DNA from: Anaeromyxobacter dehalogenans 2CP-C
GTDB taxonomy: Bacteria; Myxococcota; Myxococcia; Myxococcales; Anaeromyxobacteraceae
Length of the DNA stretch: 64,000 nucleotides
Direction: 5' to 3'
NCBI RefSeq assembly: GCF_000013385.1
Contig: NC_007760.1
Coordinates: 4,066,001-4,130,000 of the forward strand
This document shows, piece after piece, positions 1 to 64,000 of this stretch. The translations under genes were made by a program, and so were the position numbers. Every line of letters starts with the position of its first letter. Within the stretch, counting starts at the first letter, position 1. Under the pieces are notes generated by a model. It ran no database searches and was not told the origin of the DNA. It was given only the letters and a program-made list of their open reading frames with translations.

Positions 1-835
1 CGCCGTCGGACCAGCCTTTCTTGAGCGCGAGAAGCTCGTCGAGGCGCCGCTCGATACGCAGGGCTTCTGCGGGGTCAACTACGTCGACGATGTTGAGGTC
101 CCTGACCTCGTCGATGTTCTTGAGGGCATCGTTCCGATCGTAGGACCCGACTGCGGCGAGCTCAACGCGGGTAAACGCATCGTCGCGGAGCGCGTTCGCG
201 AGCTGTGTCGTCTGGATCCCGGAGAACTCGACGTCGAAGGCCCCCTCGTCCGTCCGCAACCGGAACTGTCCGCGCTCCTTATCCAACGCGACGACCGTCC
301 CGACCAGCTCCACATCCTTCTGGTAGGTGTTCGCACGCTGGAGAACGATCCGCTTTCGGACTTCCTGGTTGTACGAGACCTTCCGCTGTCCTCCGGGAGA
401 GTCGAGGACGAGTTCCTCTCCTGGCCGGAGGTGCTTGCCGAAGTTGCCGAACAGCGGGATCACGTTCTCCGGAAACTCGGGTGGCTTCCTATCGGAGCCG
501 ATCGCGTCAACGTAGTCCGTCACCAGGTCGCGTGCCGCATCGAACGGATCCCACTCGTGTGCGAGAACGCCTTGCTGCTGCGGCTCCTCCGTCCGCTTGA
601 GCGCGAGAACGGCCGATCCCGGTCGGATTTCTTGCAGTGCGAGCTGGAAACTCGACTCGAAGCCCTTCGGCACTCTTGCTCGCCCATACCGCTGCTTGAA
701 GAGCTCCTTCGCGACGCGAAGGACAAGGTCGCGGTACGCGACAAGGTCGGCGAGAACGTCAACGGGAACTTGCGCGTCCGCGAAGCGCGCGCCACGCAGG
801 ACCGGCTCGACGAATGGCTTTCGCTTGTCGGTCAT
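1..835 (-). CDS. Hypothetical protein, 3' end beyond window edge
   Basis: Reading the minus strand from ATG at 835 gives an uninterrupted frame of 278 codons to the left edge, starting MTDKRKPFVEPVLRGARFAD, with normal amino-acid composition. Opposite-strand frames here give only Arg/Ser-rich shadow peptides. A middle segment (around residues 140-200) looks beta-rich (LVLDSPGG, VELVGTVVALDKERGQFRLR). The last visible part is acidic and helical (ALKNIDEVRDL, ALRIERRLDELLAL). I recognise no catalytic motif or family. It is the last visible member of a run of same-strand genes starting with mrr, separated by 153 bp from its upstream neighbour. The true C-terminus is unseen, so a domain could be missing. 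Confidence 0.75.
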   Translation of the reverse strand, partial: MTDKRKPFVEPVLRGARFADAQVPVDVLADLVAYRDLVLRVAKELFKQRYGRARVPKGFESSFQLALQEIRPGSAVLALKRTEEPQQQGVLAHEWDPFDAARDLVTDYVDAIGSDRKPPEFPENVIPLFGNFGKHLRPGEELVLDSPGGQRKVSYNQEVRKRIVLQRANTYQKDVELVGTVVALDKERGQFRLRTDEGAFDVEFSGIQTTQLANALRDDAFTRVELAAVGSYDRNDALKNIDEVRDLNIVDVVDPAEALRIERRLDELLALKKGWSDG

Positions 836-988
836 GCGGCTGAGTCCCGGAATGGCCCCGAGCCTGTTCTACCCCGGATGGCCGGAGCGGTGGCCTTTTC
901 TGCCACCACAGGCAACTCCAAGCACGGGTGCTCGATCGCTCCCACCTGAACATCTTAGCAGCGGGCCGGACACCGCGGCAACGCTCGG

Positions 989-2167
989 TCAGCCCGACTG
1001 TGGTTCTTTCTTCGTCCTTTCGCCTGCCTCCAGGAGCCTCACGACGAAGAAGAAGGGGTCAACCTCCATGTGCTCCCGAAGCTCGCCGGGCCTGAAGAAT
1101 GCCTTGATGAAGTCTGCTCCAAGGATGCCAAAGGCCCAGCCGATAGCATCATACAGCGGCTTGTACGTCGCTCCGAGCAGCAGCCCGACCGCGATCGTGT
1201 TGCCCGAAATCGCGAGTCGTTTGTGTGTCTTCCTAATCTCCGCAAACGTCTGATGGAGCTGCCGAACATGCTCCTCCGCCTCTCCCAGCACTTGCCGAAG
1301 TCGCTCTTCATCGCCGGCTGACCCAAACTGCGAAGCCGTTCGCGCCAGAGCGCGTTGAAAGCGCAGAAAGGCCTCCTCGTAGTCTTCGCGAAGCCGAAGC
1401 ACGGTCGACAGCGGAAGGTGCTTCAGGGAAGGAAGAATGATTCCAATCTTTAGGACATCTGGGTCATCTGCTAGGAGACTCCCTGATGTTGTCGTCCGAA
1501 TGAAATTCGCAGGGAGCTTCTGGCGTCGCGTGGCGAATTCGTTTGCCGTCGCCCAGTTCTCCGCAATGATGTCTTCATCGTCAACTCTCGCGACGACGTG
1601 GTACCGCTCGTCTTCAATGGAGAGTTCTTCAAATCGCGAAGCAAACTCGCTTGGGTCAACCAACTCCACTTCGCGAGGGACCGGAGCGATGATTCCTGAC
1701 TTCACTTCGCGAAGATGTCTGTACGCTGGCTCAAGACAAGGGCGAAGGTTTGGCCCTTCGACGAACTTGACGCCGATCTCAGCCTTGAACTCGAAATCCG
1801 GTGACGTCAGAGGATCGACGAGCAACGCTGCCTGCTTTGCGAACAAAGCTAACCGCTTCTGATGATCTGGGGTGAGTGCGTGCCTTGCTGCGTCCACGGA
1901 GAGAAACAGCCCGTCTGTGCGTCGCGCCAGGTCGGGCAAGTCGGCGATGAGCCTCTGGATATTCGCGGCGAAGCTCCATTCGACGACGCCTAGATCATGC
2001 TGCTGCTTGAAGTATTCGCCTGCGTCGCGGTAGCGCGCGTACTCCTCCGCCGAGCGAATGTCGAGGTCTGCGAGATCTCGAACGAGGCGCTTGTAGAGAC
2101 TACGTAGGCTGTTCTCGTCGTAGATGGAGTCGTAACCGACGGGTACCGCTGGACGTCTATTTCGCAT
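989..2167 (-). CDS. Hypothetical protein with C-terminal hydrophobic segment
   Basis: This 392-aa protein is mostly soluble and helical, with no family I recognise. Around residues 315-350 lies a hydrophobic stretch (NTIAVGLLLGATYKPL, then IGWAFGILGADFIKAFF) that could be one or two membrane helices, followed by a short charged tail. Upstream of it is a probable coiled helix (residues 285-312, rich in E, R and Q). A soluble front with a hydrophobic tail is a layout seen in some membrane-acting immunity effectors, but nothing in the sequence proves that role. It lies 51 bp downstream of the HNH-like gene on the same strand and is probably cotranscribed with it. Confidence 0.75.
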   Translation of the reverse strand: MRNRRPAVPVGYDSIYDENSLRSLYKRLVRDLADLDIRSAEEYARYRDAGEYFKQQHDLGVVEWSFAANIQRLIADLPDLARRTDGLFLSVDAARHALTPDHQKRLALFAKQAALLVDPLTSPDFEFKAEIGVKFVEGPNLRPCLEPAYRHLREVKSGIIAPVPREVELVDPSEFASRFEELSIEDERYHVVARVDDEDIIAENWATANEFATRRQKLPANFIRTTTSGSLLADDPDVLKIGIILPSLKHLPLSTVLRLREDYEEAFLRFQRALARTASQFGSAGDEERLRQVLGEAEEHVRQLHQTFAEIRKTHKRLAISGNTIAVGLLLGATYKPLYDAIGWAFGILGADFIKAFFRPGELREHMEVDPFFFVVRLLEAGERTKKEPQSG

Positions 2168-2218
2168 ACCTGATTCACGCCATCGCAGATTCGACGTAGT
2201 CGTCAGCGGCGGGCCGAA

Positions 2219-3004
2219 CTAGTTCCAGATCACCTCGCAGCACAAATACTCGCTCAGGACGATCCTTACGACCAGTTCTCCGCTGTCGAGCGCCACCGCC
2301 AGATAGCGGTAACGATTCCGTTGCACTTGTATCCAATCGGCGCCGAGAATCAACTGCTTCTCGACCGCGCGGCTCGGATCCTCGGCCGCCATCAGGGTGA
2401 CGGAAGCTACGCTCATCCTCTGCATCGCACGGCTCCCGACCTCAGGGAAGACCGACACGAGCGGCGGCGTCTCGAACGCCGCCCGCGCCGCAGGCGCGAG
2501 AGCCGCCAACGGGATCATGGTCACTCGAACGGGCTCGCCCCGCCTACGCTCGTCCAACTCGAACGCAGCATGCCCACGCGCGAGTTTCAGGAGGACGTTG
2601 CGAACGCGCGCTGACTCGACGTCGAACGAGACCACGCCATCGTTCACGTGCCGCGCACGGGCCAGCTTGTCGCGGAGCAGTGTCTGTTCCCGGAGAATGC
2701 GCCCGATCTTCTTGCGCGGCACGAGATCGGGATCCGCGATGGACGCTTGAACGACGTCCACCAAGCACGCGACGTACATCTCGTCGTCCGAGAACCCCGA
2801 GTTGCACCCGCTGCACGCATCAACGACTGGCAGGTTGTCCGGGAAGGGCTCGTCGAGCAGGACGCGGGAGGGAACGTGGTCTCTCGTCCCGATTGCACCT
2901 CCGCAGTACACACATGCTTGCCTTATCCGGTCGTCGCTGAACGGCTTCACCTGCTCCATCGCCCCCCCCCGCCCGAAGCGTCGTCCAGCATGTTCGCCGC
3001 CCAC
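2219..3004 (-). CDS. HNH-like zinc protein (CxxC...DHVPSR...CxxC)
   Basis: The 261-aa protein has an N-terminal HNH-type signature: a CVYC pair, then DHVPSR, then CSGCN and SDDE, all within residues 30-75. This is the zinc-knuckle plus histidine layout of HNH/endonuclease VII-like folds. The remaining 180 residues are unassigned. I chose GTG at 3004 because GGAAGG sits 8 nt upstream and the start is 3 nt past the stop of the 101-aa gene, as expected for coupled translation. An ATG at 2959 (residue 16) is an alternative. Between these two starts lies a run of nine G on the coding strand (2961-2969), so the frame from GTG is slippage-prone. Nuclease activity is inferred. Confidence 0.75.
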   Translation of the reverse strand: MGGEHAGRRFGRGGAMEQVKPFSDDRIRQACVYCGGAIGTRDHVPSRVLLDEPFPDNLPVVDACSGCNSGFSDDEMYVACLVDVVQASIADPDLVPRKKIGRILREQTLLRDKLARARHVNDGVVSFDVESARVRNVLLKLARGHAAFELDERRRGEPVRVTMIPLAALAPAARAAFETPPLVSVFPEVGSRAMQRMSVASVTLMAAEDPSRAVEKQLILGADWIQVQRNRYRYLAVALDSGELVVRIVLSEYLCCEVIWN

Positions 3005-3007
3005 TAG

Positions 3008-3313
3008 CTAGGCCTTCCGAAGCGCGAGGATGCTTCCTGACGACCGGAACACGGCGAGCACTCGTGGTGCGCGCATCCGAGGCGTTACCGCGACTCGACG
3101 CGCTCCTGCGGTCTCGGGACGTCCTTGTTCGCGTTGTTCATCCCCGTCGCTGGTTACCCCGAGCTGGAGCCCGAGAACGTCGGCTGTCAACTCTGGTGAT
3201 CTCTTCTCGTCCGAAACCGCGCCCCAACGGTCGAGCTCTTTCAGCACCATCACCCGTGTCAACGGGCCCTCGACTGCGTCGAGCGCGTCGAACGGCGAAC
3301 TAGCTTCGCTCAT
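3008..3313 (-). CDS. Small coupled protein, unknown function (101 aa)
   Basis: Its ATG (3313) overlaps the stop of the upstream EVE-HNH gene in an ATGA, and its stop is 3 nt before the next gene's GTG, so it is sandwiched in a translationally coupled run. The peptide begins MSEASSPFDALDAVEGPLTR and continues with ELDRWGAVSDEKRSPELTAD. The last 40 residues are Arg-rich. I recognise no domain. Coupling to a nuclease gene suggests an accessory or regulatory subunit, but this is inference from position alone. A longer frame from 3481 exists, but its first 56 residues are antisense-like Arg/Pro sequence inside the upstream gene. Confidence 0.65.
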   Translation of the reverse strand: MSEASSPFDALDAVEGPLTRVMVLKELDRWGAVSDEKRSPELTADVLGLQLGVTSDGDEQREQGRPETAGARRVAVTPRMRAPRVLAVFRSSGSILALRKA

Positions 3314-4698
3314 CCTGCACGTCTCCTGCCGTCTCCGGGCATCCGCACCCCGCGAGCGGGACGAGCGCGGAGCGCGGCGAGCGAGGGTCGGTCGCGCACC
3401 TCGCGGGGCATCCTCAAGGTCCGTCCTTCGAGCTCCTCGTACATCGTGCCCCGGAGGTCCTCGTGAAGTCGGACTCGCCACCCTTCGTCGAAGTTCAACT
3501 TACCGAGGTCGAACAAGTCATGGATGTCGGCACGTAGCAGCAGCCCGTTCTCGACGCGGTCGGTGGCGGCACCGCGGAAAGGGATGATGTGCGCGGCCTG
3601 GAGCACCGCGGCAACGTCGCAGCCAGTGACCGCGCACCTTCCGCCATAGGCGCGTAGCAGTGCGAGGCGGAACGCGGGCTGCCCTTGTCGACGCAGAATC
3701 GCACGGCGGTCGTACTCGCGGCCGTCGGGTAGTTCGTTGGCGTCGAACGCAGGAGCCGGGATCTCCTGGCCCGGCTCGCGGCGCACCTCAAGCGCGCCGG
3801 CGCACTCCGAAGCGGGGACGTCGAGCCCCAGAGAGCGCAGGTACACGATGAGCTCGTGGGCGTAGCCAGTGTGCGGCGTTGCTCCCTGCTTTCCGACCGC
3901 AACGCGCAGGGCCGCGGCGTGGCTGGCCCAGAGCCGCCGGTGAGCCTCCGCCAGCGAGCGCAACGGGAAGGTGACGCACACCGCACCGGGCGCCTTCGCA
4001 AATCCGCCCTGCGGCTTCACTCCTAGGCGACGGAGAGCTCCGAGCTCCTTCGCGTCGCGCATCACGATGAGCTGGCACTCGTCCCGCGCCAGCGTCAGCG
4101 CAAGCGGAACCCCGACGTTGAGGCGCACGAATCCATCTCCGAGAGTCACCGTCCAAGACGCAGCGTGAAGCGCATGGGCTTCACGCATGGACCGTGCGAG
4201 AGCGCGAGCCGCGGACTCTCTGATGTTCTCTGGGACGACTTCGGCCCAGCGCGGGGGCGCAGCCCCTTTCCACTCGGGCCTACTCGGCCCTGCCTTGCCG
4301 CCGATCCGAACGACGCCGACCCGACCCACGTGCTCCTCGACGATGCGGTGCAGCTTGCGCGAGACCGCCTCAGCCGGCGTCGTCCGGCCCTTCGTGTACG
4401 AGCGGGGCCACTTCCATTCGGGGATGCGGCGGGCGACGTCATCGACTGAGAGCGGCCGCTTGAACTGCCGCAGATCGCGCACGTCGGCCCGGAATGCTGG
4501 ACGCCCTAGAAACTCATCCGACTTGGGTTCGGTGTCGATGACCCCGGAGCCGACGAAGAGATCGCGGTTGAACACGAAGATGACCTCATCCTCGCGCCCG
4601 GCCTTCTTCGGCACGATCCAACTCACGGAGCGCCCTCGACGGACGCAGTCCTCCCACGTCTCCCTTGCGGCGTTTTCTCCGATCAGGACGTGAAGCAT
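3310..4698 (-). CDS. Probable EVE-like/HNH fusion endonuclease
   Basis: This is a 462-aa protein. Residues 1-110 resemble an EVE/PUA-like fold (WIVPKK, then FVFNRDLFVGSGVID, then PEWKWPRSYTKG), a module that reads modified bases in restriction proteins. The middle third is unassigned. Residues 345-425 form a classical HNH_2 domain: FRLALLRAYGGRCAVTGCDV, then QAAHIIPF, then ENGLLLRADIHDLFDLGKL. The His pair (AHI and DIHDLFD) and the Asn are where metal and catalytic residues sit in McrA-like enzymes. With Mrr 31 bp upstream on the same strand, a modification-dependent (type IV-like) restriction role is likely. The HNH call is firm; the EVE call is pattern-based. Confidence 0.85.
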   Translation of the reverse strand: MLHVLIGENAARETWEDCVRRGRSVSWIVPKKAGREDEVIFVFNRDLFVGSGVIDTEPKSDEFLGRPAFRADVRDLRQFKRPLSVDDVARRIPEWKWPRSYTKGRTTPAEAVSRKLHRIVEEHVGRVGVVRIGGKAGPSRPEWKGAAPPRWAEVVPENIRESAARALARSMREAHALHAASWTVTLGDGFVRLNVGVPLALTLARDECQLIVMRDAKELGALRRLGVKPQGGFAKAPGAVCVTFPLRSLAEAHRRLWASHAAALRVAVGKQGATPHTGYAHELIVYLRSLGLDVPASECAGALEVRREPGQEIPAPAFDANELPDGREYDRRAILRRQGQPAFRLALLRAYGGRCAVTGCDVAAVLQAAHIIPFRGAATDRVENGLLLRADIHDLFDLGKLNFDEGWRVRLHEDLRGTMYEELEGRTLRMPREVRDRPSLAALRARPARGVRMPGDGRRRAG

Positions 4699-4729
4699 CG
4701 CCCCTCCAGGCCCGCGGAGCCCGCCAGTG

Positions 4730-5647
4730 CTACTCCTCCGCGAAGTAGTCCGTGTCCACCCGCTTGATCTCGTAGGTGCTCACCGTGTTCACGCCGATGC
4801 TGAAGTCCACCATAAGGGATGCGAGTTGGCGGCCATCGATGAGCACGATCTTCTTCTCGATCCTCTTCACGTAGTCGCGCGCCTCGCTCGAGAAGCTCGA
4901 CGTGGTGATGAAGACGCCCTTGCGGGCGCGCTCACCCTCAAGACTGCCAGCGAACGCCTGTACATCCGGACGCCCGACGTTGTTCTGCCACCGCTTCGCC
5001 TGCACGTAGATGGCGTCCAGCCCGAGGTGGTCTTCCTTGATGATGCCGTCTATGCCGCCGTCATGGCTGCGGCCGAGAGCGCGACCTGCGTCCTCCAGAG
5101 AACCGCCGTATCCCATCTGCACCAGCAACTCGACGACGAGCTTCTTGAAGAAACGCGGGGAGGCTTTGCCGACCGCATCGAGGAGCTCGGTCTCGACCTT
5201 CGCGCGGATTTCCTTGTGAGCGCGTTCGAGGGCTTCCTCCGGCGTTACCTCTGGCGTGGACTTCTCCTCGGGGCTCTCGGTCGTTCCCTGCGGCTCGTCC
5301 GTGGCACGGGAAGCGAAGACGCGAAACGACTCGAACTGGAGCAGGTATTGCTTGTCGATGCGCTCTGGGTTCTTCGCCAGAACGGATCTCCCGGCATCGG
5401 TGATGCGGTACCAACCCCGTCGCGAGGTCGACAGCAGGCCAGCCTTCTCCAGGTATGTCTTGGCCCACCCGACGCGTCCGTCGAACACCGGCTGCTTGCC
5501 GCTAGGGAGCAACTCGTGTCGGTCGGCGTCGGTCAGGTCGAACGTTCGGTCCAACTGATCACGAAGATCGCGGGCGTTGTGCTCGTCGCCCTCGGCGAGA
5601 GCCTGGAGCGGCGGGAGCATGAAAGCGTCGTAGGACGGAACCGGCAT
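4730..5647 (-). CDS. mrr: Mrr-type restriction endonuclease
   Basis: The 305-aa protein has the two-domain layout of Mrr. Residues 10-100 form the N-terminal winged-helix domain (YDAFMLPPLQALAEG, GWAKTYLEKAGLL, GWYRITDAGRSVL). A charged linker (115-150) leads to the Mrr catalytic domain (FFKKLVVELLVQMGYGG). The PD-(D/E)xK residues are visible as DGGIDGII, then GLDAIYVQAKRW, giving D and the QAK motif of the Mrr clade. Mrr cleaves methylated DNA and acts as a type IV restriction system. It is the first gene of the leftward same-strand run, 31 bp from the EVE-HNH gene. No strong Shine-Dalgarno precedes the ATG. Confidence 0.92.
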   Translation of the reverse strand: MPVPSYDAFMLPPLQALAEGDEHNARDLRDQLDRTFDLTDADRHELLPSGKQPVFDGRVGWAKTYLEKAGLLSTSRRGWYRITDAGRSVLAKNPERIDKQYLLQFESFRVFASRATDEPQGTTESPEEKSTPEVTPEEALERAHKEIRAKVETELLDAVGKASPRFFKKLVVELLVQMGYGGSLEDAGRALGRSHDGGIDGIIKEDHLGLDAIYVQAKRWQNNVGRPDVQAFAGSLEGERARKGVFITTSSFSSEARDYVKRIEKKIVLIDGRQLASLMVDFSIGVNTVSTYEIKRVDTDYFAEE

Positions 5648-5706
5648 GTTCGTTAGCGTACCTGTTCAGGAGGATACTGCGCCGACGAGTGCGACTGACG
5701 TGCTGC

Positions 5707-6104
5707 TCAAGTCGGTCCGGGTAATTGGACCAGAAGCCCAGCGCGACAGAGCGCCACGACAACGTCCACCTGATCGTTCTCGTGCTTTCCGGCGCCACCG
5801 GCGAGCTTCCAGAGCTTAGCGGTGCTGGCGTCAGCGAAATCTGAATCTTCGAGAAGGACGCGAGCCAGCGCGAGCGCGTGTGCGGCGTTCTCACGCCCGT
5901 TCACGTAGTGCCGCGCGGAACTCCTTTTACGTAACCTTCGCCGCAGAGAGTTAGGAACGTCGTCCGCGGGCACAGCTTCGTTGCAGCATCGATGGAGTTG
6001 GGGTTCAAGGCCAGCGCCGCCTTGTTCCACGCGGCGGGCGGAGTCATGCCGTCCTCGACGACGAGTCGGGCCGCCCACACGGCGGACTCCCCGTACCTGG
6101 CCAT
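5707..6104 (-). pseudogene. Frameshifted DUF6979-like small protein
   Basis: From ATG 6104 the frame reads MARYGESAVWAARLVVEDGM, then PPAAWNKAALALNPNS, then CPRTTFLTLCGEGYVKGVPRG, and stops at 5901. The adjacent frame continues with YVNGRENAAHALALARVL, then KLWKLAGG, then KHENDQVDVVVALCRAGL, to 5707. Together the parts match a small family I know as DUF6979 (YGEsAVxAvrL, AWxkAA, CPrxaFLgLCeeGlVKGvP, N..YAL.A, MDVViALW). One base is missing near 5916 (398 nt where 399 would restore one frame). The function of this family is not known to me. It could be a true pseudogene, a sequencing error, or less likely a frameshift-expressed protein. Confidence 0.7.
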
Positions 6105-6140
6105 GCGGTCCCCCTTTCACAGTCTTCCCGCTTACGCGCG

Positions 6141-6589
6141 AAACGGCATGACGAGCGTTACCACACGTACTCATCGGAGCTTGGACGATTCGCCAGTTGA
6201 TGCGCACATCGCGCTTCTCGTTGCAGGCCCCACAGCGCCGCGCCTGATCGCGCAGGATGAGCCGGGGGCGCGAAGAGGTCGAGCGCCATTGCGAAGCGCT
6301 CCGGGCGCGACGGGAGCCGTGCACCGACGCGGTCTCGGTACCAGGCGACGAGCGCCTTGCGGACGGCGCCGGCTCGGTGTCGCGTCCTGAGCTCCTGCCC
6401 CACCCGGACCTCGAGCCAGCCCCGCTCCATGCGCGCCGAACCGACTTCCGCGTCGCGAACCGCCTTCACTGCGAGCCGGAAGGTGCGGCCGAGGCACGTG
6501 AAGCGTTGCGTCAGACGAGCCGAAAACCCGAGGCGGGAGGCGCGCTTGCCGTACAAGGGCTCGGAGCGACTCGGTAGCATCGTCAGCAC
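6141..6589 (-). pseudogene. Degraded YgjP/SprT-like zinc metallopeptidase
   Basis: The frame from 6589 carries FTCLGRTFRLAVKAV, GWLEVRVGQ and AVRKALVAWYRDRVGARL, the front half of a YgjP (DUF45) protein. At about 6266 the homology moves to another frame through a C5 run and continues as RPRLILRDQARRCGACNEKR, then INWRIVQAPMS, matching the family's RDQ..RWGSC and NWRLV.AP blocks. Where the HExxH helix should follow, the DNA still resembles the codons for YVVVHELVHA but has lost several single bases. The family's N-terminal start is also missing. This is a multiply broken gene, transcribed toward the DUF6979 remnant. It is not expected to make an active enzyme. Confidence 0.65.
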
Positions 6590-6710
6590 GCAAGTACATT
6601 GGAGAGTTCGCCGGATCGTGGCGCGGACCGGCCCAACGGCAAACTGACGTCAACGGTTCCGTGCGCCCCGCTACCGAGCGCGTGTCGCACCCCGGGCGTA
6701 CCCTGCCACG

Positions 6711-7982
6711 ATGTACTCGGAGCTGTACCGTCTGTTCCAGCGCGGCTCGCTGCGCGAGTTCTTGGACCAGCGCCTGCGCGAGCTCGACGCGGCAGTGGAG
6801 TCGTTCGACGCGAACCGTCTTCTCAGCGCCTCCATCGAGGAGCTGACCGGCGACTTCGTCTCGCAGTACCGCCTCGATGTTCCGCGGCTGCGCCGAGACG
6901 ATGCGGAACTGGAGCACCAAGAGGCGGAGATCGACCCGCGCCTGTTCCGGCCGAACCCGAACTTCTTCTTCGACCGAGAGGCTGCCCGCATCAAGGGCAT
7001 CCGGTACACCCTCCACGTCCCGTTCGACGGCGACAAGAAGCTGTTCGAGTACCAGCCGAGCACGTACACGATGAGCGGTTCACCCATCGCCTCCGTTCGC
7101 GACGGGACGCTCGTCCTCACGTCCGACCGTCTCGCGACCGATGCGGGCGATGTGGTCAGCAACGGGTTCAACACGATTCTGAACGATATCGAGCAGTGGC
7201 TCGGCTGGGTTGGCGACGACATACGGACCTGGCTTGCCAGCCTCGACGATGCCGCCAGGACTCGGATCCAGCGCAGGCGCGACAAGCTCCTAGCCGCGAA
7301 GTCTGCCGTCGCGAGCATGGGGTTCAAGCTCCGCGAGCGGCCCGACGCGACTCGGACGTTCGCGGCACCAGAGGTCCGGAGGAAGGTGGCACCCGTACCA
7401 GCTCGCGGCGGAGCACCGGCTCCCGGTTCATCGGCACCGTACACGCCAGAGCCGATGCTTGCCGACCCGGACTACGAGCACATCATCTCGGTCATCGGCA
7501 GCATGGCGGCCGTTATCGAGCGAAGCCCCGCCGCGTTCGAGAAGATGGAGGAGGAGCACCTCCGTTTTCTGTTCCTCGTTCCGTTGAATGGTCACTACGA
7601 GGGACAGGCGACGGGCGAGACCTTCAACTTCGACGGGAAGACCGACATCCTCATCCGCGCCCAAGGCCGCAACATCTTCATCGCAGAGTGCAAGTTCTGG
7701 ACGGGACCGAAGGGCCTAACGAAGACCGTGGATCAGTTGCTCGGATATACATCCTGGCGCGACACCAAGACGGCTATCCTGCTGTTCAACCGGAACAAGG
7801 GTTTCTCGGCGGTCCTCGATCAGATCCGCCCGACCATCGAAGCGCACCCTAACTGCAAGGCGTTCGCGGGCCGCCCGGCCGAGACGCAGTTCCGGTTCGT
7901 GCTCCGGCAGCCGACCGATGCGTCGCGCGAGCTGCTCCTGACAGTGCTCGCGTTCGACGTGCCACACGGCCTTGGGGCGTAG
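6711..7982 (+). CDS. PD-(D/E)xK nuclease-like protein, defence-type
   Basis: The 423-aa protein has an N-terminal helical and beta region without a named family. Around residues 205-250 is a Pro/Ala-rich linker (VPARGGAPAPGSSAPYTPEP). The C-terminal domain (255-420) reads ETFNFDGKTDILIRAQGRNI, then FIAECKFWTGPKGLTKTVDQ, then LLGYTSWRDTKTAILLFNRN. The D (in GKTDI) and ECK triad is the PD-(D/E)xK signature. The whole-protein pattern matches hypothetical proteins common in defence islands. The start is ATG at 6711. A HEPN-like gene follows 109 bp downstream in the same direction, so the two may form a unit. Nuclease activity is inferred from the motif. Confidence 0.75.
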   Translation: MYSELYRLFQRGSLREFLDQRLRELDAAVESFDANRLLSASIEELTGDFVSQYRLDVPRLRRDDAELEHQEAEIDPRLFRPNPNFFFDREAARIKGIRYTLHVPFDGDKKLFEYQPSTYTMSGSPIASVRDGTLVLTSDRLATDAGDVVSNGFNTILNDIEQWLGWVGDDIRTWLASLDDAARTRIQRRRDKLLAAKSAVASMGFKLRERPDATRTFAAPEVRRKVAPVPARGGAPAPGSSAPYTPEPMLADPDYEHIISVIGSMAAVIERSPAAFEKMEEEHLRFLFLVPLNGHYEGQATGETFNFDGKTDILIRAQGRNIFIAECKFWTGPKGLTKTVDQLLGYTSWRDTKTAILLFNRNKGFSAVLDQIRPTIEAHPNCKAFAGRPAETQFRFVLRQPTDASRELLLTVLAFDVPHGLGA

Positions 7983-8091
7983 CGACGCCGTGTGCGCCTC
8001 CTAGTCGTTCCGCGCCCAGTCCTTGGAACGGACGTCGGCACGTGATCGGAGCAGGCCAAGAGGTGACGTTCCCATTTTGCGCGGAGACTCG

Positions 8092-9024
8092 ATGAGCTGG
8101 GACGCTGAGCAGAGTGGGTCGCTGTCCGGAAGCGACCTGCCCATGATGGCGCTGCAACTGTCGGCAACCCTACGCTGGAAGGGAGACGACGAGGTTGAGG
8201 CTCACTCCCTTCGATACACTGGGAGCCTCAGCGATATACCAGGAATTGTCTGGCCCGAACTCTCGACCCACCTTGGTCCCGCGAACGTCCGCGGACACGG
8301 CGACGTGTACACGCGCCTGATGCTGCCGTTCAGTCGTGCGCTAGTGCAGCGGATCGAGGACTGGCGTCAGGGACGCGGCGGACCCCTGCGGCTCGAGATC
8401 CGCGGCGACATCGTGTTCCGGCGTCTCAAGAAGCTTGCCTTGCCGGCTGGGGACAAGAAGGCGGCGCCCGGCGGCCAGATGCCTTGGCAGCCAGAGCAGC
8501 ATCTCGTCGTCGCGTCGCCGCTGGAACAGGAGCAGGTTCACCTCACCGTGAACGTCGACCGAGATCACTGGATCTCCATCCTGCGTGCCATTGGCTGGGA
8601 CGAGTTCTCTGTCTTCGAGGTCCCTGTGCTCGGCCTCAAGCGGCACGAGCAACTCCAGAAGGGACTCGCAATCTTGACGGAGGCGCAGAACGCATTCCGG
8701 CAGGGACAGTGGTCCACGGTCGTCACGGATGCTCGTCGCGCGCTAGAAGCTGCTGCCGGAGCGGCTACAGCTGATGGCGACCGAAGGGCAAAGTTCGAGG
8801 CGCTCCTTGCACAAGTCCTTCCTCTCGATACGGACGAGCCGAAGCGCGACACGCTCGAAGGCCTGATGCTCGCTCTCAAGGACCTTCGCGACCACTCAGC
8901 GCACGTCAATGACATCCGCTTCCAGGTCGAACGGGAAGATGCGGAACTCGCTCTAACCGTGGCGATCAGCATCTTCCGTTTCATGGGCGAGGCGCTCGCT
9001 CGCGCGGGCCGCAGACGCGAGTGA
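8092..9024 (+). CDS. Hypothetical protein with C-terminal HEPN-like domain
   Basis: This is a 310-aa protein. I place the start at ATG 8092, with GGAG seven bases upstream; an upstream TTG at 8023 only adds Arg-rich residues. The first 200 residues look beta-rich and unassigned. The last 110 are helical (AFRQGQWSTVVTDARRALEA, then LEGLMLALKDLRDHSAHVND) and end in a helix ELALTVAISIFRFMGEAL. The RDHSAH stretch fits the R-x4-H catalytic motif of HEPN RNases, placed as in abortive-infection proteins. Together with the nuclease-like gene upstream this suggests a two-gene immunity module. The HEPN call rests on motif and helix layout only. Confidence 0.7.
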   Translation: MSWDAEQSGSLSGSDLPMMALQLSATLRWKGDDEVEAHSLRYTGSLSDIPGIVWPELSTHLGPANVRGHGDVYTRLMLPFSRALVQRIEDWRQGRGGPLRLEIRGDIVFRRLKKLALPAGDKKAAPGGQMPWQPEQHLVVASPLEQEQVHLTVNVDRDHWISILRAIGWDEFSVFEVPVLGLKRHEQLQKGLAILTEAQNAFRQGQWSTVVTDARRALEAAAGAATADGDRRAKFEALLAQVLPLDTDEPKRDTLEGLMLALKDLRDHSAHVNDIRFQVEREDAELALTVAISIFRFMGEALARAGRRRE

Positions 9025-9056
9025 CTCTTGCCGCTCGCGTCGTGGGGTGACCGAGC

Positions 9057-10632
9057 TCAGGCCGGCAGCCCTGGAAGGATCTCCGTGAAGGCCTCGACGA
9101 GATGCGCCGGGACTCTCCTCTTGGTCCGGGGTCCGTGGTCCCCTTGGCTGGCGATGTAGGCGGTCAGGTCGTCCCCCCGCTTGCCGGCGGCCCACTTCTC
9201 GGTGATGAGTTCGAACAGCCGGGCCACTCCGTATCGGCTGATGACGCTTTCGAGATACTGAACAGTGACTGTCTCGATCCGGGCAACTCGTAGGCGCTCG
9301 GTGATCCCGGTGCAGGCAGCGAGCATGTTGAACGCGGTGCCCTCGAGGCAGAGCACCTCGTCGAAGCAGACGAGGGACGCCATGTCAGTCACGCTCGCGA
9401 GGCGCGACTCCTGGCGCCACAGGGCCCGATCGTTGACCGTCTCTGCGCACTGTTCGTAGGCCCCGTAGATCTTCTCCCAGATGCGGAGAGAGTCCTCGGC
9501 TTCCGCGATGGACTTCGCGTTCGACGAGCCGAGCAGGCTCTTGCACTCCACCACGAAAGCTCTCGCCCCGAAGACCACGATGAGGTCTGCCCCGCCTCCT
9601 TCCTGCGGCAACGCTGTCGATGCGCAGCACGTTCTCTCGACCGACCACGCTCACAAAGAAGTCGTGGAGATAGTCCTCCAGCGCATGCCCGAGCTCGACG
9701 GGATGCGAACCATAGGTCGTCGCAGGCGCTTCACGCAGAAGATGGAGGCAAACGTTCTGCATGGCGAGCTGCGCGCTTCCGGGACACGGGGTCACATAAC
9801 GGCCGCGAAGGGCTACTGGCGCCGCAACGACTTCGCGGCTCTGGATCATGGGGAAGAGTTGGAGCGGACTTGGCGCGTATTTGCGGTACGCATCGGGAAG
9901 CACCGATACGACTTGAGACTCCCAACGCCGGAGGTCTTCCGCGTGGAGCGATAGCCTCTCCGCAACGAAGAGCAGGTCATCGTTGTCGATGCCCCACAGG
10001 TCATGAATACCGTCTCCAACTCGTGCCTTCGTCAGATCGATTCTGCCTCGCCCCTGCACGTTCATGGCGAAGAGCATGTATGCGGCTCGAAGGAAGACCT
10101 GCGGCTCCATGCGGAGCGCGCGCTTGAGATACCCGACCGGATCCAGCGCCGGCACGCGCTGCTGAACCCGTTTGACGAGATCCCAAGCGCGGGGGAGCGC
10201 GTGCGAGTGGGGTTGAGTGAGGTCCCACTGCGCCCTCATCATCCGGCCCATCGTGCGGGCCAGGGTCGCCGACCGTAGGCAGTCGTCCCCGAGGTCGTAT
10301 TGGCGGAGGGGAGTCGAACGCTGCCAGCATTCGATCAGCCTGCACCGCTCTTCTGCCTGGAACTCGTCCTCGAGCGTCCCCTCGTCAACTGCGAGGAACT
10401 CATGCGCGAGGCGAACCAGGTCTTCGAAGCCGGGCTCGTCACCGTTGTCTCCCTCTTTGGCCGCGGCAATCACGGCGATGCGCCCACCGAATGCGCGCAG
10501 GAGCGCGACATCCTGGTGGTCTGCACCGGCACGCCTGTGCTCCCAAAGGCTCCACAGGACGTTGGCGCACAGTTCGGTGACGGAGCTCCTTCGGAAACGC
10601 CGCACCCGTGCGGTGAAGTCGGAGTAGTGCAT
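9057..10632 (-). pseudogene. Frameshifted PD-(D/E)xK-like gene
   Basis: From ATG 10632 a convincing protein runs for about 340 residues (starting MHYSDFTARVRRFRRSSVTE and ending RENVLRIDS), then turns into Arg-rich sequence. At the same point (about 9610) an adjacent frame becomes protein-like: LPQEGGGADLIVVFGARAFV, then VECKSLLGSSNAKSIAEAED, ending at 9057. The span is 1,576 nt, one more than a multiple of three, so a single extra base near 9610 explains it. The C-terminal part carries ADL and VECK, a PD-(D/E)xK pattern. The N-terminal two thirds are unassigned. It converges with the HEPN-like gene. It may be broken, or the extra base may be a sequencing error. Confidence 0.7.
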
Positions 10633-10697
10633 TCGCTCCGAGCGTAACAGCCCAGGCGGACACCGCGGACGGCGAGCCCCGTTCCGGGTAGGATTGC

Positions 10698-11801
10698 GTG
10701 GACCGCATGGACAAGAACGCCGACATCGCGGCGCGGTTCCTCGACGACGCGGAGTTCCGGGCGGTGTTGACGGACTACCTGGTGAAGAAGGTCCACCGGG
10801 CTCACCGCGCCCTGGCGCATGAACGCATACGCCATGCGTGTGGGATCGGCGCAGGGATAGTCAACTTGGGGGAGCGCATGAACTACTGGGTCTACAAGTG
10901 CAACACGAAGGGTGAGGCCGTAGGCAACAGCCAGTGGGGCGACTGGGAAGATGAATACGCCTTCGGCGGCGACCTCGGCGTGTTCGACTGGGGCAACGTG
11001 ACAGACATCCCGGACCTCGCCCGACCGAAGAAGGGCGACATCGTGATCGCCCACCAGTCCGACCGTCACAAGCTGGTCGGTATCGCCAAGGTGCTCGGAC
11101 TTAGACGCGACGGACAGTTCCTGCTCAAGGCGATGGAGCGGATCGGCGCCGACATGAGCACGCTCAAGCAGCAGTACGCGAAGATCGCCAAGATCCCCGC
11201 GTATCAGGGTGGTTGGCCACGGACCATCTACGACATCGGGAAGAAGGATGCTGAACTGCTCCTGCGGCTCGCCCGCGCATCCGTGGCGTCGATTGCGAAC
11301 GGCGGCGCGAAGAACCGGCAACGGCTTGCAGGCGCGCTCGACCCGATCGCCGCCCTGGAGGATGACGGGGCAGCCGCAGGGAAGGGCGGCAAGGCGACGA
11401 AGGGAGTTGGCCAGGGGTTCGGGCTCAGCTCGAAGGAGCAGCGCGCCGTGGAGCGACGGGCCGTAGAACTAGCAAAACGCCACTTCGAGTCCGGGGGGTG
11501 GGTCGTGGAGGACGTCGGGGACAGCAAGACGTCGCTCGACCTCGTCTGTCGTCGCAAGGGCATCGACCTGCATGTTGAGGTCAAGGGCACGACGGGGCTG
11601 GGGCAGAAGATCATCCTGACGAAGAACGAGGTGCAGCACGCGAAGTCGTACAAGCGGGTCGCTTTGGTCGTGGTTCACGGCATGAAGCTGAAGAAGGGCA
11701 CGGTCCCGAAGGTCTCAGGCGGTAAGGTGCTGGTGAGACACCCCTGGAAGATCGCGGACAAGCACCTGGAACCGCTCGCGTACTACTACAAGGTCGCGTA
11801 G
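10698..11801 (+). CDS. EVE-like plus DUF3883 domain protein
   Basis: The 367-aa protein starts at GTG 10698. Residues 60-190 resemble an EVE/PUA-like module (MNYWVYKCNTKGEAVGNSQW, then KKGDIVIAHQSDRHKLVGIA). Residues 245-350 form a DUF3883 domain: SSKEQRAVERRAVELAKRHF, then SKTSLDLVCRRKGIDLHVEV, then KGTTGLGQKIILTKNEVQHA. DUF3883 has a nuclease-like fold with the conserved D...EVK pattern seen here. It occurs in restriction and helicase proteins of defence islands. This is the second EVE-like module in the island, so sensing of modified DNA is a reasonable but unproven role. It stands alone, divergent from the frameshifted nuclease-like gene. Confidence 0.78.
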   Translation: MDRMDKNADIAARFLDDAEFRAVLTDYLVKKVHRAHRALAHERIRHACGIGAGIVNLGERMNYWVYKCNTKGEAVGNSQWGDWEDEYAFGGDLGVFDWGNVTDIPDLARPKKGDIVIAHQSDRHKLVGIAKVLGLRRDGQFLLKAMERIGADMSTLKQQYAKIAKIPAYQGGWPRTIYDIGKKDAELLLRLARASVASIANGGAKNRQRLAGALDPIAALEDDGAAAGKGGKATKGVGQGFGLSSKEQRAVERRAVELAKRHFESGGWVVEDVGDSKTSLDLVCRRKGIDLHVEVKGTTGLGQKIILTKNEVQHAKSYKRVALVVVHGMKLKKGTVPKVSGGKVLVRHPWKIADKHLEPLAYYYKVA

Positions 11802-11984
11802 CCGCTGGCGGACCCGAATAGCGGCGGCAGGGCGAGCTTCGGAAAACATCACGAATCTCGGGTGATAAGGGGCTGGCGGGTTCCTGCCGTCCCCGGCCAT
11901 CGGCCGGGGATCCCCTTCACTCCAGCAGCGTGGCACGTCCGTCCAGTGGCGACACTGGTGGTCGTTGTCCGCCCGAGGTTCATG

Positions 11985-12962
11985 ATGGCTCACGACATCA
12001 ACAAGATGATCTACGTCGGGGAGATGCCCTGGCACGGGCTCGGCGTCCCACTCCCTGCGCGCGCCAGCTACGAGGACATCGTCCAAGCCGCAGGGTTCTA
12101 CGTGGCCGTCGAGAAGGACGTCTACGTGCCGCCGCTCCGGGGCCCGATCCCCGACCGCAAGGCGCTCGTCCGGTCCGACACCGGCGAGTACCTCTCACTC
12201 GTCTCCAAGAGCTACGAGGTCGTCCAGTTCTCGGAGGTCGCCCGCACGCTGGTCGAGGCAGCCGGGGACGTGAAGGCAGTGTTCACCACGGCCGGCACGC
12301 TCGGCCCCGTCGGCATCAAGGGCTGGCTGCTCGGCGAGATCCCGAACCCGATCAAGGTGAAGGGCGACCCCTCGCCGATCCGCAAGTACGTCCTCGGCAC
12401 CACCGGCCACGACGGCGTCACGGCCGTGGTCCTCAAGAACGTCGCCACCCGCGTCGTCTGCGCGAACACGCTCGGCGTGGCGCTCGGCGAGCGCGGGGGG
12501 GCGACGTGGCGCATCCAGCACACGGCCAACGCCAAGATGAGACTCGACGAGGCGGGCAAGGCCTTCCGGCAGCTCGTCGAGTCCTACGAGCGGCTCGGCG
12601 AGCTGGCGAACGTGCTGGCGGTGACCCCGTTCACCACTCGGCAGATGAAGGCCACCATCGACCGGCTCATGCCGGTGCCAAAGGACGACCGGGACCACAC
12701 GAAGCCCGAGGCCGAGCGCGGCAAGGTCATCCGGCTCTTCGACACAGCCGCCGCCATCGAGCGGGTGCGCGGGACCGCGTGGGCGGCGCTCCAGGGCTGG
12801 ACCGAGTACGCCGACCACCACCGCCAGGTGCGTGACACCGGGCGCGAGGACCCTCGCCGGGCCCGGCTCGCGTCCGTCTGGATGGGTCGGGCGGCGGCCA
12901 TCAAGCAGGCCGCGCTGGCCGCCATCGCCGACGAGGCGCGGCTCGAGCTCACCGCGGCGTAG
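11985..12962 (+). CDS. DUF932 phage/plasmid-like protein
   Basis: This 325-aa protein is of the DUF932 type, found on phages, plasmids and ICEs. Typical blocks are MPWHGLGVPLPARASYEDIV near the start, SLVSKSYEVVQFSEV, KYVLGTTGHDGVTAVVLKNV, and RVVCANTLGVAL. The second of two adjacent ATGs is preferred, because GAGG lies six bases before it; the frame is open upstream to 11862. The molecular function is not established, though the gene typically sits beside recombination genes. Here it heads a plus-strand run with a 39-aa peptide, a Rad52-like protein and a RecB-like nuclease, consistent with a mobile-element DNA metabolism operon. Confidence 0.88.
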   Translation: MAHDINKMIYVGEMPWHGLGVPLPARASYEDIVQAAGFYVAVEKDVYVPPLRGPIPDRKALVRSDTGEYLSLVSKSYEVVQFSEVARTLVEAAGDVKAVFTTAGTLGPVGIKGWLLGEIPNPIKVKGDPSPIRKYVLGTTGHDGVTAVVLKNVATRVVCANTLGVALGERGGATWRIQHTANAKMRLDEAGKAFRQLVESYERLGELANVLAVTPFTTRQMKATIDRLMPVPKDDRDHTKPEAERGKVIRLFDTAAAIERVRGTAWAALQGWTEYADHHRQVRDTGREDPRRARLASVWMGRAAAIKQAALAAIADEARLELTAA

Positions 12963-13023
12963 CAGTTCGGCTACCGCGCTCCTCCGCCTCCAATTTCGGC
13001 AGGCCTGCCGGAACGGAGGAGCC

Positions 13024-13143
13024 ATGGTCCCAGCCGCGCTCGTGCTCAACAAGTCGCTGCTCAAGAAGCTCGCGGTCGCCGTGCTCGTCGCGGTGGCCGA
13101 GACGGTCCTGTCGGCGCCGGCGAAGGGCAAGAAGTCGCGGTAG
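13024..13143 (+). CDS. Small hydrophobic/basic peptide (39 aa)
   Basis: ATG 13024 follows a good Shine-Dalgarno (GGAGG, 5 nt upstream). The peptide begins MVPAALVLNKSLLKKLAVAV and continues LVAVAETVLSAPAKGKKSR. It has a hydrophobic helix in the middle and a basic tail, so it could be membrane-associated or amphipathic. It sits between the DUF932 and Rad52-like genes on the same strand. No family is recognised. The strong ribosome binding site and position are the only support. Confidence 0.5.
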   Translation: MVPAALVLNKSLLKKLAVAVLVAVAETVLSAPAKGKKSR

Positions 13144-13279
13144 CCGTTGGGGCCTCCGTCCAGCGTCGGCGGGGGCCCGCTTCATCCAAAGACGCAGAAC
13201 CAGTCGACGGGGCCCCCGCTCATGGTGAGCGCGGGGCCCTCGTCGTTGATGGGCGCCCTCGCGCCCGAGGAGCAGCATC

Positions 13280-14062
13280 ATGAACCCCGAGACGAAGAAG
13301 AAGCTCTACCAAGCGCTCTGCGCGCCATTTCCGCCCGAGGCCATCGAGCGCACCGACGGTTCGAAGACCGGGCGCGGCTACAACACGAGCGGCGTCAAAG
13401 TGCAGTGGATCATCGACCGCCTGAACGAGGCCGTCGGGATCGGCAACTGGCGCGTGACCCGCGAGACGTTCGTCCACGCGGGCACCACCAACTCTGGCCG
13501 CAAGGTGTACGAGGCGTGGTCGGACGTCGTGCTCCAACTGGGCGAGTGGAGCGGCGACACGTTCGTCCCGTTCGCCGAGGCGCGGGCCTACGGGGCCCAC
13601 AGCGCGGTGGCCGAGGGCGACAGCCGCAAGGGCGCCGCCACCAATGGCATCAAGCGGGCGGCGGCGATGATGGGCTGCGGTGCGGCCGCGTACCGGGGCG
13701 AGCTCGACGACGACAACGAGTTCGGTGACCAGCCGGTCGAGGAGTCCTCGCGGCCGCCGACGCACCCGACGGCCCAGCAGAACGCGAATCGGCGCGTGGA
13801 GCCCCTGTCCATGCCCCGGCTGCCGAGCACGCCCCGCAACCGGCTCACTAGCAAGCAGCTCTCCGCCCTGATCGCCATCTCCCGGAAGCTGGGCATGGAC
13901 CTCTCGCAGTTCCGCCAGCAGGTCCGTTCCCGCTACGGCACGCAGATCGAGTTCATCACGAAGAGCCAGGCATCCGAACTCATCGGTGAGATGTCGAACG
14001 GCGGGCTGCACCACGGAGGCGACGGCGAGGCCGAGATGGCGGAGCCGGGGGCGGAGGGCTGA
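13280..14062 (+). CDS. Rad52/22-like single-strand annealing protein
   Basis: The 260-aa protein has the Rad52_Rad22 core in residues 10-145: RTDGSKTGRGYNTSGVKVQW, then IIDRLNEAVGIGNWRV, then ARAYGAHSAVAEGDSRKGAA, then NGIKRAAAMMGCG. These include the conserved aromatic/basic DNA-binding stretch and the GDSRKGA loop. A flexible Pro/Arg linker precedes a C-terminal helical domain (LTSKQLSALIAISRKLG). Such proteins anneal ssDNA during phage or ICE recombination. The start is ATG 13280 with GAGGAG upstream. Its stop is 2 bp before the GTG of the RecB-like nuclease, the usual annealase-exonuclease pairing. Confidence 0.88.
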   Translation: MNPETKKKLYQALCAPFPPEAIERTDGSKTGRGYNTSGVKVQWIIDRLNEAVGIGNWRVTRETFVHAGTTNSGRKVYEAWSDVVLQLGEWSGDTFVPFAEARAYGAHSAVAEGDSRKGAATNGIKRAAAMMGCGAAAYRGELDDDNEFGDQPVEESSRPPTHPTAQQNANRRVEPLSMPRLPSTPRNRLTSKQLSALIAISRKLGMDLSQFRQQVRSRYGTQIEFITKSQASELIGEMSNGGLHHGGDGEAEMAEPGAEG

Positions 14063-14064
14063 CC

Positions 14065-14904
14065 GTGACCGCCATCGAATGCGCCCGCGACGGCCTGCAC
14101 ATCTCGGTGAGTCAGATCCGGACCTACCTGCGGTGCCCGAGGAGCTACCTGCTGCGCTACGTCTTGGGAGTGGCGCCGGCCTTCAAGCCGGTGCCCTTTG
14201 CCTTCGGCACGAGCTTCCACGCGGCCCTGGCGCGCTTCTACGTGGCGGTAAAGGAGGACGGCGCCCCGCCGCCGCTCCAACTCGTCACCGAGGCCTTCCG
14301 GGATGCCTGGCAGCGAGAACTGGACGCAGACGTGCGCCTTCAGGCCGAAGACGACGAGCCGGCCGACACCGGCGCGCTCGTGGACAAGGGCGCCGAGATG
14401 CTGGCCGTGTTCCACGACCAAGCGGTGAAGTCGCTCGACGGCGTGAAGGTCGAGGCGGTGGAGCAGCCGTTCACGATCCCGCTCTTCGACCCCGACACCG
14501 GCCTCGAGATGGAGGAGAAGCTGGTCGGCGCGCTCGACCTGGTGCTCAAGAAGGGGCGCAGACGCCAGGTCATCGAGCATAAGACCGCCGCGCAGCGATA
14601 CGGCGAGGACCAGATCCGGTGGGACATCCAGCCCACCGGGTACAAGCTCGCCGCACGGGCCATGGGCCTCGGCGAGGTGAAGGTCACCTACCAGATCGTC
14701 ACCAAGGCGAAGTGCCCGGTGCTCCAGATCGTCGACCTCGATCGCAACGAGGAGGACGAGGACGAGTTCCAGCGCGTGGCTGTCAACGTCATGCGCGGCG
14801 TGGATGGCGGCGCGTTCCCGCCGGCGCGGTCGTGGGCGTGCCGGAGCTGCCCGTACAGCCATGCCTGCCGGCCGCCGCGCCCCAGGCCGGGAACTGCTGG
14901 CTGA
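14065..14904 (+). CDS. RecB/Cas4-like PD-(D/E)xK exonuclease
   Basis: The 279-aa protein begins with the family's N-terminal signature (SVSQIRTYLRCPRSYLLRYV), contains FGTSFHAALARFY, then the nuclease core GALDLVLKKGRRRQVIEHKT (D, then the EHK motif) and IQPTGYKLAARAMGLG. It ends with ACRSCPYSHAC. The single N-terminal Cys (CPRSY) and three C-terminal Cys are the spacing that holds a 4Fe-4S cluster in Cas4/AddB-type nucleases. It starts at GTG 14065, directly after the Rad52-like gene. It probably resects DNA ends to supply ssDNA for the annealing protein. No Cas genes or CRISPR repeats are nearby, so a Cas4 role is not suggested. Confidence 0.9.
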   Translation: MTAIECARDGLHISVSQIRTYLRCPRSYLLRYVLGVAPAFKPVPFAFGTSFHAALARFYVAVKEDGAPPPLQLVTEAFRDAWQRELDADVRLQAEDDEPADTGALVDKGAEMLAVFHDQAVKSLDGVKVEAVEQPFTIPLFDPDTGLEMEEKLVGALDLVLKKGRRRQVIEHKTAAQRYGEDQIRWDIQPTGYKLAARAMGLGEVKVTYQIVTKAKCPVLQIVDLDRNEEDEDEFQRVAVNVMRGVDGGAFPPARSWACRSCPYSHACRPPRPRPGTAG

Positions 14905-15001
14905 TGTCGCTGGTCGGGGTGGCTGATCCAGGAATGGATCCGCTTCCCCTTAGCTCTCATAGACTCGCATGGTCGTATACGTTCGTGGGTTCCCGACGCC
15001 C

Positions 15002-15337
15002 TCACCGACTGTGGGCTTTGGGCGACCGCCGCGGAACGACCTTGAATCGGGTGCGCTCCAGCATCGCGTTGACGAGGAACGCCAAGAGAGCGGCGGGGAG
15101 CACCGCAGCGATGATTAGTATCAGGTCGCCGAAGATGTTGCGGCTCGGGACGTTCGGGAAGATCGCCAGGAGGAACGCTGCCACCAACGGCCACAGCACG
15201 ACGAGCAGCAGGCGACCACGTCGGCTCAGTCGACGCAGCTCGTGCTTGGTGCAGCCGTACTTCACCTCGCCTCGGGCTACCGCCAGGCGCGCCAGCAGGC
15301 CGACGGCGATGAAGCTCAACAAGAAGCTCCAGAACAT
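15002..15337 (-). CDS. Small three-helix membrane protein
   Basis: The 111-aa protein starts at ATG 15337, with GGAGG five bases upstream. It has three hydrophobic stretches: residues 2-20 (FWSFLLSFIAVGLLARL), 44-60 (LLLVVLWPLVAAFLLAI) and 72-92 (LILIIAAVLPAALLAFLV). Basic residues between and after them suggest an inner-membrane protein. No family is recognised. It is convergent with the RecB-like gene and otherwise isolated. Confidence 0.65.
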   Translation of the reverse strand: MFWSFLLSFIAVGLLARLAVARGEVKYGCTKHELRRLSRRGRLLLVVLWPLVAAFLLAIFPNVPSRNIFGDLILIIAAVLPAALLAFLVNAMLERTRFKVVPRRSPKAHSR

Positions 15338-15981
15338 GACCACCTCCAGCGGGGCGCGGGTGATTCAGGGGTGCTTGGGACCGACTTGTTCCTCATCACC
15401 ATGCTGCAACGCGAGTTGCGCGCAGCGGTCGTGCGCTGTGGATCATCGCGCTGCGGCGGACATGCCGAATCGAACGCGGGGTGTGGGATACCGTCCAGAA
15501 ATTCCCGCGAAACAATTGCCGTCGGGGGGGGGCGACCGAGATACCACCGCAGGGTGGCGGGGGTCGGTCTCGCGTCTCACATGGCAGCCCACGATCTCGG
15601 AACGGCCCCGAGGTCCCCTCGTACTAGGCCCCCGCACAGTCCACCCACTCCCCCTTCGTCAAGCGTGAGTCGGGCCGAAGGTAGCCCTACGCGCCGGCGA
15701 GGTGGGCGAGAACTCGGCGTAGAACGACCGCCAAGCCCGCTACGCAGCAAACTTCAGCCTTACCTGTGCACACCGAAGCCCTCCTGCTCCGCTCCGGTCT
15801 CCGATCGATCGCCTAGTGTTCAGCGCGCAGCTCGCGCCGCGCGCATCGCTGTGGCACTCTGGGGCAAACGAGCGCGCTTACGCCCAGTTACAGGCACGCC
15901 GTTAGCTCCCCTGCGCCAGTGCGACATCGTGGCGCTTGCCCCTGCAAAGCCAGCTTGAAACGTTGCGTGTAGGGGGGACGC
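15338..15981. other. Gene-free stretch (about 640 bp)
   Basis: No frame here gives a protein-like composition; the plus-strand frame that crosses it is Pro/Arg/Ser-rich. It has a long G run near 15,525-15,534, but I see no tRNA, insertion sequence, repeat array or clear hairpin. It separates the recombination module from the fibrinogen-like lipoprotein gene and presumably holds the latter's promoter, which I cannot place with confidence. Confidence 0.5.
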
Positions 15982-16929
15982 ATGCATCGTCTGACATTGT
16001 CCGCGATCTTTGTATCGTTACTCGCCTGCTACACGAGTTCCGACTCGAGCCCAGGCTCCCAGCCTGTCGTTTTGGCGAGCGCGCTAGCTGGCCCGAAGTG
16101 CAAAGCCGGATCCGCCAACTGTGATGGCGTGTCATCCAATGGCTGCGAAACCAACATCCTTACGTCCACATCCAATTGCGGCGCCTGCGGGAACACATGC
16201 GCGGTTTCCCACGGAAGCCCTGCCTGCGTGGCGGGAGTGTGTGGGGTCGCTGCTTGTGACACAGGGTACGTGCCGTCGGGGGACTCTTGCGCGCTCGTGG
16301 TGACCGGGGGCGGAACCGCGGAAAATCCATACACAGCGACGCCCCTCCCTACGTCATGCGATGGCTATCGCGGCGCCTCGATTACTGCGGACGGGGCGTA
16401 CATGGTCCAAGTCCAGACTGATCCCGCAATCGTCTACTGCGACATGTCAGGCGGCGCCTGGACATACGAAGCATTCGGGTTCGGACCTCTGGCCCCCCAC
16501 GTCGCGGCTTTGCCTTCTCCGCTCGACGCGCCTTTCCCCGGCTACGAGCGGGTGCAGATCGCTGAGTTTTCGAGCAGCCCCGCGCTGCGAGCCGCGTTCG
16601 TCCTCCACTACGACCGCCTTGGCGGGATCCCAAACTTGACACAGGGCTGGCAGAGCAGCAACTGCTGCTTCGCTGGAGCCGACCAGTATTCCGTGTATTG
16701 GTACGCCTTCGGGGAGGGCAATACTTGGATGTTCCCAGTACATGCAGACGGGAGCGCCGCGTGCAACCAGGGCTATTCGGACCCTGTCATCAAGCTTCAG
16801 GTGGGCGGCCCCGACAACAGCTATCCAACGAAAACATCGCTCACACAGGCCGACCTCGCATCTCCTGTTCTGTTGCGCAACTGTGGGCTTGGCGATAATC
16901 CCGCCATCTACGTAAAGAAATATCAATAG
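15982..16929 (+). CDS. Lipoprotein with Cys-rich repeat and fibrinogen-like domain
   Basis: The 315-aa protein starts with a lipoprotein signal peptide (LSAIFVSLLACYTSSDSS, lipobox LLAC with Cys16). Residues 38-105 form a Cys-rich module with NGCETNI and NCGACGNTCAVSHGSPAC, a repeat type common in secreted myxobacterial proteins. From about residue 125 a fibrinogen-like beta/gamma domain begins (SCDGYRGASITADGAYMVQV, then PAIVYCDMSGGAWTYEAFGF), with later Cys pairs (NCCFAG, ACNQGY, RNCGLG). It is predicted to be surface-anchored and to bind ligands or partners. It is an isolated gene at the island's middle. Domain calls are from motif recognition. Confidence 0.8.
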   Translation: MHRLTLSAIFVSLLACYTSSDSSPGSQPVVLASALAGPKCKAGSANCDGVSSNGCETNILTSTSNCGACGNTCAVSHGSPACVAGVCGVAACDTGYVPSGDSCALVVTGGGTAENPYTATPLPTSCDGYRGASITADGAYMVQVQTDPAIVYCDMSGGAWTYEAFGFGPLAPHVAALPSPLDAPFPGYERVQIAEFSSSPALRAAFVLHYDRLGGIPNLTQGWQSSNCCFAGADQYSVYWYAFGEGNTWMFPVHADGSAACNQGYSDPVIKLQVGGPDNSYPTKTSLTQADLASPVLLRNCGLGDNPAIYVKKYQ

Positions 16930-17036
16930 CGGACGAGGCTCGCGAGGGGAGCCCCGCCCGCTGCTTGAGAGGCAACGCACAGGAAGCCTGGCAACGTTCC
17001 CTTTGATCCGCCACGGGTTTCGACGCCCCGCGAGGA

Positions 17037-17933
17037 TCAGCGCTTCCCAACCAGGCGCACCTCGAGGCGGACGAACGAACCCGAGTCGTCTTCGGGGCGC
17101 ACTGAGAGCTCCCGAAACTGCTTCAGGAGAGCCAACAGACGTTCTTCCTCGCGCAGGATGCGCGCACGATGGCGCTCGATCAGTCGCGCCTTGTCCTCGT
17201 CCTCGAGGATGGCTTCTTGTTCGAGGCGAACCCGTTCCGCTTCGACAAGCGATTCAGCATTGGCAAGAACTCCGGCGAGCGGCTCTTCGAGCTGCCGGGC
17301 CGCATGAGCTAGCCTGTGAAAGGCGCTCGGTGGGACGCGGGAACCGGTCGAGTCCGTCGATAGCCCGTTGGCCGCGCTCAGGAAGGCGACGGTCTCTACC
17401 ACTGGTGCATCGGCCGCTTCGACCAAGTCGAGGACTCTCTGGATCGCAGGGGCGAGCTGCGTCAGGTCTTCCGCAGGCACTGGCGCTTGGATGTTCTCAC
17501 ACATGTCCGCAAGTCCTCGCACGCCGACCAGTGCGTCGGTCGCCGCAGCGCGGGTCTTGGTCGCCCGATTCTTCTCGAGTTGTCTCTCGACGTACTCTTC
17601 CCGAGCGCGCTGCTCGAACATGGCCAGGCGCTCTCGTCGCCATTCGCAGTCTGCTATGGCAAAGACGAGTCGGGCTTCTCCATGTGTTCTCGGGCCGATG
17701 CTGACCCGCATCTGCTCGACAACGCTTTGATAGTCACACAGGCTTTCGGAGCGTAGGAGCGCTGCTCGAGCTGACAGCGCATGACGGGTGCGGTTCATCG
17801 CGGACGTCGCCCGTCCTTCCGCGGTTCGGGGCCCCGAACTCCTCGAGCCGTTGGAGCGGCTTGCCTGAACCTGCGCATCGTTTCGAGACGGAGTCGGAGC
17901 AGTCGATGACGGTTGCGTGCTGGAAACGAGCAT
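17037..17933 (-). CDS. Hypothetical protein with SRSNG...GPRTAEG motif
   Basis: This 298-aa protein is taken from ATG 17933; the frame is open further upstream, but those 61 residues look non-coding. The N-terminal segment SRSNGSRSSGPRTAEGRATS followed by AMNRTRHALSARAALL matches a motif known from many short hypothetical proteins (SxNAxxSxGPxTxEGKaxSxxNaxrHGL). It continues with a predicted helical domain (FAIADCEWRRERLAMFEQRA) and a long C-terminal coiled region rich in E and R (240-285). The function of that family is unknown to me. It diverges from the EcsC-family gene across 222 bp. Confidence 0.65.
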   Translation of the reverse strand: MLVSSTQPSSTAPTPSRNDAQVQASRSNGSRSSGPRTAEGRATSAMNRTRHALSARAALLRSESLCDYQSVVEQMRVSIGPRTHGEARLVFAIADCEWRRERLAMFEQRAREEYVERQLEKNRATKTRAAATDALVGVRGLADMCENIQAPVPAEDLTQLAPAIQRVLDLVEAADAPVVETVAFLSAANGLSTDSTGSRVPPSAFHRLAHAARQLEEPLAGVLANAESLVEAERVRLEQEAILEDEDKARLIERHRARILREEERLLALLKQFRELSVRPEDDSGSFVRLEVRLVGKR

Positions 17934-18155
17934 GGCTCGAGTGTGGAGCGGGCACTCATGGGTGGGAAGGAGAAACCAAGCCTTGGTGTCCTCGCCGTTG
18001 GGAACCATCGACATGCGGCGTGCGCCGGCTGTGTGCGATGGCCTCAGCGCCCGGCGGACCGCAGACCCGTCAAGACATGGCTTCACGTGTCGACACCATG
18101 TCCGGAAGACCGACATAGTGGTGCGCTCAAACCACCACCTACTGGGGGAGGCGAC

Positions 18156-18962
18156 ATGGAGAGAGCGGATCTGGAGGAACTTCGCCGAGCGAGGGCCCTC
18201 CTAGAATACCCAGGTCTGGCGATCAAGATCGCTAACTACGTAGGCAAGCCAGTCGACTGGGGTCTGGCCAAAGTGCCGAAAGGAGCCCAGGAAATCGTTG
18301 TCTCGGCGACAAAGAAGTCCATGGAGTCGGCGCTCGAGGTCGTGCTCCATACTCTGAATGGCGAACTGGAGCGGAAGCCGAACAACTGGGGACACAGGTT
18401 AGCCGCCATGGGAACCGGAGCAGTGGGTGGCGCGTTTGGTCTGGCTGCACTGCCGATCGAGTTACCCATCTCGACCATGGTGATGCTTCGCTCTGTGGCT
18501 GACCACGCGCGAGCGCAAGGCGAGGATCTGGCTCATCCGGAGACGCGAATGAACTGCCTTGCAGTGTTCGCTCTCGGGGGCTCGAAGGGGTCGGACGACG
18601 CCGCGGGATTGGGGTACTTCGCCGTCAGGGCAGCGCTCGCACGATCTGTCGCAAAGGCAGCCGAGTACATCGCCGGGCGTATGGCCGGCGAGGTGGCCGC
18701 CGACAAGACGGCCCCCGTTCTCGCTCGCCTGGTCTCCACCGTCGCAGCCCGTTACGCACCGCAGGTCGCAGAGAAGGTGGCGGTGCAGTCGATTCCCGTG
18801 GTTGGTGCTCTTGGTGGGGCCGCCATCAACACGCTCTTCATCAACCATTTTCAGGACATGGCGTGGGGACACTTCACAGTGAGACGGTTGGAGCGACGAT
18901 ACGGTGCCGAGGCGGTTCGCCGATTCTACGAGTCGATCGAGAGCCCATCGCCGGCTGCTTAG
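18156..18962 (+). CDS. EcsC family protein
   Basis: The 268-aa protein starts at ATG 18156 with GGGAGG five bases upstream; the longer frame upstream lacks a ribosome site. EcsC-family features are visible throughout: WGLAKVPKGAQEIVVSATKK, AMGTGAVGGAFGLAALPIEL, ISTMVMLRSVADHARAQGED, CLAVFALGGSK, and a C-terminal FINHFQDMAWGHFTVRRLER. The Gly/Ala-rich segments are likely membrane-associating. The family's biochemical role is poorly defined. Its 3' end overlaps, on the opposite strand, a small gene that follows the HNH gene. Confidence 0.85.
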   Translation: MERADLEELRRARALLEYPGLAIKIANYVGKPVDWGLAKVPKGAQEIVVSATKKSMESALEVVLHTLNGELERKPNNWGHRLAAMGTGAVGGAFGLAALPIELPISTMVMLRSVADHARAQGEDLAHPETRMNCLAVFALGGSKGSDDAAGLGYFAVRAALARSVAKAAEYIAGRMAGEVAADKTAPVLARLVSTVAARYAPQVAEKVAVQSIPVVGALGGAAINTLFINHFQDMAWGHFTVRRLERRYGAEAVRRFYESIESPSPAA

Positions 18963-19155
18963 GCGGCCAGAATTCGCTCGGACAACTAGGCGGGGGAAGT
19001 AACACGCTGCCCCGGAACTTCTCAGCCCCGGCACCGCCCTCAGCATCGGCAGCATCTCCCTCACTCTTCTCTTCGCGCTCAAGAAGCGCTCGGCGATATG
19101 CATTTTCGGTTGGACGACCCGACAAGTTCAGCGAACCGACCCGAGGCTTCCACAT
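18874..19155 (-). CDS. Small protein coupled to HNH gene (93 aa)
   Basis: ATG 19155 shares one base with the stop of the upstream HNH gene (TGATG), and GGGAGG lies inside that gene's end about 7 bases before it. The peptide begins MWKPRVGSLNLSGRPTENAY and continues RRALLEREEKSEGDAADAEG; the last third is Pro/Arg-rich. No family is recognised. Its last 89 bases lie antisense to the EcsC-family gene. The coupling and start signals argue for translation. The overlap and odd tail argue for caution. Confidence 0.45.
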   Translation of the reverse strand: MWKPRVGSLNLSGRPTENAYRRALLEREEKSEGDAADAEGGAGAEKFRGSVLLPPPSCPSEFWPPKQPAMGSRSTRRIGEPPRHRIVAPTVSL

Positions 19156-20246
19156 CACAGGCCCTCCCAGTATTCCCAGCACAGGATGCCGAGGTCGACT
19201 TCACTCCACTCCCGACCATCTTGATCGACGAGACGGCGTCCGCTCTCGACGTGTCTCCGCCAGAATCCGCTGGGCACCAGCCCTTGAGACGCCGGTAGGG
19301 ACGCGGGCGGTACGGGCGCGGACGCCAGCGGCGGAGATGAACACGGCTCCTGGTGTATGCGCGCCCCCGCCTTCTTCACCTTCACCTTCACCGGATCCCA
19401 GAAGCCCCGTGCCACCGGAAGCCGCTCGTACTTGCAGAGTGTCTTGAGCGCCTCGTGGACGCGAGGAGTCCTGCGCATGCGATCGAACACGGGCTGGGAC
19501 ATCACTGGAATCGTTTCTGGCAGGTTCTCGTTGAGATCTCCCGCTGCCTCTTCCATGTCGAAAGTGTGTTTCCCGGTCCGGTGCAGCCGGAGGAGATACA
19601 CGTACGCCGCCTCGGCGACGGAGCATGCGCGCGTGATGGGGCGGATGCCGGCCCTCTTGACGTCCTTGTCGAGGAAGCTCTTCGAGCGGTCGCGGGGCGG
19701 GATGCGCGTGTTCGACCCGAGAGGCCACGCCAGGTCCCGAAGACGGTCGTAGTTCGCCTCCAGCGCCATCTTCAGTGCGAGGTCCATCTGGCGATCTGTG
19801 AACGCAGCCGGGGGTGAGGTCGTGCCCTCCCGTTTCTCGAGTTCGCGAATGACCTCTTCCGACACTGGCCGAAGACCGCCCCGCGCGTGCGGCCGCCAGA
19901 GCGCACTGATCTCCGGCGAGTCCTCATTCGCCTTCAGCTCTGTGTTGCGATGAGTAGCCCGATGCGCTCGCCGCGAGAGGAGTTCCAGATTCTCGATTCG
20001 AGCGTTCCGGGTATTCCCGTCCCGGTGATGGACCTCCCAGTTCCAGGGGATCGGTCCCTTGAAGAACGCATACGCATGGACGTGAAGCCAGGCGAAGAAC
20101 AGACCCGACTCCGTCACGAGGACCGGATACTGGCTTTTGAACTTCTTCTCGTCGATCACGACGCGCAGACGTCGGGAGAGAATGTTCTTCAGATGCTCTC
20201 GCGACACCTTCACTCCGTAGTCGATGATCTCGTAAGGCAGTGCCAT
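19155..20246 (-). CDS. HNH endonuclease family protein
   Basis: The 363-aa protein is taken from ATG 20246, which has GGAGG six bases upstream; a TTG four codons earlier overlaps that site. Residues 35-110 carry an HNH_3-type domain as found in homing-type nucleases: YPVLVTESGLFFAWLHVHAY, then WEVHHRDGNTRNARIENLEL, then RRAHRATH. The VHHRDGN block holds the catalytic and metal His. The remaining 250 residues are unassigned and include SFLDKDVKRAGIRPITRACS. It may be a mobile HNH gene or part of an immunity locus. It is divergent from the 20,708 gene pair. Confidence 0.8.
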   Translation of the reverse strand: MALPYEIIDYGVKVSREHLKNILSRRLRVVIDEKKFKSQYPVLVTESGLFFAWLHVHAYAFFKGPIPWNWEVHHRDGNTRNARIENLELLSRRAHRATHRNTELKANEDSPEISALWRPHARGGLRPVSEEVIRELEKREGTTSPPAAFTDRQMDLALKMALEANYDRLRDLAWPLGSNTRIPPRDRSKSFLDKDVKRAGIRPITRACSVAEAAYVYLLRLHRTGKHTFDMEEAAGDLNENLPETIPVMSQPVFDRMRRTPRVHEALKTLCKYERLPVARGFWDPVKVKVKKAGARIHQEPCSSPPLASAPVPPASLPASQGLVPSGFWRRHVESGRRLVDQDGREWSEVDLGILCWEYWEGL

Positions 20247-20707
20247 CGCTTCCTCCAAGAACGGGCAAGACCTGGCGGGAAGGACCGGCAGGGCAGAAAT
20301 CGATGCTGTTAAGCATCATGTCGACTCCTGGACGCATGAGGTCCTTCCCGCCCTGTGCTTCCCAGGACGAGATCCCCTGGCTTGCGCGAGGGGTGGTGAT
20401 CACTTGCGCGGTGGGGGACGGCACCGACTGCCCGCCGAGCTGGACCATGCTGCGCCGCTCGTTCCGCCACGCGCTCGTGCTGAGCGCTCCATCGCCGGGG
20501 GAGGTCCCGGAGCACCGGCAGCGCATCCACGCCGCTTCCTCGCGCTCCTCGATGCGAGGCGAGACATGGCGTACCATCGACGGGTGGGGAGTTTCGTCAG
20601 CAGCCGGCGTCTTAGCGGGCCCCGGGGAGAAACGCCTGCCGAGTGCCCTCTTCGTCGGTCAGCCTCGCCGATCGCGTATCGTCCATGGAGAACACACGGG
20701 GGCGTCC
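20247..20707. other. Gene-free divergent spacer (about 460 bp)
   Basis: This lies between the leftward HNH gene and the rightward 149-aa gene. The plus frame is open through it, but the translation (Arg/Pro/Ser-rich, no hydrophobic core) does not look like protein. The palindrome GATGCTTAAGCATC is almost present as GATGCTGTTAAGCATC near 20,309, a small inverted repeat that could be an operator. Promoters for both directions are expected here but are not clear. Confidence 0.4.
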
Positions 20708-21157
20708 ATGACGAGTCGCTGGCTCGAGAATCCGGAAGACCGGCTCATCCAGCTGCTCCAATATATGGAAGACGAACTCCCGCACTTCTTCTCCGGTACA
20801 TCGGGACCGGTGAAGCTCCGCGACTGGAGAAGCGGCTTCTGCATCGCCACGATCTGGGCTCCGTTTGCTCCGCAGTTCTCGGACCTGTTCTTCGAGGCGC
20901 TGAAGCAGGCCTCTTCTCAAGATGCGGAGTCGAGACGCGAGACAGCCACACGGGTGGCTCTTGGTCGGGCGCTTGGCGAAGAGAATCCGTTCTGGGTCGG
21001 CGATGTCGAACTCGAACCCCTCGCGGAAGAGCCCTCCAGCATGAGCAACTGCCCGCGGGATGCGCTCTTCGAGGTCTGGCTATTCGGAAGGCCGTCAGCC
21101 GCCGCGCGCGGTCGAAGGCGGACTCAACTGCCGGCGGGAAGAAGACACGCCGGATGA
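20708..21157 (+). CDS. Hypothetical protein (149 aa)
   Basis: The peptide begins MTSRWLENPEDRLIQLLQYM and contains FFSGTSGPVKLRDWRSGFCI, then FAPQFSDLFFEALKQASSQD. It looks globular for about 130 residues and ends in a basic tail (RGRRRTQLPAGRRH). No family is recognised. Its stop overlaps the next ATG (ATGA at 21,154), so the pair is translationally coupled. The start is the only ATG that gives protein-like sequence from residue one, but its ribosome site is weak. Confidence 0.6.
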   Translation: MTSRWLENPEDRLIQLLQYMEDELPHFFSGTSGPVKLRDWRSGFCIATIWAPFAPQFSDLFFEALKQASSQDAESRRETATRVALGRALGEENPFWVGDVELEPLAEEPSSMSNCPRDALFEVWLFGRPSAAARGRRRTQLPAGRRHAG

Positions 21158-21456
21158 AAGACGGCCTGGAGACGAGCGAGAAGGCAGTCGGCGGCAGGCG
21201 GGGGTACGTGTTCAGGACTCCGGACTTCTACGAGATGAGCTGGGGGCAGTGGCTCAAGAACCCCGAGCACCAAGAGCTCATGAGCTTCGTGGAAGGCCTC
21301 GAGACGCACTCTCTCGATGACGCAACCGCGTTCGCCACGCTGCTGAAGACGAATGGTTTCACGACCTGTAGTGGCAGCGACTTCGATGCGGCCTCCGTGA
21401 GGCGTCTGGACGTCTCCCGAGAACTTCTTCGCGGAAACTCCAAGCCGACGTTCTGA
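21154..21456 (+). CDS. Hypothetical protein (100 aa), coupled
   Basis: It starts at ATG 21154 inside the stop of the preceding gene (ATGA overlap). The peptide reads MKDGLETSEKAVGGRRGYVF, then RTPDFYEMSWGQWLKNPEHQ, with a WLKNPE element that echoes WLENPE near the start of its upstream partner. It looks globular and soluble. No family is recognised. The shared W-L-x-N-P-E motif suggests that the two coupled proteins are related or bind the same partner. Confidence 0.6.
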   Translation: MKDGLETSEKAVGGRRGYVFRTPDFYEMSWGQWLKNPEHQELMSFVEGLETHSLDDATAFATLLKTNGFTTCSGSDFDAASVRRLDVSRELLRGNSKPTF

Positions 21457-21541
21457 CTAAACCCTCCAGGCGCGTGTGCTCTGCTCCACGCATGTCCCCC
21501 TACGCATCGTGGCGTACCGAGGGACGGCCTGGAGGGCATCA

Positions 21542-21802
21542 GTGAACGACGGTCTAGACACGCTCCGGAGCGCTGGACCCGCCGCATCATCCGCAAGCTG
21601 TTGCGACGGTTGTGATGCGAGCCCCGCGGTCACCGTCTCGGAGGCTGCGCGACTCCTCCGTCTGGATCCGAGGACCGTTCGCTCGATGCTCCGCGCTGGC
21701 GATCTCGACGGGAACCAGAAGGGCCATGCCATCCGCATCAGTCGATCCTCCGTCCTAGAATGGCTCCGCGGCAAGCGTCGCGTCCCGCGCTCCAAGAGGT
21801 GA
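21542..21802 (+). CDS. Excisionase-like helix-turn-helix protein
   Basis: The 86-aa protein is taken from GTG 21542, which has GGAGG six bases upstream; the frame is open further up. Residues 28-80 form a MerR/excisionase-type HTH (HTH_17): AVTVSEAARLLRLDPRTVRS, then MLRAGDLDGNQKGHAIRISR, then SSVLEWLRG. Such proteins bind att DNA or promoters next to integrase genes. It ends 4 bp before the integrase ATG, so it is probably coexpressed with it and acts as recombination directionality factor or regulator. Confidence 0.8.
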   Translation: MNDGLDTLRSAGPAASSASCCDGCDASPAVTVSEAARLLRLDPRTVRSMLRAGDLDGNQKGHAIRISRSSVLEWLRGKRRVPRSKR

Positions 21803-21806
21803 TTCG

Positions 21807-22940
21807 ATGAGCGTGAGGCGCATGAAGCGCCGCGACCCGAGGACGGGCGCGGTGACGGAGAGGTGGTTCGTGGACGTGGACTTCGAGCTGGCCGACGGCA
21901 AGCGCGAGCGCGTCCGCAAGGTGTCGCCCGTGCAGACCAGGCGCGGCGCCGAGGAGTTCGAGCGGCAGGTCAGGCAGGCGCTGCTCGACGGCTCCTGGTT
22001 CAAGCCCGCCGAGGAGGTGAAGGAGGTCCCGATCTTCGACGGCTTCAAGGATCGGTTCCTCACGTACAGCGAGGTGAACAACTAGCCGAGCACCGTCTAC
22101 GCGAAGCGGTGGATGCTCAAGACGCACCTGTCGCCCTTCTTCGGCAAGAAGAAGCTTATCGACATCGGCCCGGCGGAGATCGAGGAATTCAAGGCGAAGA
22201 AGCTGGCCGAGGGACAGTCGAAGAAGTCGATCAACAACCACCTCGCGGCGCTCAGGAAGCTGCTGAACCTCGCCGTCGAGTGGGAGGTGATCCCCCGCGC
22301 GCCGAAGGTGAAGGGCTTCAGGGCGAAGACCGAGTACATCACCGAGGAGCAGTTCCTCACCTTCGACGAGGCGGAGCGGCTCGTGCACGCCGCGGCGCCG
22401 GAGTGGCGGACCTTCATCATCACCGCCCTCAAGACCGGCCTCCGCGTCGGCGAGCTCCTCGCGCTCAAGTGGGAGGACCTGGACCTCGTCGCGGGTCAGC
22501 TCGTCGTCCGCCGCACCCTCTGGCACAAGCAGGAGGGGCCGCCCAAGGGCGGCCGAAACCGGAAGGTACCGCTCTCGGACGAGGCCATCGCCGTGCTCAA
22601 GGCGCACCGACACCTCAAGGGCACCTACGTCTTCTGCGAGGCGGACGGCCGGCGGCTGACCCACAGCCGGGTGAAGGACGTGGTGCCCTCGACGTGCCGC
22701 AGGGCGCAGCTCGCGAAGCGGCTCACGACGCACGGGCTCAGGCACACGTTCGCCAGCCACCTCGTCATGCGCGGCGTGTCGCTCATGGCCGTGAAGGAAC
22801 TGCTGGGCCACGAAAGCATCGAGATGCCGCTCCGGTACTCGCACCTCTCGCCGGACGTGAAGCGGGACGCCGTGAAGCTGCTCGACGCGCCGTCGTCAGT
22901 CGCCAACGGCAACCTGACGGCAACGGAGCCGGCCCGCTGA
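21807..22940 (+). pseudogene. Tyrosine integrase interrupted by amber codon
   Basis: One continuous frame of 378 codons carries a phage-type integrase, broken by TAG at 22083-22085 (codon 93). Before the stop lies the arm-binding N-terminus (RGAEEFERQVRQALLDGSWF). After it comes the core-binding domain (KAKKLAEGQSKKSINNHLAA) and the full catalytic domain: TGLRVGELLALKWEDL (Arg), THGLRHTFASHLVMRG (His-x-x-Arg), LLGHESIEMPLRYSHLSPD (His and Tyr). The stop replaces what is probably an AAG lysine (NNKPSTVY). An internal ATG at 22113 could start a 275-aa protein lacking the arm-binding part. The gene abuts the tRNA-Gly 3' end, the expected site of integration. Confidence 0.88.
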
Positions 22941-22956
22941 GGGCCGAAACGAAGAA

Positions 22957-22985
22957 CCCCCGGCAACTCGGGGAGTTGCCGGGGG
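22957..22985 (-). terminator. Rho-independent terminator for tRNA-Gly
   Basis: A perfect 13-bp stem (CCCCCGGCAACTC pairing with GAGTTGCCGGGGG) has a 3-nt loop. On the minus strand it is followed by TTCTTCGTTT, so it ends transcripts leaving the tRNA gene 5 bp away. It also lies 16 bp past the integrase stop and may act on both strands. Confidence 0.8.
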
Positions 22986-22990
22986 CAAGA

Positions 22991-23065
22991 TGGAGCGGGA
23001 AAAGGGATTTGAACCCTCGACCCTCGCCTTGGCAAGGCGATGCTCTACCACTGAGCTATTCCCGC
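22991..23065 (-). tRNA. tRNA-Gly (anticodon GCC)
   Basis: The 75-nt gene reads on the minus strand GCGGGAATAGCTCAGTGGTA, with D-loop, an anticodon stem TCGCC/GGCGA around loop TTGCCAA (anticodon GCC), a T-arm ending GGTTCAAATCC, and acceptor strand CCCGC plus discriminator T and encoded CCA. All four stems pair. Its 3' end faces the integrase gene, so it is the probable attachment site of the island. The gene itself is intact. The matching partial copy (the other att site) is not in the window. Confidence 0.97.
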
Positions 23066-23088
23066 AAGAAGGCTCGCGAAGGTGGAGG

Positions 23089-23118
23089 TTTATAGAGGGA
23101 CCGCCCGAGGGGTGTCAA
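23089..23118 (-). promoter_or_regulatory. Sigma-70-type promoter of tRNA-Gly
   Basis: On the minus strand, TTGACA (23,118-23,113) and TATAAA (23,094-23,089) are separated by 18 bp and lie about 24 bp before the tRNA 5' end. These near-consensus boxes stand out in very GC-rich DNA. Confidence 0.8.
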
Positions 23119-23148
23119 GCGGGTTTCAGCAGGCTGCGAACACACCGT

Positions 23149-23175
23149 CACCGCGGCCCTCCGAGGGCCGCGGTG
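23149..23175. repeat. Perfect inverted repeat between tRNA and heptosyltransferase
   Basis: CACCGCGGCCCT, a 3-nt loop CCG, then AGGGCCGCGGTG form a perfect 12-bp stem. It lies between the divergent tRNA promoter and the heptosyltransferase start, 16 bp before that GTG. No T tract follows on either strand, so an operator or mRNA hairpin is more likely than a terminator. Confidence 0.5.
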
Positions 23176-23190
23176 TATCATCCGCGCCCC

Positions 23191-24399
23191 GTGTCGGACC
23201 CGGTCATCGCCCCCTCGCCCTCCCCCGTCCCGCCTCCCCCGCCGGCTCCGCCGCGCGGGTTCTTCGCGCGCCTCCGCAAGCGCCGCGAGGACGCGCGGCG
23301 GCAGGCGCAGGTGGGCGGCGGACGGCAGCGCGGGCCGGTGGCGGACCTCTTTCGTTCGGCGGGCCGGGCCCTGGCGCTGACGCTCGCGAACCTGGTCCTG
23401 CCCCGACCGCGGGCGCCGATGCCGGCGCCGGAGACCATCCGCCGCCTGCTCGTCATCCGCGTGGACGAGCGGGTGGGCAACCAGCTCCTCACCACCCCGC
23501 TCCTCCGCGCGCTGAAGCTGGGCCTGCCGGACGCCGAGCTGCACCTGCTCGCGCCGAAGCAGGGGCTCCTCGTCGCCTCGCCGCACGTGGACCGGTTCCA
23601 CCTCTGGCAGAAGCGCGACGCGTTCCGGGCGCCGCTGCGTCAGCTGGGGCAGCTGCGTGCGCTCCGGCGCGAGCGCTTCGACCTGGTCATCGAGGCGGGG
23701 CACTGGTCGGCCTGGTCCCTCACCTCCTCCATCCTCGCCCGCCTGCTGGGCGGCCGGCGCGCCAGCATCGGGCACGACCGCGGCGATGCGGCGCGCTTCC
23801 TCTCCCACCCGGTGCCGCACGATCCGGCGAGCGTGGCGGAGGTCCCGGCGAAGCTGGAGCTGCTGGCGCCGCTGGGGCTGCCGGCGCGCGGCCTGGAGCT
23901 GGAGACGGGGCTGGGGCGCGACCTCGCCGCCGCCGACGCGGCGCTGGCGGCGGCGGGCGTGTCGGGCCCGTTCGCGCTGCTGAACCCGGGCGCGCGCCTG
24001 GCGGACCGGCGCTGGCCGGCGGAGTCCTACGCGGCGGTGGCGCGGGGGCTCTCCGAGCGCGGCCTCCGCGTGCTGGTGGTCTGGGGCCCCGGCGAGGAGG
24101 GGCTGGCGGCGGCCATCGTGGAGGGCTCGGGCGCGCGGCTGGCGCCGCCGACCGACCTCGACAGGCTCGCGGGCCTGATGCGGCGGGCGCGCCTGGTGGT
24201 CTCGAACAACAGCGGGCCGATGCACCTCGCGGTCGCGGTGGGCGCGCCGACGGTGGGCGTGTTCTTCCGCGGCGACTCGGTGCGCTGGGGGCACGGGATC
24301 CCGGCGTTCGCGGCGGCGGAGGTGCGGGGCGACGCGGAGGCGCCGGCGGTGCTGGCGGCGTGCGACCGGGTGCTGTCGATCGGCGCTGGTCGCGCCTGA
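23191..24399 (+). CDS. Glycosyltransferase family 9 (ADP-heptose:LPS heptosyltransferase-like)
   Basis: The 402-aa protein belongs to GT9, which adds heptose to lipid A core in lipopolysaccharide. A Pro-rich, basic N-terminus precedes the first Rossmann domain (IRRLLVIRVDERVGNQLLTT, then PLLRALKLGLPDAELHLLAP). The second domain holds ALLNPGARLADRRWPAESYA and the donor-binding block RRARLVVSNNSGPMHLAVAV, then GAPTVGVFF. The family's D/TGPMH motif appears as NSGPMH. The start is uncertain: GTG 23191 has no clear ribosome site, but upstream sequence belongs to the divergent tRNA. No other LPS genes are adjacent. Confidence 0.85.
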   Translation: MSDPVIAPSPSPVPPPPPAPPRGFFARLRKRREDARRQAQVGGGRQRGPVADLFRSAGRALALTLANLVLPRPRAPMPAPETIRRLLVIRVDERVGNQLLTTPLLRALKLGLPDAELHLLAPKQGLLVASPHVDRFHLWQKRDAFRAPLRQLGQLRALRRERFDLVIEAGHWSAWSLTSSILARLLGGRRASIGHDRGDAARFLSHPVPHDPASVAEVPAKLELLAPLGLPARGLELETGLGRDLAAADAALAAAGVSGPFALLNPGARLADRRWPAESYAAVARGLSERGLRVLVVWGPGEEGLAAAIVEGSGARLAPPTDLDRLAGLMRRARLVVSNNSGPMHLAVAVGAPTVGVFFRGDSVRWGHGIPAFAAAEVRGDAEAPAVLAACDRVLSIGAGRA

Positions 24400-24400
24400 C

Positions 24401-24583
24401 GTCCCTCGAGTCCGGTCCCTCGACTCCGGTCCCTCGACTCCGGTCGCGCCTGACGGCGCGACCTACGCTCGGGATGAGCGGGTTACGCTCAGGATGAGCG
24501 GCCGACGCTCGGGATGAGCGGGCTACGCTCGGGATGAGCGAGGCTGACGTTCGGGATGAGCGGGCAATGCTCGGGATGAGCGG
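24401..24583. repeat. Locally amplified REP-like element
   Basis: Three parts are visible. First, three 14-bp direct repeats of GTCCCTCGACTCCG (24,401-24,442, one with a single change). Second, a perfect 8-bp hairpin GTCGCGCC-TGAC-GGCGCGAC (24,443-24,462). Third, six imperfect copies of a roughly 20-bp unit CTACGCTCGGGATGAGCGGG (24,463-24,583). Read on the other strand, the two repeat types equal the two flanks of the single-copy REP-like element at 24,611-24,661. The array lies between convergent genes. Confidence 0.8.
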
Positions 24584-24610
24584 GGGGTGCACGCGGGAGC
24601 GAACCAGGTG

Positions 24611-24661
24611 GCCCGCTCACCCTGAGCGTAGCGACCGCCGCGCGGTCGCGGAGTCGAAGGG
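24611..24661. repeat. REP-like palindromic element, single copy
   Basis: The left flank CCCGCTCACCCTGAGCGTAG is followed by a perfect hairpin (GCGACCGC-CGC-GCGGTCGC, 24,631-24,649) and the right flank GGAGTCGAAGGG. It lies in inverted orientation to the amplified element just left of it, so the two form a BIME-like pair. It abuts the pgsA stop codon and may also act as its terminator. Confidence 0.75.
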
Positions 24662-24662
24662 C

Positions 24663-25313
24663 CTACCCGCGCGACGTGCGGCGGTTGGGGCGGACGTCCT
24701 CGGCGGCCTGCGCCTCGCCCTCGCGGCGGTACACGGCGCGGATGAAGTTCGCGAAGTAGCTCACCGCGGACCACACCGAGAAGAACAGCGAGATGTACAC
24801 GAGCCAGGTGCCGACCCGGTTCGCGTCGAGGTCGAACGAGAAGAAGATCGCGTCGATCGGGTAGGTGTAGTGCAGCAGCAGGAAGGTGATGCCGGCCACC
24901 TGGAACGCGGTCTTGTGCTTCCCCTCCTGCCCGGCGGCGATGACGATGCCCTCGCTCATGGCGATGGTGCGCAGGCCGGTGACGATGAACTCGCGCGCGA
25001 GCACCACGATGCACACCCACGCGGCCACGCGGCCGAGGTGCACGAGCATCACGAGCGCCGCCATGACGATGAGCTTGTCGGCGAGCGGGTCGAGGAACTT
25101 CCCGATGACCGTGACGAGGTTCTTGCGGCGCGCCACCCAGCCGTCGAGGAAGTCGGTGGCGCCGGTCACCGCGTACAGCACCGCGGCGATGAAGCTGTCC
25201 ACCCGCGACTCGTAGAACGTGAACCACAGGAACACGGGGATGAGCGCGATCCGCGTGGCGGTGATCGCGTTCGGGAGGTTGAGCGCCTCCTGCCGCAGCG
25301 AGCGCGCGCTCAC
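24663..25313 (-). CDS. pgsA: CDP-diacylglycerol--glycerol-3-phosphate 3-phosphatidyltransferase
   Basis: This 216-aa membrane enzyme makes phosphatidylglycerol phosphate from CDP-diacylglycerol and glycerol 3-phosphate. The CDP-alcohol phosphotransferase motif D-G-x2-A-R-x8-G-x3-D-x3-D is visible as ATDFLDGWVARRKN followed by GKFLDPLADKLIVM. About five membrane helices follow the usual pattern. The start is GTG 25313, which overlaps the stop of the upstream TPR/AIM24 gene in a GTGA, so translation is coupled. A polar tail (REGEAQAAEDVRPNRR) follows the last helix. Confidence 0.93.
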   Translation of the reverse strand: MSARSLRQEALNLPNAITATRIALIPVFLWFTFYESRVDSFIAAVLYAVTGATDFLDGWVARRKNLVTVIGKFLDPLADKLIVMAALVMLVHLGRVAAWVCIVVLAREFIVTGLRTIAMSEGIVIAAGQEGKHKTAFQVAGITFLLLHYTYPIDAIFFSFDLDANRVGTWLVYISLFFSVWSAVSYFANFIRAVYRREGEAQAAEDVRPNRRTSRG

Positions 25314-26611
25314 GGCGCGCCTTCCCGGGCGGCGGCGTCGGGATCGGCGAGGACGCGCCCCTCGCCGGAGAGCTCCACCACCGGCGTGCCGGCGCCCGCG
25401 CCGGCGTCGGCGCCTTCCTCGGCGAGCGCGACGAGCCGCGGCGTGAGCGCCCCGGTCCACCCGACCAGCGCGGCGATGGGCAGCCGCACCGGCGCCGACG
25501 GCGAGACCTCCAGCGCGAGCGGCGCGCCGGCGGTGACGAGCAGCATGCACCCGCGGCCGCGCAGGTGGACCAGGCTCAGCTCGGCGCCGCTCGTGGACGG
25601 CACGCGGCCGTTCTCGAACGCGAGCCCGTCCTCGAACCCGAACACGACCTCCTCGTGGAGGTAGGCGGCCTCGCCGTCCAGCTCGAGGGCGGTGAAGCGG
25701 CGGCCGGAGGTCGCGTGGAGCAGCGCCCCCTCGCCGGAGGCGCGGTGCATCCGGGTGGCGCCCTCGCCGAACGGCCGCTCGGTGGCGCGGCCGCGGAAGC
25801 GCATCAGCTCGCCGCCGAGCGTCACCTCGCCGCGGACCGCGAACAGGCCGTCGAGCCGGACCCGCACCGTCCCGCGCACCGTGACGGTGAGGACCGCGTC
25901 ACGGACCGTGAACGGCGCGACCGGGGAGGGCGCGGCGGGCACGAGGCGGGCGTCGGCCCAGGCGGCCAGGGTGGGCACGCCGGCGGCGGCCGCGTCGGGC
26001 TCGGGCGCGGGCGGCGGCACGACGCGCAGCACCGGCACGCTGCCGGGGACGGGCGTGACGTACGGCTCGGGCGCGGGCGGCTCGGGGGCGGCGCGCGGCT
26101 CCTCGGGCGCCGCGGGCGGGGGCGAGACCTTCCAGCCGCTCGCGACCAGCTCGTCGCAGCGGGCCACCATGTGGTCGCTGCCGGCCTTCCGGAACCACTC
26201 GCGCGCGGCCGCGGGGTCGCCCGACTCGAGCAGCGCGAGCCCGAGGTAGCCCATGGCCTTGCGGTGGTCGGGGTTGAGGTCGAGCGCGATCTCGAGCTGC
26301 CGCCGCGCCTCCTCGTGGTGCTTCGCCTTCAGGAACGCGAGCCCGAGGTTCACCCGCGCGGCGGGCTCCACCGGGTTCTCGTCCACCAGCCGCTGCCACG
26401 CGATGGCGGCGTCGTCGAACTGGCCCTGCCGGTAGCAGGCCTGCCCGAGCAGCGCGAGCACCTTCGCGTCCTTGGGGCCGAGCTCCAGCGCGCGCTCCAG
26501 CGCGGCGCGAGCCCGGTCGGCGTCACCCTGCGCGAGCAGCTCGGTGCCGCGCGCCAGGTGGAAGGCGAGCTCGTCGTCGAGGCCGTCGCCGCCGTCCGCG
26601 CGCCGGGCCAC
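25310..26611 (-). CDS. TPR protein with AIM24-like domain
   Basis: The 433-aa protein has three to four TPR units in residues 15-150 (HLARGTELLAQGDADRARAA, PVEPAARVNLGLAFLKAKHH, RKAMGYLGLALLESGDPAAA). A Pro/Ala-rich linker (160-225) leads to a C-terminal beta-rich domain like AIM24: VRLDGLFAVRGEVTLGGELM, HRASGEGALLHATSGRRFTA, HLRGRGCMLLVTAGAPLALE. AIM24 folds occur in bacterial proteins of unclear role. It is cytoplasmic by prediction. It is coupled to pgsA downstream and starts 3 bp after the lytic transglycosylase stop, so the three genes are an operon. Confidence 0.8.
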   Translation of the reverse strand: MARRADGGDGLDDELAFHLARGTELLAQGDADRARAALERALELGPKDAKVLALLGQACYRQGQFDDAAIAWQRLVDENPVEPAARVNLGLAFLKAKHHEEARRQLEIALDLNPDHRKAMGYLGLALLESGDPAAAREWFRKAGSDHMVARCDELVASGWKVSPPPAAPEEPRAAPEPPAPEPYVTPVPGSVPVLRVVPPPAPEPDAAAAGVPTLAAWADARLVPAAPSPVAPFTVRDAVLTVTVRGTVRVRLDGLFAVRGEVTLGGELMRFRGRATERPFGEGATRMHRASGEGALLHATSGRRFTALELDGEAAYLHEEVVFGFEDGLAFENGRVPSTSGAELSLVHLRGRGCMLLVTAGAPLALEVSPSAPVRLPIAALVGWTGALTPRLVALAEEGADAGAGAGTPVVELSGEGRVLADPDAAAREGAP

Positions 26612-26614
26612 GGC

Positions 26615-27244
26615 TCACCGCCCTGCCTTGTATGCCTCGTACAGCGCCACCACCTTGCGCACGTACTCCCGGGTCTCCGGGATGTTCGGCACGCCGTCGC
26701 CCGCGCGCCGGACGGCCTCGGGGCCGGCGTTGTAAGCGGCGAGCGTCCGCACCATGTCGCCGCCGTACTGGTTCGCGAGGATGCGCAGGTAGCGGGCGCC
26801 GCCCTCGATGTTCTCGGCGGGCTCGTACGCGTCGCCCACGTACATGTCCTTGGCGGTGCCGGGCATGAGCTGCATGAGCCCCATGGCGCCCTTCTCCGAG
26901 ACGGCGCGGTGGTCGAAGTTGGACTCGACCGCCATCACCGCGAGGAGCAGCGCCTCGGGCAGGTTGTACTTCGTCGCCGCGGCGCGGATGTGCTCGCGGT
27001 ATCGCTCCTGGGCGTCCGAGCGAGGGATCGGCCGGGCGCGCGCCTGTGCCTTGCCGCCCCGGTACACGCCGCCGCCGTCCTTCAGGCGCGCGATGCGGCG
27101 GAAGCGCGGGTCGCTGGGCGCGTTGGAGAAGTGCGCCACGCCCTCGGAGTCCACGTACGAGTAGAGATCGCCCGCCCGCGCGGCCGGAGCCGCCAGGACG
27201 GCGCCCAGCAGGGCGAACCTGGCGAGGTATGGGCGGACGGACAT
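26615..27244 (-). CDS. Lytic transglycosylase (SLT domain, DUF4124)
   Basis: The 209-aa exported protein has a signal peptide (LARFALLGAVLAAPAARA), a short DUF4124-like segment (DLYSYVDSEGVAHFSNAPSD), and an SLT catalytic domain from residue 85: YNLPEALLLAVMAVESNFDH, then RAVSEKGAMGLMQLMPGTAK. The Glu in AVESNF is the catalytic acid. GLMQLMP and LAAYNAGPEAV are the other conserved blocks. It cleaves peptidoglycan glycan strands in the periplasm. The start at ATG 27244 gives a proper signal peptide; eight extra upstream residues are possible. It is divergent from nadB across a 72-bp promoter region. Confidence 0.9.
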   Translation of the reverse strand: MSVRPYLARFALLGAVLAAPAARAGDLYSYVDSEGVAHFSNAPSDPRFRRIARLKDGGGVYRGGKAQARARPIPRSDAQERYREHIRAAATKYNLPEALLLAVMAVESNFDHRAVSEKGAMGLMQLMPGTAKDMYVGDAYEPAENIEGGARYLRILANQYGGDMVRTLAAYNAGPEAVRRAGDGVPNIPETREYVRKVVALYEAYKAGR

Positions 27245-27316
27245 CGTCGAAAAAGTTACCAGCAGCACGCTCGGCCGGACAACTTTATTCCCGGAGCGCG
27301 TGCTACATCAAACGCC

Positions 27317-28924
27317 ATGACCACACTGCCCGCACGAGAGAACGTGGACTTCCTGGTCCTTGGTGGTGGCGTCGCAGGGCTGACCTTCGCGCTCGAGGCG
27401 GCCGATCACGGATCGGTGCTGGTGCTCACGAAGCGGCAGCGCTCGGAGGGGTCCACGCAGTACGCGCAAGGGGGCATCGCGGGCGTGCTCGGCGCGGACG
27501 ACGCGCCCGAGCTGCACGTGCAGGACACGCTGGTCGCCGGCGCCGGGCTGTGCAAGCGCGAGGCGGTCGAGGTCACCGTCCGCGAGGGCCCGGACCGGCT
27601 GCGCTGGCTCATCTCCATCGGCGTGGAGTTCGACCGCGAGGCGCCGGACAAGCTGCACCTCACGCGCGAGGGCGGCCACTCGCGGCGCCGCATCGCGCAC
27701 GCGAAGGACACCACCGGCCGCGAGGTGGAGCGGGCGCTGCTCGCCGCCTGCGAGGCGAAGGGCATCCGGATCGTCGAGGACCAGGTCGCGATCGACGTCA
27801 TCACGAGCGGCAAGCTCGGGCTGGGCGGGCCGAACCGGGCGCTCGGCGCCTACGTGCTCGACCGCGCCTCGGGCGAGATCACCACCGTCACCGCGGGCGT
27901 GACCGTGCTCGCCACCGGCGGCGGCGGGAAGGTCTACCTCTACACGTCCAACCCGGACGTCGCGACCGGCGACGGGGTGGCGATGGCGTACCGCGCGGGC
28001 GCGACCATCGCGAACATGGAGTTCTTCCAGTTCCACCCCACCTGCCTGTTCCACCCGCAGGCGAAGAGCTTCCTCATCTCCGAGGCGTGCCGCGGCGAGG
28101 GCGGCATCCTGCGCAACGGCGCCGGCGAGGCGTTCATGTCGCGCTACGATCCGCGCAAGGAGCTGGCGCCGCGCGACATCGTGGCCCGCTCCATCGACGC
28201 CGAGATGAAGCGGCGCGGCGACGACAGCGCGTTCCTCGACATGACGCACCTGCCGAAGGGCTTCCTCATCGAGCACTTCCCGAACATCTACGCGACCTGC
28301 AAGGAGTTCGGGATCGACATGGCGGTGCAGCCGATCCCGGTGGTGCCGGCGGCGCACTACATGTGCGGCGGCGTGGTGACCGACCTCATGGGCCGCACCT
28401 CGCTGCCGCGGCTGTTCGCGATCGGCGAGACCTCCTGCACCGGCCTGCACGGCGCGAACCGGCTCGCCTCCAACTCGCTGCTCGAGGGCCTCGTGTTCGG
28501 CCGCCGCGCCGCGCTGAGCGCCGTGGACGAGCTCGGCCAGGCGGGCGGCACGCTGCCGACGATCCCGGACTGGAACCCCGGGGCCGCGCTCGCGCCCGAG
28601 GAAGGCGTGGTGGTCACGCACAACTGGGACGAGGTCCGCCGGCTGATGTGGAACTACGTCGGCATCGTCCGCACCGAGAAGCGGCTGGAGCGCGCCCGCA
28701 CCCGGCTCGCGATGCTGCGCACCGAGATCCGCGAGTACTACTGGGAGTACCGGCTCACCCCGGACCTGGTCGAGCTGCGGAACCTGGCCGACGTCGCCAT
28801 GCTGATCGTGGAGTGCGCGCAGCAGCGCAAGGAGTCGCGCGGCCTGCACTACCTGCTCGACCACCCGAAGCCCGACGAGCGGTGGCTGCGCGACACGGTC
28901 GTCACCCGCGGCGACCTCGAGTGA
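27317..28924 (+). CDS. nadB: L-aspartate oxidase
   Basis: The 535-aa flavoenzyme oxidises L-aspartate to iminoaspartate in NAD synthesis. The FAD-binding motif is DFLVLGGGVAGLTFALEAAD. Family blocks include TQYAQGGIAGV, REGGHSRRRIAHAKDTTGRE, VLATGGGGKVYLYTSNP, EFFQFHPTCLF, AHYMCGGVVTDLMGRT, and GLHGANRLASNSLLEGLVFG. The length fits the family, and the C-terminal helical domain is complete. The gene stands alone on the plus strand, converging with a lipoprotein gene. I see no nadA or nadC in the window. Confidence 0.95.
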   Translation: MTTLPARENVDFLVLGGGVAGLTFALEAADHGSVLVLTKRQRSEGSTQYAQGGIAGVLGADDAPELHVQDTLVAGAGLCKREAVEVTVREGPDRLRWLISIGVEFDREAPDKLHLTREGGHSRRRIAHAKDTTGREVERALLAACEAKGIRIVEDQVAIDVITSGKLGLGGPNRALGAYVLDRASGEITTVTAGVTVLATGGGGKVYLYTSNPDVATGDGVAMAYRAGATIANMEFFQFHPTCLFHPQAKSFLISEACRGEGGILRNGAGEAFMSRYDPRKELAPRDIVARSIDAEMKRRGDDSAFLDMTHLPKGFLIEHFPNIYATCKEFGIDMAVQPIPVVPAAHYMCGGVVTDLMGRTSLPRLFAIGETSCTGLHGANRLASNSLLEGLVFGRRAALSAVDELGQAGGTLPTIPDWNPGAALAPEEGVVVTHNWDEVRRLMWNYVGIVRTEKRLERARTRLAMLRTEIREYYWEYRLTPDLVELRNLADVAMLIVECAQQRKESRGLHYLLDHPKPDERWLRDTVVTRGDLE

Positions 28925-28949
28925 GCGCGGCGGCCGCGCCGCGCGCGGC

Positions 28950-29576
28950 CTACAGGTCGGGGTCCGACTCGAGCCGCGACGGCTCGGGCATGACGCCGAA
29001 GTCGAGGTCCATCCGGCCGAGGGCGCTCGTGATCGCGAGCACGTAGGGCCGGCCCTCCAGCGGCGCCTTCGCGCTGGGGAAGCGCACCCGGTAGACGACG
29101 TCGAACGTGCCCACGTACGGGAACAGCCCGATCAGCGTGGCGTCCACGTCGAGCACCTCGACCTTCGACGCGAGCAGCTCGTCCTCGTCGGCCCGCACCG
29201 CCACGCGCCAGATGCTCCTCGGCGCGTCCAGGTCGTTCTGCTTGCCGTTCGCGGTGTAGAGCGCGAGCAGGAACTCCTCGCCCGCGGCCGCCTCGGCGCG
29301 CTCGGTGGCGAGCCGGGCGTCGAGCTCGGCGGCGGTCCAGCCGAGCCACGCGGCCAGCCGGCGGGCGCGCGCCTCGCGCTCGGCGAGGCCGAGGTGCGTG
29401 GCGGTGGCGGTGGCGCGGTGCTCGAGGCCGTCGTAGAGCGTCGCCCGGCGCGTGGCGGCGGCGCGCAGGTCGGACCACTCGCCCTCGCGCGGCCCGGGGA
29501 CCGGCTGGCGCGGGTGGAACGGGCAGCCGGCGAGCGCCAGCGCGAGCGCGGCGGCGGCGAGCGAGCGCAGCCTCAT
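28950..29576 (-). CDS. Predicted lipoprotein, unknown function
   Basis: The 208-aa protein has a type II signal peptide (LAAAALALALAGCPFHP, lipobox LAGC). A helical, Arg/Ala-rich region (40-100) is followed by a beta-rich half (ANGKQNDLDAPRSIWRVAVR, VDATLIGLFPYVGTFDVVYR, RPYVLAITSALG). No family is recognised. The mature part should sit on the periplasmic face of a membrane. Its ATG overlaps the pyrE stop (ATGA), making it the last gene of the bactofilin-ParB-pyrE operon. Confidence 0.75.
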   Translation of the reverse strand: MRLRSLAAAALALALAGCPFHPRQPVPGPREGEWSDLRAAATRRATLYDGLEHRATATATHLGLAEREARARRLAAWLGWTAAELDARLATERAEAAAGEEFLLALYTANGKQNDLDAPRSIWRVAVRADEDELLASKVEVLDVDATLIGLFPYVGTFDVVYRVRFPSAKAPLEGRPYVLAITSALGRMDLDFGVMPEPSRLESDPDL

Positions 29577-30142
29577 GACATGAAGTCCGCGCGGGTGAAC
29601 AGCGCCTGCAGCGGCACGCCCTGGGCCTCGATGGCCTCGCGCCCGCCCTCCTGCCGGTCCACGAGCGCCAGGCAGGCCACCGGGACCAGGTGCTCGGCGC
29701 GGCAGCGCTCGATCGCCTTCAGCGCCGAGCCGCCGGTGGTCACCACGTCCTCGATCACCGCCACGCGGCTGCCGTCGGGGAGGGTCTTGCGCCCCTCGAT
29801 CCACTGGCCGGTGCCGTGGCCCTTCGGCTCCTTGCGCACGATGAACGCGTCCACCGCCGCGCCGGCGCCGCCGTCCAGGAAGCTGGTGAGCGCCACCGCG
29901 CTCGCGATCGGGTCCGCGCCCAGCGTGAGCCCGCCCACGCCGCGCACCGCCGGCGTGAGGCCGCGCACTCGCTCGAGCAGCAGCCGGCCGACGAGCACGT
30001 GCCCCTCGGCGGTGAGCGCGGTGCGCTTGCAGTCGATGTAGAAGTCGCTCTCCTTGCCGGAGGCGAGGATCACCTTGCGCCGCTCGAACGACAGGCTGCG
30101 CAGGAGCTCGAGCAGCCGCGCGCGATCCCGTTCCAGGCTCAT
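29573..30142 (-). CDS. pyrE: Orotate phosphoribosyltransferase
   Basis: The 189-aa enzyme converts orotate and PRPP to orotidine monophosphate in pyrimidine synthesis. The PRPP-binding motif is RVAVIEDVVTTGGSALKAIE, with VRKEPKGHGTGQWIEG before it (the flexible catalytic loop), and FYIDCKRTALTAEGHVLVGR near the N-terminus. The length is typical. The start ATG 30142 overlaps the stop of the ParB-like gene (ATGA), and its own stop overlaps the next gene's ATG. Three coupled genes in a row indicate a single operon, although the functions seem unrelated. Confidence 0.94.
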   Translation of the reverse strand: MSLERDRARLLELLRSLSFERRKVILASGKESDFYIDCKRTALTAEGHVLVGRLLLERVRGLTPAVRGVGGLTLGADPIASAVALTSFLDGGAGAAVDAFIVRKEPKGHGTGQWIEGRKTLPDGSRVAVIEDVVTTGGSALKAIERCRAEHLVPVACLALVDRQEGGREAIEAQGVPLQALFTRADFMS

Positions 30143-30981
30143 GGTTCGTCCTCCCTGCGCTCGAGGTGGGGGAGCAGCTCGGCCATCCAGCGGACCTGCT
30201 CGAGCACCGCGCGGCGGCCGTCGGCCGGCAGCTCGCGCCAGGACTCGAACGCCACCGCCAGGTCCGCGTTCACCTGGTACAGCCGCGCCGCCACGTCCGC
30301 AACGAGCTCCTCGGGGGTGACCTCCTCCTCCCCCGCCGCGCCCTCGCCGCCCGCCCCGCCCTCGCCGGACCCGGACTCGGCCGCGGGCGCTGCCACGACC
30401 TCGAGGTGGTGCGGCGCCGGCTCCGGCTCGAGGCCGCCGTCGTCGTCGGGGGCAGGCCCGGCCGCGTCGGCGGCGGGCCCGGCGGTGAGGAACTCGAAGA
30501 AGCGCTCGCGCAGCTCGGGCTCGACGGGCGCGCGCACCAGCGCGTCGTCGAGCAGGTCCTCGGCCCAGGGCGCGACGCCGGTCTGCTCCAGCCGCTCGCG
30601 CAGCAGCCGCAGGCCGTCGCGGTCGAGCGGCTCGGTGAGGAGCGCCTGCCCGAGCGCGAGGCCCCAGGCGTCGTCGTCGTCGAGCGTCGCGTGCAGGCGC
30701 GCCAGCACGCGGCCGCGCATCAGCATGCGCAGCGCGGCGATGCGCCGGAACCCGGCCACCACCTGGAAGCGGGGGCCGTCGGTGCCCGCGCCGGGCAGCG
30801 GCCGCAGCTCGACCGGCACGAGCTGCCCGAGGCGGCCGATGGACGCGGCCAGGGCGGAGACGTCGCCCTCCTCGCGGACGCGGAACGTCGCGTCCAGCGC
30901 GAGCGCCGAGAGCGGTACGAACTCGACGGCGCCCGTCGCATGGGCGGGCGCCGCGGTGCGCGGTTCGAGCTCCACGTCCAC
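30139..30981 (-). CDS. ParB/Srx-domain protein, possible PadC-like bactofilin adaptor
   Basis: Residues 15-110 of this 280-aa protein form a ParB/Srx domain: FVPLSALALDATFRVREEGD, SIGRLGQLVPVELRPLPGAG, FQVVAGFRRIAALRMLM. GFRR matches the GxxR motif that binds CTP in ParB proteins. No HTH DNA-binding domain follows. Instead there is an acidic Ala/Glu/Pro linker (160-215) and a short helical C-terminus (LYQVNADLAVAFESWREL). In Myxococcus xanthus, PadC is a ParB/Srx protein encoded next to bactofilin genes that links ParABS to bactofilin filaments. The same neighbourhood here makes a PadC-like role plausible but unproven. Confidence 0.75.
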   Translation of the reverse strand: MDVELEPRTAAPAHATGAVEFVPLSALALDATFRVREEGDVSALAASIGRLGQLVPVELRPLPGAGTDGPRFQVVAGFRRIAALRMLMRGRVLARLHATLDDDDAWGLALGQALLTEPLDRDGLRLLRERLEQTGVAPWAEDLLDDALVRAPVEPELRERFFEFLTAGPAADAAGPAPDDDGGLEPEPAPHHLEVVAAPAAESGSGEGGAGGEGAAGEEEVTPEELVADVAARLYQVNADLAVAFESWRELPADGRRAVLEQVRWMAELLPHLERREDEP

Positions 30982-31068
30982 CTCCGCTCGATCCGCGCGG
31001 GGCCCGCGGGCCGGGGCAGGGGCCGGGTCGCAGCCCGGTCCCCTCCTCCACTCCGCGCGGGATCGGGA

Positions 31069-31611
31069 CTACTTCCGCTTCACGATCACCTTGCGCTTCA
31101 CCGCGCCCATGGCGACCGGCGCCGGGGGAGCGGGCGGCCTCGGAGCGGACGGCTCCTCCGCCTTGCGGACCTCGGGGCGCGGGACCGGCGCGGGGGCCGG
31201 GCGCGGCGCGGGGCGCAGCGCGGGGCGGGCCGGGGGCGCCGCGACCGCGCGGGCGGCGCGGGCCTCGGGCTCGGCCTCGATCTCCACCTCGCCCATGTCG
31301 ATGCGGCCGCGGAAGCTCGCGCCGTCCACGATGATGACGCGCGGAGCCTGGATGTCGCCGACCATCCGGCCTTCCCGGGTGATCTCGACCGACTCGGTGG
31401 CGGTCACGTTGCCGACCACCGCGCCCGCGATCACGCAGTTGCGGACCTGGACCTCGGCCTTGACCGTGCCGGTGGGCTCGACCACCAGGGTCTTGGTGAG
31501 GGTCAGCGTGCCCTCGACGCGGCCGCGGACCGTGAGGTCCTCGTCGCCGTTGAGGGAACCGCTGATGAGGATCGACTCGCCGATGATGGTGCTGCCGTCA
31601 GTGGTCGCCAC
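31069..31611 (-). CDS. Bactofilin (long form with Pro-rich tail)
   Basis: The 180-aa protein has a bactofilin beta-helix core in residues 8-110: GESILISGSLNGDEDLTVRG, RVEGTLTLTKTLVVEPTGTV, NCVIAGAVVGNVTATESVEI, GRMVGDIQAPRVIIVDGASF, RGRIDM. It assembles into nucleotide-free filaments. A Pro/Ala tail (125-165) ends in the basic peptide GAVKRKVIVKRK, possibly a binding site for partners or membrane. It follows the other bactofilin by only 3 bp and precedes the ParB/Srx gene, so the filament and adaptor proteins are cotranscribed. Confidence 0.92.
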   Translation of the reverse strand: MATTDGSTIIGESILISGSLNGDEDLTVRGRVEGTLTLTKTLVVEPTGTVKAEVQVRNCVIAGAVVGNVTATESVEITREGRMVGDIQAPRVIIVDGASFRGRIDMGEVEIEAEPEARAARAVAAPPARPALRPAPRPAPAPVPRPEVRKAEEPSAPRPPAPPAPVAMGAVKRKVIVKRK

Positions 31612-31614
31612 GGC

Positions 31615-31983
31615 TCACTTCCCCTTGGTTTCGCGGACTTCCATGTCCACGTTGCCCTTGAACAGGGCGCCGTCGGCGATCAGGATGCGCGGCGCGCGGA
31701 TGTCGCCGACCACCTTGCAGTCGGCCTTCAGCTCGACCTTGTCGCTCGCGTTGATGTTCCCCGTCACCTGGCCCGACACCTCGACGTTCGCCGTCTCGAT
31801 GTCCGCCTCGATGACGCCCGACGACTCGACGAAGAGGCTCTCTCGCAGGCTGATGCGGCCCTTGACGGTGCCCTGGATCACCAGGTCCTCGTCGCCCGAG
31901 ATCTCGCCGTCGATGACGATCGAGCTTCCGATGACCGTGTGCGCGCCGGCGCGCGACGCCGGGACCTTCTCGATGCCAGCCAT
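31615..31983 (-). CDS. Bactofilin (short form)
   Basis: The 122-aa protein is almost entirely the bactofilin core: VIGSSIVIDGEISGDEDLVI, QGTVKGRISLRESLFVESSG, IETANVEVSGQVTGNINASD, CKVVGDIRAPRILIADGALF, KGNVDM. It lacks the long tail of its partner and ends EVRETKGK. I chose ATG 31983 (MAGIEKVPASRAG) over an upstream start 15 codons earlier, because the family's short N-terminal tail fits. It is the first gene of the operon, with a 122-bp upstream gap that should hold the promoter. Confidence 0.92.
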   Translation of the reverse strand: MAGIEKVPASRAGAHTVIGSSIVIDGEISGDEDLVIQGTVKGRISLRESLFVESSGVIEADIETANVEVSGQVTGNINASDKVELKADCKVVGDIRAPRILIADGALFKGNVDMEVRETKGK

Positions 31984-32105
31984 GTTCCGCAGCCCTCCAC
32001 GAGCCTCTGGTGATCCCCCGACGAACATCGGTTCGTAAGACCCGCGCAGGATAGAGGTCCGTTCGAGGGCCAGTCAACAGGGTGTTCCGCGCACACACGC
32101 AACGT

Positions 32106-32981
32106 TCAACGCGGCGCGCGCGCCGAGAGCCAGGCGACCGCCTCGGCGATCGGCCTCGCCCGCTCGACCTCGTTCAGCACCTCGTGTCGGAACCCCTCGT
32201 ACACCTCGAGCCGCTTGTCGGTGGCTCCCGCGGCCGAGACGAAGGCGCGCGTCGCGTCGAGCCCCACCACGCGGTCGGCGCCGGCCGCGAGCACGAGCAG
32301 CGGGGCCGTCCACTCCCCTGCCCGCCGCGCCACCTCGGCCTGCGCGCGCCGCGCCTCCTCGAACCAGCGCGGCGTCGTCACCCGCCCGTAGAGCGGGTCG
32401 CGGGCGGTCCACTTCTGCAGGTCGGGATCCGACGTCAGGTCGGCCGGGTCGAGGCCGGACGAGATGGGCAGCCAGGGCACGAGCCGGCCCAGGGTGCGGG
32501 CGGCGAGGAGCTTCGCGAGCGGCGCGCGGCTGGCGAGCGCGTAGAACGGCGAGGTGAGCACGAACCCGCTCACGTGGCGCCCGCGGCCGCTCAGCCCCCA
32601 GAGCGTCGCGATGAGCGCCCCCTGGCTGTGGGCGAGCACGAAGAGCCGCTCGGCGGCGACGCCGTCCTGGGCGAGCTTCGCCACCAGCGCGTCGAGGTCG
32701 GCGAGGTAGTCGGCGAACGCGTCCACGTGCCAGCGCCGGCCGTCGGACTGGCCGTGGCCGCGGAAGTCGAGCAGCGCCACCTGGAACCCGGCGCGCACCA
32801 GCGCGGCGGTGATCCCGGCGTAGCGGCCGCAGTGATCGCCGCCGCCGTGCAGCACCGCCACGGTGGCGCGCGGCGCCGGGGGCGTGAAGCGCTGCCAGTA
32901 CAGGCGCAGGTGATCGGCCGAGTTGATGAACCCTTCCTCGTGCCTCGCCTCGGCGTCGGACGGGAAGGTGGGGAGCGGCAT
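32106..32981 (-). CDS. Alpha/beta hydrolase (monoacylglycerol lipase-like)
   Basis: The 291-aa protein is a serine hydrolase of the lysophospholipase/monoacylglycerol lipase type. Visible are the oxyanion block VAVLHGGGDHCGRYAGITAA, the strand LLDFRGHGQSDGRRWHVDAF, the nucleophile elbow FVLAHSQGALIATLW (Ser in HSQG), the acid in LVLAAGADRVVGLDATRAF, and the His in YEGFRHEVLNEVERARPI. No signal peptide is seen, so it is cytoplasmic. The start ATG 32981 is protein-like from residue one. It lies 32 bp downstream of a TPR lipoprotein gene. Confidence 0.88.
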   Translation of the reverse strand: MPLPTFPSDAEARHEEGFINSADHLRLYWQRFTPPAPRATVAVLHGGGDHCGRYAGITAALVRAGFQVALLDFRGHGQSDGRRWHVDAFADYLADLDALVAKLAQDGVAAERLFVLAHSQGALIATLWGLSGRGRHVSGFVLTSPFYALASRAPLAKLLAARTLGRLVPWLPISSGLDPADLTSDPDLQKWTARDPLYGRVTTPRWFEEARRAQAEVARRAGEWTAPLLVLAAGADRVVGLDATRAFVSAAGATDKRLEVYEGFRHEVLNEVERARPIAEAVAWLSARAPR

Positions 32982-33013
32982 CGGCGGGACGCTAGCGGCC
33001 GGGGGCGGCGGGG

Positions 33014-33586
33014 TCAAGGCGCGCCGGCGGTCCGGGCCCAGGCCCGGACACGCTCCGCCGCGGCCTCGTCTCCCGCCTCCAGGTACGCGTCGATCAGCCG
33101 CCGCCACGGCTCGGGATCCGGCCGCTCGCCGGCGCGCCCCAGCGCCTCCTCGATCCGGATGGCCGCGCGCAGCTCCTCGAGCTCGCGCTCGCGCTCCCCG
33201 CGCGCCTCGGCGAGGTCGGCGAGCAGCAGGTGCGCCTGCGACGCCGCCGGGCCGCCCGCGGCGAGCGCCACGGCACGCCGGGCCTCCCCCTCGGCCAGCT
33301 CCTCCTGCCCCGCCCGCGCGAGCGCCTCGGCGAGCGAGGCGTGCAGCTCGGGGCTGGCCTCGTCGTAGGCCACCGCGCGGCGGAGCGCCTCCACCGCGCC
33401 GGCGTCGTCGCCGGCTCCCCGCGCGCGGCGCGCCTCGAGGTAGTGCGCGATGGCGCGGGGCGAGATCGTCCGGGCGGCTGCGGGCGGCGGCGCCCCCGGG
33501 GCCGCAGCGGGCCGCGCGCCGGCGCCGGCGCACGCGGCACAGGCGGCGACGAGCAGGGCGGCGAGCGGGCGGGCGGACGGGCGCAT
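33014..33586 (-). CDS. TPR lipoprotein
   Basis: The 190-aa protein has a signal peptide with a lipobox-like end (LLVAACAACAGAG) and an Ala/Pro linker. About three TPR-like helical pairs follow (AIAHYLEARRARGAGDDAGA, SPELHASLAEALARAGQEEL, SQAHLLLADLAEARGERERE, PWRRLIDAYLEAGDEAAAER). The protein is probably lipid-anchored in the periplasm and mediates protein contacts. No specific partner is evident. It is upstream of the alpha/beta hydrolase on the same strand. Confidence 0.82.
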   Translation of the reverse strand: MRPSARPLAALLVAACAACAGAGARPAAAPGAPPPAAARTISPRAIAHYLEARRARGAGDDAGAVEALRRAVAYDEASPELHASLAEALARAGQEELAEGEARRAVALAAGGPAASQAHLLLADLAEARGERERELEELRAAIRIEEALGRAGERPDPEPWRRLIDAYLEAGDEAAAERVRAWARTAGAP

Positions 33587-33639
33587 GGCTGCCCGCGCGG
33601 CGGGCGGAGCCGCAGGATAGCGGCGGGCGGGCCCCCGGT

Positions 33640-34263
33640 TCAATCCGCGTCGCCGGCGCGCTTCGCGCGCGCGCGGCGGCCGCCGCGGATCTTCAGGGGG
33701 GCCGGCCCGCTGGCGCGGAGCGCCGCGTCCACCGCGGCGGCGAGCGCGCCGTCCACGAGCGGCCGCGTCACCGCGGCGGCGCAGCCGGCCTCGCGGAGCG
33801 GCTCGCCCCAGTCGGCGTGCGCGACCGCCACCACCGGCACCCCCGCCAGCTCGCGATCCGCCCGGAACGCACGCAGCGACTCTCCCCCGTCCGGCCCGCT
33901 CGCGTGCAGCACCACCGCGTCGGGCGCGAAGCGCGCCGCCGTCGCGCCCGCCGCGAACCCGGGGGCGGCCTGCTCCACCGCGTAGCCGGCCACGGCGAGC
34001 TGGCGCGCCGTCCCCTCCCGCGCCGGGCCGGGCTCCGCCACCACCAGCACCTTGCGGCGCGCCGGCGCCGCGCCGGACAGCTCGTCGGGCACGGGCATCC
34101 CGTGCCGGAGCATGAACGCGGCCAGCTCCTCGCGCGCGATGCGCCGGTGACCGCCGGGCGTCCGGTGCGCCTTGAGGCGCCGGGCCTCGATCCAGTTCAC
34201 CACCGTGGGCAGCGAGACGCCGAGGAGACGGGCTGCCTCGAACGTCGTGTAGAAGCCGGGCAT
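33640..34263 (-). CDS. HTH protein with degenerate receiver domain
   Basis: This is a 207-aa protein. Residues 1-55 are an excisionase/MerR-type HTH: FYTTFEAARLLGVSLPTVVN, then WIEARRLKAHRTPGGHRRIA. A linker leads to a receiver-like domain (70-185): RRKVLVVAEPGPAREGTARQ, then PDAVVLHASGPDGGESLRAF. Where receivers have the phospho-acceptor Asp (LLDxxMP), this has LHASGP, and the usual acidic pair after the first strand is also weak, so phosphorylation is unlikely. I prefer ATG 34263 to the TTG three codons upstream. It is divergent from the nitrilase gene. The role is a guess: a transcription regulator with a pseudo-receiver. Confidence 0.78.
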   Translation of the reverse strand: MPGFYTTFEAARLLGVSLPTVVNWIEARRLKAHRTPGGHRRIAREELAAFMLRHGMPVPDELSGAAPARRKVLVVAEPGPAREGTARQLAVAGYAVEQAAPGFAAGATAARFAPDAVVLHASGPDGGESLRAFRADRELAGVPVVAVAHADWGEPLREAGCAAAVTRPLVDGALAAAVDAALRASGPAPLKIRGGRRARAKRAGDAD

Positions 34264-34369
34264 CGCCGGCAAGTCTAGACAGCGGCGGTCCGTTCGGGAA
34301 CAGCGGGATCGCGCGCCGTCCCGTGACGCGGGCCTGCAACGTCCCGCCCGGGAATGCTAAGGAGAGCCC

Positions 34370-35182
34370 ATGCCTGCTCCCACCTACCTGCTCGGCGCGG
34401 TGCAGATGACGTCCACGGCGGACCGGTCCCGGAACCTCGAGACCGCGGTCCGGCTGGTGAACGAGGCGGCCGACCTCGGGGCGAGGCTGATCGGCCTGCC
34501 CGAGAACTTCGCGTACATGGGGCCCGAGGAGGGCCGCCGGGCCGGCGCCGAGACGCTGGAGGGCCCCACGGTGAAGGCGCTCTCCGAGGTGGCGCGGCGG
34601 CGCGGCGTGTACGTGCTGGCCGGGTCGATCGCGGAGAAGGTGGACGACCCGGGCAAGACCGCCAACACGAGCGTGCTCATCGCCGACGACGGCCGGGTGG
34701 CGGCCGCGTACCGCAAGATCCACCTGTTCGACGTCTCCATCCCCGACGGCGCGCGCTACGCCGAGTCCGAGGTGGTGGTGCCCGGCGACAAGGTCGTGAT
34801 CGCGCCGACGCCGCTCGGGCGGATCGGGCTCACCGTCTGCTACGACCTGCGCTTCCCCGAGCTGTACCGGAAGCTGGCCGCGCTCGGCGCCGAGGTGATC
34901 ACCATCCCGGCCGCGTTCACGCTGTTCACCGGCAAGGACCACTGGGAGGTCCTGCTCCGCGCGCGCGCCATCGAGAACCTGGCCTACGTGATGGCGCCGG
35001 CGCAGGTGGGCCGCCACTCCGCCAGCCGGCAGACGTTCGGGAACGCGATGATCGTGGACCCGTGGGGCGTGGTGCTCGCCCGCTGCCCGGACGGCGAGGG
35101 CGTGTGCGTGGCCCCGTTCCGCCGCGAGCGGCTGGAGCAGGTCCGCCTCGAGCTCCCGGCGCTGAAGCACCGGAAGCTCTAG
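34370..35182 (+). CDS. Carbon-nitrogen hydrolase (Nit1/Nit2-like amidase)
   Basis: The 270-aa protein belongs to the nitrilase superfamily, in the branch of deaminated-glutathione and omega-amidases. The Glu-Lys-Cys triad is visible: LIGLPENFAYMGPEEG (Glu), VAAAYRKIHLFDVSIPDG (Lys), and GLTVCYDLRFPELYRKLA (Cys). HASRQTFGNAM-type C-terminal blocks appear as HSASRQTFGNAMIVDPWG. The likely task is repair of deaminated glutathione or related amides, by family analogy. AAGGAG lies upstream of the ATG. It is a single gene, ending in a convergent spacer that holds a REP-like element. Confidence 0.9.
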   Translation: MPAPTYLLGAVQMTSTADRSRNLETAVRLVNEAADLGARLIGLPENFAYMGPEEGRRAGAETLEGPTVKALSEVARRRGVYVLAGSIAEKVDDPGKTANTSVLIADDGRVAAAYRKIHLFDVSIPDGARYAESEVVVPGDKVVIAPTPLGRIGLTVCYDLRFPELYRKLAALGAEVITIPAAFTLFTGKDHWEVLLRARAIENLAYVMAPAQVGRHSASRQTFGNAMIVDPWGVVLARCPDGEGVCVAPFRRERLEQVRLELPALKHRKL

Positions 35183-35216
35183 CGGGCCGAAGGATCCGCG
35201 CTCACGACCCGATCGC

Positions 35217-35255
35217 CCCGAGCGTAGCCCGCCGCAGGCGGGCGGAGTCGAGGGG
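35217..35255. repeat. REP-like palindromic element, second locus
   Basis: It reads CCCGAGCGTAGC, then a perfect hairpin CCCGCC-GCA-GGCGGG (35,228-35,242), then CGGAGTCGAGGGG. The flanks match those of the element at 24,611-24,661, while the stem sequence differs. It lies between convergent genes, as does the first. Confidence 0.75.
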
Positions 35256-35266
35256 CCGCCCAGCGC

Positions 35267-35977
35267 CTAAAACACGAACATCAGGCCCCCGGCCATCGCC
35301 AGGTCCTTGTTCGACAGGTCCCAGCTCTTCTTCGAGCCGAAGTCGTCCACCTTCGCCTGCGTGACGTCGAAGAACAGGTAGGTGTGGTTGAGGCCGGTCT
35401 CGCGGTCGAGGTCGCGGGCGCTGCCCGGGTCGATGACGTCGAGCAGCAGCGCCACGCCAGCGGTCCAGGACCAGCCGTTGGTGGCGCCGGACTCGACCGA
35501 CTTGCCGCGGCCGTCGGTCACCCACCAGTTGTAGCGCTCGGCCGCGAGGCGCGCGTACGGCGCGAGCGGCACGTGCCACTGCTCCGCCATCCAGTCGAAG
35601 CGGTAGGTGAGCGTGAGGCTGGTGGGGATGATGTTGAAGGTGGTCTTGTCGCCCGACCGCACGTCGGTGCCGGAGACGTCCACGATGCCCTTCCCGGAGC
35701 GCCGGAAGTAGCCGCTCCGGAAGCCGGCCTCGACGACGCCGACGCCGGAGTAGAGCGCGTAGCCCATGCCGGCGCGGAACATCCAGCCCTTCCCGCCGCC
35801 GAACACCTGCTCGTACGGCCCGGGCTTCGCGAAGCCGGAGTCCACGTCGGGCGTGTAGTTGCCCGCGCCGAGCTCGATGGAGCCGCGCTTCGGCGAGGGC
35901 TGCGCGCGCGCCGGCCCGGGGGCGGCGAGGAGCGCCGCCGCGGCGAGCGCCGCGAGCGTCAGGGTGGCGGACCGCAT
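35267..35977 (-). CDS. Outer membrane beta-barrel protein (myxobacterial)
   Basis: The 236-aa protein has a signal peptide (LAALAAAALLAAPGPARA) and an amphipathic strand pattern typical of an 8-stranded barrel: GSIELGAGNYTPDVDSGF, MFRAGMGYALYSGVGVVEAG, PTSLTLTYRFDWMAEQWHV, SWTAGVALLLDVIDPGSARD. It ends in Phe (GGLMFVF), as barrel proteins do for assembly by BAM. It resembles what I recall as the MXAN_2562 family. Its ATG overlaps the stop of the upstream FN3 protein gene (TGATG), matching the adjacent MXAN_2561/2562 pair of Myxococcus. Confidence 0.82.
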   Translation of the reverse strand: MRSATLTLAALAAAALLAAPGPARAQPSPKRGSIELGAGNYTPDVDSGFAKPGPYEQVFGGGKGWMFRAGMGYALYSGVGVVEAGFRSGYFRRSGKGIVDVSGTDVRSGDKTTFNIIPTSLTLTYRFDWMAEQWHVPLAPYARLAAERYNWWVTDGRGKSVESGATNGWSWTAGVALLLDVIDPGSARDLDRETGLNHTYLFFDVTQAKVDDFGSKKSWDLSNKDLAMAGGLMFVF

Positions 35978-36894
35978 CACGGCTTCCTCCTGCGCAGCGC
36001 CGCGAGCGCGGCGGCGCCGATCATGGCGAGCGCGCCGGTTCCGCCCGCGCCGCAGCCGCCGGAGTCGGTGCCGCCCCGCGCCTTGTACTGCTCCCAGAAG
36101 TCGGAGACCGGCACCGGGGTGGCGCTCACGGTGGCGGACGGATCGCTCGGGTTTCCCGACTTGGTGTACGCGACCACCTGGACGTCGTAGGTGACGCCGT
36201 TGGTGAGCCCACCGAGGCGCAGGCTCGTCCCGGTGACCCGCTTCGAGTACACGGTGTCGGTGGTGCCGGTCGGGGTGGCCAGGACCTGGTACTCCTCGGT
36301 CCGCTCGGCGCCGCCGGTCCCGACGTCCCAGCTCACGTTGAGCGCGTTCTCGCCGGGCGTGACGCTGACGTTCACCGGGGTGGCGGGCTTCGCGGTGCTG
36401 AGCGTCACCTGGCCCTGGGCGAACCCGCGCCGCGTACCGCTCGAGTCGTACCAGTGCACGCAGATGTAGATGGTCTTCGCCTGGACCGTACACGCCTGCT
36501 GCCCCACCGCCGTGACGATGGCGACCGGGTCGAACGCCTCCGCCGTGAGCACGGAGGCATCGTCGGCCATGAGGCTGCGGATCTCGGCGGACTTGATTCC
36601 GTTGGTGGTGTCGTCGTTCTCGGCGCAATAGCCCTGGTTCGTGCCGGTCGTGTACGCGGCCGCGCTGGACGCGAACACGTGGTACCAGCCGCCGGTCGAG
36701 AACGTGCCGCTCTTCACCTGGATCTGCCAGATGAGCTCGAGCGGCCTCTGGTCCGCCCCGGTGCACTGCGCCAGGTTGATGTAGTCGTCCTCGGGCGACG
36801 AGCTGGGCTTCACCGTGCCGACGGTCGGGTTGATCTGGCCGGCCGCCAGCAACGGGGCCGCGAGGAGTGTGGCGGCGAGGATCGCGCGTCTCAT
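35977..36894 (-). CDS. FN3-domain surface protein with MYXO-CTERM-like tail
   Basis: The 305-aa protein has a signal peptide (RRAILAATLLAAPLLAAG) and an N-terminal beta domain with three Cys (CTGADQ, GYCAEN, QACTV). A fibronectin type III domain spans about residues 175-265 (KPATPVNVSVTPGENALNVS, TSLRLGGLTNGVTYDVQVVA). The tail GGCGAGGTGALAMIGAAALA followed by ALRRRKP has the Cys, hydrophobic helix and Arg cluster of myxobacterial MYXO/MXYO-CTERM sorting signals, processed by myxosortase. It is probably anchored at the cell surface. It resembles the family I recall as MXAN_2561 and is coupled to the barrel gene. Confidence 0.82.
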   Translation of the reverse strand: MRRAILAATLLAAPLLAAGQINPTVGTVKPSSSPEDDYINLAQCTGADQRPLELIWQIQVKSGTFSTGGWYHVFASSAAAYTTGTNQGYCAENDDTTNGIKSAEIRSLMADDASVLTAEAFDPVAIVTAVGQQACTVQAKTIYICVHWYDSSGTRRGFAQGQVTLSTAKPATPVNVSVTPGENALNVSWDVGTGGAERTEEYQVLATPTGTTDTVYSKRVTGTSLRLGGLTNGVTYDVQVVAYTKSGNPSDPSATVSATPVPVSDFWEQYKARGGTDSGGCGAGGTGALAMIGAAALAALRRRKP

Positions 36895-37054
36895 GACGCG
36901 CGGATTGTGCAAGTGAAGCGCCACCCGGGCAAGCGGGCGTTCGCGAGGGGCGGCGCGCGGTTGCGCCGCCGCGCCCCGTGGCAGGACGCCCCGCGGCGCC
37001 AATTTGGCAAAGGCTCCGCGGCCCTGCCGGCGAGGCTGACAAAATGGCAGCGCC

Positions 37055-38074
37055 CTACAGCAGCGCGGCCAGCCGCTCCAGGATCTGCACCAGGTTCGTG
37101 GCGGCGCCCTTGCGCAGCTCGTCCGACACCACCACCAGCTCGAGCCCGTGCTCCTGCGAGGGGTCGTCGCGCAGCCGCCCGACCAGCACCGCGTCGTCGT
37201 TCACCGCCAGCATGGGCATCGGGTAGACGCCCTCCGCCGGCGCGTCGAGCACCTTCACGCCCGGCGACCGGCGCAGGAGATCGCGGGCCGCGGCCGCGTG
37301 GAGCGCCCTCGCGGTGGACGCGGTCACCACCGCCGCCTGCCCGTAGAACACCGGCACGCGCACCGCGGTGGCGGCGACGCGCAGGCCGGGCGCGCCGAGC
37401 ACCTTCCGCAGCTCGGCGCCGAGCCGGTCCTCCGCGTCGGTGCGGCCGTCCTCGAGGAACGCGCCCACCTGCGGGACCAGGTTGAACGCCAGCCGGTGGG
37501 GCACCGCGCCGCCCGGCTCGGGCTCGCGCCCGTTCATGAGGTCCATGGCCTCGCGCTCGAGCTGCTGGATGGCGCGGTGGCCGGCGGAGGCGGCCGGCTC
37601 GAGCGTGGTCGCGACGACCCGCTCCAGCCCCGCGGCCGCGTGCAGCGGCGCGAGCGCGACCGACAGCGCCGCCGCCGCGCCGCCCGGGCTCGCCACCACC
37701 CCGCGCGCCCGGAAGCCGTCCACCGCGGCGCCGTTCACCTCCGGGACCACCAGCGGCACGTCCGGCTCCAGCCGGAACGCGGGCGAGGCGTCCACCACCG
37801 CGCAGCCCTCTGCCCACGCGCGCGGCGCCCACTCCCGCGCGACCTCGGGCGGGACGCAGAACACCGCCGCGTCCACGCCGCGGAACGCGCCCTCGGCCGG
37901 CGCCGCCACCGGCAGCTCGGCCCCGGCGTGCTCGAGGCGCGTGCCGGCCGAGCGCTGCGACGCGAGCAGCGTCAGGCGCGAGAGCGGCAGGCTGGACTCG
38001 CCCAGCGCGTCGAGTACCGCGCGGCCGACCAGGCCGGTGGCGCCGACGAGGGCGACGGAGATGGGCTTCGGCAT
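37055..38074 (-). CDS. Aspartate-semialdehyde dehydrogenase-like, catalytic Cys absent
   Basis: The 339-aa protein has the ASADH fold: NADP-binding VALVGATGLVGRAVLDALGE, then AVFCVPPEVAREWAPRAWAE, VDASPAFRLEPDVPLVVPEV, and the C-terminal RVPVFYGQAAVVTASTAR. In true ASADH the nucleophile lies in a block like ANPNCST. Here the aligned stretch is VVASPGGAAAALSVAL, with no Cys. EREAMDLMNGREP replaces the usual substrate-Arg segment. This matches the Usg-type paralogs that lack catalysis. It therefore should not be called asd without evidence of another active ASADH. It is a monocistronic gene, with lysC about 11 kb away. Confidence 0.85.
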   Translation of the reverse strand: MPKPISVALVGATGLVGRAVLDALGESSLPLSRLTLLASQRSAGTRLEHAGAELPVAAPAEGAFRGVDAAVFCVPPEVAREWAPRAWAEGCAVVDASPAFRLEPDVPLVVPEVNGAAVDGFRARGVVASPGGAAAALSVALAPLHAAAGLERVVATTLEPAASAGHRAIQQLEREAMDLMNGREPEPGGAVPHRLAFNLVPQVGAFLEDGRTDAEDRLGAELRKVLGAPGLRVAATAVRVPVFYGQAAVVTASTARALHAAAARDLLRRSPGVKVLDAPAEGVYPMPMLAVNDDAVLVGRLRDDPSQEHGLELVVVSDELRKGAATNLVQILERLAALL

Positions 38075-38136
38075 GTCGGCGTTCCTCCGGGAAGGGGGGC
38101 GGAACCTAGCGGCCCGGGGCGGCGGCGGCAAGCGCG

Positions 38137-39033
38137 CTACCGCGCGAGCAGGTCCGCGAGCGCGGCGTCCAGGTCCGGGAAGCGGAACCGGTAGCCCAGG
38201 TCGAGCGCGCGGCGCGGCACCACCCGCTGGCTCGCCAGGACCACCCCGGCCATCTCGCCCACCGCGAGCCGCACGGCCAGCTCGGGCGTGCGCACGAGCG
38301 CGGGGCGGTGCAGGACGCGCCCGACCGCCTGCGCCAGGTCGCGGTTCCGCGCCGGCGCGGGGGCGGCGGCGTTGAGCGGCCCGGCGGCGCGCGCGTCCTC
38401 GAGCGCGAGGAGCACGAGGCCGACCTCGTCGTCGAGGTGGATCCAGGGCTGCCAGAAGTCGCCCCGCCCGAGCGGCCCGCCCGCGAGCAGCCGGAACGGC
38501 TGCACCAGCCGCGGCAGCGCCCCGCCCTCGCGCGCGAGCACGATGCCGGTGCGCAGCCAGACGACCCGGGCGCGCGCCTCGGCCGGCCGCGCCGCCGCCT
38601 CCCACGCCTGGCACACCTCGGCGAGGAACCCCTCGCCCGGCCCGGCGCCCTCGTCGAGCACCTCGTCGCCGCGCGCGCCGTAGAAGCCCACCGCGCTCCC
38701 CGACACGAGCACCCGCGGCCCGCCCGCCCGGAACACCGCGGCGATGCGCTCGGTGGAGAGGACCCGGCTGTCGCGGATGCGCCGCTTCTTCGCGGCGGTC
38801 CAGCGCCCCTCCACCGGCTCGCCGGCGAGGTGCACGCAGGCGTCGCAGCCCGCCAGCGCCTCCTCCCAGGCGCCCGGCGCCGCCGGATCGCCCTCCAGCA
38901 CCCGCACGCCCGGCGGCAGCGCCGCCCGCGGGGCGGAGCGGGTGAGCGCGGTGACCGCGTGGCCACGGGCGAGCAGCGCCGCCGCGGCCGGCCGGCCGAT
39001 GAGCCCGGTGGCGCCGGTGAGGAAGACGTGCAT
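38137..39033 (-). CDS. TIGR01777-family NAD-dependent epimerase/dehydratase
   Basis: The 298-aa protein is an extended-SDR of the YfcH type. The NAD motif is HVFLTGATGLIGRPAAAALL. Characteristic blocks are ACVHLAGEPVEGRWTAAKKR, RIRDSRVLSTERIAAVFRA, LVSGSAVGFYGARGDEVLDE, WLRTGIVLAREGGALPRLVQ, and WQPWIHLDDEVGLVLLALED. The catalytic YxxxK is replaced by FYGARGDE, as is usual in this family. The substrate is unknown. The C-terminal DUF1731-like end (RVVPRRALDLGYRFRFPDLD) is complete. Confidence 0.88.
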   Translation of the reverse strand: MHVFLTGATGLIGRPAAAALLARGHAVTALTRSAPRAALPPGVRVLEGDPAAPGAWEEALAGCDACVHLAGEPVEGRWTAAKKRRIRDSRVLSTERIAAVFRAGGPRVLVSGSAVGFYGARGDEVLDEGAGPGEGFLAEVCQAWEAAARPAEARARVVWLRTGIVLAREGGALPRLVQPFRLLAGGPLGRGDFWQPWIHLDDEVGLVLLALEDARAAGPLNAAAPAPARNRDLAQAVGRVLHRPALVRTPELAVRLAVGEMAGVVLASQRVVPRRALDLGYRFRFPDLDAALADLLAR

Positions 39034-39100
39034 GCGCGAGATGCTAGACGGGCCGCGCGCCGCCGTGAACCGCCGGCAGCGAGAGGCGCCCTCCGGGGCC

Positions 39101-40570
39101 TCAACTCAGCAGCTGCGCCGCCACGTTCGCGCCCGGCACGTGCGCCAGGAAGTGCACGAGCGCGAGGAGCCCGCCGGCGAGCGCGGCGTAGGCGATCCCC
39201 CATGCGGCGATCTGCCGCGGGGACATGGGCGCGGCGCGGGCCGCCTTCTCCAGCCGCTCCAGCCCGCGCAGCCACATGGCCTCCGACGGCGAGCCGAGCG
39301 GCGGCCCGACCACCGCGCGCAGGTAGCGGAAGTGCTCCGGCCCGAAGCGCGCGCGCTCCGGCAGGAGCCGCAGCGCGCGGCCGCCGGCGCGCGACTGCGC
39401 CTCGCCCATCAGCTCCATCGCGCCGAGCAGCGCCACCAGCCAGACCAGCCCGTAGCCGAGCGCGCTGCCCACCGCCACCGCGCCGCCCAGGCCGAGCACG
39501 GTGAGCGCCAGGCCGAGCGACGAGGAGAACGAGTACGCGAGCGCCTGCATGAGGCGGCCGCCGTCGAGCGGCGAGACCGGGATGAGGTTGAACAGGTTGA
39601 TGATCGCCCACCAGGACGCCACCGCGGCGAACATCGGCTCGCCCGTCCACAGCCAGAGCCCCGCCGGCACCAGCGCGAACACCGAGCCCCAGATCGGCCC
39701 GGAGAGCGCCACGTACGCCTGCTGCCAGCGCGAGGAGAACGCGTCCTCGGTGACCGCCACCGCGCCGAGGAACGGCACGAAGTACATCCCGCGCACCTGC
39801 ATGCCGGTGCGGCGCATGGCGTGGACGTGGCCGTACTCGTGCACGAAGAGCTGGAGCAGGAGCGCGAGGGCGAACTTCCACGAGAAGATGACGCCGTACG
39901 CCGCGGCCGAGGCGGCCGCCCAGCCGAGATTGGCGGTCTTGAGCGCCTTCAGCACCGTGCCGCCCAGCTTCGCGAGCACGCCCAGGAACCCCACGCTGGC
40001 GCGGCGCTCGCCGGAGCGCGCCGGCGCCGGCGCCACGCCGGGCTCCGTGCCCGGCTCCACCCCGGGCTGCGGCGGCGGCGCGAGCAGGGCCGCGGGCAGC
40101 GCGAACCAGGCCGGCGCCCGCTGGACCACGAGCGCGAGCAGCAGCGGCGCGTCGCGCAGGTCGGTCACCTCGACCTCGTCGCCGTCGAGGCCGCGCACGG
40201 GGGCGCAGGGCGGCGCGCCGGCGAGGTCGGCGAACGCGAACGAGCGGCCGCGCGCGTCGGCCAGGATGGCGTAGCGCTGCGGCGGGCCGACCGGGCGCGG
40301 GCTCTGCCCGAAGCCGACCCGCACCTCGGACCAGCGGGCGTCGAGGCCGTCCTCGCGGCCGAGCACGCGCAGCCCATCCTCGCCCGCCACCGCGCGCAGG
40401 CCGGTGACCTGGCGCACGCCGAGCGCGACCGCCGCGGCGGCGCCGCCGAACAGCGCCGCGAGCACCGGCGGGATGCCGGCGAGCACGCCGACCAGCGCGC
40501 CGCCCACCGCGCCCAGCAGGAGGGACGGGAGCACGGCGCGTGCGGCGGGACGGAAGACGGCGGGTTCCAT
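39101..40570 (-). CDS. M50-family site-2 protease-like membrane protein
   Basis: The 489-aa multi-spanning protein carries the zinc motif HEYGH in LQLFVHEYGHVHAMRRTGMQ and the second site NLIPVSPLDGGRLMQALAYS, both in membrane helices as in site-2 proteases. An N-terminal region with two helices and a soluble domain (residues 55-180) precedes it. There is no PDZ domain, unlike RseP two genes upstream. Family members cut membrane proteins inside the bilayer, often releasing regulators. The start is ATG 40570. It lies 32 bp after tsaB on the same strand and probably belongs to the uppS operon. Confidence 0.87.
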   Translation of the reverse strand: MEPAVFRPAARAVLPSLLLGAVGGALVGVLAGIPPVLAALFGGAAAAVALGVRQVTGLRAVAGEDGLRVLGREDGLDARWSEVRVGFGQSPRPVGPPQRYAILADARGRSFAFADLAGAPPCAPVRGLDGDEVEVTDLRDAPLLLALVVQRAPAWFALPAALLAPPPQPGVEPGTEPGVAPAPARSGERRASVGFLGVLAKLGGTVLKALKTANLGWAAASAAAYGVIFSWKFALALLLQLFVHEYGHVHAMRRTGMQVRGMYFVPFLGAVAVTEDAFSSRWQQAYVALSGPIWGSVFALVPAGLWLWTGEPMFAAVASWWAIINLFNLIPVSPLDGGRLMQALAYSFSSSLGLALTVLGLGGAVAVGSALGYGLVWLVALLGAMELMGEAQSRAGGRALRLLPERARFGPEHFRYLRAVVGPPLGSPSEAMWLRGLERLEKAARAAPMSPRQIAAWGIAYAALAGGLLALVHFLAHVPGANVAAQLLS

Positions 40571-40602
40571 GGCGTTCACCGGGGGGCGGCGGGCGGCGCG
40601 GC

Positions 40603-41373
40603 TCAGGGCTTCTGCGCGCCCGGCCCGAGGCCGTGGGGAAACTTGAGCTCCGCCTCGCTGGCGCGGACGTAGTGCGGCTCGAGCGCGAACACCGCCTGCG
40701 CGTCGTACGAGCGGGAGAGGAGCGCGGGGGCGGCGAGCGCCGCGATGGCGGCGGCGGGCGGGGCGGCCGGGGCGTCCGCGAGGCGGGCCAGCCGGCCCTC
40801 GAGCGCCGGCGCGTACGCGGCGAGCCCCTCGCCGAACGCGAGCGCGGCCGCGCCGCCGGGCAGCGCCGCGAGCCGCTCGAGGAGCGCGCCGGGGGCGAGC
40901 GCGGCGTCCGGCGCCACCGCCTCCACCGCGCCGCGCACGGCGCGGTAGAAGCCGGCGTAGACCTCGCCCTTCTTCGCGTCGAGGAGCGGCACGAGCAGCG
41001 CGCCCTCGGGCGCCGCCGGGACCGCGCCGAGCGCGAGCGCCGCCAGGCTCGACGCGCCGGCGATGGGCCGCCGGTTCGCGTAGGCGAGCCCCTTCCACGT
41101 GGCGAGGCCGATGCGCAGGCCGGTGAACGAGCCGGGGCCGATGCCGATGGCGTAGCCCTCGACGTCGGGCAGCGTCAGCCCCTCCGCCGTGAGCAGGTCG
41201 GAGAGCGCGGAGGGGAGCCGCGCGCCGTGGCCGCCGGTCCGGCCCGGCGCGGGCTTGCTCACGGCGTGCTCGGTGCGCTCGCAGCGGACGCGCGCCGGCC
41301 CGCCGGCCGGGTCGAGGTCTACGAGGGCGCAGGACAGCGTGAGGGTGGCGGTGTCGAGGGCGGCGACGAGCAC
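40603..41373 (-). CDS. tsaB: tRNA t6A biosynthesis protein TsaB
   Basis: The 256-aa protein is the ASKHA-fold partner of TsaD, needed for threonylcarbamoylation of A37 in tRNAs. N-terminal VAALDTATLTLSCALVDLDP and the strongly conserved AIGIGPGSFTGLRIGLATWK, then GLAYANRRPIAGASSLAALA, identify it. LVPLLDAKKGEVYAGFYR is the third typical block. It ends HYVRASEAELKFPHG, as TsaB proteins usually do (YLR..EAE). It starts 9 bp after the rseP stop and is cotranscribed with it. Confidence 0.93.
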   Translation of the reverse strand: MLVAALDTATLTLSCALVDLDPAGGPARVRCERTEHAVSKPAPGRTGGHGARLPSALSDLLTAEGLTLPDVEGYAIGIGPGSFTGLRIGLATWKGLAYANRRPIAGASSLAALALGAVPAAPEGALLVPLLDAKKGEVYAGFYRAVRGAVEAVAPDAALAPGALLERLAALPGGAAALAFGEGLAAYAPALEGRLARLADAPAAPPAAAIAALAAPALLSRSYDAQAVFALEPHYVRASEAELKFPHGLGPGAQKP

Positions 41374-41382
41374 GGGCCGGTT

Positions 41383-43068
41383 CTACTCCATCGGCCGCAT
41401 GAGGCGCACGATGTCGTTCTTGAACACGAACAGCATGAGCGTGAACAGCAGCACGATGCCGACGATGTTCGCGAGCTCGCGGGTCCGCACCGAGAGCGGC
41501 CGCCGCGTGACGCCCTCCAGCGCCGCCTGCGCGATGTGGCCGCCGTCGAGGACCGGGATGGGCAGCAGGTTCATCAGGCCGAGGTTCACGCTGATGAGCG
41601 CCATCTTGAACAGGAACGAGCCCCAGCCCTCCTCCGCCGCCTCGGAGGCGATGGAGAACAGCATGATGGGCCCGCCCACCGTCTTGAAGCTGATGTCGCC
41701 GGTGACGATGCGGACGATGCCGAGCACCGTCAGCCGCACCACCTCGTGGAGCTGCCGCCAGGCGAGCTGGAAGGCCTCCACCGCGCCGCGCGCGAGCGGC
41801 ACCTGCTCCGCCAGCAGCGCGATCGGATCCACCGCGTCGCGCTGATCCGGCTGGAAGCCGAGCACCAGGCGCTGCGCCGGCTCGCCGGTGATCTCGTCCC
41901 GGTAGGTCTCGTTCGCCGGCACGAGCGCCACCGTACGGCCGTCGGTCATCCCGAGCTGCACCGGCGTCCCCGCCTTCAGGAAGTCGCGCCCGAACGCGTT
42001 CACGTCCCGCAGGAAGGAGCGGACCGGCTTGCCGTTCACCGAGGCGATGGCGTCGCCGCGGCGCAGCCCCGCCTTCTCGGCCGGGCTGCCCGGGACCACC
42101 GTCGCGATGAACGTGGACACCGCCGGATCGGCCACCGCGAACGTCCGCTCGCCGGCGGCGCAGGTGGGCACCTGCGGGAGCGAGACGGCGCGGTGGTCGG
42201 CGAGCGCGACGCCCGGAAGCGTCCGCGGCGACTCCCGCACCACCTCGAGGTCGAGCGGGCCGCAGCGCGCCGCGGCCACGGCGTGCTCCAGATCGCCCGC
42301 GTGGCGCACCGGCTTCCCGCCGGCGGAGATCACGAGGTCGAAGGGCTCGAGCGGGCCGGCGAGGCCGGGCCGGACCGGCGCCACCACCGCGCTCGGGTAG
42401 GTCGGCGTCACGCCGATCACGCCGCGCCGGGTGGACTCGATGGGGTTCGACTCCTGCTCGCTCGCGGGCGTGATGGTGAGCGCCCGCTGCTCGCCGTCCC
42501 GCTCCACCCGGAACGTGAGCGGCTCGCCCGGGTGCGGCGACACGAGGTCGCGCAGGTCGGAGAAGTAGCGCACCGGGTCGGCGGGCTGCCCCGGCGCGGC
42601 CACGCTCAGGATGCGATCCCCGGGCTGCAGGCCGGCCTCCGCGGCGGGGGTCCCGGGCGCGACCGTGCCGACCACCGGGCCGGGCGCGGGCTGGCCGTTC
42701 TGGGCGAGCGCGAGCGCGACGTAGATGACGCCGGGGAAGATCAGGTTCGCCGCCGGGCCGGCCACCGCGATGAGCAGGCGCTTCCAGGGCCGCTGCTCCA
42801 GGAAGCCGCGGCCCGCGTCCTCCGGCGCCAGCGACTCGGACGGATCGTCGCCGGCCATCTTCACGTAGCCGCCCAGCGGCAGGAGCGCGATCCGGTACTC
42901 GGTCTCGCCGCGCTGCACCCCGAACAGCCGGGGCCCGAAGCCGATCGAGAAGCGGACGACCTTCACGCCCATCAGCTTCGCGACCACGAAGTGGCCCAGC
43001 TCGTGGACGAAGATGAGCCCCCCGAGGAGGAGGACGATGGATCCGATCTTCAGGAGGAGATCCGGCAT
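41383..43068 (-). CDS. rseP: RIP metalloprotease RseP
   Basis: The 561-aa inner-membrane site-2 protease carries HELGH near the N-terminus (GLIFVHELGHFVVAKLMGVK), the family blocks FGPRLFGVQRGETEYRIALL, PLGGYVKMAGDDP, and the third-helix motif NLLPIPVLDGGHIAQAALEG. Two PDZ regions are visible (about 125-200 and 310-370; PAEKAGLRRGDAIASVNGKP). An extra loop of about 60 residues between them includes a Cys pair (ARCGPL, PTCAAG). It cleaves anti-sigma factors in envelope stress in other bacteria. The A-rich leader just before the ATG (AAGTAAAAAAGA) is unusual for this genome. It follows dxr by 85 bp. Confidence 0.94.
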   Translation of the reverse strand: MPDLLLKIGSIVLLLGGLIFVHELGHFVVAKLMGVKVVRFSIGFGPRLFGVQRGETEYRIALLPLGGYVKMAGDDPSESLAPEDAGRGFLEQRPWKRLLIAVAGPAANLIFPGVIYVALALAQNGQPAPGPVVGTVAPGTPAAEAGLQPGDRILSVAAPGQPADPVRYFSDLRDLVSPHPGEPLTFRVERDGEQRALTITPASEQESNPIESTRRGVIGVTPTYPSAVVAPVRPGLAGPLEPFDLVISAGGKPVRHAGDLEHAVAAARCGPLDLEVVRESPRTLPGVALADHRAVSLPQVPTCAAGERTFAVADPAVSTFIATVVPGSPAEKAGLRRGDAIASVNGKPVRSFLRDVNAFGRDFLKAGTPVQLGMTDGRTVALVPANETYRDEITGEPAQRLVLGFQPDQRDAVDPIALLAEQVPLARGAVEAFQLAWRQLHEVVRLTVLGIVRIVTGDISFKTVGGPIMLFSIASEAAEEGWGSFLFKMALISVNLGLMNLLPIPVLDGGHIAQAALEGVTRRPLSVRTRELANIVGIVLLFTLMLFVFKNDIVRLMRPME

Positions 43069-43153
43069 TCTTTTTTACTTAGCACCGGGGAGGCGAAGAC
43101 GCTCGCCTGCCCCGTCGGCGGGGGAGTGGGCGGGGCGGATTGCCCCGCGCGTC

Positions 43154-44326
<1,173 letters not shown>

Positions 44327-44377
44327 GGGCTCCTCTCTACCACGCCGGCCGGCGTCGCGCCGCCGCGCCCCGGGCAC

Positions 44378-45223
44378 CTACCGGGACTGGAGGACGTGCG
44401 CGACCGCGTACACCCACGGAGACACGAACAGGAGCGCGTCGATGCGGTCGAGCAGGCCGCCGTGACCCGGGATGATCTTGCCCGAGTCCTTCACCCCCGC
44501 GGCGCGCTTCACCATCGACTCGGCCAGGTCGCCGAGCGGCCCGAGCACCGCGCCGCCGACGCCGATCAGCACGGCGTGGCCGGCCGTCAGGTCCGCGCCG
44601 AGCGCGGGCAGGAGCGCCCGGGTGACGAGCGCCCCGGCGATCGAGCCCACCGCGCCGCCCGCGAAGCCCTCCCAGGTCTTCTTGGGCGAGATGCGCTCGT
44701 ACATCTTGTGCTTCCCGAACGCGTGGCCGGCGAAGTAGGCGAACGTGTCGTTCCCCCAGGTCACCACGAACGCCAGGATCACCCACTCCACCCCGAAGCG
44801 CAGCCGCAGCGCGACCACCGAGGCGAGCAGGACGCCGCAGTACAGCCAGGAGAGCGACACCGCGGCGAGCGAGCGGGGGATCTCCTCGAGCGGCCCGCGG
44901 CGGAAGAGGTACAGCGTGAACAGCGCGACGGTGGCCCCGGCCAGCGCGAGCCAGGTCCAGCCCGGCATCAGCTCGCCGCCCTGGCCGAACGCGGCGGCGA
45001 GCGGGATCGCCCCGCCGACCGCGATCCCGAACGCCTCGGCGAGGCCCAGCCCCGCGAACATGAGGATGAGCTCGCTCGACGCCACCGCGCCGGCGCCGGC
45101 GGCGAGCAGCGCGAACGGCAGGCCGCCGAGGATGGTGATCCACACGGCCAGCGGGAACAGCACCACCGCGGACGCGACGCGCAGGCGCAGGTTCTGGCGG
45201 TTCTTCGGATCGAGGGCGCCCAT
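44378..45223 (-). CDS. cdsA: Phosphatidate cytidylyltransferase
   Basis: The 281-aa integral membrane enzyme makes CDP-diacylglycerol from phosphatidate and CTP. About eight membrane helices are visible. The family signature is in the C-terminal half: GNDTFAYFAGHAFGKHKMYE, RISPKKTWEGFAGGAVGSIA, then GPLGDLAESMVKRAAGVKDS, and GKIIPGHGGLLDRIDALLF. Its product feeds PgsA encoded about 20 kb left. The start ATG 45223 is 9 bp after the uppS stop. Confidence 0.95.
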   Translation of the reverse strand: MGALDPKNRQNLRLRVASAVVLFPLAVWITILGGLPFALLAAGAGAVASSELILMFAGLGLAEAFGIAVGGAIPLAAAFGQGGELMPGWTWLALAGATVALFTLYLFRRGPLEEIPRSLAAVSLSWLYCGVLLASVVALRLRFGVEWVILAFVVTWGNDTFAYFAGHAFGKHKMYERISPKKTWEGFAGGAVGSIAGALVTRALLPALGADLTAGHAVLIGVGGAVLGPLGDLAESMVKRAAGVKDSGKIIPGHGGLLDRIDALLFVSPWVYAVAHVLQSR

Positions 45224-45232
45224 CGCGGCCGG

Positions 45233-45988
45233 TCACCCGCGCTCGGGGCGCGCGACCTGGGCGCCGGTGAGGCCGAAGCGCCGCTGCCGGCGCTGGAAGT
45301 CCGCGATGGCCTCGAACAGCGCCGCGTCGCGGAAGTCGGGCCAGAGCACCTCGGAGAAGTACAGCTCGGCGTAGGCGCACTGCCACAGCAGGAAGTTGGA
45401 GATGCGGCGCTCGCCGCTGGTGCGCACCAGGAGATCCAGCTCGGGCAGCCCGCGCGTCCACAGCGCGGCCTCGAGGTCCTCGGCGTCCAGCGCCGTGCCG
45501 CGCGCGGCGGCGGCGGCGCGGGCCGCGTGGACGAGCTCCTGCCGCCCGCCGTACGAGAGCGCGAGCGTGAGCACCATCCGGTCGTTCGCGGCGGTCTCGG
45601 CGCGCGCGGCGTCGAGCCGCTCGCGCACGAAGTCCGGCAGCCGGTCCAGCTCGCCGATGGCGTTCAGGCGGATGCCGTTCTGCATCATCTCGGCGCGCTC
45701 GCTCTCGAGGTAGTCGGCGAGCAGCTGCATGAGCGCGCCGACCTCCTCGTCCGGGCGCGCCCAGTTCTCGGAGCTGAAGGCGTACAGCGTGAGCGCCTCG
45801 AGCCCGACCCGGCGTGCGGCCCGGGTCACGGCCCGGACGGCCTCCGAACCCTCCCGGTGACCGGCCACGCGCGGGAGGCCCCGGTTCTCGGCCCAGCGCC
45901 CGTTTCCGTCCATGATGATGGCGACGTGGCGCGGCAGGGGGCGTGCGCGCACGCGTGCCTCGAGCTGTTCGACCGTGGGGTCCGCCAT
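45233..45988 (-). CDS. uppS: Undecaprenyl diphosphate synthase
   Basis: The 251-aa cis-prenyltransferase makes the C55 carrier lipid for cell-wall synthesis. The signature is HVAIIMDGNGRWAENRGLPR, then VAGHREGSEAVRAVTRAARR, with the catalytic Asp in MDGNGRW. Later blocks are LTLYAFSSENWARPDEEV, LTLALSYGGRQELVHAAR, LDLLVRTSGERRISNFLLWQ and AYAELYFSEVLWPDF. It is the first gene of a leftward operon with cdsA, dxr, rseP, tsaB and perhaps the M50 gene. The operon's promoter should be within the 102-bp gap shared with the divergent kinase gene. Confidence 0.96.
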   Translation of the reverse strand: MADPTVEQLEARVRARPLPRHVAIIMDGNGRWAENRGLPRVAGHREGSEAVRAVTRAARRVGLEALTLYAFSSENWARPDEEVGALMQLLADYLESERAEMMQNGIRLNAIGELDRLPDFVRERLDAARAETAANDRMVLTLALSYGGRQELVHAARAAAAARGTALDAEDLEAALWTRGLPELDLLVRTSGERRISNFLLWQCAYAELYFSEVLWPDFRDAALFEAIADFQRRQRRFGLTGAQVARPERG

Positions 45989-46054
45989 CGCGCGCGCTTA
46001 TAGCACGGCGCGGCACAGGGGCGAGCCCGGACGGGCGGGGGGTCGGGACGCGGT

Positions 46055-46084
46055 TTGACCCCTGCGACGCCGGCCCCTTATGCT
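46055..46084 (+). promoter_or_regulatory. Predicted sigma-70-type promoter for kinase gene
   Basis: TTGACC (46,055-46,060) and TATGCT (46,079-46,084) are 18 bp apart. The expected transcription start, 6-8 bp after the -10 box, coincides with the GTG start codon at 46,091, so the mRNA may be leaderless. Confidence 0.6.
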
Positions 46085-46090
46085 CGATCG

Positions 46091-47146
46091 GTGCCCCCGC
46101 ACCGCGTCGGCTCGTACGAGATCGTCTCCGTCGTCGGACGCGGCGGCATCGGCACCGTCTACCGCGCGCGCCACCTGGAGACCGGCGAGCTGGCGGCGGT
46201 GAAGGTGCTCGGGCCGGCGCCGGCGGTGGACGCGACCGCCGCCCGGCGGCTGGCGCGCGAGTACGAGGTGCTGCGCACCCTCGATCATCCCAACGTGGTG
46301 CGCGTCTTCGACGCGGGGGTCACCGAGGGTTACTCGTACCTGGCCATGGAGCTGGTCGAGGGCCTCGACCTGCGCGCGTACCTGTCCCCTGCCCTCGACG
46401 CCGACACCTGCCTGGCCACCGACCCCGAGCCGTTCGCGCTGGACGCCATCACCGGCTCCACCGGAGAGCCCGGGCCGGACGCGATCCGCGCGCTCGCCGC
46501 CATGATGGACGAGCCCGAGACCGAGGAGGTGGGCGTGCTCGCGCCGCGCCCCGCCAGCGGCGACGACGAGGACCTGGCCGCCTGCGCGCGCATCGCGCCG
46601 CTCTCGGAGGAGCAGCGCGCCGCGCTGAACCGCCCCGTGCGCGTGGCGCGGATGCGCGGGGTGCTGGAGCAGGTGGTGGACGCGCTCGAGTACGTGCACG
46701 GCCGCGGCCTGGTGCACCGCGACCTGAAGCCGTCGAACGTGATGGTGGACGACACGCGGCGCGCGCGCCTCATGGACTTCGGGCTGGTGAAGCTGGAGGC
46801 GGAGCGCGACGTGGACGACGCGCTCACCCAGGCCGGGCGCATCGTCGGGACCTACCGCTACATGTCGCCGGAGCAGGCGCAGGGGCACCCGGTGGACGCG
46901 CGCAGCGACCTCTACAGCCTGGGGGTGATCCTGTACGAGCTGCTCGCGGGCGTGCCGCCGTTCTCGGCCCGCGACCCGGTGGCGCTGTGGCACGAGATCC
47001 TCGACCTGCCACCCCCGCCGTTCGCCGAGGTGAACCCGGGCGCGGACCCGGCGCTGGCGCGGCTCGCGCTGCGGCTGCTGGAGAAGGAGCCGGCGCGGCG
47101 GCCGCAGTCGGCGGCCGAGGTGCGGCGGGCGCTCGCCGCGCGGTGA
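46091..47146 (+). CDS. Ser/Thr protein kinase with internal insertion
   Basis: The 351-aa cytoplasmic protein is a Hanks-type kinase. The Gly loop is VVGRGGIGTVYRARHLETGE, the ATP-binding Lys is in LAAVKVLGPA, the catalytic loop is GLVHRDLKPSNVMVDDTR, the metal motif is MDFGLVKL, and the activation segment ends GTYRYMSPEQAQGHPVDARS. About 85 acidic, low-complexity residues (about 105-190) are inserted between the hinge region and helix E. No membrane helix or sensor domain follows, so the protein is just the catalytic domain. It is divergent from uppS. The start may be leaderless GTG 46091. Confidence 0.9.
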   Translation: MPPHRVGSYEIVSVVGRGGIGTVYRARHLETGELAAVKVLGPAPAVDATAARRLAREYEVLRTLDHPNVVRVFDAGVTEGYSYLAMELVEGLDLRAYLSPALDADTCLATDPEPFALDAITGSTGEPGPDAIRALAAMMDEPETEEVGVLAPRPASGDDEDLAACARIAPLSEEQRAALNRPVRVARMRGVLEQVVDALEYVHGRGLVHRDLKPSNVMVDDTRRARLMDFGLVKLEAERDVDDALTQAGRIVGTYRYMSPEQAQGHPVDARSDLYSLGVILYELLAGVPPFSARDPVALWHEILDLPPPPFAEVNPGADPALARLALRLLEKEPARRPQSAAEVRRALAAR

Positions 47147-47184
47147 GCGCTCGCTGACGGACGCGCGCGGTACCTTCCCCGGCG

Positions 47185-47862
47185 ATGTCGGACCTTCCCC
47201 AGGGCGCGCTCGGCTACCACGCCGTGGTCACCGAGTACTTCCTCGGCCTGCGCGGGAGCGGGCTGCTCGTGTCGCCGCTCGACGAGGAGCTGATCGCCCG
47301 GTGGGAGCGGCTCGGGGTGCCGGTGGCGGTGGTGTGCCGCGGGCTGCGCCGGGGGCTCGAGGACGCGACCGCGCGCCGCGCGCCGGGCGCCTCGCCGCCG
47401 CGCTCCATCCGCGCGCTCCGCTTCGCCGTCGAGGACGAGTGGCGCGCGTACCAGGGCGGGCGCGTGGGCGACGCGCCGGCGCCGCCCGGGGAGGCCGTCG
47501 CCGCCGAGGCGCGCCTCCGCGCGGCGCGCGAGCTGGTGGCCGGCGCCGGCCGCGAGGCGGACGAGGCGCAGCGCGAGGGCTACCGCGCCGCCTGGCGCGC
47601 GCTCGCGGCGGCCGAGGCGCACGAGGGCTCGCCGCTCGAGCGGGTGGAGGCGGCGCTGGCCGCGGCCGACGCGCGCATCCTCCACGCCTGGCTCGCCACC
47701 CTCCCCCGCGCCGAGCGGGCCGCGCTCGGGCCGCGCATCCGGCTGCTGGCGGGGCCGCGGTCCCGCGGCGCGAGCCGGCGCGCGCACCGCGAGGCGCTCC
47801 GGGTCCACCTCTCCGATCTGGCCCGGAGGGCGGGGCTCACCTGCCTCCGAGGTTCGGTGTAG
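47185..47862 (+). CDS. Hypothetical protein, possible replication-initiation partner
   Basis: The 225-aa protein begins MSDLPQGALGYHAVVTEYFL and has an N-terminal block LVSPLDEELIARWERLGVPV, then AVVCRGLRRGLEDATARR. A central Ala/Glu/Arg-rich helical part and a C-terminal LPRAERAALGPRIRLLAGPR follow. I recognise no named family. It lies 12 bp before the DnaC-like gene on the same strand, so it may be the partner that delivers or binds that ATPase, as DnaD-like proteins do. This is inference from position. Confidence 0.7.
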   Translation: MSDLPQGALGYHAVVTEYFLGLRGSGLLVSPLDEELIARWERLGVPVAVVCRGLRRGLEDATARRAPGASPPRSIRALRFAVEDEWRAYQGGRVGDAPAPPGEAVAAEARLRAARELVAGAGREADEAQREGYRAAWRALAAAEAHEGSPLERVEAALAAADARILHAWLATLPRAERAALGPRIRLLAGPRSRGASRRAHREALRVHLSDLARRAGLTCLRGSV

Positions 47863-47874
47863 ACTCCCGCGCCC

Positions 47875-48768
47875 ATGCCGGATCCCCTCGACAAAGCCAG
47901 CGCCAGCGCCTGCGCCGACTGCGGCGGCACCGGCTACGTCGTCGAGCAGATCCTCGGCGCGACCGCCCGCGCGCGCCGCTGCGCCTGCCAGGCGAGCTGC
48001 CCGCGCTGCGAGGAGACCGGCTACGTGCTGGTGCCGCAGGGCGGCTCGACCGTGGCGCAGGTGTGCAGCTGCCGGCACCTCGACGAGCGCATCGCGGTGT
48101 TCAACCAGATCGCGATCCCGGCGGCGGTGGCGAAGGCGTCGTTCGAGACCTTCAAGAGCTGGTCGCCCGACCACGCCCGCGCCCGGGCGGTCGCGGAGGA
48201 CTTCGCGCGCAAGTTCCGGCGCGACGCGCCCACCAAGGGCTACCTGCTCTACGGCCGGCCCGGCGCCGGCAAGACCCACCTGCTCGTCGCCACGCTGCGC
48301 TGGCTCGCGCTCGAGAAGGGCGTTTCCGGGCGGTACGTGGAGTTCATGCTGCTGCTCTCGGAGATCAAGGCCGGCTTCGACGCGAACCGCAGCCACATGG
48401 ACATCCTGCGGCCGCTGCTCTCGGTGCCGGTGCTCGCCATCGACGAGCTGGGCAAGGAGCGCGGCACCGAGTGGGAGCGCTCCATGCTGGACGAGCTCAT
48501 CAGCCGGCGGTTCAACTCCGGCCTCGCCACGCTCTTCGCCACCAACTACTTCCTGCGCCCGGACGAGAACCCGGTGCGCGAGGAGCCCGGCAAGCACGTG
48601 CGGACCGCGTCCCCCGAGTGGCGGCGCGACGCGGAGGCGATCACGCTCTCCCAGCGCGTGGGCGACCGCATCTACTCCCGGCTGAACGAGATGTGCACGT
48701 TCGTGAAGCTCGACCCCGGCCACGACCTGCGCAAGGACCGCGCCGGCTCCGGCGGCTTCTGGGGCTGA
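47875..48768 (+). CDS. DnaC/IstB-like AAA+ ATPase with zinc-binding N-terminus
   Basis: The 297-aa protein begins with a zinc-ribbon-like region holding [32 protein letters not shown], and [11 protein letters not shown]. The AAA+ domain follows: Walker A in [20 protein letters not shown], Walker B in [20 protein letters not shown], sensor-1 in [17 protein letters not shown], and an arginine-finger region near [13 protein letters not shown]. It resembles DnaC/DnaI helicase loaders and IstB. No transposase is adjacent, so a helicase-loader role is more likely than IS-related. The C-terminus is short and charged. Confidence 0.87.
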
Positions 48769-48778
48769 GCCCCGCGCG

Positions 48779-49942
48779 TCACCCGACGAGCTGCTCGTGC
48801 AGCCGGCGGGCGGCGTCCTTCAGGACCGCGGCGTCGCAGTAGGCCGTCACCCGCAGCGGCGAGGTGAACAGCGCCCGCGGCCGCGCGCCCAGCTCCGCCA
48901 GCGTCGCGGTCACCGCGCGCAGCACCCGGTGGCCGGCCGAGATCCCGGTCCCCACCACCGACACCGCGCCGATGGCCTCGTCCTCGGCGGCGAGCCCCGG
49001 CACCTCGGCGGCGAGCTGCGCCCGCAGCACCGGCCAGTCGTGCACGTTCTCGAGGTCGAGCGCCACGCCGGCGCGCTCCCCCGGCACCGCGATCTCCAGC
49101 GCCACCGCGCCGTGCCGCTCCAGGATCGCGAGCACGTCGCCGAGCCGCGCCGCCGGAAAGCCCAGCAGCGCGAGCCCCTTCTGCATCGCGACCCCGGCGA
49201 TCCGCTCCGGGTGCGCGCCGCCCTTCACCACGGTCTCCTCGGGGCCGCCGAAGGTGGAGCGGGCGTGGATGGCGATGCCCCGCTCCTTCGCGAACTCCAC
49301 CGCCTGCGCGTTCAGCACCTTCGCGCCCGCCGCGGCCAGCTCCTGCATCTCCTCGTAGGAGAGCGCCTCGAGGCGCGCGGCCGAGGGGACGACCCGCGGG
49401 TCGGCGGTGAACACGCCGGCCACGTCGGAGTAGATCTCGCAGTCGGCGCCGAGCGCCGCCGCGAGCGCCACCGCGGTGGTGTCCGACCCGCCGCGGCCGA
49501 GCGTGGTGACCTCCTTGCGCGTGGACACGCCCTGGTAGCCGGCCACGATCACCACCTTCCCCTTCGCCAGCTCCTCCTGCACGCGGAACGCGCGCACCTC
49601 GAGGATGCGGGCGGCGGAGTGGCTGTCGGTGGTGATGATCCCCGACTGGCTGCCGGTGAAGCTGATCGCCGGGACGCCCAGGTCGTTGAGCGCCATGGAG
49701 AGCAGCGCCATCGAGATGCGCTCGCCGGCGCTGAGCAGCATGTCCAGCTCGCGGCGGGCCGGGGCGGGCGAGATCTGCTTCGCGAGCGAGAGCAGGTCGT
49801 CGGTGGTGTCGCCCATGGCGGAGACCACCACGCACACGTCCTTCCCGGCGCGGCGCGCGGCGGCGACCTTCTCCGCCACCTTGCGCATCTTCTCGACGGT
49901 CCCGACCGACGAGCCGCCGTACTTCTGGACCACCACGGGCAT
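48779..49942 (-). CDS. lysC: Aspartate kinase
   Basis: The 387-aa enzyme phosphorylates aspartate, the first step to lysine, threonine and methionine. Residues 1-240 are the kinase domain: [100 protein letters not shown]. Two ACT domains follow (about 260-387) and probably mediate feedback inhibition. ATG 49942 gives the canonical N-terminus. It converges with the DnaC-like gene. Confidence 0.95.
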
Positions 49943-50062
49943 TGGGGCACCTCCGGCGCGCGGAGGATGCCGCGACGCGGGGTCGCGGGCAAGTGCGCGC
50001 GCCGCGCCGCACGGCCCTTCGCGCCGCTCGCCACCGCCCGGGCCCTGTGGCACGTTGCCCGG

Positions 50063-50680
50063 GTGTCCCGCCGTGCCCTCCTCCTGCTCGCGCTCGTGCT
50101 CGCCGTGCTCGCCGGCGCCATCGCGCTCATCGCCACCACCGGCGTGCGCCTGCGCGGCCGCGAGCGGGCGGCCGGCGGCACGCGCGGCGGGGCGGTGGTG
50201 GGCGTCGCGCCGGGCCAGGTGATCGCGATCGACGTCTCGGCCGGCGGGCGTGCCGTCCGCGTGGTCCGGCGCGGCGGCGGGTGGGCGCGCGCCGGGGACG
50301 GGGCGGCGGTGGATCAGGCCGCGGTCGCCGACCTGCTCGAGTCGGCGGCGGCGCTCCGGCGGCGCGCCACGCTGGGCGGCTCCGGCGAGGAGGGCGGCGT
50401 GTTCGACCCGTACGGCCTGGCCGCGCCGCGCGCCCGGCTGGAGCTGGCGCTCGAGGGCGGCGGGGCGGCGCGGCTGGAGCTGGGCGCCGGCACGGGCGCC
50501 GACGGCGCCGCCTTCGTGCGGGCGCCGGACGGGCAGGTGGTGGCGGTGGCCGCCGACGCGGCGACGCGCGTGGAGGCGGCGATCGGGCGGCTGCTCGCGC
50601 CCGAGGGGGCTCCCCCGGCGGCGCCGGCGCCCGGACCGGCGCCAGGGCCCACAGCGGAACCCCGTCCCTTCCGAGGTTGA
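50063..50680 (+). CDS. DUF4340-like membrane-anchored protein
   Basis: The 205-aa protein starts at GTG 50063. A single N-terminal helix ([20 protein letters not shown]) is followed by a beta-rich domain with [58 protein letters not shown], and AARLELGAG. The order and the PYGL..P....L element fit DUF4340, found in gliding and export-associated operons, but here it stands alone. A Pro-rich tail ends it. Its stop codon overlaps the rpoZ -35 box. Confidence 0.65.
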
Positions 50681-50705
50681 CCCGCCCTCCCCGTCCGCTT
50701 ATGTT
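50677..50705 (+). promoter_or_regulatory. Predicted sigma-70-type promoter of rpoZ
   Basis: TTGACC (50,677-50,682) and TATGTT (50,700-50,705) have a 17-bp spacer and lie 32 bp before the rpoZ ATG. The -35 box overlaps the stop codon of the upstream gene. Confidence 0.65.
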
Positions 50706-50737
50706 CCGCCCTTCGCGCCGGACCGAAGGAGAAGAAG

Positions 50738-51004
50738 ATGGCTCGCGTCACCGTCGAAGACTGCCTCCCCATGGTGGACAACCGCTTCGCGCTCGTGCTG
50801 CTCGCGACCAAGCGGACCCGCCAGCTCATGGCCGGCGCCCGCCCGCTGCAGGCGGCGAGCAAGAACAAGCCGCCGGTCCTGGCGCTGCGCGAGATCGCCA
50901 CGGGCAAGGTCCGCTTCGACCGCTCGGTGCGCGACGCCCTCTCCGGCAAGTTCGACAAGGAGAAGGTCAACATCCCGGCCGGCCAGACGCGGACGCTGCG
51001 CTAG
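50738..51004 (+). CDS. rpoZ: RNA polymerase omega subunit
   Basis: The 88-aa protein is the omega subunit, which supports assembly of RNA polymerase around beta-prime. It begins [20 protein letters not shown], then [17 protein letters not shown], the family signature (ARVTVEDC, NRFxLVxLAxKRaRQL). [17 protein letters not shown] completes the conserved core. AAGGAG lies 7 bp upstream of the ATG. No gmk or spoT neighbours it here. Confidence 0.96.
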
Positions 51005-51029
51005 CGCGATCGCCGCCGCAGGACTCCGA

Positions 51030-51054
51030 GGGCGCGCCTGGCGGCGCGCCCTTT
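51030..51054 (+). terminator. rpoZ terminator hairpin
   Basis: GGGCGCGCC-TGGC-GGCGCGCCC forms a perfect 9-bp stem followed by TTTCG, 26 bp past the rpoZ stop. It lies between convergent genes and may serve both, although the T tract is on the plus strand. Confidence 0.7.
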
Positions 51055-51059
51055 CGCGT

Positions 51060-51731
51060 TCACTGGAGCGTGCGCGTCCCCAGGTAGCCGAGCTTCTCGC
51101 CGCCGCCGAGCCGGTACGAGCGGCGCAGCTCGCGCAGCAGGCCGTCCACGTCGGCCTCCTCCACGTAGCGCCCCTCCAGCCAGCGCGCGTACCCGCCGCC
51201 CAGCCGGTTCGCCTCGCGGTACCGGTGCAGCTCCTCCGCGCCGAGGTGGGCGTGGTACGCGACGCGCTCGAACAGCCGGCTGCGCAGCGCCGGGCTCATG
51301 CGTCGCAGCCCGCGCCGCCACAGGTGCAGCACCAGCAGCGCGAACTTGTCCACCTCCGCCTGCACCTCGAGCTCGAGCAGCGACACCGGCCGGCCCGCGG
51401 CGGCGCGCGTCGCGAGGTAGACGAAGTGCGAGACGCCCTCGGCCGCGCAGGCGAGCCGCCCGAGCGCGCCGCGCGCGGTGAGGCGCGGGCGCGGATCGTG
51501 CGGGTCCGCGTCGGCGGCGGCCCGCATCACCTCGTCGGCGAGGTACAGGCCGAGCGCGACGCCGTCCTGCTCCTCGATCACCAGCAGCTCCTCCGGCGCC
51601 CGCGGGGCGCGCCCGGCCGCGCGCGCCGCCGCCTCGCCCATCACGAACGCGTGCACCCGCGGCGCCTCCACGCCGTAGATGGCCTCGAGCTCGTCCTGCA
51701 GGAACGCGAGCGTCGCGTCGGCGCGGCCCAT
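51060..51731 (-). CDS. Hypothetical protein (223 aa), coupled
   Basis: The protein begins MGRADATLAFLQDELEAIYG and is largely helical: LLVIEEQDGVALGLYLADEV, RGALGRLACAAEGVSHFVYL, ELEVQAEVDKFALLVLHLWR, RSRLFERVAYHAHLGAEELH. Conserved-looking acidic and His residues (EEQDG, HF, EVQAEVDKF, YHAH) could bind metal, but I recognise no family. Its ATG shares one base with the stop of the upstream gene (TGATG), so the two are translationally coupled and probably act together. Confidence 0.72.
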   Translation of the reverse strand: MGRADATLAFLQDELEAIYGVEAPRVHAFVMGEAAARAAGRAPRAPEELLVIEEQDGVALGLYLADEVMRAAADADPHDPRPRLTARGALGRLACAAEGVSHFVYLATRAAAGRPVSLLELEVQAEVDKFALLVLHLWRRGLRRMSPALRSRLFERVAYHAHLGAEELHRYREANRLGGGYARWLEGRYVEEADVDGLLRELRRSYRLGGGEKLGYLGTRTLQ

Positions 51732-52345
51732 CAGTGCTTCAGCCCCCGCGGCGGCGCGCCCGGGCCGCCGAACAGCGCCACCCCGCGCGCGCGGAGCCGC
51801 TCGGCGACGCGCTCGGACCGGGTCGCGAGGAAGCGCTCGTAGAGGCGCAGGAGGCCGCGGTTCGAGCGCAGGTCGGACAGCTCCGCGATCTCCGCGAACA
51901 GGTCCACGAAGTCGCCGAAGCGGCCGGCCAGCTCCTCGTAGAGCCCGTCCAGGCCCGGCCGCCGCTCGGTGCCGGCGAGCGTGCCGTACGCGCGCTCGCC
52001 CATGGCGATGTAGTAGTCCACGTCCACGAGCGAGCGCGCCAGCGAGTCGCCGAAGAAGCCCGAGACGAACAGCGCGGTGTCGCCGAGGCGGCGGAGCTCC
52101 CGGGCCCGCGCGGCCCGGTCGGCCTGCAGCGCCTTCACGAGGATGAGGGCGAGCGGCTCGGCGCGGACGGTGCCGTCCGCCTCCTCCACGAACAGCCGCT
52201 CCTTCTCCAGGAACCCGGTGAGGAGGTTCACCAGGTAGAACTCGGTGACCTCCTGGATCTTCAGGCGGCGGTGGGAGAGCGCCTCGGCGATCGCCTCCCG
52301 GAACCACTCCTGCGCGCTCTTGCCGACGAGGATCTTGTCGCTCAC
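51731..52345 (-). CDS. Hypothetical protein (204 aa), first of coupled pair
   Basis: It starts at GTG 52345 (VSDKILVGKSAQEWFREAIA). Helical blocks follow: LSHRRLKIQEVTEFYLVNLL, TGFLEKERLFVEE, ELRRLGDTALFVSGFFGDSL, VDVDYYIAMGERAYGTLAG, LYEELAGRFGDFVDLFAEIA. The protein is soluble with an aromatic-rich middle. No family is recognised. It is transcribed away from groES. The 400-bp spacer between them holds the groES promoter and repeated GACTGCCAGC motifs. Confidence 0.72.
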   Translation of the reverse strand: MSDKILVGKSAQEWFREAIAEALSHRRLKIQEVTEFYLVNLLTGFLEKERLFVEEADGTVRAEPLALILVKALQADRAARARELRRLGDTALFVSGFFGDSLARSLVDVDYYIAMGERAYGTLAGTERRPGLDGLYEELAGRFGDFVDLFAEIAELSDLRSNRGLLRLYERFLATRSERVAERLRARGVALFGGPGAPPRGLKH

Positions 52346-52509
52346 TGCGTCGCGGCCCTCCTCGGTGGGCGGCCCCGCGGGCGGCTGGACGGCTCGCCGC
52401 AGGGGCGCCCTCCTACCCTGAACGGTAACCTCCGCCGCGCGAGCGGCGCAACCCCGCGCCGTGAAAGGGCTTTCACCCACCCGGTCGCACCCTCGGCAGC
52501 CGCCGGATG

Positions 52510-52557
52510 CGACTGCCAGCCGCACCTTCGGCACTCGATCGGGGCGACTGCCAAGCC
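52510..52557. repeat. Two upstream half-sites of the groES operator motif
   Basis: CGACTGCCAGCC (52,510-52,521) and CGACTGCCAAGCC (52,545-52,557) repeat the right arm of the CIRCE-like inverted repeat at 52,646-52,672. They lie 50-100 bp upstream of the groES -35 box. The rest of the 52,346-52,607 stretch shows nothing I can call. Confidence 0.5.
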
Positions 52558-52607
52558 ACGAATAAAAAGTTCGTCATTCCCTGCAGATACGCACCTGGCA
52601 GGCTCGC

Positions 52608-52635
52608 TTGACACCTCGAAGGCCGTGGTTAGGAT
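52608..52635 (+). promoter_or_regulatory. Predicted sigma-70-type promoter of groESL
   Basis: TTGACA (52,608-52,613) and TAGGAT (52,630-52,635) are 16 bp apart. The start of transcription is expected near 52,642, directly before the CIRCE-like repeat. Confidence 0.7.
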
Positions 52636-52645
52636 ACGCGCGCTG

Positions 52646-52672
52646 CTGGCAGTCGGAGCATCCGACTGCCAG
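52646..52672. promoter_or_regulatory. CIRCE-like operator (HrcA-type) in groESL leader
   Basis: CTGGCAGTC, nine bases, then GACTGCCAG form an inverted repeat with the 9-9-9 layout of CIRCE (TTAGCACTC-N9-GAGTGCTAA); six of nine arm bases agree. The pairing extends to 12 bp. It lies at about +4 to +30 of the predicted transcript, where HrcA operators act. A 5'-UTR hairpin is the alternative. Confidence 0.65.
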
Positions 52673-52746
52673 CCGGCTCCAACGACCTTCGAACCCTCCC
52701 GCCGCTGGGTGGCGGGGGAGGCCAGAGCCCACAAGGAGGACACATC

Positions 52747-53040
52747 ATGACGAAGATCCGTCCGCTGCAGGACCGCCTCATCGTGAAGCGGGTGCAGGAG
52801 GAGGAGAAGACCAAGGGCGGGATCATCATCCCGGACTCGGCCAAGGAGAAGCCCATCGAGGGCAAGGTGATCGCCGCGGGCAACGGCAAGGTCCTCGAGG
52901 ACGGCAAGGTCCGCCCGCTCGACGTCAAGGCCGGCGACCGCGTCCTCTTCTCCAAGTACGCCGGCACCGAGGTCAAGATCGACGGCGAGGAGCACCTGAT
53001 CATGCGCGAGGAGGACATCCTCGGCGTGATCGAAGGCTAG
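52747..53040 (+). CDS. groES: Co-chaperonin GroES
   Basis: The 97-aa protein caps the GroEL ring. Family blocks are [40 protein letters not shown] (the mobile loop GGIIIPDSA that binds GroEL), [40 protein letters not shown] and [22 protein letters not shown] precedes the ATG. It is followed by groEL after 39 bp, with the promoter and CIRCE-like repeat upstream. Confidence 0.98.
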
Positions 53041-54723
<1,683 letters not shown>

Positions 54724-54749
54724 GCCGTCCCGTCCTCCCGGACGGAACC

Positions 54750-54786
54750 GAGGGGTCGCCGGTGCGCCGGCGGCCCCTCTTCTTTT
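54750..54786 (+). terminator. groESL Rho-independent terminator
   Basis: GAGGGG...CCCCTC with an inner GCCGG-TGCG-CCGGC stem (54,750-54,779) is followed by TTCTTTT. It starts 27 bp past the groEL stop. Confidence 0.85.
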
Positions 54787-54850
54787 CGTGAGGACGGGGA
54801 CTTCGCTCATCGTATGGACGCCGCGAGTGCGCGGTTGGTACCGTCGGTGG

Positions 54851-56377
54851 ATGCGCCAACCGCCCCGGCCCGCCACCGCGTGGGCCCCGGTCCTCGCGAT
54901 CGGGGTCGCCGCCCTCTCCGGCTGCGCGGGGGTCGGGCAGTTCCGCTGCCCGGAGCAGGGCGGACCGGACTGGCACGAGCTCCGGACCGAGCACGTCGTG
55001 CTCCAGACCGACCTCCCGTCGTGGAAGGCGAAGGAGCTCGCGGGCGAGCTCGAGCGTACGTTCGTCGTCGTGCGCACCGGCCTGTTCCGCAACCCGCCGC
55101 CCGCGCCCGGCCTGCTGCGCGTGGTGGCCTTCGCGTCCGAGAGCGAGTTCGAGCGCTTCGCGCCGATGGGCGCTGGGGCGTACTACCACCGGCCCCCGTT
55201 CTTCGCCCCGGTCGTGGTCATGCCGGGCACGCTCGGCGACGCGCAGCGAACGGTCATCGCGCACGAGCTCACCCACCACCTCACGGCGCAGCTCTTCGCG
55301 CGCCAGCCGCCCTGGTTCCGGGAGGGCCTCGCCAGCTTCATGGAGTCGATGGGCACCGAGGGCTCGCCAAGCCTGGGCGGCGCGCCGGAGCACTGGTCCT
55401 GGGTGGCCAGCGCCTACCACGGGCGAAGCATCCGGGCGGCCGACGTCCTCACCGCGAGCGCGTTCGGCGATGGCAGCGGCATGGCGGTGGCGTACGCGGA
55501 GTCGTGGGCCCTGGTGCACTTCCTCGTGAACCGGGAGCCGGAGCGGTTCGGCGCGCTGCAGGTGCGCTTCGCGCGCGGGCAGGATCCCGCGGCCGCCTGG
55601 CGGGAGGTCTTCCCGGAGTGGGATCCCACCGCCGCAGACGGTGCGCGGGCGCTGGACGAGGCGCTGGACCGGTACCTGAACCACCACGGCACGTACGCCT
55701 CCCGCCCCGTCCGGCTGCCCCCGGCGCCCCGGGTGACGGACCGGCCGATGACGGCCGCCGAGGCGCACGCGGCGCGCCTGTCCCTGCTCTGGTTCGAGCC
55801 GCGGGTCCGGTACGACGCGCCCTGGCTCCGCGCGGAGGTGGAGCACGCGCTCACGCACGACCCGGGCCACGTGGATGCCCTGGCGCTGCACGCGGCCGCA
55901 GCGGGGCCGGAGGAGGCCCTCCGGCTCATGGAGCGCGCGACCGCGGCGCATCCGGAGGACGCGCGCGCGTGGCTGGTGCTCGCGGCGCTGCTCCCCCCGG
56001 GCCAGGAGGAGCGGCGGCTCGAGGCGCTGCAGCGGGCGGTGGCGGCCGACGACGCGAGCGCCGCTGCGCTGCGCGTGTCCGCCCAGTTCCTGCTCGGCGC
56101 GGGCCGCTCCGGGGAGGCGCTGCCGCTCGCGCGCCGCGCGGTGGCGATGGAACCGTGGAACATCGGGGCCCTCGTCACGCTCTCCAGCGTGCTCGAGGAC
56201 CTGGGCCAGTGTCCCGAGGCGCTCGCGCTCCAGCGGCGCGCCGTGGACGTGTTCCCGGACGGCGGCGACGCCGCCGCGTGGGCCTCGCTCGTCCAGAGGA
56301 GGACGCGCCTCGAGAGCGCCTGCGGGCAATCCCCGCGCGCGCCTGCCCCGGCGACTGCGCCCGCCGCGGCGCCTTGA
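54851..56377 (+). CDS. Gluzincin-like metalloprotease lipoprotein with TPR tail (copy 1)
   Basis: The 508-aa protein has a lipoprotein signal (VLAIGVAALSGCAGVG, lipobox LSGC). A protease-like domain follows: VVAFASESEFERFAPM, then the zinc motif RTVIAHELTHHLTAQLFARQ (HELTH) and WFREGLASFMESMGT, whose downstream Glu (REGLA) fits the third zinc ligand of gluzincins. The C-terminal 150 residues are TPR-like (AHPEDARAWLVLAALLPPGQ, GRSGEALPLARRAVAMEPWN). The next gene is a diverged tandem copy. The frame is open to GTG 54788, and that 21-codon stretch is conserved between the copies. The substrate is unknown. Confidence 0.82.
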   Translation: MRQPPRPATAWAPVLAIGVAALSGCAGVGQFRCPEQGGPDWHELRTEHVVLQTDLPSWKAKELAGELERTFVVVRTGLFRNPPPAPGLLRVVAFASESEFERFAPMGAGAYYHRPPFFAPVVVMPGTLGDAQRTVIAHELTHHLTAQLFARQPPWFREGLASFMESMGTEGSPSLGGAPEHWSWVASAYHGRSIRAADVLTASAFGDGSGMAVAYAESWALVHFLVNREPERFGALQVRFARGQDPAAAWREVFPEWDPTAADGARALDEALDRYLNHHGTYASRPVRLPPAPRVTDRPMTAAEAHAARLSLLWFEPRVRYDAPWLRAEVEHALTHDPGHVDALALHAAAAGPEEALRLMERATAAHPEDARAWLVLAALLPPGQEERRLEALQRAVAADDASAAALRVSAQFLLGAGRSGEALPLARRAVAMEPWNIGALVTLSSVLEDLGQCPEALALQRRAVDVFPDGGDAAAWASLVQRRTRLESACGQSPRAPAPATAPAAAP

Positions 56378-56444
56378 CCACGTGAGGACGGAATCTTCGC
56401 TGCGGGTGTGGACGACCCGCGAGAGCGGTTGGTACCGTGGGTGG

Positions 56445-57941
56445 ATGCGTCCCCTCCTCTGCAGGACCGCCGCCCTCGCTGCCATCCTCGCCCTCGGCGC
56501 CACCGCCCGCGCGGACGACTTCCGCTGCCCGGATCGTGGCGGCCCGGCGTGGCGCGAGCTCCGCACCGCGAACATCCTGCTCCAGACCGACCTCTCCTCG
56601 GGCAAGGCCCAGGACCTCGCGCGCGAGCTGGACCGCATCTACGACGTGGTCCGGATCGCGCTGTTCCGCCGACCGCCGCCGACCGTCGCGCCCATGCGCG
56701 TGGTGGCCTTCCAGTCGGAGGAGGAGTTCCATCTGTTCGCCCCGAAGGACGCCACCGCGTACCACATGAGCGGCACGCGGCTCGGCGCGGTCATGCTGAC
56801 GCCCGGCCTGCTCGCCGACTCGCAGCGGATCGTGGCGGTGCACGAGATCACCCACCACGTGACCACGCCGCTCTTCGCCCGGCAGCCCCGCTGGTTCGCC
56901 GAGGGGCTCGCCTGCTACATGGAGTCGATGGCCATGACCGGGGTGGACAACACCCCCACGGTCGGCGGCCTCCCCCGGCACCGCTACCACACGGTCTTCC
57001 CGTACCACGGCGGCGCGGCGAAGGTGCTCCGCTCGAACGACCTGCTCGGCGACGACGCCACGCGCTCGTACGCGATCGCCTGGGCGCTGGTCCACTTCCT
57101 CGTGAACCGCCAGCCACAGCAGTTCGCCGAGCTGCAGGGCCGCTTCCTCCGCGGACAGGATCCGGAGGTCGCCTGGCGCGAGGTGTTCCCGCAGTGGGAC
57201 CCGGCGACCGAACAGGGCGGAAAGGCGCTCGACAAGGAGATCGGCGGGTACCTGCGCGCCGGGAAGTACAGCTACCGCGGCGTGCGCCTTCCCGAGGCGG
57301 CGCCGATCCGCGAGCGCCCCATGAGCGCCGCGGAGGCACACACGATCCGGCTCTCGCTGCCCTGGGTCGATCGCGGTGAGAAGGCGGGCCCAGCGCGCCT
57401 GAAGGCGGAGATCGAGGAGGCGCTCGCCCACGACCCCGGGCACGTGGCGGCGCTCGAGCGGATGGCCGAGGGTCAGGCGGATGGAGCGCTCGCGCTCGCC
57501 GAGCGCGCCACGGCCGCCCACCCCGAGGACGCGCGCGCCTGGTTGTTCCTCGCACGGACCACCCGAGACGGCGAGCGGCGCATCGGCGCGCTCCGCAAGG
57601 CCGTGGAGACGGATGGGGCGAGCGCCGAGGCGGCGAACGATCTCGCCTGGACGCTGCTCCAGGCCGGCCGCTCCGGTGAGGCGTTGCCGCTCGCGCGCCG
57701 GGCGGTGGCGACAGAGCCGTGGAACGGAGGGATCATCGACACGCTCGCCGCGGTGCTCGAGGACTTGGGCCAGTGCCCCGAGGCGCTCGCGCTGCAGCGC
57801 CGCGCCGTGGACGTGCTGCCGGAAGGCGTCAGCCCCGCCGCGCGGGCCGCGCTCGTCGAGCGGAGGTCGCGCCTGGAGGCCGCCTGCGGCCGGCCGCAGC
57901 CCGCGACGGCGCCGGCGCCGGCTCCCGCCGCGGCGCCCTGA
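56445..57941 (+). CDS. Gluzincin-like metalloprotease with TPR tail (copy 2)
   Basis: The 498-aa protein is a paralog of its upstream neighbour along its whole length. The signal peptide here is type I (LAAILALGATARADD), so this copy is soluble in the periplasm while copy 1 is lipid-anchored. The zinc site is RIVAVHEITHHVTTPLFARQ (HEITH) with WFAEGLACYMESMAM downstream. Other shared blocks are SWALVHFLVNR-like AWALVHFLVNRQPQQFAELQ and RGQDPEVAWREVFPQWDP. The C-terminal TPRs (GRSGEALPLARRAVATEPWN, DLGQCPEALALQRRAVDVLP) are nearly identical to copy 1. The frame extends to GTG 56382. Confidence 0.82.
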   Translation: MRPLLCRTAALAAILALGATARADDFRCPDRGGPAWRELRTANILLQTDLSSGKAQDLARELDRIYDVVRIALFRRPPPTVAPMRVVAFQSEEEFHLFAPKDATAYHMSGTRLGAVMLTPGLLADSQRIVAVHEITHHVTTPLFARQPRWFAEGLACYMESMAMTGVDNTPTVGGLPRHRYHTVFPYHGGAAKVLRSNDLLGDDATRSYAIAWALVHFLVNRQPQQFAELQGRFLRGQDPEVAWREVFPQWDPATEQGGKALDKEIGGYLRAGKYSYRGVRLPEAAPIRERPMSAAEAHTIRLSLPWVDRGEKAGPARLKAEIEEALAHDPGHVAALERMAEGQADGALALAERATAAHPEDARAWLFLARTTRDGERRIGALRKAVETDGASAEAANDLAWTLLQAGRSGEALPLARRAVATEPWNGGIIDTLAAVLEDLGQCPEALALQRRAVDVLPEGVSPAARAALVERRSRLEAACGRPQPATAPAPAPAAAP

Positions 57942-58062
57942 CGCGGCGGACCGCGGCCCCACGCCGCTGCGCGCGCCGGCGCAACTCCGTCCGGAGAGCC
58001 CCGCGCCGCGGAACCCGAAATCCGCCGCCCCTCCCCGGCTCCCGCGGGAGCACGATCCGTCC

Positions 58063-58377
58063 ATGACCAGGCGAACGATGCAGCGGGCCAAGGTGGAGCG
58101 TCCGGGGGACGTGGGCATCGACCTGCCCGCCGGCGCGGCGGCGGAGGCGCTCCGGCCGTCGGACTATCACCTCGTCGAGATGGAGCCTGCGGAGCCGCGT
58201 CCGGTCCGCGCGCACCACGGGCCGCGGGCGCACGCCGCGGAGGTGGAGCGCCCGGGCGACGTCGGCATGGACCTGCCGGCCGGCGCGGCGGCGGCCGAGC
58301 TCCGCCCGTCCGACTACCACCCGGTCGAGATGGAGCCCGCCACCCGGGGGCGGGCGAAGCGGCGCACGCATCACTGA
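58063..58377 (+). CDS. Small protein made of two 33-34-residue repeats
   Basis: The 104-aa protein contains two near-identical units: VERPGDVGIDLPAGAAAEAL plus RPSDYHLVEMEP, and VERPGDVGMDLPAGAAAAEL plus RPSDYHPVEMEP. A basic, His-containing linker (PVRAHHGPRAHA) separates them, and a basic tail (RGRAKRRTHH) ends the protein. No signal peptide or membrane helix is seen. I know no family with this repeat. ATG 58063 and ATG 58078 are both possible starts. It follows the tandem protease genes after 121 bp on the same strand. Confidence 0.65.
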   Translation: MTRRTMQRAKVERPGDVGIDLPAGAAAEALRPSDYHLVEMEPAEPRPVRAHHGPRAHAAEVERPGDVGMDLPAGAAAAELRPSDYHPVEMEPATRGRAKRRTHH

Positions 58378-58385
58378 GCGTGACG

Positions 58386-58820
58386 TCAGCGGCCGGGGCC
58401 GGGCGGGAGCGCAAACAGCGCGTCCGCCGCGGCGCCGAACGCGCCGGCCACCTGCGCCGGGAACAGCAGCACCGGCAGCGCCAGGGCGGCGCCGGCGAGC
58501 ACCGCCCAGGCGAGCGGGTGCGCCGTGTCGGTCTGCGTCGCCAGGAACACCGACGCGCCGAACAGGAGCAGCGTGAGCGTGCCGCCCACCAGCAGGGCGG
58601 CCGGGCCGGAGAAGCCGAGCAGCCGCAGCGCGCCCGCGATGGCGACGAGGCCCGCCAGGTTGAGGAGGTCGCGCCCGCTCCCGGCCCACCACGCCTGCCG
58701 CTCCTCGCGGAGGAGGCGCAGCCCCACCTCCTGCACCCACAGGAACCCGGCCACCGCGAGGACGTACGCCGCCATCGCCCCCAGGCGCGCCATCCCCGCC
58801 GGACCGAGCACCGTCCACAT
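58386..58820 (-). CDS. Small four-helix membrane protein
   Basis: The 144-aa protein has four hydrophobic segments: MARLGAMAAYVLAVAGFLWV, LLNLAGLVAIAGALRLLGFS, LVGGTLTLLLFGASVFLATQ, and LAWAVLAGAALALPVLLFPA. No motif points to a function. It lies 9 bp downstream of the usher gene on the same strand and may be cotranscribed, but there is no family link to pilus assembly. Confidence 0.7.
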   Translation of the reverse strand: MWTVLGPAGMARLGAMAAYVLAVAGFLWVQEVGLRLLREERQAWWAGSGRDLLNLAGLVAIAGALRLLGFSGPAALLVGGTLTLLLFGASVFLATQTDTAHPLAWAVLAGAALALPVLLFPAQVAGAFGAAADALFALPPGPGR

Positions 58821-58829
58821 GGGAGGAGT

Positions 58830-61166
58830 CTAGCGCGAGGCGAGCAGCGCGCACGTCACCTGCCCGACGTCGAGCAGCGGCGGCGCCCCGGCCGGCACCT
58901 CGATCGCGAACGTGCAGGTCTGGCCGTGCCAGAGCACGTGCGCGCGGTGCGTCCCGGCGGGCAGGCCGTCCAGCCAGAACTCGCCCTGCCCGCCCACCGG
59001 CGACGAGAACACGCGCCGGCTCGCCAGCACCACCACCGTGCCGTACGCCGGCACGGCGTCGTGCCCCGGCATCCGCACCCGCCCCTGCACCGCGCGCAGG
59101 CGCTCCACGTCGAACACCACCACCGCGCCGCCGCGGCGGGGTGGGCCCACCACCCGCTCGGTGGCGCCCACCGAGTGGTCGATGGGGACGTCCGCGTCGG
59201 CGATGGAGAGCCGGTTGCCGCCGTAGGGCAGCAGCCCGGGCACGAGCAGGTCGCCGCCGCGGCCGGTGCGCCCCACCGGCTGGTTGTTGAGGTAGGCGTG
59301 CACGCCCGGGACGCCCGGGACGCGCACCACCGCGTAGCTGCCCTCGACCGGCCGCGCCGCGAAGACGCGCCCGTCCATGAGCACCAGCGCGCCGGACGCG
59401 GTGGCGGTGCCCACCTCGCCGAAGCGGGTCCGGTCCCAGGTCAGCTCGTAGCGGCCGAAGGACGACTGCGCCTGGCCCAGCGCGGAGACGTCGGTCTGGC
59501 CCGCCCAGCGATCGGTGCGCACGCGGTAGCCGTAGCCCTCGCCCAGCGGGAGCGGCCGCTGGATGCCGGCGCCGGTCCGCGCCTCGCCGTCCTGCACCCG
59601 CGTGCCGGCGTCGAGCGTGGTGGCGCGGAGGCCGGTAATCGCCAGCCCGGCGGTGGCCGTCCACTGCGCCGTGCCGCCCGCGCCGGAGACGCCGGTGCCG
59701 AGCTGCAGGTGGACGCCCCGCGCCATGCGCACGTAGGCGGTGAAGTCGGCCGCCGAGCGGGCGCTCCCGTCGGCGTAGCGCGTGGTGGAGGCGCCGAGCT
59801 GCCCGGTGAGCCAGCCCACCGGCGACCAGGAGACGTTCGCGCCGCTGCGCCAGAGCATGCGCGGGAGCAGGGCGCCGGAGGTGGTGGTGAGGTAGCAGCG
59901 CGACGTCCAGGTGTGGTCGAGCCCGAGCCAGGCCCGGCGCAGGCCGAGGCGCCAGCCGGCGAGCGCCGCGCCGCCCAGCGCGCCGGCGTGCCCGCTCGCG
60001 GCGCCGCCCAGCTGCAGCTCGCCCACCGGCAGGCCCACGACCGCGGAGAGCCCGCCGCTCGCGAGGTCCGGTGAGGCCTCCAGCCGCGCGCCCGCCGTGA
60101 ACCAGTCGGTCACGCCCAGCCGGTGGCTCCCGAGCAGCATGGGCCGGCCGTAGTTCCAGCTCTCCAGGCCGAACGCGCGCCGCTGCGGCCCGGCGTACCA
60201 GGAGAACGCGTGGAACCCCTTCGCGAGCAGGCCCTGGGCTTGGTAGCGCGAGGCGTCCACCTCCTCGGTGCGCCCGAACGCGTCGCGCACCACCACCCGC
60301 ACGTCGTTCTGGCCGGTGGTCACCGGCAGGTTGGAGAGGTCGTAGGTGCCGGGCGCGACCTGCATGGTGCGCACCAGCGCGCCGTTCACCCAGACCTCGA
60401 CGGTGGAGGGGCTGGAGGCGAACGCCGAGACCTGCGGGAGCGGCGTGGTGCGGCGGTACGGATCGAGCGCCGGCTCGCGCGAGATCCCGAGGCCGCCCAG
60501 GATGGGCGCGCCGCCGAGCGGCTGCGCGGGGACGATGGCGTCACCTAGCGTGAACCGGATCATCGGGCCCGGCTCCTCGCGGGTGAGCGCGGTGAGCCCG
60601 CGGATCACCCGGCCGTCCGGGTCCACCGAGGCGCTCCCCAGCGCCAGGTGGCGCGAGAAGCTGACGCCGGCCTCGCCGAAGCCGGTCAGCTCGCGGCCGG
60701 TGGTCCCGCGGGCCGAGTAGTTGAGGAACGCGCCGGGCGACTCGCGCAGCTCGAGGCCGGCCGGGCGGCGCAGCGTGTCGAGGTCGAGCGCCTTGCGCCC
60801 CAGGAGCGCCGGACCGGCGGTGAGCCGGAGCGTGAGGGCGGCCTCGTCCACCTCGAACTCGAGCCGCGGCGCGAGCGAGCGGAGCGACACCAGCTCGCGC
60901 CCGTTCGCGCTGCGCCGCGCGCCGTCGCCGGCGGCGACGCCCAGGCGCTCCAGGTCGGCCGGCGCGACCCAGGCGTCGCCGTCATCGAGCACCACCAGCA
61001 CCGGCTCGCCCTCGGCGTCGTTCACGATGGGCAGCAGGAACGCCGGCCGCGGGCCGGCGGCCGGCGCGGCGGGGACGGGGTCCACGTCGGATGAGGGCTG
61101 GGCGCGAGCCCCGGCGGCGGCGGCGAACGCCGCGAGCGCCAGGGCCAGCGTCCGCGCGGCGGTCAC
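58830..61166 (-). CDS. Fimbrial outer membrane usher (archaic chaperone-usher type)
   Basis: The 778-aa protein is the pore that secretes and assembles pilus subunits. It has a signal peptide (LALALAAFAAAAGARAQP), an N-terminal chaperone-binding domain, and barrel and plug segments with typical usher sequences: SASVDPDGRVIRGLTALTRE, FASSPSTVEVWVNGALVRTM, QVAPGTYDLSNLPVTTGQND, VRVVVRDAFGRTEEVDASRY, and a C-terminal domain (RVFSSPVGGQGEFWLDGLPA). GTG 61166 overlaps the chaperone stop (GTGA). With SCPU-type subunits nearby, this is a Csu-like (sigma clade) pilus. Confidence 0.9.
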   Translation of the reverse strand: MTAARTLALALAAFAAAAGARAQPSSDVDPVPAAPAAGPRPAFLLPIVNDAEGEPVLVVLDDGDAWVAPADLERLGVAAGDGARRSANGRELVSLRSLAPRLEFEVDEAALTLRLTAGPALLGRKALDLDTLRRPAGLELRESPGAFLNYSARGTTGRELTGFGEAGVSFSRHLALGSASVDPDGRVIRGLTALTREEPGPMIRFTLGDAIVPAQPLGGAPILGGLGISREPALDPYRRTTPLPQVSAFASSPSTVEVWVNGALVRTMQVAPGTYDLSNLPVTTGQNDVRVVVRDAFGRTEEVDASRYQAQGLLAKGFHAFSWYAGPQRRAFGLESWNYGRPMLLGSHRLGVTDWFTAGARLEASPDLASGGLSAVVGLPVGELQLGGAASGHAGALGGAALAGWRLGLRRAWLGLDHTWTSRCYLTTTSGALLPRMLWRSGANVSWSPVGWLTGQLGASTTRYADGSARSAADFTAYVRMARGVHLQLGTGVSGAGGTAQWTATAGLAITGLRATTLDAGTRVQDGEARTGAGIQRPLPLGEGYGYRVRTDRWAGQTDVSALGQAQSSFGRYELTWDRTRFGEVGTATASGALVLMDGRVFAARPVEGSYAVVRVPGVPGVHAYLNNQPVGRTGRGGDLLVPGLLPYGGNRLSIADADVPIDHSVGATERVVGPPRRGGAVVVFDVERLRAVQGRVRMPGHDAVPAYGTVVVLASRRVFSSPVGGQGEFWLDGLPAGTHRAHVLWHGQTCTFAIEVPAGAPPLLDVGQVTCALLASR

Positions 61167-61915
61167 GGCCCGCAGGCGCCCGGCGGGATCGGGGCCGACG
61201 CCTTCACCTCGCCCGTGTCGAGGGTCGCCGTGACGGTGGCGGTGACGGCCGCGGCGCGCGCGGCGGCGCACACGGCCTCGCCGAGCGCGACCTCGTAGCG
61301 GCGCTCGCCGCCCGCCAGCACGTACCAGCTCTCCAGGTCCTTCTCGAGCAGCGGGGCGCCCGAGGCGCCGCGCACCACCAGGCGCACCGCGCTGGGCCGG
61401 AAGCGCGCGTTGCCCTCGTTGCGCAGCAGCGCCGTGAGCTTGCCCGCCGCGACCGCGGGCGGCGCCACCACCGCGCGCACCACCGGCGCGGCCGGCGCCA
61501 CGAACACCGGGATGCTGATCCGGGTGAGCACCCGAACCTCGGCGGCGGACACGTCGGCCGGGGGCGGCAGCTCCTCCAGGTACACGCGGAAGCTCCGCTC
61601 GGCCGGCCCGGGCGCGAGCTCGGTGCCGACGCGCACGTTGCGGCTCGTCCCGGGGGCGATCTCGAGCAGCGGCGGGAACGCGAGGAGCTGCGTGGTCGGC
61701 TCGACGCCCATCACGCCGGCCGCGTCCTGCGCCCAGGAGGCCGTCCGCACCTGCACGCGGAGCGGCGTCGCGCCGGAGTTGCGCACCTCGAGCAGCGCGG
61801 TCCGGCCGCGCGGCCCCAGCTCGACGAGGATCGGCTTCACGTCGATCTGGCCCGCGCGCGCGGGCGCCGCGGCGGCGAGCAGCAGGACGAGGGTCGCGCG
61901 GGCGAGCAGGGTCAT
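61163..61915 (-). CDS. Periplasmic pilus chaperone (Csu-type)
   Basis: The 250-aa protein carries pilus subunits through the periplasm to the usher. It has a signal peptide (ARATLVLLLAAAAPARAG), then an immunoglobulin-like first domain: IDVKPILVELGPRGRTALLE, VRTASWAQDAAGVMGVEPTT, LAFPPLLEIAPGTSRNVRVG, RSFRVYLEELPPPADVSAAE. A second domain begins near LLRNEGNARFRPSAVRLVVR. The RSFRVYLEELP strand is a chaperone hallmark. It is coupled to the usher gene (GTGA) and is divergent from the first subunit gene across 73 bp. Confidence 0.9.
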   Translation of the reverse strand: MTLLARATLVLLLAAAAPARAGQIDVKPILVELGPRGRTALLEVRNSGATPLRVQVRTASWAQDAAGVMGVEPTTQLLAFPPLLEIAPGTSRNVRVGTELAPGPAERSFRVYLEELPPPADVSAAEVRVLTRISIPVFVAPAAPVVRAVVAPPAVAAGKLTALLRNEGNARFRPSAVRLVVRGASGAPLLEKDLESWYVLAGGERRYEVALGEAVCAAARAAAVTATVTATLDTGEVKASAPIPPGACGP

Positions 61916-61988
61916 GGGGTCGGCACCGTCCCGGCGGAGGATTTCCGGACGGAGGCCCGTCACGGTATACGAAACGACGGACCGATCA

Positions 61989-62471
61989 ATGAATCGGCGG
62001 CTGCCACATCCCCCGACGTCCTGCGCCCTCGCGCTCCTCCTGGCGACGGCGCTATCGCTCGTCGCGCCAGCCGCGGCGCGCGCGGCGAGCTGCAGCCTGA
62101 CCATGGGCACGTCGATCGCGTTCGGCGCCTACGACCCGCTCTCCCCCGTGCCGCTCACCACCACCGGCATGCTGCAGTACCGCTGCTCGCGCGGGCAGCC
62201 CATCCGCATCACGTTCACCGCCGGAAGCTCCGGCGACGTGTACGCCCGCACGCTGCGCCAGGGACCCTGGACGCTCGCGTACAACCTGTATGCGGACGCG
62301 GGCTTCGGGACGGTCTGGGGGGACGGCACCGGCGGCACCGCGGCCGCGCCCGCCGTCACCACGCTCTCGAACGGCCTCACCGTGGCCTACGTCTTCGGGC
62401 GCATCCCCGCGCGGCAGGAGCCGCCGGTCGGCCCGTACTCCGACACCATCGTGGTGACGTTCGAGTTCTGA
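61989..62471 (+). CDS. Spore coat U domain pilus subunit (SCPU), first
   Basis: The 160-aa exported protein has a signal peptide (LALLLATALSLVAPAAARAA) and an SCPU domain: CSLTMGTSIAFGAYDPLSPV, then GMLQYRCSRGQPIRITFTAG, LAYNLYADAGFGTVWGDGTG, and the end VFGRIPARQEPPVGPYSDTI followed by VVTFEF. The Cys pair and the alternating hydrophobic C-terminal strand used for donor-strand exchange are present. Such proteins build Csu-type adhesive pili. It is divergent from the chaperone-usher operon. Confidence 0.87.
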   Translation: MNRRLPHPPTSCALALLLATALSLVAPAAARAASCSLTMGTSIAFGAYDPLSPVPLTTTGMLQYRCSRGQPIRITFTAGSSGDVYARTLRQGPWTLAYNLYADAGFGTVWGDGTGGTAAAPAVTTLSNGLTVAYVFGRIPARQEPPVGPYSDTIVVTFEF

Positions 62472-62673
62472 CCGCGCGTCCGCGCGCGCAGCCTGCGCCC
62501 GGACGATATCGCGGACGAGCCGGACCCACCGCGGCGCCTGCGCGGCGACAGCGCCCCCGCGTTGACCACGGGTCACGCGCTCTTCACGTGGGATGGGGAT
62601 GCCGGGCGGCCTCGACCCCGGTTAGCGTCCGAGCCTCGCGATCTCGCGAACGTTCACCCAAGGAGTCATCCAC

Positions 62674-63171
62674 ATGCAGAAGCTCGCCCTGCGCCTCGCG
62701 CTCGCCATCGCCGCCCTCACCCTCACCGCCGGCGCCGCTCGTGCTGCGAGCGCGACCGCCACCCTCGACGTCACCGCCACGGTGGTCCCCTCCTGCACGA
62801 TCGCCGCCACGCCGGTCGCGTTCGGCAGCTACGACCCGCTCGTCACGAACGCCGCCACGGCGCTCGACGCGCAGGGCACCGTGACGGTCACCTGCACGAC
62901 CGGCACGGCGTACACCGTGGGTCTCGGCGCCGGGAACAGCGGCAGCGGCAGCCGCGCCATGCAGCACGCCTCGATCGCCGGCGCGCAGCTCCCGTACGAG
63001 CTCTACCAGGAGGCGGCCCGCACCACGGTCTGGGACAGCACGGTCATGCAGGCCGGCACCGCCGCGAGCATCACCCCGGTCCAGTACACGGTGTACGGCC
63101 GCATCCCGGCCGCCCAGAACGTCCCGACCGGCAACTACGCCGACGCGGTCGTCGCCACCGTCACGTTCTAG
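62674..63171 (+). CDS. Spore coat U domain pilus subunit (SCPU), second
   Basis: The 165-aa exported protein has a signal peptide (LALAIAALTLTAGAARAA), then LDVTATVVPSCTIAATPVAF, GSYDPLVTNAATALDAQGTV, TVTCTTGTAYTVGLGAGNSG, LPYELYQEAARTTVWDSTV, VQYTVYGRIPAAQNVPTGNY and ADAVVATVTF. It is closer than its neighbour to major subunits (CsuA/B-like), with an N-terminal strand TATLDVTATV suited to donor-strand exchange. AAGGAG lies 9 bp before the ATG. A 202-bp gap separates it from the first subunit gene, so it may have its own promoter. Confidence 0.88.
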   Translation: MQKLALRLALAIAALTLTAGAARAASATATLDVTATVVPSCTIAATPVAFGSYDPLVTNAATALDAQGTVTVTCTTGTAYTVGLGAGNSGSGSRAMQHASIAGAQLPYELYQEAARTTVWDSTVMQAGTAASITPVQYTVYGRIPAAQNVPTGNYADAVVATVTF

Positions 63172-63261
63172 CCGCTCGCCGTCGCCGCACCCTGCGCGCC
63201 GGTCCGCACCCGCGGGCCGGCGCGCGCTCCCGACACGTCACGATCCGTCAAGGGCGACCGC

Positions 63262-63879
63262 CTACCGCTGCGCCGCGCCGGCCGGGCCGACCACCCGCGC
63301 CGCGAGGATGCGGACCGGCGGCGACAGCGCCTGGCCCTTCGCCGGCGCCCTGTGGATGCGCCGCACCACGTCCATGCCGCGCACCACCCGGCCGAACGCG
63401 GCGAAGCCCTGGCCGTCCGGGTTGCGGCGGCCGCCGAAGTCCAGCTCCGGCTGCGCGCCCACGCAGACGAAGAAGTCGCTGGTGGCCGTGTCCGGTCCCG
63501 CGCGCGCCATCGAGATCGCGCCGTCCACGTGGCGCAGCCCCGTGTCGCGCGTGCGCTCCAGCCGGATGGGCGCGTGGTCGCGCTCCGCCCGCGCCGGCGC
63601 CACGCCCGCCTGCACCACGTCGATCTTCACCGGGCTGGCTGGCTGGTTGCCGGGGCGCACCGTGCGATGGAACCGGCCGCCGTCGTAGCGCCCCTCGCGC
63701 ACGTAGCGGAGGAAGTTGGCCACCGTCGCCGGCGCGCGCGCCGCGTCCAGCACCAGCTCGAGCTCGCCGAGCTCGGTCGTCATCACGACGTGGACCGGGG
63801 CCGCAGGCGCCGGCGGCGAGGCCGCGGGGGTCGCGGGGGCGGCGGCGAGCAGCAGCGCGAGGAGCGGGGACGCGATCAT
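63262..63879 (-). CDS. Periplasmic cyclophilin-type peptidyl-prolyl isomerase
   Basis: The 205-aa protein has a signal peptide (SPLLALLLAAAPATPAA), an Ala/Pro linker and a cyclophilin domain: VVMTTELGELELVLDAARAP, ATVANFLRYVREGRYDGGRF, then HRTVRPGNQ, DGAISMARAGPDTATSDFFV, CVGAQPELDFGG, GQGFAAFGRVVRGMDVVRRI. The catalytic Arg is in RFHR. It lacks the canonical QGGD after it (PGNQPAS instead). It probably assists folding of exported proteins. It is convergent with the second pilus subunit. Confidence 0.87.
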   Translation of the reverse strand: MIASPLLALLLAAAPATPAASPPAPAAPVHVVMTTELGELELVLDAARAPATVANFLRYVREGRYDGGRFHRTVRPGNQPASPVKIDVVQAGVAPARAERDHAPIRLERTRDTGLRHVDGAISMARAGPDTATSDFFVCVGAQPELDFGGRRNPDGQGFAAFGRVVRGMDVVRRIHRAPAKGQALSPPVRILAARVVGPAGAAQR

Positions 63880-63949
63880 TCAGCCAGCGTAGCGCCCGAT
63901 GCGGCCCACGCCATTTCTCCACACGCGGCGGCGCCGCCGGGGCACGCCG

Positions 63950-64000
63950 TCATCGCCGCAGCGCGTCCCGGATGTCGCGCAGCAGGACGACCTCCTCCGG
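63950..64000 (-). CDS. mscL: MscL large-conductance mechanosensitive channel, C-terminal end only
   Basis: The minus strand encodes PEEVVLLRDIRDALRR and a stop at 63,950. This matches the conserved C-terminal helix of MscL (EE..LL.EIRD.L). Only 16 residues are visible, and the rest lies beyond the right edge. The next gene on the same strand is the cyclophilin, 70 bp downstream. Confidence 0.65.
   Translation of the reverse strand, partial: PEEVVLLRDIRDALRR

Follow-up and report, generated by a model that had tools for sequence, protein, structure and literature searches.

The DNA analysed here (the window) is a stretch of 64,000 nucleotides from the single-contig genome (5,013,479 bp) of Anaeromyxobacter dehalogenans 2CP-C. 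Two of its genes converge upon a short repeat region. Upstream lies a gene for a glycosyltransferase of family 9 (heptosyltransferase-like; positions 22990..24399, plus strand; PF01075, E 7e-33) and its convergent neighbour is a CDP-alcohol phosphatidyltransferase gene (24663..25550, minus strand; PF01066, E 3.5e-41). On the plus strand, positions 24401-24582 hold three left-flank (L) units, one hairpin and six right-flank (R) units in succession. The L unit, GTCCCTCGACTCCG, is 14 bp long and is repeated in tandem with a period of 14 at 24401-24414, 24415-24428 and 24429-24442. The central hairpin, GGTCGCGCC-TGAC-GGCGCGACC, is present in one copy on the same strand (24442-24463), with a 9-bp stem and the loop TGAC; when read on the minus strand it has GTAG at its 5' foot. 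The R unit, CGCTCGGGATGAGCG, also on the plus strand, starts at 24466, 24486, 24506, 24526, 24548 and 24568 and spans 24466-24582. It has the form CGCTC-GGGA-TGAGCG and, with spacers of 5-7 nt, makes up a 20-bp repeat. As modelled, each of these R units can fold into a small hairpin with a loop complementary to the TCCC of the L unit.

The repeats are not a product of chance. With at most one mismatch the R motif occurs 23 times in the window, compared with a mean of 5.0 and a largest value of 12 in 100 shuffles. TRF gave scores of 83 and 177 at the locus, and the repeat region as single-stranded DNA had a folding z of -5.5 relative to shuffles. Beyond the R array, at 24614-24661 on the minus strand, there is one copy of a complete element of the AGGG/CCCT class; it starts immediately downstream of the stop codon that ends the phosphatidyltransferase-like gene. 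Its class (R loop AGGGT, L CCCT) differs from that of the amplified element (R loop GGGAT, L TCCC). The window pair is BIME/REPIN-like: between two convergent genes stand a GGGA-class element and an AGGG-class one, oppositely oriented. The initial annotation had described half-element arrays around one hairpin together with a complete opposite element, and its coordinates and copy numbers were confirmed. It counted three right and six left units, which follows the strand of the complete element; on the plus strand the 14-bp unit lies on the left and the 20-bp unit on the right.

The locus was compared with its orthologues in Anaeromyxobacter sp. PSR-1 (G006, a draft assembly) and in genome G001, which we take to be strain 2CP-1. 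In 2CP-C an exact 14-nt copy (GGTCGCGCCTGACG) of the left arm and loop of the hairpin, belonging to repeat family D4 (27 nt at 81% at this locus, copies spaced 54 nt), lies at 24388..24401 on the plus strand and covers the 3' end and the stop codon of the glycosyltransferase gene. This copy was absent from the PSR-1 and 2CP-1 orthologues and is therefore specific to 2CP-C among the three strains compared. The last codons and the stop of the glycosyltransferase gene (24375-24401) sit inside the strain-specific copy of the L unit and hairpin arm, and the C-terminal residues of the protein vary among the three strains.

The element belongs to a REP-like family

In general form the element consists of NNNN-TCGACTCCG, a hairpin with a GTAG foot, and CGCTC-N'N'N'N'-TGAGCG. 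The pattern TCGACTCCG-N8..34-CGCTC-NNNN-TGAGC matched 102 times in 2CP-C, 46 times in 2CP-1 and 69 times in PSR-1, while the reversed control pattern had no match in these three genomes; elements were gathered by pattern match, so that degenerate copies are under-counted. The spread in 2CP-C is uneven, as about half of the 101 matches listed lie at 4.0-5.0 Mb and very few at 0.9-2.1 Mb.

The four bases before TCGACTC complement the four bases between CGCTC and TGAGC. In 2CP-C these L/R combinations form the classes CCCT/AGGG, TCCC/GGGA, CCCC/GGGG and TGCC/GGCA. The L 4-mer was complementary to the R 4-mer in 84 of 92 elements of this genome, compared with a mean of 33.5 and a maximum of 51 after shuffling of L and R, a control that leaves shared ancestry within classes in place. 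This complementarity across classes implies that both flanks are parts of one imperfect, REP-like palindrome. In an alternative fold, which is the predicted minimum, the right flank would pair with itself and the bases complementary to L would be exposed in its loop.

Of the 185 elements from the three genomes, 182 have GTAG at the foot of the hairpin. Among elements with a stem of at least six pairs, 108 distinct central parts and 35 distinct arms were found, and the palindrome is kept by compensatory change. The element is also short, extragenic and present in high copy number. It lay between convergent genes in 59 of 87 cases, between divergent genes in one and inside a gene in one, counts that are approximate because the rough GC3-based gene caller missed the phosphatidyltransferase gene of the window. 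Inverted pairs of the AGGG and GGGA classes are frequent (e.g. 87779+/87834-, 2841845+/2841897- and 4947550+/4947604-), and there are many singlets too. To judge from its position between converging genes, the element is probably transcribed and acts as a structure at 3' ends, as is thought for REPs.

By its sequence tag and its architecture the family is REP-like and of the GTAG type; dependence on a REP-associated tyrosine transposase (RAYT) is not part of this assignment. The REP-like nature proposed in the initial annotation is thus borne out by about 100 copies, extragenic placement, the GTAG tag and L:R complementarity. In Rfam the window element had no match above chance, and in a plasmid collection it was the coding flank alone that matched, weakly.

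Both flanks are amplified around single hairpins

The numbers of flank units were counted at the 185 complete elements of the three genomes, allowing a tandem L period of 12-18 and an R spacing of at most 37. At least three L units were present in 8 elements, at least three R units in 9 and both in 6, a co-occurrence far above expectation (Fisher p 4e-8, kinship among elements ignored). When orthologues are counted once, five independent loci have at least three L and at least three R units around a single hairpin. These are the window (3 L, 6 R), 0.857 Mb (5, 7), 4.215 Mb (3, 4), 2.742 Mb (3, 3) and contig C301 of PSR-1 (7, 11). The separate expansion of each flank about a hairpin that stayed single, as it had been read from the window, recurs at these five loci in three genomes. 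The unrelated MAG Bin_57_9 likewise has single hairpins with a duplicated L on one side and a duplicated R on the other.

At the C301 locus the unit numbers of PSR-1 (7, 11) contrast with (1, 1) in both orthologues, the flanks being about 95% identical. Therefore, both flanks grew in one lineage while the hairpin remained single. Comparison of repeat counts among strains, which the initial annotation had suggested, revealed further change: the number of L units differs in 11 and that of R units in 12 of 72 reciprocal orthologous element pairs. At the window locus R is six in all three strains and L is 3, 3 and 1. Most elements have a single L and a single R, and the arrays are lineage-specific and vary in number. 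As to whether flank units also occur as tandem repeats in their own right, a genome-wide search for paired R units in the three genomes yielded only matches that adjoin a complete hairpin element; L arrays were counted only beside hairpins.

Whole-unit expansion, held to be the norm for REP elements in the initial annotation, does occur in this family (locus L019, 48-bp units), but half-unit expansion recurs too and is therefore one mode among several. Locus L192 (2CP-C, 4.699 Mb) has five copies of a mixed 46-bp unit of R and inverted L, and locus L174 (3.962 Mb) has three copies of a 48-bp unit of L, hairpin and inverted R.

The central hairpin was identical in 15 of the 72 orthologous pairs, differed only in the loop in 23 and differed in the arms in 34; 14 pairs were of different class, some of which may be mis-paired neighbours. 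The hairpin turns over much faster than the flanks: at most orthologous sites the loop is changed or the arms are swapped to another stem type, in neighbouring DNA that is about 95% identical.

Origin of the arrays

The arrays arose in place. The period of the L units varies by locus (13, 14, 15 and 17), and the R spacers differ between loci but are alike within the arrays of C301, 4.215 Mb and 2.742 Mb. Unit linkers are locus-specific, and some contain fragments of the hairpin foot. At five loci the first 5-10 nt of the extra R units come from the local right arm. The extra L units at 4.46 Mb have 5 nt (GCGAG) of the local left arm as their end, and CCTTCG is common to the loop region and L. 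Several two-copy R arrays have no hairpin-arm fragment. The arm fragments, the local linkers and the left-arm and loop copy in 2CP-C resemble the marks to be expected from slippage or template switching beside a hairpin.

Every R array found lies beside a hairpin and the units have locus-specific linkers, which favours a stalled hairpin as the site of slippage or template switching. We consider it likely that the half-unit arrays arose by replication slippage at the stalled hairpin, which was itself preserved as a single copy. During replication the GC-rich hairpin would fold on the single-stranded template, and a polymerase coming from either side would pause at the hairpin foot or a few bases inside it. 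The nascent 3' end could then unpair and re-anneal one flank unit back via short homology, after which the flank would be copied again, giving an extra unit. Copying proceeds on both strands, towards L on one and towards R on the other, so that both flanks could expand at one locus; the hairpin is proposed to stay single because it has not yet been traversed. The stalling, slippage and re-annealing steps we infer. Slippage was one of two explanations offered in the initial annotation, and the locus-specific units and linkers formed in situ, the foot fragments, the microhomology and the change in copy number between strains fit it well. The two-copy R arrays without arm fragments count against it, as does element orientation: relative to an assumed replication direction, the two-sided cases showed no significant bias (4/5, compared with about half of the background; Fisher's test with three assumed terminus positions).

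The window array itself has features that lead to a second explanation, in which the extra R hairpins and the loop-pairing L strands are kept by selection as a multi-hairpin 3' end, a terminator or a protein-binding RNA or single-stranded DNA. Between strains the spacers of this array are about 50% identical, whereas the units reach 93-94% and the adjacent gene about 95%. Among the 18 R units of the three strains 9 of 270 positions are off consensus (about 97% conserved), a value inflated by the recognition of R units through motif similarity, although even so the spacers have diverged much further than the flanks. With spacers so different between strains, simple recent slippage fails to explain the window array. 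The conserved R units amid diverged spacers hint at selection on the small right-flank hairpins; either such selection or a repair process that maintains identity at paired bases could account for the difference between units and spacers. The retention of six R copies in all three strains while L varies, and the 59 of 87 elements between convergent genes with one between divergent genes, also speak for selection. However, the motif-based recognition weakens the argument from unit conservation, most elements have one L and one R, the arrays are variable and no intrinsic terminator with a U-tract is predicted at the locus. Moreover, retention leaves the origin of the arrays unexplained and is compatible with slippage. 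Selection as the explanation of the arrays is judged rather unlikely. We regard as unlikely the broader proposal that two-sided half-unit expansion is a general mode of evolution in a cross-phylum family and that the expanded R hairpins and L strands are a selected multi-hairpin gene-end structure and not debris.

The other explanation in the initial annotation was a REP-associated transposase. A RAYT, an enzyme of the HUH type, would cut the element ends or the hairpin and rejoin the flanks to give half-unit arrays. GTAG is a recognition tag of RAYTs (PMC8266576) and is found at nearly every hairpin foot (182/185). A search for RAYT-type genes did reveal two HUH proteins in 2CP-C (225-codon open frames, genes at 542 and 1193 kb; NCBIfam REP_Tyr_transpos, E 5e-15 and 1.5e-13, below the cut-off). 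However, neither gene adjoins an element: every retrieved Y1_Tnp match is more than 1.5 kb from the nearest element, and a RAYT gene flanked by the repeat was not encountered among these matches. Co-distribution of RAYT and repeat was not found across 24 genomes of the family, as close RAYT relatives (>50% identity) are present in ten genomes that have no matching element, whereas G005, a genome of 5,277,990 bp, has 23 elements and only a relative of 28% identity. The units, besides, contain locus-specific linkers and not a fixed mobile sequence. An enzymatic origin of this kind appears very doubtful, although a distant RAYT may be at work.

An artefact of assembly or sequencing is highly improbable; tandem repeats may be prone to mis-assembly, and PSR-1 is a draft, but the window lies in a single-contig genome, and three independent assemblies each show the amplified locus, with spacers that differ. 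CsrA sites have GGA in a hairpin loop, which the R loops GGGAUG or AGGAUG in 5-bp hairpins resemble, but a CsrB-like sponge that titrates CsrA is ruled out for practical purposes by the absence of CsrA (PF02599) from the 2CP-C genome, in which controls were detected, and by the other classes, with loops AGGG, GGGG and GGCA in an otherwise identical architecture; it would need an unrecognised CsrA in this genome.

Relation to known repeats and occurrence in other phyla

The half-unit expansion is unusually clear here, yet the REP-like repeat itself is of a known kind. The GTAG-tagged REPs surveyed previously (PMC3733652, 2013) are likewise short high-copy extragenic palindromes with a GTAG foot, compensatory stem variants, inverted pairs and a preference for the 3' ends of convergent genes. 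Additional features of the Anaeromyxobacter family are an outer L:R stem of 4 bp and the conserved tail CGCTC/TGAGCG. In that survey reiterated singletons or dimers with flanking DNA were described, whereas separate half-unit arrays are absent from its description; Anaeromyxobacter and Myxococcota are absent from its main text. REPINs (PMC3116915, 2011) also consist of REP pairs in opposite orientation and can be clustered in tandem, but their clusters repeat the whole REPIN with its flanks, while the Anaeromyxobacter halves expand separately. The intrastrand triplex repeats of E. coli (TM_ECO; PMC4666352, 2015) likewise involve a G/C-rich hairpin repeat that is associated with changes in the sequence next to it, and replication slippage has been proposed as their cause. 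The repeats themselves differ in sequence, and the reported variation comprises deletions and small intergenic changes, not two-sided arrays.

In these natural arrays, copying errors to either side of a hairpin have been preserved, and relatives keep the unamplified state. Such arrays are a ready system for testing hairpin-driven tandem duplication in bacteria. They also indicate that one half of a REP-like repeat can be remodelled apart from the other, a change that counting schemes based on whole units miss.

The architecture was found in Myxococcota, Xanthomonadales, Dadabacteria, Planctomycetota, Binatia and other MAGs. Further complementary classes occur in other phyla (TCCT/AGGA, CACT/AGTG, CGCT/AGCG and CCTC/GAGG). 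Among these groups the GTAG foot is present in some phyla and MAGs and lacking in others, so that, unlike the GTAG-tagged REPs, some phyla share the architecture without the tag. On the basis of the L:R complementarity classes, a REP-like family can be delimited that extends over several phyla; no description of it was found in the literature searched (element strings; Anaeromyxobacter with REP). In G005 a strand bias of 18 forward to 5 reverse elements was observed, and many of the stems are longer.
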